From a bacterium (GTDB lineage: Bacteria > Actinomycetota > Acidimicrobiia > Spongiisociales > ZC4RG35): a stretch of 33,184 nucleotides of DNA. Numbering within the stretch: position 1 is the stretch's first letter; every line of letters starts with the position of its first letter. The position numbers were made by a program, and so were the translations under genes. Where the stretch lies: positions 1-33,184 of the forward strand of contig JAHEIN010000006.1 of NCBI GenBank assembly GCA_024639335.1, read 5' to 3'. The notes under the pieces are model-generated. The model saw nothing but the letters and a program-made list of their open reading frames with translations. It did not search any database and was not told where the DNA came from. Below are positions 1 through 33,184 of the stretch, in pieces.

Positions 1-196
1 TGTGGACCGTCCCGCCCTTTCCGTCCACATGCACGGTGGTGGCCGTCTTGGTGTCTTCGAGTGCCTCACCACCGACGACCACGCCGGCGGCACCGGCCTT
101 CTCGCCGAACTCGTTGTAGTCCGCCATGACGGCGGCCCATTCCTCTGGACTTGCGTCCCCCTCCACCGAATATATGAGTGCTGCGTACCTGGGCAT
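1..196 (-). CDS. YciI/DGPF-family protein, 3' part outside window
   Basis: Minus-strand reading frame open from an ATG at 196 to the window edge (65 codons seen). The product begins MPRYAALIYSVEG and continues with SPEEW, DYNEFGEKAGAAGVVVGGEAL and a TATTVHV strand, the usual opening of the YciI-like DGPF proteins (PF03795, dimeric ferredoxin-like fold). The family's DGPFAE motif would come just after the cut. The start is supported by an AAGGAGAG ribosome-binding site six bases upstream (about 202-209). These proteins are common in actinobacteria, often near ECF sigma factor genes, but no reaction is assured. Nothing downstream can be seen, so integrity of the gene is unknown. Confidence 0.75.
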   Translation of the reverse strand, partial: MPRYAALIYSVEGDASPEEWAAVMADYNEFGEKAGAAGVVVGGEALEDTKTATTVHVDGKGGTVH

Positions 197-310
197 CCCG
201 CTCTCCTTTCTCGTTTTCGGGATCGTTTCACCCCGACGACGATCCGCACCGCGCGTTTTCGACAACATTCGCAGATTCTGTCGATGTCTGCGCTGCTACC
301 CGGCCTCTGA

Positions 311-836
311 TTGACACCAGAACAGATCTCCGAGTTCTCCGCCGACGAGCTCGACCAGTTGTTGGAGTCACTGCGTGCCCTCGGATCACAGCGGAAGGCT
401 GTCGAAGTGGCCATCTTGGGTGCGGTCGATCGCCCTCAGATCCCGCTGGGCGACGGCATGCGCACCGCCGAGGACTGGGTGATCGGGCGGATGGACGTCG
501 ACCGCTCCACTGCACGCAATCTGGTGGCTGTCGCCGAGGCCGACTGCCCCTCGGTGAGATGCTCACGATGGGATGTCGTTCGATCGGGTTTCGCTCCTCG
601 CCAAGTCGGGATCGACCGACCCTGAGGAGCTCGACATGATCGGTCTCCGCCAACGTCTCGACCGCCAGACCCCGACAGAGCGCGCCGATGAGCGAGCAGC
701 CAACCTCACCTCTTCTTGCTGGTTCAATCACCACGTCGTTGTCCACGGCCGTTCCTTCACCATCGATCCCGAGTCACAGCTCCGAAAACGCCGCCCCCAC
801 CAACCCGACCGATCCGGCTCAGACCCACGCATCTAG
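311..836 (+). pseudogene. Decayed 13E12/DUF222-type HNH endonuclease
   Basis: A TTG-initiated frame from 311 gives an N-terminus typical of the actinobacterial 13E12 repeat (DUF222) HNH proteins: FSADELDQLLESLRAL, then PLGDGMRTAEDWV and DVDRSTARNLVAVA. Around 557 the frame shifts, and the continuation (DAHDGMSFDRVSLLAKSG, then LRQRLDRQTPTERADE) lies in another frame up to about 700. It then jumps to CWFNHHVVVHGRSFTIDP, which resembles the extreme C-terminus of these proteins after the HNH motif. The central DUF222 body and most of the HNH domain, a few hundred residues, are missing. One frameshift plus a large internal deletion make this a pseudogene. The family assignment rests on recalled motif patterns. 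Confidence 0.72.
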
Positions 837-874
837 CGAATCGAAGTCGTCTCAGACCTCATTCGCCCGTTGCG

Positions 875-2359
875 TCACACCCAGTCGAAGGTTCGCTCGA
901 CCGCCTGCTTCCAGCGGGCGAGCAGCTCGGCTCGGCGGTCATCGCCCATTTCGGGCAGCCACCTGTGGTCCTCGGCCCAGTTGGCTCGCAGCGAGTCGAG
1001 ATCGGCCCAGACACCGGTGGCGAGCCCCGCGGCGTAGGCGGCGCCGAGCGCCGTGGTCTCGGAGACCCTCGGGCGGATCACTGGCTTGTCGAGAATGTCG
1101 GCCTGGAACTGCATGAGCAGCTCGTTGGCCACCATTCCGCCGTCGACCTTCAACTCGTTCAACTCGACACCGGAGTCGGCCCGCATCGCGTCGAGCACCT
1201 CCCTGGTCTGGAATGCGGTGGCCTCGAGGGCGGCTCGGGCGATGTGGTGCCGGTTGTTGAACCGGGTGAGCCCGACGATCACGCCGCGGGCGTCGGAGCG
1301 CCAGTACGGGGCGAACAAGCCGGAGAACGCCGGCACGAAGTACACGTCGCCATTGTCCTCGACCTCCGATGCGAGCTCTTCGATGTCTTCGGAGTTCTCG
1401 AACATCGCCATGTTGTCACGCAACCACTGGACGAGCGCGCCTGCGATGGCGATCGAGCCTTCGAGTGCGTATACCGGCGCCTCTCCCTCGATCTGGTAGT
1501 TGACCGTGGTCAGCAGACCGTTGTCGGAGCGAACCAGCTCCCTGCCGGTGTTCAGCAGCATGAAACAGCCCGTCCCGTAGGTGTTCTTGGCGTCGCCGAC
1601 GTCGAAGCAGGTCTGACCGAACATGGCCGCCTGCTGGTCGCCCAGGATGCCGGCGATCGGCACGCCTGCGAGAGGGCCGGTTGCGTCGGCGATCACGCCC
1701 ACCGATGGAACGATCCGGGGCAGCATCGACATGGGGACGCCGATAGCCTCGCACAGCTCCTCCGACCAGTCCAACGTCTCGAGATCCATCAGCATCGTCC
1801 GAGAGGCGTTGGTGACGTCGGTGACGTGCTCGGCACCACGTGTCAGCTGATACACCACCCAGGAGTCCATCGTGCCGAAGGCCAACTCTCCCCTCTCGGC
1901 GCGAGCCTTCAGTTCGGGTTCGGAGTCGAGCAGCCAACGAACCTTCGGTCCTGCGAAGTAGGTCGCCAGCGGGAGCCCGGTCTGGTGACGGAACCGATCC
2001 ATGCCAACGTCGCCACCGAGATCCTTGACGAGTCGATCCGTTCGGGTGTCCTGCCAGACGATGGCGTTGTGCACCGGATGCCCGGACTCGCGATCCCACA
2101 CCACGGCCGTCTCACGCTGGTTTGTGATGCCGATCCCCGAGAGGTCGGATCCCGAGACGCCTGCTGACTGGAGGGCTGACGAGATCACGCTCCACATTCG
2201 CTGTGTGATCTCGTCGGGGTCGTGCTCGACCCAGCCAGAACGGGGGAAGATCTGGGTGTGCTCCTGCTGCGCCGCAGAGATCACTTCCCCCGATCGATCG
2301 AAGATCATGAATCGGGTACTGGTGGTGCCCTGGTCGAGTGCACCTATGAGTTCAGCCAC
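875..2359 (-). CDS. glpK: Glycerol kinase
   Basis: A 494-residue protein of normal GlpK length that phosphorylates glycerol to sn-glycerol-3-phosphate with ATP in the cytoplasm. The FGGY-kinase nucleotide loop [13 protein letters not shown] is at residues 9-21. Other family blocks are [13 protein letters not shown], the second phosphate-binding segment [10 protein letters not shown], and the C-terminal [19 protein letters not shown]. The start is GTG at 2359, with GAAGGAGA just upstream; the nearby ATG at 2363 leads to a stop after three codons. It is the last gene of a minus-strand run after bL25 and peptidyl-tRNA hydrolase, 42 bp behind the latter, so it may be read from their promoter. No glpF or glpD is adjacent. 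Confidence 0.96.
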
Positions 2360-2401
2360 GCATCTCCTTCACCGGGGCCGAACAAAATAGCGGAATACGC
2401 T

Positions 2402-2986
2402 TCAGTCGCCCGAGTGAGGCCGGCGCGAGTTGGCGGTCTGCTGCGCGGCGATCGGATCTACGAGGAACTGTTCGACGGCATCGGCGGCGTCCTCGATCAG
2501 GAACTCCACCTCTTCCCGCTCCCCCTTGGAGAAGGGTCTCAACACATACGCGGCAGGATCCATCCGACCCGGCGGTCGCCCGACGCCGATCTTGAGGCGG
2601 GGATACCCCTTGGTCCCGAGCGCCGCCTCGACCGAGCGGAGCCCATTGTGGCCTCCGTGGCCGCCCTCGAAGGCGAGCTTGAGGCGTCCGAACGGGAGGT
2701 CGATGTCGTCGTAGACGACGAGGAGGTCTGCGAGTTCGATCTTGAAGTACTTGGAGACGGAGGCGACCGGACGGCCGCTCTCGTTCATGAAGGATTGCGG
2801 CGCTGCCAGCACCAGGCGCTCCGCACCGACTCGGACATCGGCGATGTCGGCCCGCATGCGGGACGGTCCTGGCTTCAGCGTGGCGTCGTGACGCGCACAG
2901 AGGACTTCGATCACCTCGAACCCGACGTTGTGCCGGGTACCGATGTACTTCAGGCCCGGATTCCGCAGCCCGATCGCGGCCTTGAC
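2402..2986 (-). CDS. pth: Peptidyl-tRNA hydrolase with no canonical start codon
   Basis: Releases tRNA from prematurely dropped peptidyl-tRNA; normally essential. The frame carries all expected Pth residues when read from 2986: Asn9 in GLRNPG, catalytic His19 in TRHNVGF, Asn68 in SFMNESG, Asp93 in VYDDIDLPFG and Asn114 in GHGGHNGLRS. Length from that point is 194 residues, normal for the family. There is no ATG, GTG or TTG at the proper N-terminus: the codon aligning with Met1 is GTC (2986-2984), and an ATA lies at 2995-2993, eight bases after a GAGGAG. The first ordinary start, GTG at 2914, would remove the catalytic His. The canonical GLGNPG also reads GLRNPG. The gene follows bL25 directly, the usual neighbour, so it may be translationally coupled. 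Start codon uncertain; a base error is possible. Confidence 0.85.
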   Translation of the reverse strand, partial: VKAAIGLRNPGLKYIGTRHNVGFEVIEVLCARHDATLKPGPSRMRADIADVRVGAERLVLAAPQSFMNESGRPVASVSKYFKIELADLLVVYDDIDLPFGRLKLAFEGGHGGHNGLRSVEAALGTKGYPRLKIGVGRPPGRMDPAAYVLRPFSKGEREEVEFLIEDAADAVEQFLVDPIAAQQTANSRRPHSGD

Positions 2987-2991
2987 GGGCC

Positions 2992-3672
2992 CTATTCGGA
3001 GGACTCCTCGGCTCCGCCCTCGGTGGCTTCCTCTTCGCCGACGAGTGCCGGCTCTTCGCCCTCGGCCGGCTCTTCGCCCTCGGCCAGCTCTTCCTCTTCC
3101 TCCTCGATGAGTGCACGGGGAATCACGATGGTGGCGACAGTCTGATTGGGGTCGTCGAGATAGGTGACACCTTCGAGTTCGGGAAGGTCTGAGATCCGCA
3201 GCGAATCGCTCATCGTCATCTCGCTGACGTCGATCTCGATCGACGACGGGATCTTGGTGGCGAGCACCTCGATGGACACCGAGGAGAACGGCGTCGAGAG
3301 CACTCCACCCTCCTCCGCCGCCAGCGGAGTGCCGACGAAGTCCAGCACGACGTCGGTGACGATGGTGTCGGTCAGCGACACGGTCACGAAGTCGACATGG
3401 CGAATCTCGGTGCGGTAAGGGTGCTTGTCGATCTGCCGAGCGAGCGCAAGCTGTTCGGAGCCGTCGATGTCGAGACTGATGAGGGCGTTGGTGCCTGCCT
3501 CCGTGGTGAGTGCCGCACGAAGTTCACGTCGGTTGACGGTGACCAGCACCGGCTCATCCAGGTCGGCGCCGTACACGATGGCAGGGACTTTCCCTTCTTT
3601 GCGGATCCGGCGCGAAGCGGCGCTGCCGGTCTCGCGGCCTTTGTTGGCGCGAAGCGTGATCTGGTCGGACAT
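2992..3672 (-). CDS. rplY: 50S ribosomal protein bL25, long CTC form
   Basis: A 226-residue bL25/CTC protein that binds 5S rRNA in the large subunit. The N-terminal bL25 domain (about 1-95) shows RRIRKEGKVPAIVYG, LVTVNRRELRAAL and the strand containing DKHPYRTEIRHVDF. The C-terminal TL5/CTC beta domain follows (about 96-185), with ISDLPELEGVTYLDDPNQTVATI. The last 40 residues are strongly acidic and repetitive (blocks of AEGEEP and Glu runs), a common low-complexity tail in actinobacterial CTC proteins. Start ATG at 3672 has GAGGAG eight bases upstream. It heads the bL25-pth-glpK run and is preceded by a recognisable -35/-10 promoter. Confidence 0.96.
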   Translation of the reverse strand: MSDQITLRANKGRETGSAASRRIRKEGKVPAIVYGADLDEPVLVTVNRRELRAALTTEAGTNALISLDIDGSEQLALARQIDKHPYRTEIRHVDFVTVSLTDTIVTDVVLDFVGTPLAAEEGGVLSTPFSSVSIEVLATKIPSSIEIDVSEMTMSDSLRISDLPELEGVTYLDDPNQTVATIVIPRALIEEEEEELAEGEEPAEGEEPALVGEEEATEGGAEESSE

Positions 3673-3716
3673 AGCGGTAACTCCTCGAAGGTGACAGGGG
3701 AGGGCCTGAGCCCAGA

Positions 3717-3745
3717 ATTATGACCGTCGCACGACGATCATGCAA
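3717..3745 (-). promoter_or_regulatory. Promoter for rplY-pth-glpK
   Basis: On the minus strand a TTGCAT -35 (3745-3740) and a CATAAT -10 (3722-3717) are separated by exactly 17 bases. Transcription would start near 3710, leaving a leader of about 38 bases with the GAGGAG ribosome-binding site of rplY. Housekeeping-sigma-like; pattern match only. Confidence 0.6.
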
Positions 3746-3772
3746 AACCCGAAGACGGAGGAAACGGTCCCC

Positions 3773-4195
3773 TCACCAGAACGTCGTCGCGAGTCGCTCC
3801 AAGGAGGTCCTGAGCGCCGGCTTTCGCACCGGTACCAGGGTGAGCCAATAGAGGAGTCGCTGGCCCCTGCCTAGGCGCTCCACGGTGACCGATCGCTCGA
3901 CCCGGCACCCGTCCTCAACCGGATCGAGAGTGAAGCGATGCCGGTACGTCCCGGTCTCGTCGGAGGCGACGAATTCGAACATGCGGTCGGGTTCGATCGC
4001 CGTGACGATCAGATCGGCGTGAAAAGTCCTGCCCTTGGCGTGGGCGATCGAGCGCCAGGTCCGCTCGCCGGTCCGCTGCACACTCAGGCTGTTCGCAGCC
4101 CATCGAGGGTGGGTCGAGACATCGGACACCACACCGAACAACTCGACCGCAGTGCGATCGATCACGACCGACGCCGCGAATCCAGGCAAGTTCAA
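3773..4195 (-). CDS. SRPBCC (polyketide cyclase-like) family protein
   Basis: A protein of about 140 residues with the START/Bet v1-like pattern of SRPBCC proteins. It has an early strand plus helix FGVVSDVSTHPRWA, a central run ending in TAIEPDRMFEFVAS, then RHRFTLDPVEDGCRVERSVTV and a C-terminal helix with the shape RTSLERLATTF. These proteins bind hydrophobic ligands; no substrate can be named. The likely start is TTG at 4195 (TTG at 4189 is the alternative). No good Shine-Dalgarno is visible, and the frame stays open upstream into the 3' end of the preceding gene. It is the last gene of a three-gene minus-strand run behind an alpha/beta hydrolase and an endonuclease/phosphatase protein. 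Confidence 0.7.
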   Translation of the reverse strand: MNLPGFAASVVIDRTAVELFGVVSDVSTHPRWAANSLSVQRTGERTWRSIAHAKGRTFHADLIVTAIEPDRMFEFVASDETGTYRHRFTLDPVEDGCRVERSVTVERLGRGQRLLYWLTLVPVRKPALRTSLERLATTFW

Positions 4196-4253
4196 CCACC
4201 AACCCGACCGACGGGCGCTGCATGAGCGTGCGTCGCCATTCGAGCAAGCGTCT

Positions 4254-4889
4254 TCATCGCCGCATCCACGCCTCGTACCCCGTGACGACCGTCGATGCCA
4301 CACGCTCGGGGTTCCAGTCGCGACCGCGAAGAGAATGGTCGGCCCCTTCCATGTCGATCACGGTGGCATTCGACAATGGCCTGATGTGGCGATCGAACAG
4401 CTCCGCGCGGCTCAGGGCATCGCGCGAACCTTGGAAGAAGAGCATCGGCACCGCTATCGATGCCAGGTGCTCGATCCGGAGCCGGTCGGGCTTCCCTGCC
4501 GGGTGGAGTGGATACGCCAGGCAGACCACACGGGCGATGTCTGCGTTCTCGGCAGCGAGCATCGTCGCCATTCGACCCCCCATCGATCTGCCCGCAACGA
4601 TCGGGGGCGCTCCGGATCGATGCCGTGCCTCGGCAACCACGGCTCGATGACATGCCAGCAGCCTGGGCACCCGGTCTGGGGCGCGGCGGCCCGCTTCGGT
4701 GTAGGGATAGTCGAACGTCATCACGCCGTGGCCGGCGTCCGCGAGGGCGCTGGCGATTCCGGTGACCATCGGATGGCGCTGATCCGTTCCGGCGCCGTGC
4801 GCAAGGACAACCAGCGGAGCGGCCAGTCGATACTCGATCGCGGTCACTGCCTGATCGCCATCCCAGGCGATGGCATATTCGGTGGTCAT
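4254..4889 (-). CDS. Alpha/beta hydrolase, dienelactone hydrolase/KANL3-Tex30-like
   Basis: A 211-residue single-domain alpha/beta hydrolase with no signal peptide. PLVVLAHGAGTDQRHP (about 25-40) holds the oxyanion-hole HGAG, AGRSMGGRMA (about 98-107) the nucleophile elbow with Ser, FFQGSRDAL the acid-bearing loop, and EGADHSLRG the likely catalytic His. The short compact form and GRSMGGR elbow resemble the small hydrolases annotated as KANL3/Tex30 or dienelactone hydrolase-like; substrate unknown. Start ATG at 4889 overlaps the stop of the upstream gene by ATGA, implying translational coupling. Confidence 0.85.
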   Translation of the reverse strand: MTTEYAIAWDGDQAVTAIEYRLAAPLVVLAHGAGTDQRHPMVTGIASALADAGHGVMTFDYPYTEAGRRAPDRVPRLLACHRAVVAEARHRSGAPPIVAGRSMGGRMATMLAAENADIARVVCLAYPLHPAGKPDRLRIEHLASIAVPMLFFQGSRDALSRAELFDRHIRPLSNATVIDMEGADHSLRGRDWNPERVASTVVTGYEAWMRR

Positions 4890-5548
4890 GGTGTCACCGG
4901 CCTCACCGTGGCTGCCACCGCAAGGTGGTCAGACCCGTCGACCTTGTGGACCCCGATTCTCTCCAGCCGCACACCTGCAGTGAGCATGTGATCGATTCGG
5001 AGCATGGCCGGCCATCCAGGTCTGATCGCCCAGGTGCGCTGTAGTGGGTCTCCACTCTGGTGGCGGGCATCGGCGACGCCGTCACGGAGGCGCGTGCGCA
5101 GTCTTCGATAGGCAGGCCAAACCGGCGTGGCATTCATGTCACCAGCGACGATCGCCGGAGTCCCGTTTGTGTCCAGGTGCCCGAGCACCGATTCGACCTG
5201 ACGCTTTCTGCTCAGGACCGCGGCCGGACCCATCACCGGATTGGCCAAGTGGACGCCGATCAACTCGACTTCGACTCCGCCGATGTCGAGCCTGGTCCTC
5301 AAGGCGGGGCGGTGAGCCATCTCGAGCTCGCTCACCGACAGCGGGGCATTCGACAGCATCGCTCGGCCGGTGTGATGATGATCGTCGCCAACGATCACAC
5401 CGTGTGAGTACCGCCGCTCGAGCATCGCAGCCGCGTCCGTACCGACCTCCTGACAGATGACGACATCGGGTCGCTCTCGATCCAGCACAGCGGCGAACGA
5501 GGACACGATCGCACGTCCGGTGTAGAGATTGGCGGTCAGCAGTCGCAC
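4886..5548 (-). CDS. Endonuclease/exonuclease/phosphatase family protein
   Basis: A 220-residue EEP-fold metal-dependent phosphoesterase. Family signposts in order: N-terminal LTANLYTG (Asn), ICQEVG with the metal-binding Glu, GVHLANP, the catalytic IVAGDMNATP (G-D-x-N), a buried Asp-His in RIDHML, and the terminal GSDHLAV (S-D-H). All expected active-site elements are present, so it should be active on a phosphodiester or phosphomonoester; DNA, lipid and small-molecule substrates all occur in the family. No signal peptide. Start GTG at 5548 lacks a Shine-Dalgarno, but a TACCGT -10-like box ends seven bases before it, suggesting a leaderless message. Divergent from pgl. Confidence 0.85.
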   Translation of the reverse strand: MRLLTANLYTGRAIVSSFAAVLDRERPDVVICQEVGTDAAAMLERRYSHGVIVGDDHHHTGRAMLSNAPLSVSELEMAHRPALRTRLDIGGVEVELIGVHLANPVMGPAAVLSRKRQVESVLGHLDTNGTPAIVAGDMNATPVWPAYRRLRTRLRDGVADARHQSGDPLQRTWAIRPGWPAMLRIDHMLTAGVRLERIGVHKVDGSDHLAVAATVRPVTP

Positions 5549-5555
5549 TGAGGGA

Positions 5556-5561
5556 ACGGTA
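5556..5561 (-). promoter_or_regulatory. -10 box for leaderless endonuclease/phosphatase gene
   Basis: TACCGT on the minus strand, followed by seven bases and the GTG start at 5548. It fits the actinobacterial TANNNT -10 consensus with transcription beginning at or next to the start codon. No Shine-Dalgarno lies upstream of the GTG. Confidence 0.4.
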
Positions 5562-5568
5562 ACGCCGG

Positions 5569-5574
5569 TACGAT
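5569..5574 (+). promoter_or_regulatory. -10 box for leaderless pgl
   Basis: TACGAT followed by six bases and the ATG at 5581, with no Shine-Dalgarno. It stands back to back with the -10 box of the divergent gene, only seven bases apart, so the two promoters share a 32-bp gap and their upstream regions overlap the opposite gene. Confidence 0.4.
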
Positions 5575-5580
5575 CGAACG

Positions 5581-6276
5581 ATGGACGTCCGGACCTTCGA
5601 AGACCCCGGCGAGCTCGCCGCCGGCGCCGCAGACCTCATCGCTTCGGTGCTCACCCGGTCAGAAGGACGCGTCGATGTCGGCCTCGCCGGTGGCTCGACT
5701 CCCCAGCCGACATACACGGAGTTGCGTAAACGTCGGGTCGATTGGAGCCTGGTCGACATCTGGTTGTCAGACGAACGATGGGTCCCGCACGATTCGGAGG
5801 ACTCGAACGGGCATCGAGCAGAGCGATCGCTCGTCGAGCACATCCCTGATGCCCGATTCCTTCGTCCCAGATTCTCCGAACATCTGGAGCCGGAGGACTC
5901 CGCTGCCTACTACGAGGCGGCACTGCGAAGCGTGATCGTTGAACGGCCGAGGCTGGTGTTGCTCGGCATGGGCACCGACGGGCATGTCGCCTCGCTCTTC
6001 CCGGCCACCCAAGCGGTCGACGACGAACCCGGCAATCGCTGGTACGTCGCCAACCAGGTGCCCCAACTCGACACCTGGCGATTGACCGCAACGCCACACC
6101 TGCTCGAGATCGCCGAGGCGATCGTGGTGATCGTCTCGGGGAGCGCCAAGGCCGATGTCCTCGCAGAGTCCATCGAACGACCGGCTGGCAGACATCCGAT
6201 CGAGATCCTGCACCGTGCGCAGGGAGAGGTCACCGTGCTCTGCGACCGGGCGGCGTCGTCGTCGCTGTCGAGCTGA
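5581..6276 (+). CDS. pgl: 6-phosphogluconolactonase
   Basis: A 231-residue protein of normal Pgl/DevB length, which hydrolyses 6-phosphoglucono-1,5-lactone to 6-phosphogluconate in the oxidative pentose phosphate pathway. Motifs in order: GLAGGSTPQPTY (about 38-49, phosphate-binding), IWLSDERWVP (about 60-69, the sugar-isomerase-fold signature), then LLGMGTDGHVASLFP (about 127-141, catalytic His). Relatives encoding zwf and opcA are not in the window, so the gene stands alone. The start is ATG at 5581, preceded by a TACGAT box six bases upstream rather than a ribosome-binding site. Confidence 0.95.
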   Translation: MDVRTFEDPGELAAGAADLIASVLTRSEGRVDVGLAGGSTPQPTYTELRKRRVDWSLVDIWLSDERWVPHDSEDSNGHRAERSLVEHIPDARFLRPRFSEHLEPEDSAAYYEAALRSVIVERPRLVLLGMGTDGHVASLFPATQAVDDEPGNRWYVANQVPQLDTWRLTATPHLLEIAEAIVVIVSGSAKADVLAESIERPAGRHPIEILHRAQGEVTVLCDRAASSSLSS

Positions 6277-6298
6277 TCGAGTAGCAGGACGCCCTTCA

Positions 6299-6304
6299 TA
6301 CACT
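6299..6304 (+). promoter_or_regulatory. -10 box for leaderless lipoprotein gene
   Basis: TACACT followed by seven bases and the ATG at 6312, in a 35-bp gap with no Shine-Dalgarno. Same arrangement as several other genes of the window. Confidence 0.35.
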
Positions 6305-6311
6305 CGAGACC

Positions 6312-7307
6312 ATGCATCGTCGTTCGCTCATGCTCGCATCCGTTCTCGCTCTGGTCTTCGTCGCCTGCAGCACGGAGGCCGCCGATACCGAGGTCGAATC
6401 GACCCTCGGTCCCACGACGACGACCACGGCGAATCAAACGACGTCGATGAACACCGTCCCGCCTACGACAGCGCCGACGCCTACCACCGCACCACCCACC
6501 ACCGCGACAGGACAAACCCAAACCACGGTCGGAGACCCCGATCAGACGGTGCTGTACAGCAACTACATCAGGACCGAGACCTATGGCGACGGACTCGACT
6601 TGGACATCCATGCGCCCGAGGAGCGAGGACCGTGGCCGGTCGTGGTCACAGTCCACGGCGGCGGATGGTTCATCGGCGATCGCATGTCGATGGGATCACT
6701 CGCCGACGGGCTGGCATCCAGGAAAGCGGTCGTCTTCAACGCCACGTACCGGACCTTGACCCTGGGCGGGACCTTTCCGGGCATGGTCGACGACGTCGCC
6801 TGCGCGGTTCAATTCGCCCGCAACGCCGCATCCGAGTTCACGACGGCACCGGACACCGTGGTGGTCGTAGGGCACTCCGCCGGCGCACACCTGGCCGCAC
6901 TCACGGCCTATGCCCCCGGAGCATTCGGACAGGATTGCCCCGAAGGCCCGAGCCGCTCCGCCGATGCCCTGATCGGACTGGCCGGCCCTTACGACATCAG
7001 CCAACTCGGAGGGCTGCTCACTCCGATGTTCGGAGTGCCGATCGGCGACGATCCGGAGCTGTGGGCTTCGGGAAACCCCTTCAGTTGGGTCGCCGATTCA
7101 CCGGACATCCCCACCCTGCTCCTGCACGGCGACGCCGACCGCGTTGCACCCGTCGAGTTCTCCGAAGAACTGGCAAATGCACTCGAGGCGGCAGGTCGTG
7201 ACGTGACGTTCGAGACGCTCGACGGGCGGGGTCACTCCGACGCCAACTCGCCGAGGGTGGTCGGTGATCGGATTGCCGGCTTTCTCAGTGGTCTCGATAG
7301 TCCCTGA
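6312..7307 (+). CDS. Secreted alpha/beta hydrolase (esterase) lipoprotein
   Basis: A 331-residue protein with a lipoprotein signal peptide (MHRRS, hydrophobic stretch, then FVAC with Cys19 as the lipidation site). A Thr/Pro-rich linker of about 60 residues follows (stretches such as TTTTT and PTTAPTPTTAP), then an alpha/beta hydrolase domain. The domain shows the HSL/BD-FAE oxyanion motif VTVHGGGWFIGD, nucleophile elbow VVVGHSAGAHLAAL, the acid region LLLHGDADRVAP and catalytic His in GRGHSDAN. It should sit on the outer face of the membrane and act as an esterase or deacetylase; substrate unknown. Its last 23 bases overlap the 3' end of the convergent DNA glycosylase gene. Confidence 0.88.
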   Translation: MHRRSLMLASVLALVFVACSTEAADTEVESTLGPTTTTTANQTTSMNTVPPTTAPTPTTAPPTTATGQTQTTVGDPDQTVLYSNYIRTETYGDGLDLDIHAPEERGPWPVVVTVHGGGWFIGDRMSMGSLADGLASRKAVVFNATYRTLTLGGTFPGMVDDVACAVQFARNAASEFTTAPDTVVVVGHSAGAHLAALTAYAPGAFGQDCPEGPSRSADALIGLAGPYDISQLGGLLTPMFGVPIGDDPELWASGNPFSWVADSPDIPTLLLHGDADRVAPVEFSEELANALEAAGRDVTFETLDGRGHSDANSPRVVGDRIAGFLSGLDSP

Positions 7308-8166
7308 TCGTCATCCGGGCCCCGTACCGGGGGTAGTGACCCGCCGACTCGAGCAGGCGGATCACCCGTCCCCGATGGGGCCGGAAGGGCTCCAGCAGTT
7401 GCAGCATCAGCTCGTCGGTCCCACGCGGCTCTCCGGCGAGATGCCAGCTCACGTAGTGCTTGAGGTGGTAGTCGCCGACCGACACCGCATCGGCATCGCC
7501 GTGACTGACGGCCACCGTCTCAGCGCTGGTCCACTCACCAACACCTCGCAGTCGCTCGAGATAGCGGCGGGCGTCGCCGGCGCTCACATCTGCGAGCCGG
7601 CTGATCCGTTCGGCGTCGCGAGCAGCAGCGATCAGCGTGTCGGCCCGCCTGCGCTCCATCCTCATTCGATGGAAGTCGTGATAGCGAGCGCGGGCGATCC
7701 GCTCGGGGTCGGGAGGGAGCCTGAGCCGCAGCGGTCCCGGGGCAGGATCGGACATCACGTGCGACATCGATCGCATCGCCATCGAGGCTTCCTTGCCCGT
7801 GACCTTTTGCGAACAGATCGCAACGAGCAGGGCTTCGAAGACCAAGCCCGACGAGGCGAATCTGCGCCCGATCGACCTCCGATGCAGTTGGGCGAGGAGG
7901 GCGTGTTCCGGTGCGAAGCGCTCAGGTCGATCCTCGAGACCGATCCAGCGGTCCAGCCGATCGATGACCCACGAGGCACCGTCGCCCCATGCCCGGCCGT
8001 GGACGCCCGACTCGTCACGTCGGACGTGGAGCGTTGCAGGTCCCTCAGGCGTCCGCATCGGGCGGTACCACCCGTCCTCAGCGTTTCGACCCCACGCTGC
8101 CGTGAGCGACGCGAGGGTCGAGCGGAGATCGAGCGGTACATCGACGGTGATCGACCTCGTTTTCAC
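7285..8166 (-). CDS. HhH-GPD DNA glycosylase, 3-methyladenine glycosylase II-like
   Basis: A 293-residue base-excision glycosylase in the AlkA-like branch. After an N-terminal AlkA_N-like beta region comes the all-helical core. The helix-hairpin-helix is LERLRGVGEWTSAETVAV, followed by the catalytic Asp in SVGDYHLKHYV. Earlier blocks FEALLVAICSQKVT and the spacing of HhH to Asp are as expected. There is no four-Cys [4Fe-4S] loop at the C-terminus, so it is unlike Nth/MutY. The likely substrates are alkylated purines. Start GTG at 8166; TACCGT stands seven bases before it and no Shine-Dalgarno is present. Confidence 0.85.
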   Translation of the reverse strand: MKTRSITVDVPLDLRSTLASLTAAWGRNAEDGWYRPMRTPEGPATLHVRRDESGVHGRAWGDGASWVIDRLDRWIGLEDRPERFAPEHALLAQLHRRSIGRRFASSGLVFEALLVAICSQKVTGKEASMAMRSMSHVMSDPAPGPLRLRLPPDPERIARARYHDFHRMRMERRRADTLIAAARDAERISRLADVSAGDARRYLERLRGVGEWTSAETVAVSHGDADAVSVGDYHLKHYVSWHLAGEPRGTDELMLQLLEPFRPHRGRVIRLLESAGHYPRYGARMTIRDYRDH

Positions 8167-8173
8167 GCACCGG

Positions 8174-8179
8174 ACGGTA
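8174..8179 (-). promoter_or_regulatory. -10 box for leaderless DNA glycosylase gene
   Basis: TACCGT on the minus strand, seven bases before the GTG at 8166. It is identical in sequence and spacing to the box in front of the endonuclease/phosphatase gene at 5548. Confidence 0.4.
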
Positions 8180-8281
8180 GATGATCCGGCGGATTGCGCG
8201 GCTGCGAGATCCCGGTTGCCGATGACCGATCGAGCATTCGGGCACAGGCGCAGGGAGAGAGCCCTCGGTCACGCTCCAGCG

Positions 8282-8788
8282 CTACACCGCTACCGGTCGA
8301 TCAGCCGCAACCGGCTTTGCGCGCAATTGCACGAACTCGTCGATTCCGAACACCCCGTATCGCAGGGAGTCGCGGCGTCCCAATCCGTCCGTGATCGCAT
8401 TCCTGGTCACGATCGTCGGCTCGGTCAGTTCGTACTGGATCCCCTTGTGCATGGCTCTGCCGCATCCGGCATGCCGAAGGTTCTCGAGCCAATCGACACC
8501 CTGGCCATATGGGAGCGGGATCGCCACATGCCCATCGACCGGGTGCATGACCACCGGCGTCTCGTATCGCTTGCCCGACGTTCTGCCCGTGTGCTCGACG
8601 ACCGATGCGTACCAGTGCTCGCCCCCGGCTCGCTCCATCATCCATGGATTGAGCCTGTCGCGGTTGAACTCTCGGATCTGATCGCGCCCGGACCCCTTCG
8701 CCAGTTTCGAGAACACGATGACTCCGACAGCCAAAGCCAGATAGAGCGCACCCAGCAGCCGCAGGAGCTTCAGAACCCACTTCGCCAT
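8282..8788 (-). CDS. Ddn-like deazaflavin (F420)-dependent nitroreductase family protein
   Basis: A 168-residue protein with a hydrophobic N-terminal segment (about 5-25, LLRLLGALYLALAVGVIV), likely a membrane anchor, followed by the split beta-barrel of the Ddn/FDOR-B family. The family signature EHTGRTSGKRYETPVV is at about 64-79, then GHVAIPLPYGQGVDWLENLRHAG, the usual cofactor-side motif. Relatives bind F420H2 and reduce quinones or nitro-compounds; whether this one does is inferred from family only. Start ATG at 8788 has an excellent AAGGAGGAGG site. Codes away from the BMC regulator, sharing a 145-bp gap with it. Confidence 0.85.
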   Translation of the reverse strand: MAKWVLKLLRLLGALYLALAVGVIVFSKLAKGSGRDQIREFNRDRLNPWMMERAGGEHWYASVVEHTGRTSGKRYETPVVMHPVDGHVAIPLPYGQGVDWLENLRHAGCGRAMHKGIQYELTEPTIVTRNAITDGLGRRDSLRYGVFGIDEFVQLRAKPVAADRPVAV

Positions 8789-8880
8789 TGCCTCCTCCTT
8801 CCGAGCCCATTCTCACCGTCGGTTCAGAAGGTCGCCAGAGCAGAAAGCCCAAACCGAATGACGGAGCGAACGGCATCCAC

Positions 8881-8894
8881 CTCGAGCGCTCGAG
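8881..8894. repeat. 14-bp perfect palindrome upstream of BMC regulator promoter
   Basis: CTCGAGCGCTCGAG is its own reverse complement, with no spacer. It ends five bases before the putative -35 of the winged-helix gene, in the gap between two divergent genes. A dimeric regulator could bind here; function unknown. Confidence 0.5.
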
Positions 8895-8898
8895 CACC

Positions 8899-8940
8899 TT
8901 GTTTTGCGTACTACGCAGCATATACTGCGTGTTGTGCAGC
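8899..8940 (+). promoter_or_regulatory. Promoter and operator of the BMC-locus regulator
   Basis: TTGTTT (8899-8904) and TATACT (8921-8926) are separated by 16 bases, a plausible -35/-10 pair, with the GTG start at 8934 seven bases after the -10. The promoter is overlaid by two inverted repeats: GCGTA-C-TACGC (8906-8916) and ACGCAG-6 bp-CTGCGT (8913-8930), the second centred on the -10 box. A related half-site, TGTGCAG, follows at 8933-8939. This layout suits repression by a small dimeric winged-helix protein, probably autoregulation. Pattern reading only. Confidence 0.55.
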
Positions 8941-9314
8941 ATTTTGAACCACTTCCGTTGTTCCGCACCGATACCCAACGGCGGCTGCTGGTGGAGTTGT
9001 TCCTCGAGAGTGGAGCCCGTCGCACGCTCTCCGATCTCGCCAGGGCCATCGATGTGGATCCCACCACCGTCATGCGCGAGATGGACCGACTCGAAAGCAG
9101 CGGCCTGATCACCGAACGCCGAGTCGGCCGCGCCCGCGTGGTCGAGATCGATGAATCGAGTCCCTACGCGGCACCGCTCAGACAACTACTCAACGTGACC
9201 CGCCGGCCGGCGGAGCCGACCACACCCGCCGAACGACCGTTCGGTCACGGCGGACAGAAGGATGGAGGTCGCCACGATCGCAGGCCCCTCCCCTCATCAC
9301 GGCGTCGCCGATGA
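8934..9314 (+). CDS. Winged helix-turn-helix regulator, likely of the BMC operon
   Basis: About 126 residues. The winged helix spans roughly residues 8-75: [19 protein letters not shown], the [32 protein letters not shown] (given here in part), then the wing [16 protein letters not shown]. It belongs to the ArsR/MarR-like single-domain regulators; there is no ligand or metal-binding Cys set. The C-terminal 40 residues are polar and unstructured-looking. The start is taken as GTG at 8934, since a TATACT box ends seven bases earlier; an in-frame TTG at 8904 would lie inside the promoter. It precedes rpiB by 71 bp on the same strand, so it is the obvious candidate regulator of the microcompartment operon. 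Confidence 0.75.
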
Positions 9315-9371
9315 TGGCTCCCTCGGGAATCTCGCCTCCGTCCGCCGGTCACACCGTCGGCGCCTCAGCGC

Positions 9372-9377
9372 TAGTGT
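9372..9377 (+). promoter_or_regulatory. Possible -10 box in front of rpiB (BMC operon)
   Basis: TAGTGT followed by eight bases and the ATG at 9386. No Shine-Dalgarno precedes that ATG. If real, the BMC operon has its own leaderless promoter in addition to read-through from the regulator gene. No clear -35. Confidence 0.3.
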
Positions 9378-9385
9378 CCGCGGCG

Positions 9386-9958
9386 ATGCCGACCGAAGCC
9401 GAGATCCGCCAAGTGGTGAGCCGGGTCGTCGCCGGCTTGACGACTTCTTCGACGCCGCCCTCGCCGGCGCCCGGACTCCGGTCCGAACCCGGCGCGAAGC
9501 CCTCCATCGCCATCGGCTGCGACCACGGCGGCTTTCCGCTGAAAGAGCGGATCGGGTTCCGACTCAAGGAACAGGGTTACGACGTCACCGACTGCGGGAC
9601 CCACAGCGCCGAGTCCGTCGACTATCCGGACTTTGCCCATTCGGTCGCCCAGAAGGTGTCGTCGGGCGAGTCGACCTACGGGATCATCATCGACGGCGCC
9701 GGAATCGGGTCGTCGATCACCGCCAACAAGGTCCCCGGCGTCCGGGCGGCGCTGTGCTACGACCTGTCGAGCGCCCGAAACTCCCGAGAGCACAACCACG
9801 CAAATGTGCTGACGCTCGGAGCAGGGCTCGTCGGCACCAACCTCGCCCAGCAGATAGTGGAGACCTGGCTCGAGACCCCGTGGGCGCCGGGACGACACGC
9901 CGACCGAGTGGCGAAGATCACCGCCATCGAGCGGATCCACCTCCGGAGCGCCACATGA
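9386..9958 (+). CDS. rpiB: RpiB/LacAB-type sugar-phosphate isomerase with BMC targeting extension
   Basis: 190 residues: an N-terminal extension of about 38, then a normal RpiB domain of about 150. The extension [17 protein letters not shown] followed by a Ser/Pro-rich linker looks like a microcompartment encapsulation peptide. The domain starts [17 protein letters not shown] and has [22 protein letters not shown] and [17 protein letters not shown]. At the position of E. coli Cys66 (ICGTGIG) it has Asp103 (IDGAGIGSS). RpiB normally interconverts ribose-5-phosphate and ribulose-5-phosphate; the residue change leaves substrate and base open. An upstream in-frame ATG exists, but ATG 9386 places the peptide at the terminus. 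The stop overlaps the deoC start (ATGA). Confidence 0.9.
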
Positions 9959-10803
9959 ACGAAGCCGAACTCATCGAAGCAGTCACCAGAGAAGTCCTCG
10001 CTGCGCTCAACAGCGGCGATCCGTGCGAAGACTGTCACGGATCCTGTGCCGCCCACAGTCCCGACCGGGTGAGAAGCGTCGTCGCCAACGGGGCAGACCG
10101 AGTGAGCTACCGGGGAGGCGGCGCCGAGGTACCGATTGATCTCGCCAGATACATCGATCACACACTTCTCAAGCCTGACACGACGGCCCACGACATCGAC
10201 GTCTTGTGCGCCGAAGCCAAGGAATACGGATTCGCCTCGGTGTGTGTCAACCCGGCCTGGGTCAAGCGAGCCTCGGCCAACCTCCGAGGGACCGACGTTC
10301 GGGTCGCTTCGGTGGTCGGATTCCCCTTCGGCGCCACCTTGCCGGAGATCAAGGCGATGGAGGCCCGTCGGGTCCTCCGGGATGGAGCCCGTGAGATCGA
10401 CATGGTGATCAACATCGGCGCCCTCAAGTCTGGACAGCACGACATCGTCGAGACCGATATCGCCAAGGTGTCGGACGCCTGCCACGAGTCGGGTGCGCTC
10501 AACAAGGTCATCATCGAGACATCGCTGCTCTCCGACGAAGAGAAGGTCATGGCTTCGCACCTGGCCAAGCAGGCGAAAGCGGACTTCGTCAAGACCTCCA
10601 CCGGCTTTGCCGGTGGGGGCGCAACCGTCGCCGACGTGCTGCTGATGCGGGAGACGGTGGGACCGAAGATGGGGATCAAGGCGTCGGGCGGTGTTCGCAG
10701 CCGCGAAGATGCCGAGGAGATGATCGCAGCAGGGGCAACCAGAATCGGAGCCTCGGCCGGGATCGCAATCGTCACAGGAGGCGTGTCGGATGAGCAATAT
10801 TGA
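9955..10803 (+). CDS. deoC: Deoxyribose-5-phosphate aldolase with BMC targeting peptide
   Basis: 282 residues, about 60 longer than E. coli-type cores at the N-terminus. Class I aldolase cleaving 2-deoxyribose-5-phosphate to glyceraldehyde-3-phosphate and acetaldehyde. Residues 1-18 ([18 protein letters not shown]) form an amphipathic helix typical of encapsulation peptides. A linker follows with a Cys cluster, CEDCHGSC (Cys24, 27, 31). The barrel begins [14 protein letters not shown] and has [12 protein letters not shown] (Asp), the Schiff-base Lys in FVKTSTGF and the second Lys in GIKASGGVR. All catalytic residues are present. ATG 9955 overlaps the rpiB stop; the 3' end overlaps the BMC-T gene by 14 bp. 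DeoC plus RpiB is the signature enzyme pair of SPU-type microcompartments. Confidence 0.95.
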
Positions 10804-11416
10804 GCTGCGGTCGTTTGCGTTTCTCGACAGCCTGCAACCGCAGTATGCGGCGTTTATCGGCACCACGGCGTCCGGCTTCCTCCCCCTCGCCCACGAGTCT
10901 GCCTTGTTCGTCGAGATCTCGCCCGGCATCGAGATCAACCGCCTCACAGACATCGCTCTCAAGTCCAACAAGGTCAAGCCGGGCATGCAGATCGTCGAGC
11001 GAGTCTTCGGGTTGCTCGAAGTTCATTCGCCGGAACAGGCCGAGACCCGGGGGGCAGGCACTGCGATCCTCGACGCCATCGACATGAAGCAGTCCGACCG
11101 GTTGAAGCCCACCATCCTCTCGAGCCAGATCGTCAGGAACATCGACGACCACCAGGCACAGCTCATCAACCGGATGCGTCACGGCCAGATGATCACTCCC
11201 GGTCAGACCCTGTACGTGTTGGAGTGCGGGCCCGCCGCCTATGCGGCACTCGCCGCCAACGAAGCCGAGAAGGCAGCCAACGTCAACGTCCTGGAGGTTC
11301 GGGCATTCGGAGCCGTCGGGCGGGTCTACCTCGGCGGTGAAGAAGCCGACATCGACGTCGGATGGAGAGCCGCCGTTGCCGCACTCGAGGGCATCGAGGG
11401 CAGGGAACAGAAGTGA
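10790..11416 (+). CDS. BMC-T trimeric shell protein (tandem BMC domain)
   Basis: 208 residues with two BMC folds in tandem, forming a pseudohexameric trimer in the shell facet. The first domain (about 20-110) contains [20 protein letters not shown] and [15 protein letters not shown]. The second (about 115-205) contains [19 protein letters not shown], a helix [18 protein letters not shown] and the strand [15 protein letters not shown]. The second half matches the family well; the N-terminus [22 protein letters not shown] is typical of the permuted BMC-T group with large gated pores. It starts inside the last codons of deoC, so translation is probably coupled. Likely role: passage of larger substrates or cofactors. 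Pore state cannot be judged from sequence. Confidence 0.92.
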
Positions 11417-11456
11417 ACGGAACGAACGAGTAGAGGTACCCGAGGAGGAACCGAGA

Positions 11457-11747
11457 ATGGCAGATGCACTGGGAATGATCGAGGCACGAAGCTTCCCGGC
11501 GATGGTCGAGGCGGCCGACGCGATGGTGAAAGCCGCCAAGGTCGAGCTCGTGTCGTACGAAGAGACCGGCGGCGGCTACGTCACAGCAGTGGTCCGAGGC
11601 GACGTCGCCGCAGTCAAAGCGGCGGTCGAGGCCGGCCTGCGCGGAGCAGAGCGCGTCGGCGAAGTGATCTCGAGCCACATCATCGCACGCCCCCACGAGT
11701 CGATCGATGCGGTACTGCCGCTCGGACGTCGAGGAGAGGCCGAGTAG
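11457..11747 (+). CDS. BMC-H hexameric shell protein (PduA/EutM/CcmK family)
   Basis: 96 residues, the standard single BMC domain. Family features: [29 protein letters not shown], given here in parts as the N-terminal strand plus helix; the pore loop around [16 protein letters not shown] (about 41-56); and the helix [19 protein letters not shown] leading to the C-terminal SSHIIARPH. This would be the bulk facet tile. It is the only BMC-H gene seen here. It is preceded by a free 40-bp gap and a strong GAGGAGG site eight bases before the ATG, the best ribosome-binding site in the operon, consistent with high copy need. The pore-loop Gly run suggests a small polar pore. Confidence 0.95.
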
Positions 11748-11761
11748 GCGGAGGGCAAGCG

Positions 11762-12049
11762 ATGCTTCTCGCACGCGTGGCCGGGACGGTGGTCGCCAGC
11801 CGGAAGGAACCCCGGCTGGACGGACTCAAGTTCCTGCTCCTCGAACAGATCGACGTGGACAACGCGCCCACCGGCGGATACGTCGTGGCGATCGATGCCG
11901 TCGGTGCGGGCGTGGGCGAGGTCGTGATGTATGCGAGTGGTAGCTCGGCGCGCCAGACCGAGGCCACACATGAGCGGCCATGCGACGCGGTCGTCATGGC
12001 CATCGTGGACTCGTGGGAGGTGGGAGGCGATGAGCTCTACCACAAGTAA
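11762..12049 (+). CDS. BMC-P pentameric shell vertex protein (EutN/CcmL), copy 1
   Basis: 95 residues of the EutN/CcmL OB-fold family that caps shell vertices. It has the family opening [20 protein letters not shown], the central strand [10 protein letters not shown], then [27 protein letters not shown] (in parts), and the closing strand [12 protein letters not shown]. The GAGVGE motif and the start LARV are nearly diagnostic. Start ATG 11762, with GGAGGG about eight bases upstream and 14 bases after the BMC-H stop. The C-terminal tail GGDELYHK is a little longer than in the third copy. Confidence 0.95.
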
Positions 12050-12052
12050 CCC

Positions 12053-13510
12053 ATGAGCCTCTCGGATCAGGAGATCCAGTCGATCATCTCCCGCGTCAAG
12101 CAACGGCTCGGGGATGTGCCCGCCGGGAGCCGGCCCGCGGCAACACTCGCCGCCCGTGAAGACCTCGCACCCGATGTCGAATTGGGTGACGGGATCTACC
12201 CGACCGTCGACGACGCCGTGGCGGCGGCGCGGATCGCTCAACCCAAGTACGCCGAGATGGGGCTCGGCGTCCGGCGGTCCATCATCGATTCCATGCGTCG
12301 GTCGATGCTGGAACATGCCGAGTCGCTGGCGATGCTGGCGCATACCGAAACCGGCCTCGGCCGCTACGAGGACAAGATCAAGAAGAACCTCCTGGTCGCG
12401 AAGAAGACCCCGGGGCCCGAGGACCTCGAACCGCAGGCCGTCACCGGCGACGATGGGATGTCGGTCACCGAGTGGGCTCCGCTGGGCATCGTCGGGGCGA
12501 TCACCCCCACCACCAACCCGACGTCCACGATCATCAACAACTCCATCGCGATCCTCTCGGGCGGCAACGCCGTCGTGTTCAACGTCCACCCCGGTGCGAG
12601 GAAGGTGTCGGCCGAGAACATCAGACTCCTCAACCGCGCCATCGTGGCCGCTGGAGGGCCTGCCGATCTGATCACGGCGGTGGCAACGCCGACCATCGAC
12701 TCGGCGAAAGAGCTCATGTCGCACCCTGATGTGCGTGTGCTGCTCGTGACGGGCGGACCGGGCGTCGTGCGGGAAGCGCTTCGAACCGACAAGCGGGCGG
12801 TTGCCGCCGGGCCGGGCAACCCGCCGGTCGTGGTGGACGAGACCGCCGACATCCCCCGGGCCGCCCGCTCGATCGTCGCCGGAGCCTCCTTCGACAACAA
12901 CATCATCTGCACCGACGAGAAGGAGGCGATCGTGGTGGACACGGTCGCCGACCGCCTCATGCGGGACATGGCCGATGCCGGCGCCTACGTCCTCAAGCAG
13001 CACGAGCTGAAACGGTTGGAGCGCGTGATATTCCGGGAGATGGGCGCACCCAACAAGCCGGGTGTGATCAATCCGGAGTGGATCGGCAAGAACGCCGACG
13101 TCATCCTGAGCCAGATCGGGGTCCAGGCCGAACGTCCGATCCGGCTGCTGGTTGCCGAGGTGCCCAACGAGCACAATCTGGTGTGGACGGAGCAGATGAT
13201 GCCGGTCTTCCCGGTCACGAGAGTCGCGAACGTCGACGCGGCGATCGACTTGGCCGTGAGGGCTGAACACGGATTCCGCCACACCGCCGGCATCCACTCC
13301 ACGAACGTCGAGACCATCACGAAGATGGGTCGTGCCATGAACTGCTCGATCTTCGTGGCAAACGGCTCGTTCTTCTCGGGGCTCGGCCAGGACGGTGAGG
13401 GATACTCGTCGTTCTCGATCGCCAGCCCGACCGGTGACGGGCTGACCCGGCCGCGGACCTTCTCCCGGCCGCGGCGCGTCAGCGTCGTCGGCGCGTTGCG
13501 GATCGTCTGA
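12053..13510 (+). CDS. CoA-acylating aldehyde dehydrogenase, PduP/EutE-like, BMC cargo
   Basis: 485 residues, matching PduP/EutE length. Oxidises acetaldehyde (or a similar short aldehyde) with NAD+ and CoA to the acyl-CoA. The N-terminal 20 residues (MSLSDQEIQSIISRVKQRLG) form an amphipathic helix of the encapsulation-peptide type, followed by a Pro/Ala-rich linker. The catalytic domain has GIVGAITPTTNPTSTIINN, the nucleotide-binding VLLVTGGPGVV, AAGPGNPPVVVDETAD and the nucleophile Cys286 in DNNIICTDEKE. In this operon its natural substrate would be the acetaldehyde released by DeoC. ATG 12053 follows the BMC-P stop by three bases, with no strong ribosome-binding site. Confidence 0.95.
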   Translation: MSLSDQEIQSIISRVKQRLGDVPAGSRPAATLAAREDLAPDVELGDGIYPTVDDAVAAARIAQPKYAEMGLGVRRSIIDSMRRSMLEHAESLAMLAHTETGLGRYEDKIKKNLLVAKKTPGPEDLEPQAVTGDDGMSVTEWAPLGIVGAITPTTNPTSTIINNSIAILSGGNAVVFNVHPGARKVSAENIRLLNRAIVAAGGPADLITAVATPTIDSAKELMSHPDVRVLLVTGGPGVVREALRTDKRAVAAGPGNPPVVVDETADIPRAARSIVAGASFDNNIICTDEKEAIVVDTVADRLMRDMADAGAYVLKQHELKRLERVIFREMGAPNKPGVINPEWIGKNADVILSQIGVQAERPIRLLVAEVPNEHNLVWTEQMMPVFPVTRVANVDAAIDLAVRAEHGFRHTAGIHSTNVETITKMGRAMNCSIFVANGSFFSGLGQDGEGYSSFSIASPTGDGLTRPRTFSRPRRVSVVGALRIV

Positions 13511-14109
13511 TGGCCTCACTCGGTTCGGCCATCGCGCTCTTCGAATACGACTCGATCGCTGCGGGGATCGAATCCGGCGACGACATGGTGAAACGTGCTC
13601 CACTCGAGGTCATCCACGCCGGAACCGTCCAACCCGGCAAATATCTGGTCCTGGTCTCCGGCTCCGTGGGCGACGTCGAGGAGGCGCTGGCTGCCGCCGA
13701 GCTGAGGAACGGGGAGCACCTCGTGTCGTCGATGTTCCTTCCCGACCCGCACCCCGCACTCGTGGACGGCCTGGCGGGTGGTGAGACCCCGAGGCACGGC
13801 GAATCACTGGGAATCATCGAGACCGAGACCGTTGCCGACGTGATCCGCGCCGCCGACGCCGGACTGAAGGGCGCCGAGGTCGAAATGCTCAAGATCTACC
13901 TGGCCGATGATCTCGGTGGAAAGGGATATGCGCTCTTCTCCGGAGCGTTGACCGAGATCGATGCGGCGGTCGAGCAAGGATCTGCCCAGGTGGAGGGCAC
14001 ACTCGTCGGCAGCCGGGTGATCCCCCGGCTGCACGAAGAGATGGCAGACAACATCGGCGGCGACGGCCGATTCGCTTCCCGGATCGAGGCTGATCATGCA
14101 GCTGGGTGA
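13510..14109 (+). CDS. BMC-T trimeric shell protein, second copy
   Basis: 199 residues with two BMC domains: residues 1-90 (IALFEYDSIAAGIESGDDMV, then GKYLVLVSGSVGDVEEALAAA) and 97-199 (SLGIIETETVADVIRAADAG, LKIYLADDLGGKGYALFSG, and a VGSRVIPRLHEEM C-terminus). It is distinct in sequence and domain order from the 10790 copy, so the two probably make different pore types; this one looks like the simple, unpermuted tandem form. The start ATG at 13510 shares its A with the stop of the aldehyde dehydrogenase gene. Its 3' end overlaps the next BMC-P gene by 14 bp. Confidence 0.9.
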   Translation: MASLGSAIALFEYDSIAAGIESGDDMVKRAPLEVIHAGTVQPGKYLVLVSGSVGDVEEALAAAELRNGEHLVSSMFLPDPHPALVDGLAGGETPRHGESLGIIETETVADVIRAADAGLKGAEVEMLKIYLADDLGGKGYALFSGALTEIDAAVEQGSAQVEGTLVGSRVIPRLHEEMADNIGGDGRFASRIEADHAAG

Positions 14110-14392
14110 GGTGATCGGGACCGTGGTTGCGACCGAGAAGACCCCCGACCTCGATGGGGTGAAGTTCCTGATCGTCCAACCGCTCACACGCGATCAGCAG
14201 CCCGCCGGGAGACCGGTGGTCGCCGCCGACGGGGTGGCCATGGCCGGCCCCGGCGAGCTCGTCTACTTCGTCGCCTCTCGAGAGGCCGCCCAGGCGATGC
14301 CCGAGCCGTTCGTTCCGGTGGACCACGCCATCGTCGGAATCGTCGACCAGGTCGAGGTAGTCCCAATCGCCAAGAAACGGCGCAAACGATGA
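14096..14392 (+). CDS. BMC-P pentameric shell vertex protein (EutN/CcmL), copy 2
   Basis: 98 residues: MQLGEVIGTVVATEKTPDLDG, in two parts the opening strand and loop, then VKFLIVQPLTRDQQPAG, VVAADGVAMAGPGELVYFVASRE and the closing strand HAIVGIVDQVEVV. It departs from the other two copies by having AMAGPGE where they have VGAGVGE, and by a basic tail AKKRRKR. Start ATG 14096 lies inside the BMC-T gene with GAGG six bases upstream. Having three divergent BMC-P genes in one operon suggests mixed or specialised vertices. Confidence 0.93.
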   Translation: MQLGEVIGTVVATEKTPDLDGVKFLIVQPLTRDQQPAGRPVVAADGVAMAGPGELVYFVASREAAQAMPEPFVPVDHAIVGIVDQVEVVPIAKKRRKR

Positions 14393-14655
14393 AGCTCGCC
14401 AAGGTTGCCGGAACCGTCGTCTCGACGATCAGCGCTCCGACGTTCGACGAGCAGCGACTCCTGCTTTGCGACTTCCTCTCCCTCGACGGGGAGGCGGTCG
14501 GTGGGTACGTCATCGCAGTCGATGTGGTGGGCGCCGGTGTCGGTGAAACGGTTTTGATCCTCGACGAGGGCACCGGAGCCCGCCAGATCATGGAGATGAA
14601 GGTCGCCCCGATCAGGGCCGTGGTCGTCGGAATCGTCGACGACGTCGACGCCTGA
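14389..14655 (+). CDS. BMC-P pentameric shell vertex protein (EutN/CcmL), copy 3
   Basis: 88 residues, the shortest and most canonical copy: MKLAKVAGTVVSTISAPTF, LLLCDFLSLDGEAVGGYVIAV (in parts), DVVGAGVGETVLILDEGTGAR and the closing strand AVVVGIVDDVD. Start ATG 14389 overlaps the previous stop (ATGA). It is the last gene of the BMC operon; 51 bp later comes the 3' end of a convergent flavin reductase gene. Confidence 0.95.
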   Translation: MKLAKVAGTVVSTISAPTFDEQRLLLCDFLSLDGEAVGGYVIAVDVVGAGVGETVLILDEGTGARQIMEMKVAPIRAVVVGIVDDVDA

Positions 14656-14685
14656 ACCTCGCGCGGAGATCCGGAATAATCCCGT

Positions 14686-14709
14686 TGAGGAACCCTGGGT
14701 TCGACCTCA
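14686..14709. terminator. Possible hairpin between convergent BMC operon and flavin reductase
   Basis: TGAGGAAC and GTT-CGA-CCTCA can pair around the loop CCTGG, with a three-base bulge. It overlaps the stop of the flavin reductase gene and has no T-run. A weak candidate for a bidirectional end of transcription. Confidence 0.25.
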
Positions 14710-15186
14710 GCTGGTGAAGTAGCGGCCCCGGAAGTAGCCGAGGGCGGGGGCGTCGGCGTCGCCGGTGGACAAACGCTGGACCTGGCCGACGAAGATCAAG
14801 TGGTCGCCGCCCTCGTAGACATGAGCGGTACTGCACTCGAACGTCGCCAGTGCTCCCGCCACCACCGGCAGACCGTCGTACCCTTCCGACACATCCAATC
14901 CCTCGAAACGGTCGATGCCTTTCGCTGCGAACTGCATCGAGACGTCTTTCTGGGCGTCCGCGAGCACATGGACCACGAATCCGTTCTGTGCCTTGAATGC
15001 CTCCACCGTGGACGTGTCGTGTCCGACACACACCAGCACCATCGGCGGATTCAGTGAAACCGAGGTGAAGGAGTTGGCGGTGAGCCCGGCCCGCTCACCG
15101 TCGGCATCGAGCGTGGTCACCACGGTCACACCGGTCATGAACTGCCCGGCGGCGTTCCGGAACTCGATGGGATCGATGGTGGCCAC
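14707..15186 (-). CDS. Flavin reductase family protein (HpaC-like)
   Basis: 159 residues, the standard FMN-binding split-barrel flavin reductase length. Key blocks: FMTGVTVVTTLDADGERAGLTANSF (parts), SFTSVSLNPPMVLVCV, FVVHVLADAQKDVSMQFA and the C-terminal HLIFVGQVQ. Members reduce FMN or FAD with NAD(P)H for a partner mono-oxygenase, or serve as oxidoreductases themselves. No partner oxygenase is adjacent, so the role is open. Start GTG 15186 has GAGGAGC seven bases upstream. It is convergent with the BMC operon and not obviously connected to it. Confidence 0.88.
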   Translation of the reverse strand: MATIDPIEFRNAAGQFMTGVTVVTTLDADGERAGLTANSFTSVSLNPPMVLVCVGHDTSTVEAFKAQNGFVVHVLADAQKDVSMQFAAKGIDRFEGLDVSEGYDGLPVVAGALATFECSTAHVYEGGDHLIFVGQVQRLSTGDADAPALGYFRGRYFTS

Positions 15187-15225
15187 GTGGTGCTCCTCGG
15201 ATGCGTGAGCGAACGAGCGTAACCG

Positions 15226-16194
15226 TCAGTGCTGGGGCGGCGCAGGCTGGGCCATCTGCAGCGGTGTATCGAACTTGATGGTCTGGATCGGCCACGGAAT
15301 GGTGAAGCCGTTGTCATCGAGGCTCCGTTTGACCGAGGAGATCAAACGGTCCTGGACGCTTCGAACAGTGCCGATGTCCGGCTCCGTCCAGTACCGGATC
15401 TCGAAATTGACGCTGGAGCCTCCCAATTCGAGGAGGTACACCTGAACCGCTGGATCGTCCATCACGCCGCTCACATCTTCGGCGGCGGCTCGAATCACTT
15501 CCCGGGCTGCATCCTGGTCGTCGTCGTAGCTCACGCCTACCACGACCCTCGTTCGCCGCTTTCCGCGCTCGGTCAGATTGATGAGCGGATTCCGATAGAG
15601 GTCTCGGTTCGGAATGAGGATGGTCTCTCCGTCGTAGTCGGCGAGCGTCGTGGCCCTGAGGTCGATTGCCTCGACGGTTCCTTCGTAATCGCCCGTGATG
15701 ATCTGGTCTCCCACCTGGAACGGCTTGCGGAGCATCAGGAGAACTCCGGATATGAGGTTCTCTCCAATGTCCTGGACTGCAAAAGCGATAGCAAGTCCGA
15801 GCACTGCGAGGCCGCCAAGCACAGTTCCGATCGGGATGCCGGCGGCCGACAGTCCGAACAGCACGGCGACGAACAAGAGGAAGTATCGAACCACGTTCGA
15901 GAGAACCGATACCACGAGACGATCGGCGGACGAGGCAGCCAGGGAATGGCGGACCGCCCGTGCAATCACTCGCGCCGCGACGATGGCGAGCGCCATGGCA
16001 ACGAGCCCGACGATGAGGCGCGGGATGAACGCGACAGCTCCCGTTTGGAACTCCTCGAGTTTGTCGATCATGGGATCCCAGAAGTCCGGGTCGAGCGGAT
16101 TGATCGTCGTGGGAGCCGGACCCTCGACCTCGATCCCGAGCCCGCCGTCGGTAGCCGGAGTCGATTCTGATTGCATGAGCAGTCTTGTCCTCAT
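15226..16194 (-). CDS. MscS-family mechanosensitive ion channel
   Basis: 322 residues from ATG 16194 (ATG 16176 is an alternative with GAGGA upstream). After an N-terminal extracytoplasmic stretch with DPDFWDPMIDKLEEF, three membrane segments follow: FIPRLIVGLVAMALAIVAA, VVRYFLLFVAVLFGLSAAGI, and the pore-lining helix GTVLGGLAVLGLAIAFAVQD. The MscS signature ENLISGVLLMLRKPFQVGDQI (in part) leads into the beta domain with GTVEAIDLRATTLADYDGETILIPNRDL (parts), and a C-terminal alpha/beta domain ends PWPIQTIKFDTP. It should open under membrane tension and release osmolytes. It stands alone, divergent from metG. Confidence 0.93.
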   Translation of the reverse strand: MRTRLLMQSESTPATDGGLGIEVEGPAPTTINPLDPDFWDPMIDKLEEFQTGAVAFIPRLIVGLVAMALAIVAARVIARAVRHSLAASSADRLVVSVLSNVVRYFLLFVAVLFGLSAAGIPIGTVLGGLAVLGLAIAFAVQDIGENLISGVLLMLRKPFQVGDQIITGDYEGTVEAIDLRATTLADYDGETILIPNRDLYRNPLINLTERGKRRTRVVVGVSYDDDQDAAREVIRAAAEDVSGVMDDPAVQVYLLELGGSSVNFEIRYWTEPDIGTVRSVQDRLISSVKRSLDDNGFTIPWPIQTIKFDTPLQMAQPAPPQH

Positions 16195-16286
16195 GTGAAG
16201 TGGATACCCGGAAGGCCGGGGAACCAACCACGGGAAGGACGAACGGGTAGTAGACCTGTTCGCCGTTGACCGTCTTCGAGGAGTGG

Positions 16287-16317
16287 CTCACCGACCGATC
16301 AGCCGGTTGACGGTGAG
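16287..16317. repeat. Imperfect inverted repeat in the MscS-metG gap
   Basis: CTCACCG-ACCG and CGGT-TGA-CGGTGAG pair as an 11-bp stem with a three-base bulge and a six-base loop, in the 199-bp divergent gap (16195-16393). It lies upstream of the predicted metG start of transcription, so it is more likely a protein-binding site or chance than a leader attenuator. The rest of this gap shows nothing recognisable except the TACCCT box. Confidence 0.3.
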
Positions 16318-16381
16318 GACGGCCGCTGACCCTCACCAGTCATCTCGGCTTTTCCATCTGGGGAGAGTTCGAGCGCACCGG

Positions 16382-16387
16382 TACCCT
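16382..16387 (+). promoter_or_regulatory. -10 box for leaderless metG
   Basis: TACCCT followed by six bases and the ATG at 16394; no Shine-Dalgarno is present. Same TANNNT layout as for six other promoters in this window. Confidence 0.35.
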
Positions 16388-16393
16388 CGCGAG

Positions 16394-18043
16394 ATGCCGA
16401 AACCGCGAAACATCCTCGTCGCCGTCGCATGGCCCTATGCGTCCGGCCCGCGCCATCTCGGGCACCTCGGTGGGGCCTATCTCCCTGCCGACATCTTCGC
16501 CCGCTACCACCGACTGGCGGGGAACGACGTGCTCATGGTCTCGGGCTCCGACGTCCACGGAACCCCGATCACGGTGCGCGCCGAACAGGAAGGCGTTCCA
16601 CCTCAGGAGATCGTCGATCGATATCACGGCGAGTTCCTGGAAGCGTGGGAGAAGGTCGGCATCGCCTGGGACCTCTACACGTCGACCGGGACCGAGAACC
16701 ACCACGAGGTCACCCAGGATGTCTTCTCACGGCTGGCCGAAGGTGGATACATCGAAGCCCGATCCAGTGACCAGCTGTTCGACCCGGAGGCGGAGCGATT
16801 CCTCCCCGACCGATACGTGGAAGGCACCTGCCCACACTGTGGATATGACGCCGCACGTGGAGACCAGTGCGACAACTGCGGGCGCCAGCTCGATCCCGTC
16901 GACCTGATCGCCCCCAAGAGTCGTCTCACCGGGGCCACCCCGGAGATGCGGCCGACCGAGCACTACTTCCTGCTGCTCTCGAAATTCCAGGACCGCCTCC
17001 TCGAGTGGCTCCGCAGCCGCCGGGGCTGGCGCAAGCACGTGCAGAACATGGCTATCGGCTTCACCGAGGGAGGTCTCAAGGATCGGGCGATCACCCGGGA
17101 CCTCGAATGGGGCGTCACGATCCCGAGTCCGTACGACACGATCGGTGACGGCAAGCGTATCTATGTGTGGTTCGATGCCGTCATCGGGTACCTCAGTGCG
17201 GCCGTCGAGTGGGCGAAGAACTCGCATGACCCCGACGCCTGGAAGGCGTGGTGGGAGAACCCCGACGCCGAGAGTTACTACTTCATCGGCAAGGACAACG
17301 TCGTGTTCCATGCCGTCATCTGGCCATGCCAACTGATGGGGTACGGCGGGCTCAACCTCCCCACCGACGTCCCGGCCAACCAGTACATCACCTTCAAAGG
17401 AGACAAGGCCTCGGCATCGCGCGGAGTCGGACGGTCGATCGGCTGGTATGCCGACCGACTCGAGCCGGATGCGCTCCGCTACTCGATCGCCGCCATCCTG
17501 CCCGAACAGAACGACACCGATCTCTCCGACGACCAGATGATCTCCCGAATCAACGAAGAGCTGGTTGCGACATGGGGGAACCTCGTGAATCGGGTGCTGT
17601 CGATCACGGCCAAGAACTTCGAGTCCGCCGTGCCGGAGCCCGGGTCGTTGACCGAAGCCGACCGAGGGCTCTTGGACACAATCGATCAGGCGCTCGGCGA
17701 GGTCGCAGCGTCGATCGAGAAGGTCGAGTTGCGAGCCGGTCTCCGTCGGGCGATGGATGGAGCGCAGACCGTCAACGCCTACCTCAACGCCGAAGAACCG
17801 TGGAAGGTCTTGAAGACCGACCGTGAGCGCGGCGCCACGGTTCTGTGGACCGCCCTCCAAGCCATCAGTGGACTGCGAGTGGCCCTGACGCCCTACCTGC
17901 CGTTCACATCCGACCGGCTCGGCGAGATCCTCGGTCTTGCGCCGGCCTCGGGCTGGGCCCGCCCCGATCTGGCAGGCGGGCATCCGATCGGCGACGTCCA
18001 ACCCTTGTTCACGAAGCTGGAAGCGGACGCCCTGGACGAATGA
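16394..18043 (+). CDS. metG: Methionyl-tRNA synthetase
   Basis: 549 residues; charges tRNA-Met with methionine. The Rossmann core starts NILVAVAWPYASGPRHLGHLGGAYLPADIFARYHR (in parts), with HLGH as the HIGH signature. VSGSDVHGTPI is the methionine-pocket block. The connective peptide binds one zinc through CPHC (146, 149) and CDNC (159, 162). WFDAVIGYLSA and YYFIGKDNVVFHAVIWP follow. The KMSKS loop reads KASAS (338-342), so the second Lys of the signature is Ala. The anticodon-binding helical domain ends the protein; there is no C-terminal tRNA-binding EMAP domain. The 3' end overlaps the next gene (ATGA). Expected to be the sole cytosolic enzyme, but other copies could lie elsewhere. Confidence 0.95.
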   Translation: MPKPRNILVAVAWPYASGPRHLGHLGGAYLPADIFARYHRLAGNDVLMVSGSDVHGTPITVRAEQEGVPPQEIVDRYHGEFLEAWEKVGIAWDLYTSTGTENHHEVTQDVFSRLAEGGYIEARSSDQLFDPEAERFLPDRYVEGTCPHCGYDAARGDQCDNCGRQLDPVDLIAPKSRLTGATPEMRPTEHYFLLLSKFQDRLLEWLRSRRGWRKHVQNMAIGFTEGGLKDRAITRDLEWGVTIPSPYDTIGDGKRIYVWFDAVIGYLSAAVEWAKNSHDPDAWKAWWENPDAESYYFIGKDNVVFHAVIWPCQLMGYGGLNLPTDVPANQYITFKGDKASASRGVGRSIGWYADRLEPDALRYSIAAILPEQNDTDLSDDQMISRINEELVATWGNLVNRVLSITAKNFESAVPEPGSLTEADRGLLDTIDQALGEVAASIEKVELRAGLRRAMDGAQTVNAYLNAEEPWKVLKTDRERGATVLWTALQAISGLRVALTPYLPFTSDRLGEILGLAPASGWARPDLAGGHPIGDVQPLFTKLEADALDE

Positions 18044-18648
18044 CGACCGACCACCCCGGCGACTCATCCGGCGACGAAGGCCCGGACACCGAAGCACCGG
18101 TATTCGAGGCCGGCGTTGGTCCGGCCACGCTGCCCGAGCTCGATCCTGCAGCTGCCTACGAACCCCTCCCAGAGCCACCTGCGCCTCCGGTGACCTTCGA
18201 ACGCCAGCACTTGTCGTCGGCGGTCCGGTGGGTCTGGTTCGTCGGATACCTGATCCCGTCGCTCGTCGTCACGCTGATCGTGCTCCAACTCGACATCTTC
18301 TTGTTCCCGACGAGGACCGGACTGGCCACCTCGGGCGTGCTCGTCGCCATGCTCGCTTTCGCCGGGTGGAGGACCATGACCCGCTACAGGAACTGGTCGT
18401 GGCAGCTCGACGAAACGGAGCTGATCATCGACCGAGGCGTCGTGTTCAAGCTGACCAGGATCGTCCCAAGGGTTCGTATCCAGCATGTCGACCTATCGAG
18501 CGGTCCCGTCGACCGGCTCTTCAATCTCCGCCAGCTCTCGATCTACACCGCAGGCACCCGAGAGGCCGACGCCTCGATCCCGGGGTTGACCGCAGAACGC
18601 GCCGAAGATCTCAGACACGCGCTGATCGCCCGGCGCAGCACAGGATGA
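18040..18648 (+). CDS. YdbS-like membrane protein with bPH2 (PH-like) domain
   Basis: 202 residues. The first 55 are acidic and Pro-rich, probably disordered. Two membrane segments follow (VWFVGYLIPSLVVTLIVLQL and GLATSGVLVAMLAFAGW), then a bacterial PH-like domain (bPH2, DUF304): WSWQLDETELIIDRGVVFK, then RVRIQHVDLSSGPVDRLFNL and LSIYTAGT. The QHVDL-x-G-x-DRxF pattern is typical of YdbS. It pairs with the YdbT-like gene that overlaps its stop by ATGA, the standard arrangement. In Bacillus the YdbST pair is linked to resistance to envelope-active peptides; a membrane or envelope role is inferred here. Confidence 0.85.
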   Translation: MTTDHPGDSSGDEGPDTEAPVFEAGVGPATLPELDPAAAYEPLPEPPAPPVTFERQHLSSAVRWVWFVGYLIPSLVVTLIVLQLDIFLFPTRTGLATSGVLVAMLAFAGWRTMTRYRNWSWQLDETELIIDRGVVFKLTRIVPRVRIQHVDLSSGPVDRLFNLRQLSIYTAGTREADASIPGLTAERAEDLRHALIARRSTG

Positions 18649-20123
18649 CCGACCTCACCGAGCCACGCCGCACGAGTGGATGGACACCGGTCCTCACCGC
18701 CCTCGACCTCCTCCGCCAATTCATCCTTCCGCTCGTCGTCGTACTTGCCTTCCGCGCCGGCGACGTGGGCCAGTCGGCCGTCAGTGCCGGAGGTTTGATC
18801 GTCATCTTCACCGGGTCCCGGATCGTCTCGTGGCTGCGCCAGCGGTGGTGGGTGGAGGACGACCGACTGCGTGTGCGTTCGGGGGTGCTGCAGATCGACG
18901 ACCGAACGATCCCGGTCGATCGGATTCAGCGCATCGATCGCAACCAGACCCTCGTGTCGCGATTCCTGGGCCTCTACGAGCTGAAGGCAGAGACGGCAGG
19001 CGGCTCTGGCTCAGAGCTCTCGCTGCGGTATCTGTCGGAAGTGGAGGTGGATGCAGTGGAGCGATGGCTCGAGGCCCGGCGTGACGTGGAGGCCAGGCAC
19101 GAGCAGGCCGAGAGACAAGAAGAGCTACTCACGTCGACGCCGCTCCGTGATCTGATCATCGGGGGCGCAACTTCGAATCGCATCGGCGCCCTCGCAGTGT
19201 TGGTCGGGACCGCCTTTCAGCTGTTCGACGACGCCACTGCCGACACCTACGAGATCATCGAGCGATGGTTCCCGGCGATCGCCGAGCCATTCGCGTCCAG
19301 CTCTGGCGCGATCCTCGCCGGCGTGCTGTTGGTCACTCTCGCCTTGGTCGTCGGCTGGGTCGCCTCCATCGCCACCATGGTGCTGAGGTTCTTCGAGTTC
19401 CGGTTGGTCCTCACCGAAGGGGAGCTCCGCAGGTCGCATGGCCTGCTCTCGCGATTCCAGGCTTCCTCACCGCTGAATCGGATACAGGCGGTGAGGATCG
19501 ACCAACCGCTGCTCCGCCGCATCTTCGGCTATTCCTCGGTAGTAGCCGAGACGGCCGGCTCGCCCGGCGGGAACGGCGGTGGCTCCGGGATGCTGACTCC
19601 GATCGCTTTGAACGCGCCGGCCATCGCCCTCACCGCTCGGGTGTTGGGACCACACCAGAGCGAGATCGCTCAGCTCCAGTCCGTCTCCCGGCTGACGGTT
19701 CGCCGGGGCTTCATTCGAGCTCTGCTGCTGCTTGCCGCACCGACCGCAGGTGTGGTGTTCCTCGCCGAAGGCTCAGGACCGGTCGGCTGGCTGGCGCCTC
19801 CGGTTCTCGCCGTTGCCGCCGCCTGGTGGTACGCCGGCGCACGGTATCGGTCGCTGGGATTCCGAGTGACCGACGGCCACGTGGTGACCAGAGAGGGCGT
19901 GTTGACTCGACGCTGGTGGAGCGTCTCGTTGCCGAAGGTCCAGACGGTCGCCGTCCGCCGCAGCCCGTTTCAGCGCCGGCTCGGCCTGGCGACGGTCTCG
20001 GTCGATACGGCAGGCGGGAGCGCTCCGATTCGGATCGTCGATCTCCCGGAAGCCAGCGCCGACTCGGTCGCCGGCATCCTCATCACCCGGTCGACTGCCT
20101 CGTACAACGTCGATGCAGTCTGA
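18645..20123 (+). CDS. YdbT-like membrane protein with three bPH2 domains
   Basis: 492 residues with repeated modules of paired membrane helices plus a bPH2 domain. The first domain has WWVEDDRLRVRSGVLQIDDR and IPVDRIQRIDRNQTLVSRFLGL (parts). The second has FRLVLTEGELRRSHGLLS, NRIQAVRIDQPLLRRIFGY and SSVVAETAG. The third has FRVTDGHVVTREGVLTRRWW and LPKVQTVAVRRSPFQRRLGLA, then VSVDTAGGSAPIRIVDL. Hydrophobic pairs lie near 22-62, 200-265 and 370-405. The partner of the YdbS-like protein just upstream; the two likely form one membrane complex. A strong hairpin follows at 20161. Confidence 0.88.
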   Translation: MTDLTEPRRTSGWTPVLTALDLLRQFILPLVVVLAFRAGDVGQSAVSAGGLIVIFTGSRIVSWLRQRWWVEDDRLRVRSGVLQIDDRTIPVDRIQRIDRNQTLVSRFLGLYELKAETAGGSGSELSLRYLSEVEVDAVERWLEARRDVEARHEQAERQEELLTSTPLRDLIIGGATSNRIGALAVLVGTAFQLFDDATADTYEIIERWFPAIAEPFASSSGAILAGVLLVTLALVVGWVASIATMVLRFFEFRLVLTEGELRRSHGLLSRFQASSPLNRIQAVRIDQPLLRRIFGYSSVVAETAGSPGGNGGGSGMLTPIALNAPAIALTARVLGPHQSEIAQLQSVSRLTVRRGFIRALLLLAAPTAGVVFLAEGSGPVGWLAPPVLAVAAAWWYAGARYRSLGFRVTDGHVVTREGVLTRRWWSVSLPKVQTVAVRRSPFQRRLGLATVSVDTAGGSAPIRIVDLPEASADSVAGILITRSTASYNVDAV

Positions 20124-20160
20124 GGTCGTCGGGCTCCCGACTGTCGATTCATGGACGTGC

Positions 20161-20189
20161 GAGAGGCCGCCCGATTCGGGCGGCCTCTC
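20161..20189. terminator. Strong hairpin between ydbT-like gene and sodN
   Basis: GAGAGGCCGCCCG and CGGGCGGCCTCTC form a perfect 13-bp stem around the loop ATT, 37 bases after the ydbT-like stop and 21 bases beyond the sodN stop. There is no T-run on either side, as is usual for GC-rich actinobacterial terminators. Its position between convergent genes suits a bidirectional terminator. Confidence 0.75.
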
Positions 20190-20210
20190 GGTGCCAGACT
20201 CCCTTCGGAT

Positions 20211-20627
20211 TCAGGACGGGGGGTAGACGCCCATCCCCTTGGCCTTTTCGGTCTGCCAGAAGATCTCGGCGATCTCGTCGATGAGTTGGACGAGCTTCTC
20301 GCCGTCTGAGGGATCAACAGACTTCTTGGCGACGCCCGCTTGGTGGATGGCGCGCCAGAACAGGTCGTCGAGGTTCGAGAACTCCGAGCGGTGATCCGCT
20401 GTGAAGAAGTCGGTCCACAGCACCGAGAGGTGGTGCTTGACGAGCTCAGCCTGCTGCTCCTTGATGAGGATGGCGCGATTCTTGAAGACCTCGTCGTCGG
20501 AATCGTGGTACTTCTGAGCGGACTTCCACACCGACATCGCGTCGATCTTCGCCTGTGCAGGGTCGTAGACGCCGCAGTACAGATCGCAATGAGCGTGAGC
20601 AACGGTTGCGGGTCGGAACAGACCCAT
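20211..20627 (-). CDS. sodN: Nickel superoxide dismutase, with Tyr in the nickel hook
   Basis: 138-residue precursor; dismutates superoxide with a nickel centre at the mature N-terminus. A short leader of 12 residues (MGLFRPATVAHA) precedes the hook HCDLYCGVYDPAQAKI: His13, Cys14 and Cys18 would become mature His1, Cys2 and Cys6. The canonical hook is HCDLPCGVY, so position 5 is Tyr in place of the near-invariant Pro. The four-helix bundle follows, with IKEQQAELVKHHLSVLWTDFF (parts) and the C-terminal EIAEIFWQTEKAK, all typical. Start ATG 20627 has GGAGGT five bases upstream. Divergent from its maturation protease gene across 68 bp, the classic sodN/sodX pairing. Confidence 0.95.
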   Translation of the reverse strand: MGLFRPATVAHAHCDLYCGVYDPAQAKIDAMSVWKSAQKYHDSDDEVFKNRAILIKEQQAELVKHHLSVLWTDFFTADHRSEFSNLDDLFWRAIHQAGVAKKSVDPSDGEKLVQLIDEIAEIFWQTEKAKGMGVYPPS

Positions 20628-20695
20628 GAGGTACCTCCATCGATTGCGTGTAACCGACCATACTCTCGCACCGGAGCCACCCGTACCGGAGCGAC

Positions 20696-21097
20696 ATGAG
20701 ATTCCGCAGATTCGTCGTCGACGGGAACTCGATGCTCCCCACACTCCAACCCGGTGACTACGTCGTGGGCCGACGGACTCGCTACATCGCGCCTGGTGAG
20801 ATCGTGGCATTCCCGCATCCGCATCGAACCGACTTCTGGCTGATCAAGCGAGTGGTCGCCGTCTCCGGGATGGTGGACCTCGACCAGGGCACGATCGACG
20901 GTCAGCTGTACGACGATCCGCATCGGGCACCCCTGGTCGAGGCGGGTAGCTACGAGATCGATCCGGGCACCATGTTCGTGCTCTCAGACAACCGCCGCTC
21001 GACGCGAGCCGACTCGCGGGTGTTCGGTCCTGTCGAGATCACCAACACCTACCGGATTCGATTCCGCTACTGGCCCAGGCCTGCGGTCTTCGGATGA
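20696..21097 (+). CDS. sodX: Nickel-SOD maturation protease, S26 family
   Basis: 133 residues of the S26 signal-peptidase-like family without an N-terminal membrane anchor, as in SodX. The catalytic dyad is Ser12 in DGNSMLPTLQPGDYV and Lys51 in WLIKRVVAVSG; the later box LSDNRRSTRADSRVFGPV matches the S26 C-terminal signature. Its job is to remove the short SodN leader so that His1 can bind nickel. It is divergent from sodN. The unusual hook of that SodN makes the pair worth viewing together, since the protease recognises the region just around the cleavage site. Start ATG 20696, with GGAG five bases upstream. Confidence 0.9.
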   Translation: MRFRRFVVDGNSMLPTLQPGDYVVGRRTRYIAPGEIVAFPHPHRTDFWLIKRVVAVSGMVDLDQGTIDGQLYDDPHRAPLVEAGSYEIDPGTMFVLSDNRRSTRADSRVFGPVEITNTYRIRFRYWPRPAVFG

Positions 21098-21129
21098 GCC
21101 GCGACCGCTGTGTGGTTCGGATCACTGGA

Positions 21130-21158
21130 TTGGTCGGGTGTGTTCGTGTGTTCACAAT
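21130..21158 (+). promoter_or_regulatory. Possible promoter for fhs
   Basis: TTGGTC (21130-21135) and CACAAT (21153-21158) with a 17-base spacer, in the 130-bp gap between sodX and fhs. The transcript would begin near 21165, exactly at the left end of the inverted repeat listed next. Moderate pattern match only. Confidence 0.35.
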
Positions 21159-21164
21159 GCGGAT

Positions 21165-21185
21165 TCGTTCCGGCATCCGGAACGA
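21165..21185. repeat. Perfect inverted repeat between sodX and fhs
   Basis: Arms TCGTTCCGG and CCGGAACGA, nine bases each, around CAT. It could be an operator just downstream of the putative fhs promoter, or a terminator hairpin for sodX 67 bases after its stop. No T-run follows. Confidence 0.5.
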
Positions 21186-21227
21186 TCAGCGCTATCGTCG
21201 CCCGGCAGTCCATCGAGGATTCCCCAA

Positions 21228-22985
21228 GTGACCGTCCCCAGCGACATCGACATCGCCCGAGCCGCCGACGTCGAAGCGATCTCCGATCTCACCGAACGGG
21301 TGGGTCTGTTGCCGGAAGAGGTCATCCCCTACGGCTACACGAAGGCGAAGGTCCACCTCGACGCTCTCAAACGAATCGGGGCCAGCCCCAAGGGCAAGTA
21401 CATCGTCGTCACTGCGATCACCCCAACACCGCTGGGCGAGGGCAAGACGACCACCACCATCGGGCTCACTCAGGGTCTCGGCAAGATCGGCAAGAACGCC
21501 ATCGCCGCCATCAGACAACCGTCGATGGGCCCGACATTCGGCATCAAGGGCGGCGCTGCCGGCGGCGGCTACAGCCAGGTGGTACCCATGGACGAATTCA
21601 ACCTCCACCTCACAGGCGACATCCACGCCATCACCGCAGCGCACAATCTGGTTGCGGCCGCCATCGACGCACGGTGGTATCACGAGTCGCGCCTGACCGA
21701 TGAACAACTCGCAGACCTCGGCTTGACCAGGCTCGGCATCGACACGTTCAAGCTCCAGTGGAACCGGGTGGTGGACATCAACGACCGTACGCTTCGCAAT
21801 GTCATCGTCGGGCTGGGGGGGCGAGCCGACGGTCGGCCGCGCGAGACCGGATTCGACATCACCGTCGCATCTGAGCTCATGGCCATCCTGGCGCTCGTGG
21901 ACGGAGACAGCTACGCCTCGGCGCTACGGAATCTCCGGGAACGGGTCGGACGGGTCGTATTCGGCACATCCAAAGACGGGAATCCGCTGACACTCGAAGA
22001 CCTCGGTGTCGCCGGAGCCGTGACCGTGCTCATGAAGGACACGCTACACCCCAACCTCATGCAGACCTTGGAAGGTCAGGTCGCCATGGTTCATGCAGGA
22101 CCGTTTGCCAACATCGCCCACGGCAACAGCTCCATCCTGGCCGACCGGGTCGCTCTCCACCTCGGCGACTACGTCGTGACCGAATCCGGTTTCGGTGCCG
22201 ACATGGGCATGGAGAAGTTCATGGACATCAAGTGCCGCACGTCTGGATTGACCCCGGACTGTGTTGTCCTGGTGGCGACAGTCCGCGCCCTCAAGACACA
22301 CGGAGGCGGCCCGAAGGTCGTCGCCGGCCGCCCGCTCGACAAGGTCTACACCGAAGAGAATCTGGCATTGCTCAACGCCGGCATGAACAACCTCGAGACG
22401 CACATCAAGAACGCCAAGCGGTTTGGCGTTCCAGTGGTTGTGGCTATCAACTCCTTCCCGACCGACTCCTGGGCGGAGATCAACCTCATCAAAGCGAAAG
22501 CGCTGTCAGCCGGAGCTTCGGATGCGGTGCTCGCAGAGCACTGGGCGAAAGGTGGAGAGGGGGCGGTCGAACTGGCCGAGGCCGTCGTCGAGGCCTGCGA
22601 GGAACCCAACGAGTTCTCGTATCTCTATCCCCTCAACATGTCGATCACCGACAAGATCAACATCATCTGCCGTGACATCTACGGCGCCGCCGAGACCGAG
22701 TACTCGCCGCTCGCCGAACGTCAGATCCGCGAATTCGAAGAGGCCGGCTTCGGCTACCTCCCCATCTGCATGGCGAAGACCCACCTGTCCATCAGCCACG
22801 ACCCGGCCATGAAGGGTGCCCCGACCGGATACACCATCCCGGTCCGAGAGGTACGCGCCAGCGTTGGCGCCGGCTTCATCTACCCCCTGCTCGGTGAGAT
22901 GCGCACCATGCCCGGCCTCGGCGCCACCCCCGCCTACCTCAAGGTGGACATCAACGACGACGGCGACGTGGTTGGCCTCTTCTAG
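21228..22985 (+). CDS. fhs: Formate-tetrahydrofolate ligase
   Basis: 585 residues. Joins formate to tetrahydrofolate with ATP to give 10-formyl-THF, and can run backwards. The P-loop is TPTPLGEGKTTTTIGLTQGL (about 64-83), followed by QPSMGPTFGIKGGAAGGGYSQVVPMDEFNLHLTGD in parts, then the THF and formate region EKFMDIKCRTSGLTPDCVVLVATVRALK (parts), and the C-terminal GEMRTMPGLG. All family blocks are intact. Start GTG 21228, with GAGGA nine bases upstream. It lies 146 bp before the formate dehydrogenase genes on the same strand, an arrangement that puts formate at the centre of the cluster, either as a source of one-carbon units or as the exit product of 10-formyl-THF. Confidence 0.96.
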   Translation: MTVPSDIDIARAADVEAISDLTERVGLLPEEVIPYGYTKAKVHLDALKRIGASPKGKYIVVTAITPTPLGEGKTTTTIGLTQGLGKIGKNAIAAIRQPSMGPTFGIKGGAAGGGYSQVVPMDEFNLHLTGDIHAITAAHNLVAAAIDARWYHESRLTDEQLADLGLTRLGIDTFKLQWNRVVDINDRTLRNVIVGLGGRADGRPRETGFDITVASELMAILALVDGDSYASALRNLRERVGRVVFGTSKDGNPLTLEDLGVAGAVTVLMKDTLHPNLMQTLEGQVAMVHAGPFANIAHGNSSILADRVALHLGDYVVTESGFGADMGMEKFMDIKCRTSGLTPDCVVLVATVRALKTHGGGPKVVAGRPLDKVYTEENLALLNAGMNNLETHIKNAKRFGVPVVVAINSFPTDSWAEINLIKAKALSAGASDAVLAEHWAKGGEGAVELAEAVVEACEEPNEFSYLYPLNMSITDKINIICRDIYGAAETEYSPLAERQIREFEEAGFGYLPICMAKTHLSISHDPAMKGAPTGYTIPVREVRASVGAGFIYPLLGEMRTMPGLGATPAYLKVDINDDGDVVGLF

Positions 22986-23131
22986 CCCGGCTTCGCATCT
23001 GCGTGACGCTGGGCGAGCCAAGCCTGGTTCCACCATGCGGGAAACCCGGCCAGGGCACACACCAGGCCGCGTGATGCGCCACAATGGCGATCAGCCACGG
23101 CAGTAGCCGCGAGAAGGGAGGTGATGAGAAC
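22986..23131 (+). other. Gap between fhs and fdhA, with pairing potential and a perfect SD
   Basis: 146 bp with no gene. GCCTGGT (23022-23028) and ACCAGGC (23061-23067) form a 7-bp inverted repeat enclosing a small CGGG-AAA-CCCG hairpin, so a structured leader is possible, but it matches no riboswitch I recognise. GGAGGTGAT at 23117-23125, fully complementary to the 16S rRNA tail, sets the GTG at 23132 as the fdhA start. Confidence 0.45.
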
Positions 23132-25027
23132 GTGACGAAGCGAGCAAGACGCAGACCCAGACTGACCACCCCCCTCGTGCGGGAAGATGGCGAACTCCGG
23201 CCCGCCACCTGGGACGAAGCCCTCAACCGTGCGGCCGCGGGTCTTTCCGAGGTCCGAGACGCCCACGGTGGGACCGCCGTCGGCATGTTCAGCTGCTCCA
23301 AGGCGACCAACGAGTTGAACTACCTCGCCCAGAAGTTCATCAGGGTCACGATGGGCAGCAACAACATCGACAGCTGCAACCGCACTTGACACGCCCCTTC
23401 GGTCGCCGGTCTGGCGGCTGCTCTCGGCGCAGGCGGTGGCACCAGCTCATATGAGGAGATCGAGAAGACGGATCTCATCATCATGTGGGGCTCGAATGCT
23501 CGCGCAGCGCATCCGATCTTCTTCCACCACGTCCTGAAGGGGATCCACAACGGCGCCCGGATGTACTGCGTCGATCCCCGCCGTTCCGAGACCGCCCAAT
23601 GGGCCGACGTCTGGCTCGGGATCGACGTCGGCACCGACATCGCCCTCGCCAATGGCATGGCCCGAGTCATCATCGAGCAGGGTCTCGCCAACCGCGACTT
23701 CATCGAGCGCGCAACCAGCGACTTCCAGACGTACCAGGCGAGCGTCGAGGAGTGGACGCTCGACCGCACCAGCGAAGAGACCGGTGTGCCGGCCGAATTG
23801 ATCGAAGAGATGGCGATCAACTATGCCAAAGCCCCGACGGCGCAGATCTGCTGGACGCTCGGCATCACCGAACACCACAACGGCACGGACAATGTGCTGG
23901 CGCTCATCAATCTGGCACTTCTCACCGGTCACGTCGGCCGCTACGGGTCAGGGCTCGTCCCAATCCGCGGTCAGAACAACGTCCAGGGTGGTGGCGACAT
24001 GGGCGCATTGCCCAACAAGCTGCCCGGGTTCCAGGACGTCGAGAACTCCGAGCACCTCGCCAAGTTCGAGAAGGCCTACGGTGTCGGTCTGAATCCCAAG
24101 CGCGGCTGGCACCTCACCCAGATGTTCGAGGCGATGGAAGCAGGCAAGCTCCGGGCGCTGTACGTCATCGGCGAGAACCCCGCCCAGTCCGAGGCCGATG
24201 TCGCAGTGACGCGAAGGGCGCTCGCGGAACTCGATTTCCTGGTCGTACAAGACATGTTCCTGACCAAGACGGCTGAGATGGCCGACGTCGTGTTCCCCGC
24301 CGCCGCCGACTGGTGTGAGTCGGATGGCACCGTCACGTCGTCGGAGCGGAGGGTGCAACTGGTGCGAAAGGCACTCGATCCGCCCGGCGAAGCCAGGACG
24401 GACACCGACATTCTCCATCTGATGGCACAGCGACTCGGCTTCGATTGGGGGACCCCGGCGCCCGAGGAGATCTGGGACGAATGCCGGAGCCTGTCGCCTC
24501 CACATGCAGGCATGAGCTACGCCCGTCTCGAGGCACTCGAAGGGATTCAATGGCCCTGCTACGACGAGTCACACCCTGGTGAACAGTTCCTCCACTCGCG
24601 TCTCTGGAGCGACGACGTCGGGCGACGAGCGCCATTCACGCCGGTCGTCCATGTCCTGCCCGCAGACGAGTTGTCTCGCGACTACCCCTACCGGCTCACC
24701 ACCGGCCGCCATCTCGACTCGTACAACACCGGAGTCCAGTCGGGTGGTTATTCCTCGCCCCGCCGGCCCGTCGGGGCACTCGAGTTGTCCCCCGACGACG
24801 CCACCGAATTGGGAGTGGAGAACGGCGATTCCGTCCGAGTCTCCTCGCGTCGCGGTTCGATCGAGGTGCCGGCACACATCACGAACGGTCTGCGTCCGGG
24901 GTTGATGTTCATGCCGGTCCACTTCCCCGACGACGTCGACGTCAACGTCCTCACGATCGACGCCTGGGATCCGAAGTCGGGGACAGCCGACTTCAAGGCG
25001 ACCGCAGTCCGGGTGGAGAAGACCTAG
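23132..25027 (+). CDS. fdhA: Formate dehydrogenase catalytic subunit, selenocysteine-containing, lacking its Fe4S4 domain
   Basis: 631 residues when the in-frame TGA at 23387-23389 is read as selenocysteine (residue 86). The context NIDSCNRT-Sec-HAPSVAGLAA is the formate dehydrogenase active-site motif; frame, homology and a SECIS hairpin continue straight across it. Oxidises formate to CO2 at a Mo- or W-bis-MGD centre. Further blocks: IMWGSNARAAHPI, GLVPIRGQNNVQGGGDMGALP with the substrate Arg, VIGENPAQSEADV, VVFPAAADWCESDGT, and the C-terminal aspartate-decarboxylase-like cap starting YPYRLTTGRHLDSYNTG. The usual N-terminal [4Fe-4S] domain is absent: the protein begins at TTPLVREDGELRPATWDEAL and the missing part is encoded by the gene at 26961. 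Needs SelA, SelB, SelC and SelD from elsewhere. Confidence 0.95.
23387..23420 (+). promoter_or_regulatory. Selenocysteine codon and bacterial SECIS hairpin in fdhA
   Basis: TGA at 23387-23389 is followed ten bases later by a stem of eight pairs: CGGTCGCC (23400-23407) with GGCGGCTG (23413-23420), six Watson-Crick and two G-U, closing on the loop GGTCT (23408-23412). Distance from the codon and the GGTCT apical loop are as in the E. coli fdhF SECIS, where SelB reads a GGUCU-containing loop. This is strong evidence for recoding rather than termination. Confidence 0.9.
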
Positions 25028-26773
25028 ATGGATCTCAAGCTGATCGGCGCCGCAGCGACCGATGCCGAGCGGCGGGCCATCCACGCAGCGGCCCCTGCGG
25101 CCGAGATCGAGATCGACGAGGGGCGGGCGATCACCGGAGGCCATCGGGCGCGCTCACTCCGCCACCTGCTCTTGCCGGCGCTCGCCACAGTGCAGGGGGA
25201 GATCGGATGGATCTCGCCGGGCGCCATCGACGAGATCAGCCGCCGCCTTTCGGTGCCTCCAGCCGAGATCTATTCGGTAGCCACGTTCTACGCTCTTCTG
25301 ACTCTCGATCCCCGGCCAGAACGTGTCGCGCACGTCTGCGACGATTCGGCGTGCCGGGCGACTGGCGGAGAAGCGACTCTGGAGGCGCTGGGTGACAGAG
25401 ACGATGTCGTGGCCAGCCCGTGTCTGGGTCAGTGCGACTTCGGATCGGCGGCATTCATCCAACGCGCCGGAGCGCCCGATCGGGTGATCGCCCCGGCCAC
25501 CGCCTCAGCAGTCGAGGCGGCGCTGGCAGGAGAGGAGCCGCCTGCTCGAGATCCCACGATCCCGCGACGCTCTATCGACATCCTCGACCGGATCGGCACG
25601 GCGGAACCAACGAGTCTCGACTCGTACCGGGAACACGGTGGCTACGCCGCCCTCGAGCGCGCGCTCGAGCTAGGGGCGGACATGGTGATCGACGAGGTCA
25701 CCGATTCCGGCCTCCGGGGACGTGGTGGCGCCGCCTTCCCCACTGGGGTGAAGTGGCGGGGTGCTGCAACGTCGGACTCGCAGACCCGGTTTCTGATCTG
25801 CAATGCCGACGAGTCCGAGCCTGGCACGTTCAAAGACCGCACGATCATGGAAGGCGACCCGTTCTCCGTGATCGAGGCCATGACCATCGCAGGGTTCGCA
25901 ATAGGGGCCGAGCAGGGATACATCTATGTCCGTGGCGAGTATCCCGATGCCGTCAGTGCCCTCCAGAACGCCATCGACCGGGCGACCGAGGCTCGGCTGC
26001 TCGGCGACGACATCCTCGGAGAAGGCGTCACCTTCGACATCGAGATCCGACAGGGTCAGGGGGCCTATATCTGCGGCGAGGAGACCGCGCTCTTCAATTC
26101 GATAGAGGGTTTCCGGGGCGAGCCACGTCAGAAGCCGCCCTTCCCGACCGAGGCCGGGCTCTTCGGCCAGCCGACGGTCGTCAACAACGTCGAGACGCTC
26201 GTCAACGTCCTCGACATCGTGTTGTTGGGCGGTGCCAGGTTCGCCACGGTCGGCACCGAGAACTCGACCGGGACGAGACTCTTCTGCGTCAGTGGAGCCA
26301 TCGATCGCCCCGGTGTCTACGAGGTCGAATTCGGGACCACGATGCGGGAGCTCCTCGAGTTCGCCGGCGGTCCGCCCGACGATCTCACTGCCATCCTGCT
26401 CGGCGGGGCGGCAGGGAGCTTCGTCGGACCGGACATGTTCGATCTGCCACTCACGTTCGAAGACAGCCGAGCGGCAGGAGTCAGCTTGGGCTCCGGTGTG
26501 GTCGTCGTCTACGACAGCTCCACCGATATGAAGGCGGTCGCCCGGCGGATCGCCCGTTTCTTCCGGGACGAATCCTGCGGTCAGTGTGTTCCGTGCCGAG
26601 TCGGTACGGTCCGGATCGAGGAAGCGCTGGCCCGGAACCTCACCGGCGACGCACCCCTGGAGACGGGATTGATCGACGACATCGACATCGCCATGAAGGA
26701 CTCATCGATCTGTGGTCTCGGCCACACTGCGGCAACTGCCATCCGATCGGCGATCGACCTGGGCCTCATATGA
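25028..26773 (+). CDS. NAD-linked formate dehydrogenase diaphorase subunit, NuoE-NuoF fusion
   Basis: 581 residues. The NuoE-like part (about 1-165) has the helical start and the thioredoxin-like [2Fe-2S] domain with Cys pairs VCDDSACRATGG and SPCLGQCDFG. The NuoF part (about 175-581) has the FMN/NADH region RGRGGAAFPTGVKWRG, NADESEPGTFKDRTIMEGDP, QGAYICGEETALFNSIEG, the SLBB-like middle, and the [4Fe-4S] ligands ESCGQCVPCRVGT plus Cys in DSSICGLGHT. It would carry electrons from the catalytic unit to NAD+. Separate nuoE and nuoF are more usual; fusions occur in FDH and hydrogenase operons. ATG 25028 directly follows the fdhA stop. Confidence 0.93.
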   Translation: MDLKLIGAAATDAERRAIHAAAPAAEIEIDEGRAITGGHRARSLRHLLLPALATVQGEIGWISPGAIDEISRRLSVPPAEIYSVATFYALLTLDPRPERVAHVCDDSACRATGGEATLEALGDRDDVVASPCLGQCDFGSAAFIQRAGAPDRVIAPATASAVEAALAGEEPPARDPTIPRRSIDILDRIGTAEPTSLDSYREHGGYAALERALELGADMVIDEVTDSGLRGRGGAAFPTGVKWRGAATSDSQTRFLICNADESEPGTFKDRTIMEGDPFSVIEAMTIAGFAIGAEQGYIYVRGEYPDAVSALQNAIDRATEARLLGDDILGEGVTFDIEIRQGQGAYICGEETALFNSIEGFRGEPRQKPPFPTEAGLFGQPTVVNNVETLVNVLDIVLLGGARFATVGTENSTGTRLFCVSGAIDRPGVYEVEFGTTMRELLEFAGGPPDDLTAILLGGAAGSFVGPDMFDLPLTFEDSRAAGVSLGSGVVVVYDSSTDMKAVARRIARFFRDESCGQCVPCRVGTVRIEEALARNLTGDAPLETGLIDDIDIAMKDSSICGLGHTAATAIRSAIDLGLI

Positions 26774-26808
26774 GTTCACAGTTCACGGTTCACAGTTCAC
26801 AGTTCAAC
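26774..26808. repeat. Heptamer tandem repeat GTTCACA, five units
   Basis: Five consecutive 7-bp units: GTTCACA, GTTCACG, GTTCACA, GTTCACA, GTTCAAC, beginning with the base after the nuoEF stop. It lies in the 187-bp spacer inside the FDH operon. A reverse-complement unit and a second heptamer family stand 80 bp downstream. Confidence 0.85.
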
Positions 26809-26885
26809 CATCGCCAGGACTGCGACGAGGGCAAGCGGAACGCCCCGAGACGCTTCGACCCGCGGCGATGCGGGAACTGTCACCC

Positions 26886-26906
26886 GTCGACCGTCGACTG
26901 TGAACC
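26886..26906. repeat. Second heptamer run, GTCGACC/GTCGACT/GTGAACC
   Basis: Three 7-bp units. TGTGAAC at 26899-26905 is the reverse complement of the GTTCACA unit at 26774 and onward, so the spacer could fold with the two ends paired. The 77 bp between the runs shows nothing recognisable. Confidence 0.7.
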
Positions 26907-26960
26907 CCTCCTCCGTTTGACGGATCCCGTCGAACCGTTGATTCGGTATTGGAGTGCGGC

Positions 26961-27911
26961 ATGAGTGTTTCGGTGACCATCGATGGGACCGCTGTCTCCG
27001 TGGCCGAGGGATCCACCATTCTCGAAGCATGCCGTGAGATCGGGAGCGAACAGCCGACGCTGTGTTGGGTGTCGACGCTGACACCGGTCAACGTCTGCCG
27101 GGTGTGCGTCGTCGAAGTCGAGGGCTCCCGCACGTTGGTTCCTTCGTGTTCGCGCGCCGTCGAGAACGGCATGGTGATCAACACCGACTCCGAGCGTGTT
27201 CGTCACTCCCGGAAGATGGTCCTGGAGTTTCTCGACTCATCGGCGGATCTGTCCAACAGCGAGATGGCTCCCTGGATGGAGCGGTATGGTGTCGACTCGT
27301 CCCGGTACGGGCCGCGATCGGGTCCTCACGACGACCGCGACGATCGCCACGCCGGTCATCATCCCGAGCCCGACGGCTTGGTGGCAGAGACCGTCGACCA
27401 GCCGGTGAAGGTCGACAACGCCCTCTACATCCGGGACTATGCGAGCTGCATCCTCTGCTACAAGTGCGTCCAGGCGTGCGGCGAGGAGGCACAGAACACC
27501 TTCGCCATCGCGGTCGCAGGACGAGGCTTCGACGCGCGAATCTCGACCGAACTCGACACGCCGCTCACCGATTCGGCATGCGTCTTCTGCGGCAACTGTG
27601 TTGGCGTCTGTCCGACCGGGGCGCTCCAGTTCCGCTCCGAGTACGAGATGCGCCGTGCCGGAATCTGGAATGAAGCCGAACAATCGGTGACCCGAACGGT
27701 GTGCTCGTATTGTGCGATCGGCTGCAACCTCGAGCTCCACGTCCAAGACAACCGCATCGTCAAGGTGACCTCACCCCTCGACCATTCGGTGACTCACGGC
27801 AACCTATGCATCAAGGGGCGTTTCGGCTACGACTACGTCCAGGAACTCGGCGACCTGGCGGTATCGCCGATCGACGAGGTTTTGCGCGCTGCTCGGTCGG
27901 ACAACGACTGA
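26961..27911 (+). CDS. Detached N-terminal Fe-S part of FdhA (2Fe-2S, two 4Fe-4S, Mo-oxidoreductase Fe4S4 domain)
   Basis: 316 residues. Residues 1-75 form a NuoG-like [2Fe-2S] domain with Cys35, Cys46, Cys49 and Cys63. The His-Cys3 cluster normally next is missing: that stretch reads SADLSNSEMAPWMERYG, followed by a His/Asp-rich loop (HDDRDDRHAGHH). Two ferredoxin clusters follow: CILCYKCVQACG and CVFCGNCVGVCPTG. The end is the [4Fe-4S] domain that starts molybdopterin FDHs: CSYCAIGCNLELHVQDNRIV, and HGNLCIKGRFGYDYV. The protein stops where the fdhA product at 23132 begins in colinear homologues. Presumed to dock on that subunit and wire it to NuoEF. Start ATG 26961, with GGAG six bases upstream. 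Confidence 0.92.
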   Translation: MSVSVTIDGTAVSVAEGSTILEACREIGSEQPTLCWVSTLTPVNVCRVCVVEVEGSRTLVPSCSRAVENGMVINTDSERVRHSRKMVLEFLDSSADLSNSEMAPWMERYGVDSSRYGPRSGPHDDRDDRHAGHHPEPDGLVAETVDQPVKVDNALYIRDYASCILCYKCVQACGEEAQNTFAIAVAGRGFDARISTELDTPLTDSACVFCGNCVGVCPTGALQFRSEYEMRRAGIWNEAEQSVTRTVCSYCAIGCNLELHVQDNRIVKVTSPLDHSVTHGNLCIKGRFGYDYVQELGDLAVSPIDEVLRAARSDND

Positions 27912-27917
27912 GGCGGC

Positions 27918-28598
27918 TCAGATACCGGCAACGAAGGCCCGGAACGAACCCGCCGCCCCGCCCACGATGGCCGCCGAATGACCGAAGCAGGCGATCTGGA
28001 AATCGAGTCCCGCCATCGTGCGCAGACTGCCATCGAACCTCGCCGACTGTCGGTTCATGAAACCACGTCGCACCCCGCCCGACCGAGTCGACATTGCCGA
28101 ATCGCCGGCGAACAGCACACCACCGTGACGGTCCAAGAGGAGCGAGATGTGCCCGGCGGTGTGCCCCGGCGTCGGGACGGCGCTGAGATCGGATACGACC
28201 GGGACATCCCCATCGACAACCGTGTGATCCACTGCGACGCCTTCCGCCTGCGGCACCAGACCGATCAGGTTGCGGAGTATCGGGAAGTCCATGATCGGCG
28301 GCGGGGCGGCCGGCGCATCTCCGCGCACGACCGGGGCGTCGGTCTCCGACACGATCAGAGCTGCCCCCGAATCGCGCTTGATGGCGCCCGCCCCACCGGT
28401 GTGGTCGGCATGGCCGTGGGTGATCACGATGGCGGCGATGTCCTGCGCCTTGCGCCCGATCGTCGTGAGTCCGTCCAGGATCGCGCCTTGCCGCTTGGGA
28501 AGGCCGCTGTCGACCAGGACGACGCCCTCGTCGCCGTCGATGATGAACGCGTTGACACCCTTGGAGATCTGGTGGATTCCCGCAGCGATCTGCTCCAT
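27918..28598 (-). CDS. Metallo-beta-lactamase-fold hydrolase
   Basis: 226 residues of the MBL superfamily: N-terminal strands ending VVLVDSGLPK, the metal motif ITHGHADHTGG (HxHxDH), PTPGHTAGHISLLL with the next His, and FAGDSAM with the bridging Asp; the last His is in CFGHSAAI. A typical glyoxalase II-like or lactonase-like small hydrolase; substrate unknown. Start ATG 28598, with a TAGCCT box seven bases before it and no Shine-Dalgarno, or a TTG at 28631. Convergent with the formate dehydrogenase operon, six bases between stops, and divergent from the next oxidoreductase. Confidence 0.88.
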   Translation of the reverse strand: MEQIAAGIHQISKGVNAFIIDGDEGVVLVDSGLPKRQGAILDGLTTIGRKAQDIAAIVITHGHADHTGGAGAIKRDSGAALIVSETDAPVVRGDAPAAPPPIMDFPILRNLIGLVPQAEGVAVDHTVVDGDVPVVSDLSAVPTPGHTAGHISLLLDRHGGVLFAGDSAMSTRSGGVRRGFMNRQSARFDGSLRTMAGLDFQIACFGHSAAIVGGAAGSFRAFVAGI

Positions 28599-28605
28599 GC
28601 GAGCG

Positions 28606-28611
28606 AGGCTA
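28606..28611 (-). promoter_or_regulatory. -10 box for leaderless MBL-fold hydrolase gene
   Basis: TAGCCT on the minus strand with seven bases to the ATG at 28598 and no Shine-Dalgarno. Same layout as the other leaderless candidates. Confidence 0.35.
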
Positions 28612-28687
28612 CCCGAGGTCGGGGTCGCCAATACGCCACGGAGGCCGATACCGTTGCGTCGACACTGCCGACGAGGTCTGAAACCAC

Positions 28688-30064
28688 ATGACGATTCCGA
28701 TCACCCTCGACACGACGGGGCCGGCCTTTCCACGGACGGAATGGTTCGTGGAACTCACGGATACCGTCGCCGGCACCAGGCTCCCGAATCAGATACCGGT
28801 GACATCGGCGATCTCCGAACTGACACCAAGTGACGGCGACCGTGTTCTGGGACGGGTGAACATCGGGTTCTCGGACCGGGTCGTTCTCATCGAACGAACC
28901 AACGGTGCCGATACGCACGTCGTGAGTGGGATCGAACTGGAAGCCATCACCACCAGCCAGATGCTGACGACATATCTCGACCGGGCGCTCACCGGACGCT
29001 CGTCACGCCAGACGCTCTCGATCGGAGTCGTGGGATACGGACCGTTCGGCGGCATGGGCTATGCCCACGGGCTGGCCTGCACCGAGATCGAAGGACTCGA
29101 GTTCGTTGCTGCCGTCGACCCGAGCGACGAGCGCAGAAAGGCAGCCGAGTCCGATTTCCCGAGGATCGAGACATACGGCAACGTCACCCAGATGATCGAG
29201 GATGGGGGCGTCGACCTCGCGATCGTCGCCACCCCACCTGCCCATCACGCCCCTCTCGCCGCACAGCTCCTCAGCAACGGCATCCATGCCGTTGTCGAGA
29301 AGCCGATGTGTCTCACCACCGAGGACGCCGACCACTTGATTGCGACGGCGGCCGAGCGTGACCTGCTGGTGACCGTCCATCAGTCGCGACGCTGGGATCG
29401 CGATTACCTGGCCCTGCGAACCGTCGTCGAGTCCGATCAGATCGGTGACGTGTTCAACATCGAGACGTTCGTTGGTGGTTTCGGACACCCGTGCCGGGCG
29501 TGGCACAGCGAGGAGTCGATCTCCGGTGGCGCGATCTACGACTGGGGCAGCCACCATGTCGACTGGATCATCCAGCTGTACGGTTCGATGCCGACCACGA
29601 TCCGTTGCGTCGGGCACAAGCGGGTTTGGCACGACGTCACCAATCTCGACCAGTTGACGTTGCACATGATGTGGTCGGACGGTCGGGAGGCGACGTTCCG
29701 CCAATCCGACATCGCCGCCATCCGCCGGCCCAAGTTCTACCTGCAAGGCGAGATGGGCACGCTCGAAGGACACTATCGGCCGCTCATCGCGGAACGGCTC
29801 GAGCCGGGTCGCGGGTACGTCAGTGTGGAGTCCCATCACGCCGAAGCGCCTGTCGACCTCGAAATCCGCCGCTTCGACGGATCGACCACTTCGGTTCAGC
29901 CGGCCGAACATCCCGGCTGGAGCTTCCATGCGAACCTCGCCGACCATCTCCTTCTGGGCGAGCCACTCGCCGTGACACCGGATTCGACCCGTGACGTCGT
30001 CCGGGTCCTCGAGGCGGGTCATCGATCGGCGTCAGAGGGCGGGAGTGTGATCACGCTTGAGTGA
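28688..30064 (+). CDS. Gfo/Idh/MocA oxidoreductase with N-terminal extension
   Basis: 458 residues. About 112 N-terminal residues precede the NAD(P)-binding fold; they contain short beta-rich patches (TEWFVELTDTVAGTRLPNQI in part, SDRVVLIERTNGADTHVVSG) and match no domain I recognise. The Rossmann start is SIGVVGYGPFGGMGYAHGL, the family Glu-Lys-Pro is in AVVEKPMCLTTEDAD, and the C-terminal sheet domain has GGAIYDWGSHHVDWIIQLYG with the usual catalytic His region. Likely a dehydrogenase on a sugar, inositol or related polyol; substrate unknown. Its stop overlaps the start of a second family member. Confidence 0.88.
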   Translation: MTIPITLDTTGPAFPRTEWFVELTDTVAGTRLPNQIPVTSAISELTPSDGDRVLGRVNIGFSDRVVLIERTNGADTHVVSGIELEAITTSQMLTTYLDRALTGRSSRQTLSIGVVGYGPFGGMGYAHGLACTEIEGLEFVAAVDPSDERRKAAESDFPRIETYGNVTQMIEDGGVDLAIVATPPAHHAPLAAQLLSNGIHAVVEKPMCLTTEDADHLIATAAERDLLVTVHQSRRWDRDYLALRTVVESDQIGDVFNIETFVGGFGHPCRAWHSEESISGGAIYDWGSHHVDWIIQLYGSMPTTIRCVGHKRVWHDVTNLDQLTLHMMWSDGREATFRQSDIAAIRRPKFYLQGEMGTLEGHYRPLIAERLEPGRGYVSVESHHAEAPVDLEIRRFDGSTTSVQPAEHPGWSFHANLADHLLLGEPLAVTPDSTRDVVRVLEAGHRSASEGGSVITLE

Positions 30065-31040
30065 CCCTCTCCGGCTGGGCGTCGTCGGTGCGAACTCGTT
30101 CGTCGCACGCGCTGCCATCTACCCGGCAGTGGCTGCTACGAGCGCTGTGGAGATCGTTGCTGCAGCATCGAACTCGACGATCCCGCCCGAGGTCTCCGGG
30201 GCGGCCCGCCGCTCGTACCAGGAGGTGCTCGACGACCCCGAGGTGGAGGCGGTGTACCTCCCGCTCCCCAACCATCTCCACAGAGAGTGGACCGAGCGGG
30301 CGGCGGCCGCCGGCAAACACGTGCTGTGCGAGAAGCCACTGGCCACAGCGCCGCATGATATCGCTGCGATGTACGAGGCCTGCCGCAGCACCGGGGTGCT
30401 GCTGGCGGAGGCCTACATGACCCCTTTCCACCCCCGTTCGCGGGCGGTGGTGGACCATGTCCGGTCGGGCGCGATCGGTGATCTCCGCTCGATCCGCACC
30501 GAGTTCAGCTTCACGATCGGACCCGAGCACGCAGACAACTACCGGTGGGTACCGGACCATGGCGGGGGTGCACTGTGGGACGTCGGAATCTACGCACTGT
30601 CGCCGATCTTCGATCTGCTCGACCACCCCAGCGTCCGCAGCGTCACGTCACAGATCGGGCCCTCAGGAGTCGACGTCACGACCTCGGTCACGCTCGCTAC
30701 CAATGAGGCCATGGCCACGACCCTGTGTTCGTTCGAGATGCCCGAGCGGCAGCTGCTCGAGATCCGCGGGACGTCCGGAACGATCACCGTCGATCGCCCT
30801 TTCACCCCTTCGACTCCCGACGATCACTACGTGATCGAGCGCCTCGACGGGCCTCGAGACCGGGTGGTCACCGGTGGCGCCGATCCATATCGGATGATGC
30901 TCGAAGCGTTCGCCCGAGGCTGCCGGGGCAGGTCGGAGTGGCCACGCAGCCAGGCAGAGACCCTGGCGATGGTCGGCCAGATCGTCGAGATCCTGGCGAT
31001 GGCCAGTCCGGGGTCGGCGCCTGCGCGACCGAGCATCTGA
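30057..31040 (+). CDS. Gfo/Idh/MocA oxidoreductase
   Basis: 327 residues, a standard-length family member: LRLGVVGANSFVARAAIYPA for the Rossmann start, LPNHLHREWTERAAAAGKHVLCEKPLAT (parts) with Glu-Lys-Pro, EAYMTPFHPRSRAV, and GGGALWDVGIYALSPIFDLL. It resembles the trans-dihydrodiol or 1,5-anhydro-fructose-type dehydrogenases, but the substrate cannot be called. TTG at 30057 overlaps the previous gene by eight bases and gives the usual N-terminus, so the two are probably co-translated and may act in one pathway or as a pair. Confidence 0.88.
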   Translation: MSDPLRLGVVGANSFVARAAIYPAVAATSAVEIVAAASNSTIPPEVSGAARRSYQEVLDDPEVEAVYLPLPNHLHREWTERAAAAGKHVLCEKPLATAPHDIAAMYEACRSTGVLLAEAYMTPFHPRSRAVVDHVRSGAIGDLRSIRTEFSFTIGPEHADNYRWVPDHGGGALWDVGIYALSPIFDLLDHPSVRSVTSQIGPSGVDVTTSVTLATNEAMATTLCSFEMPERQLLEIRGTSGTITVDRPFTPSTPDDHYVIERLDGPRDRVVTGGADPYRMMLEAFARGCRGRSEWPRSQAETLAMVGQIVEILAMASPGSAPARPSI

Positions 31041-31048
31041 CCGGACTC

Positions 31049-32842
31049 ATGTTCGCTCGTTTCGACGATCTGAGGCCACATCGCCGACGTTCGTTTCAAC
31101 TCGACAGTCCTGTGGAGGTCTTGGCGGCTGCCCGGGTAGAGGATGTCCCCGACGTGCTGGAAACGGCCGAGCGAGCAGTTTCGCAGAACAAGTGGGTCGC
31201 CGGGTTCGTCAGCTACGAGGCTGCACCGGCATTCGACGAGTCGCTCGTCGTCCGCGAAGTCGGTGGGACATCTGTCGAGGATCTGCCGCTCGCATGGTTC
31301 GCCGTGTTCGATCATCGCGAGTCGGTCTCTGCAAATGGCGGCGCCTACGAGCTGGGCCAGTGGAGCCCTTCCACCGACGAGGCTCGTCACCATGCGGCGA
31401 TCGCCGAGATACGGAGACAGATCCGCGAGGGACACACCTACCAGGTGAACCACACGTTTCGGCTGGAGGCGCCATTCTCCGGTGACGCACACGCGCTCTA
31501 CTCGGACCTGGCGTCATCGCAGACGTGCGGGTACGGGAGCTACATCGACGCCGGTCGATGGGCGGTTGCCTCTGCGTCGCCCGAGCTCTTCTTCGAGTGG
31601 CGCCACGATCGCATCGTCTCCAAGCCCATGAAGGGGACCATCCACCGCGGCACGACGCTCTCCGATGACGAAGAGCGGCGACGCCAGCTCTTCGGATCCG
31701 AGAAGAACCGGGCGGAGAACTTGATGATCGTCGACATGGTGCGCAACGACCTGGGACGCGTCAGCCGCATCGGCTCGATCAGAGTGCCCGAACTGTTCTC
31801 GACCGAGAAGTACGACACGGTGTGGCAGATGACCTCGACTGTGACGGGTCGGCCAATGCCGGGGACGAAGCTCGTCGATGTCTTCAGTGCTCTCTTCCCA
31901 TGTGCATCGATCACCGGTGCACCCAAGGTCTCGACGATGGAGATCATCTCTCAGCTCGAAACCACACCGCGAGGGGTGTACTGCGGCACGGTCGGATTCG
32001 GGGGTCCAGGCCCCGCCGGGCCGGAGTGGGCATTCAACGTTGCGATCCGCACGGTGCTGGTCGACCGCGATGAGGGGCTCGCGTTGTACGGCACAGGCGG
32101 TGGCATCACCTACGACTCGACGCCGGGTGACGAGTACGCCGAGGCGCTGCTGAAGACGCAGGTATTGGCGCGACGGTCAGCCGATCTCGAACTGGTCGAG
32201 ACGATGCGCTGGGATCCCGCCTCCGGGTTCTTCGAACTGGCCCGCCACCTCTCTCGCCTGTCCGACTCCGCCTGGTACTTCGATGTGCCACTCGATCCGG
32301 CGGAGGTGCGAGCGGGCCTCGACCGGGCAACCAAGAGCGCAGAACAGGGACTGAAGGTGAGGCTGCTCGTCGACCGGACCGGCTGGATCACGGTCGAAAC
32401 CGAGCCACTGCCCCAGCCCTCGGCTATGCCGTTGGCGTTGGCGATCGACACCGAGGCAGTTGATCCCCTGGACCCGCTGCTCCACCACAAGACCACGAGC
32501 CGGGCCGTGTATCAAGAGGCGGCAGAGCGCTTTCCCGATGCCGATGATGTGGTGCTCGTGAACCACTCCGGACGCGTGACCGAGACCACGATCGGGAATC
32601 TCGCAGTCCTCATCGACGGCAGCTGGGTCACGCCCCCGGCGAAGGACGGCCTCCTCGCTGGCATCCGGCGGGCGTCGATGCTCGCCACAGGCGACCTCAC
32701 CGAGCGATCGGTGACCGTTGATGAGCTACGAGCCGCCGACGGGATCGCCCGCCTCAACGCAGTGCGCGGATGGGAGCCGGCGATCCTGATGGACGCCCCG
32801 GGTGAGGGTTGTTCCCCTTCACCATCGCCCTCGGGCCGATAG
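31049..32842 (+). CDS. Aminodeoxychorismate synthase component I fused to 4-amino-4-deoxychorismate lyase (PabB-PabC)
   Basis: 597 residues. PabB part (about 1-375): GFVSYEAAPAF, IREGHTYQVNHTFRLEA (aminodeoxychorismate synthase type), ASPELFFEW, SKPMKGTIHRG (the PIKGT-like block with the nucleophilic Lys), AENLMIVDMVRNDLGRV, ASITGAPKVSTMEII, and GGITYDSTPGDEY. PabC part (about 380-590): aminotransferase class IV fold with PLLHHKTTSRAVYQ, where HKT-T holds the PLP Lys, then VVLVNHSGRVTETTIGNL. Makes p-aminobenzoate for folate, given a glutaminase (PabA) from elsewhere. The start ATG 31049 is eight bases after the preceding stop; the frame is open further upstream, but that part is antisense-like sequence inside the previous gene. 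Folate supply may serve fhs. Confidence 0.93.
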   Translation: MFARFDDLRPHRRRSFQLDSPVEVLAAARVEDVPDVLETAERAVSQNKWVAGFVSYEAAPAFDESLVVREVGGTSVEDLPLAWFAVFDHRESVSANGGAYELGQWSPSTDEARHHAAIAEIRRQIREGHTYQVNHTFRLEAPFSGDAHALYSDLASSQTCGYGSYIDAGRWAVASASPELFFEWRHDRIVSKPMKGTIHRGTTLSDDEERRRQLFGSEKNRAENLMIVDMVRNDLGRVSRIGSIRVPELFSTEKYDTVWQMTSTVTGRPMPGTKLVDVFSALFPCASITGAPKVSTMEIISQLETTPRGVYCGTVGFGGPGPAGPEWAFNVAIRTVLVDRDEGLALYGTGGGITYDSTPGDEYAEALLKTQVLARRSADLELVETMRWDPASGFFELARHLSRLSDSAWYFDVPLDPAEVRAGLDRATKSAEQGLKVRLLVDRTGWITVETEPLPQPSAMPLALAIDTEAVDPLDPLLHHKTTSRAVYQEAAERFPDADDVVLVNHSGRVTETTIGNLAVLIDGSWVTPPAKDGLLAGIRRASMLATGDLTERSVTVDELRAADGIARLNAVRGWEPAILMDAPGEGCSPSPSPSGR

Positions 32843-32891
32843 CGTCGAAACTGATGATGTAGCCAGACCTCATGCCCGGCCTCGAGTCTCG

Positions 32892-33184
32892 GGCGAGCTC
32901 CCGACGCACGAGTTGCCCGATGGGCTCGAGATCCGGACGGTCACCGGGATCACGTCCGACAGATATGGGAGGCAGACCAGGCGGCGTTTCGAGATCACTG
33001 GGGCTGATCGAAGCCGACCGAGAACGACTATCGGCACTTCCTCGAGGATCCCCATCGCGACATCTCGTTGTGGCGCATCGCCTGGGTTGGCAACGAGGTC
33101 GCCGGGCAGGTGAAGTCGTTCATCAACCCCGAGGAGAACGAGGCACTCGGCAAGCAGCGCGGCTGGACCGAGTACATCTCGACG
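32892..33184 (+). pseudogene. Broken GNAT acetyltransferase, runs off window end
   Basis: ELPTHELPDGLEIRTVTG in one frame is followed, after a one-base loss in the G run at 32946-32948, by DHVRQIWEADQAAFRDHWG in another, then an in-frame TGA (33005-33007), then SKPTENDYRHFLEDPHRD and LWRIAWVGNEVAGQVKSFI to the edge. Together these give the C-terminal GNAT domain of the two-domain acetyltransferases common in actinobacteria (WEADxxAFRDHWG block). The N-terminal GNAT half is not found upstream; 32843-32891 shows nothing recognisable. One frameshift, one stop (CGA to TGA likely) and 5' loss make a pseudogene. Confidence 0.75.

Follow-up and report, generated by a model that had tools for sequence, protein, structure and literature searches.

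Evidence for a selenocysteine-containing formate dehydrogenase with a divided alpha subunit in a member of the Acidimicrobiia

Background

In a draft genome of the Acidimicrobiia (GCA_024639335.1; 296 contigs, about 92% complete), the gene fdhA carries a TGA codon at the active site of a formate dehydrogenase (FDH), and the comparisons presented here provide good support for its being read as selenocysteine (Sec). The gene is located on the plus strand at positions 23132 to 25027 of the window, by which we mean the whole stretch of 33,184 nucleotides of contig JAHEIN010000006.1 that was analysed. Judged from sequence, the locus very probably encodes a cytoplasmic, NAD-linked FDH that holds a Mo/W-bisMGD cofactor, uses Sec as its catalytic residue and has a catalytic chain split over the two polypeptides FdhA and FdhC.

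FDH is the commonest bacterial selenoprotein and many aerobes use Sec, according to a survey that covered more than 5200 organisms (PMC5029168). In Actinomycetospora chiangmaiensis, which belongs to a different lineage of the Actinomycetota, the enzyme FDH3, made up of FdhA3, FdhB3 and FdhC3 (WP_084681743, WP_018332443 and WP_018332444; 640, 614 and 316 amino acids), is described as a cytoplasmic NAD-dependent Sec-FDH of which all three subunits were detected by proteomics and with which formate removal is selenium-dependent; a bacterial SECIS element, SelA, SelB, SelD and FdhD are reported there as well (PMC7176365). A Streptomyces genome report likewise lists a Sec-containing FDH together with selABCD (PMC4498112). 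Our literature search for papers naming Acidimicrobiia with a Sec-FDH found none.

Results and discussion

The fdhA gene contains a single in-frame TGA in its active-site motif

The fdhA frame runs from a GTG at 23132 to a TAG ending at 25027 and spans 631 residues, namely 85, Sec and a further 545. A putative ribosome-binding site, GGGAGGTGA (23117 to 23125, plus strand), can be read from aagggaggtgatgagaacGTG before the GTG. The only stop codon inside the frame is the TGA at 23387 to 23389 (plus strand), codon 86, situated in the motif SCNRT-U-HAPSVAGL. A preliminary description of this DNA, made from the letters alone, had reported a TGA in the active-site motif followed by a homologous frame of 545 residues, and its coordinates and counts are correct. 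Its main reading, a Sec-encoding formate dehydrogenase, is supported as well, and neither of the two findings that it named as speaking against this reading, a genome devoid of Sec machinery or close relatives with a frameshift or a stop at other positions of the same gene, was made.

FdhA is an FDH catalytic subunit by several measures. It matches the families PF00384 and PF01568 (Molybdopterin, Molydop_binding) and reaches 679.5 bits against the Fdh-alpha equivalog TIGR01591, above its cut-off of 666.25. In an alignment with E. coli FDH-H (fdhF; PDB 1aa6), the candidate Sec86 falls on the Sec of that enzyme, shown as X in the PDB chain, and His87 and Arg279 fall on His141 and Arg333, residues being counted by hand. 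The two enzymes share Sec at the active site followed by His, the catalytic Arg and a SECIS just 3' of the UGA, although FDH-H has its own Fe4S4 domain in the chain and FdhA has not. FDH-H belongs to formate hydrogenlyase and is not NAD-linked. A Sec molybdoenzyme acting on another substrate, for instance one resembling nitrate reductase or formylmethanofuran dehydrogenase, would come from the same large superfamily, and nitrate reductases do score against FdhA; their models nevertheless stay below their own cut-offs where the Fdh-alpha equivalog passes, the ten best solved-structure matches are FDHs or YjgC (annotated there as probable oxidoreductase only), the catalytic Sec-His and Arg are retained and the gene adjoins a formate-tetrahydrofolate ligase, which leaves a different substrate very improbable.

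The TGA is conserved among relatives

Sec-FDHs of this type gave more than 90 hits of at least 59% identity among 296 sampled genomes of the class. Those hits that cover the site contain exactly one TGA, at the same codon, and no other stop, which answers the proposed check for close relatives with stops elsewhere. Among the 109 loci that extend across the site, a stop occupies it in 89 and a Cys codon in 20, and the stop is TGA in all 88 stop-bearing loci in which the codon is readable. That the TGA could be a true stop, making fdhA a pseudogene, the product of a sequencing error or an 85-residue fragment, would agree with the standard code, under which the sole long open reading frame at the gene (23483 to 25027) begins 3' of the TGA. 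The same TGA is, however, shared by dozens of genera and by other phyla within full-length frames, the SECIS is retained in the TGA members only and the genome has a complete Sec machinery, so that a true stop has next to no probability; pseudogene and sequencing error were rejected on the conservation of both TGA and frame.

The Cys members comprise Streptomyces, Nocardiopsis and distant Saccharopolyspora sequences. Cys forms from Streptomyces and Nocardiopsis (among them L042 and L058), with 61-67% identity, share the split A-B-C cluster of the source, but they carry TGC or TGT in place of the TGA and have lost the SECIS. On a quick tree, rooted at its midpoint only, the Sec/Cys label has to change twice, the main Cys group, that of Streptomyces and Nocardiopsis, is nested beside Sec members and the rows nearest to the source fdhA include Acidimicrobiia. 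The placement of this Cys group fits a loss of Sec in favour of Cys, the direction of change that was reported for FdhA (PMC1794560). Two Sec-containing copies of the split FDH were observed on separate contigs of one metagenome-assembled genome, RHO1_bin_22 (L020 and L021).

The genome encodes the complete Sec machinery

The preliminary description expected the host to carry selA, selB, selC and selD and located none of them in the window. Both statements are borne out: scans for tRNAs, Rfam families and protein families (the latter covering part of the window's open reading frames) detected none of the four in the window, and all are present on other contigs of the genome. The selA and selB genes are adjacent (contig C7), a tRNA-Sec of 95 bases has the anticodon TCA (contig C171) and selD was found on contig C223 (26252-27178; minus strand, near 2400 in L017). 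The selD gene has an in-frame TGA of its own in its active-site motif, YSHGAG-U-ACKLGP as read from the DNA, and is therefore a second selenoprotein gene of the genome, of the well-known Sec-SelD type. In addition, fdhD is present (contig C190).

Among near relatives, SelB was found in 36 of 41. Six genomes with SelB (G013, G195, G249, G286, G001 and G018) gave no match to FdhA at the threshold used; their Sec may go into SelD or into other proteins. The earlier statement that selenoproteins are uncommon in aerobic actinobacteria was overstated, given this frequency of SelB, the number of FDH hits in the class and the share of aerobes, about 40%, among Sec-using bacteria in the survey (PMC5029168).

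A SECIS hairpin follows the TGA and is lost in Cys relatives

Ten bases past the TGA begins a candidate bacterial SECIS hairpin (23400 to 23420, plus strand), CGGTCGCC-GGTCT-GGCGGCTG, in which an 8-bp stem (23400-23407 paired with 23413-23420) closes the loop GGTCT (23408-23412). Folding of the RNA around the TGA, a check suggested in advance, returned this hairpin as the minimum-energy structure, although its energy is unremarkable against shuffled sequence (z = -0.59) in what is a GC-rich region; folding energy was accordingly rejected as proof of a SECIS. An Rfam scan at the gathering threshold, which is a curated score and not a defining trait of SECIS elements, reported no SECIS family for the hairpin, the best family, SECIS_3, scoring 23 bits where 63 are required (E = 0.0017). 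When synonymous codons were redrawn according to local codon usage, GGTCT with an 8-bp stem arose in 0.7% of the draws.

We accept the element because of the comparison across relatives and its compensatory changes, and not because of its folding energy. A GGTCT loop on a stem of 4 bp or more occurs throughout the 75 distinct Sec relatives of more than 50% identity and in none of the 16 distinct Cys relatives (Fisher p = 4e-18, with rows that are related by descent). Stems in the Sec relatives have at least four pairs and mostly six to eight. Each of the six inner pairs is intact in 97-100% of the Sec sequences, and two-sided changes occur at stem pairs 1 and 4 (C-G/G-C) and 3 (G-C/A-T). As a control for the codon period, sliding the partner by three bases gave pairing in 65-80% of cells compared to 92% in register, an imperfect control. 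The outer two pairs are specific to the source sequence and unconserved. Of the 'textbook' SECIS with an 8-bp stem that had been described, the hairpin, its GGTCT loop and its position therefore stand, and the conserved core is reduced to 6 bp.

This comparison also bears on whether the TGA might stand for an ordinary residue such as Cys or Trp, through readthrough by a near-cognate tRNA or through an altered genetic code, with the hairpin a by-product of codon constraint. The 20 relatives with Cys at the site and a stem that is unexceptional by itself are in line with such decoding; yet the Cys relatives encode the same Gly-Leu and have lost GGTCT in 15 of 16 cases and the stem in all 16, the tRNA found with a TCA anticodon is tRNA-Sec and the genome encodes SelB. 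We regard decoding as an ordinary residue as scarcely credible, and insertion of Sec as the well-supported reading. One Cys relative, Streptomyces sp. S.PNR 29 (L079), has GGTCT where the loop once was but lacks a paired stem, which may be a vestige of a SECIS or due to chance.

The alpha subunit appears to be divided between FdhA and FdhC

Two partner genes follow fdhA on the plus strand. The first, fdhB (25028 to 26773, 581 amino acids), fuses a NuoE-like part (2Fe-2S, thioredoxin-like) to a NuoF-like part (FMN/NAD, 4Fe-4S), so that a diaphorase subunit with an FMN/NAD domain is present within it. The second, fdhC (26961 to 27911), encodes a 2Fe-2S domain, a 4Fe-4S ferredoxin domain and a molybdopterin Fe4S4 domain, as indicated by domain matches and by alignment with FdsA; its start was taken at the ATG at 26961, the listed open reading frame beginning with a TTG at 26949. 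These partners, and the separation of FdhA from its iron-sulphur part, were missed in the preliminary description.

A domain scan of FdhA detected no N-terminal 4Fe-4S domain, and this domain is located at the end of FdhC. Such an N-terminal Fe4S4 domain is usual but not universal in Fdh-alpha chains, and it is missing across the whole clade. FdhC aligns with residues 22-305 of FdsA and FdhA with residues 305-932; together they therefore correspond to one FdsA chain, cut at the boundary between the Fe4S4 and Mo parts and with the gene order swapped. FdhC is thus predicted to supply what FdhA lacks of an FdsA-type alpha subunit, its N-terminal part. The A-B-C gene order is conserved in most loci whose flanks extend far enough. 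As reference we used the FdsA-type alpha subunit of PDB 6tg9, from Rhodobacter capsulatus FdsABG; it has the domains of FdhC and FdhA and presumably the same electron chain. Chain A of 6tg9 is a single chain with Cys, whereas the source has two genes in swapped order, Sec, and fused NuoE- and NuoF-like parts.

The 187-base spacer between fdhB and fdhC (26774-26960) was seen to contain a 7-base tandem repeat, AGTTCAC, in about five copies (26773-26806); at 26893-26905 a further copy is partly inverted. The repeat may be mobile or have a regulatory role. Directly 3' of fdhC lies an open reading frame of 237 amino acids (27978-28691) that has no Pfam or NCBIfam match; none of the other loci compared has it next to the FDH genes, and it may be a spurious frame.

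Proposed working of the enzyme and its metabolic setting

A formate-tetrahydrofolate ligase gene (PF01268; 21138 to 22985, plus strand) ends 146 bases upstream of fdhA. In 31 loci in which the two genes are paired, the ligase lies upstream on the same strand in 22 and on the opposite strand in 9, and it is likely to be the functional partner of the FDH in one-carbon metabolism. The source genome has two heme-copper oxidase genes, which makes aerobic life plausible and, with it, formate oxidation the more likely direction of the enzyme.

From what was observed directly, that is sequence, conservation, SECIS covariation, machinery and domain order, we infer Sec insertion itself, the assembly of the complex, and the route and direction of the electrons as follows. 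The UGA at 23387-23389 would be decoded by tRNA-Sec delivered by SelB, which the GGUCU hairpin just 3' of it would hold on the site, with Sec supplied by SelA and SelD. The cofactor would be sulphurated or matured by FdhD, and bisMGD would be held in FdhA with Sec86, His87 and Arg279. Electrons from formate would pass to the Fe4S4 cluster on the separate polypeptide FdhC, and from the FdhC clusters to those of FdhB, to FMN and finally to NAD+. Formate could be oxidised for NADH or be loaded on tetrahydrofolate by the adjoining ligase.

In number, sizes and annotation, the A. chiangmaiensis FDH3 subunits described in PMC7176365 resemble those of the source (631, 581 and about 316 amino acids). 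An actinobacterial enzyme of this type is already on record and its kind is common among relatives of the source, so the find is correct but ordinary. A division of the alpha chain over FdhA and FdhC is not spelled out in the parts of PMC7176365, PMC4498112 and PMC5029168 cited here. One might go further and regard the Sec-FDHs with Fe4S4 on a separate polypeptide (Actinomycetota, Planctomycetota, Armatimonadota, Acidobacteriota and others) as a distinct, biochemically unstudied architecture, which in some members may reduce CO2 aerobically and so supply the neighbouring tetrahydrofolate ligase with formate; we consider this a long shot.

Conclusions

Reading the TGA as Sec restores the full length of a gene that would be cut short by standard annotation, and the split reading ties the poorly annotated FdhC to its catalytic subunit. 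The split FDH family moreover offers a clean natural comparison between Sec forms with a SECIS and Cys forms without. The find also lends support to the view, already in print, that Sec is no rarity among aerobic bacteria; otherwise the locus represents expected biology.
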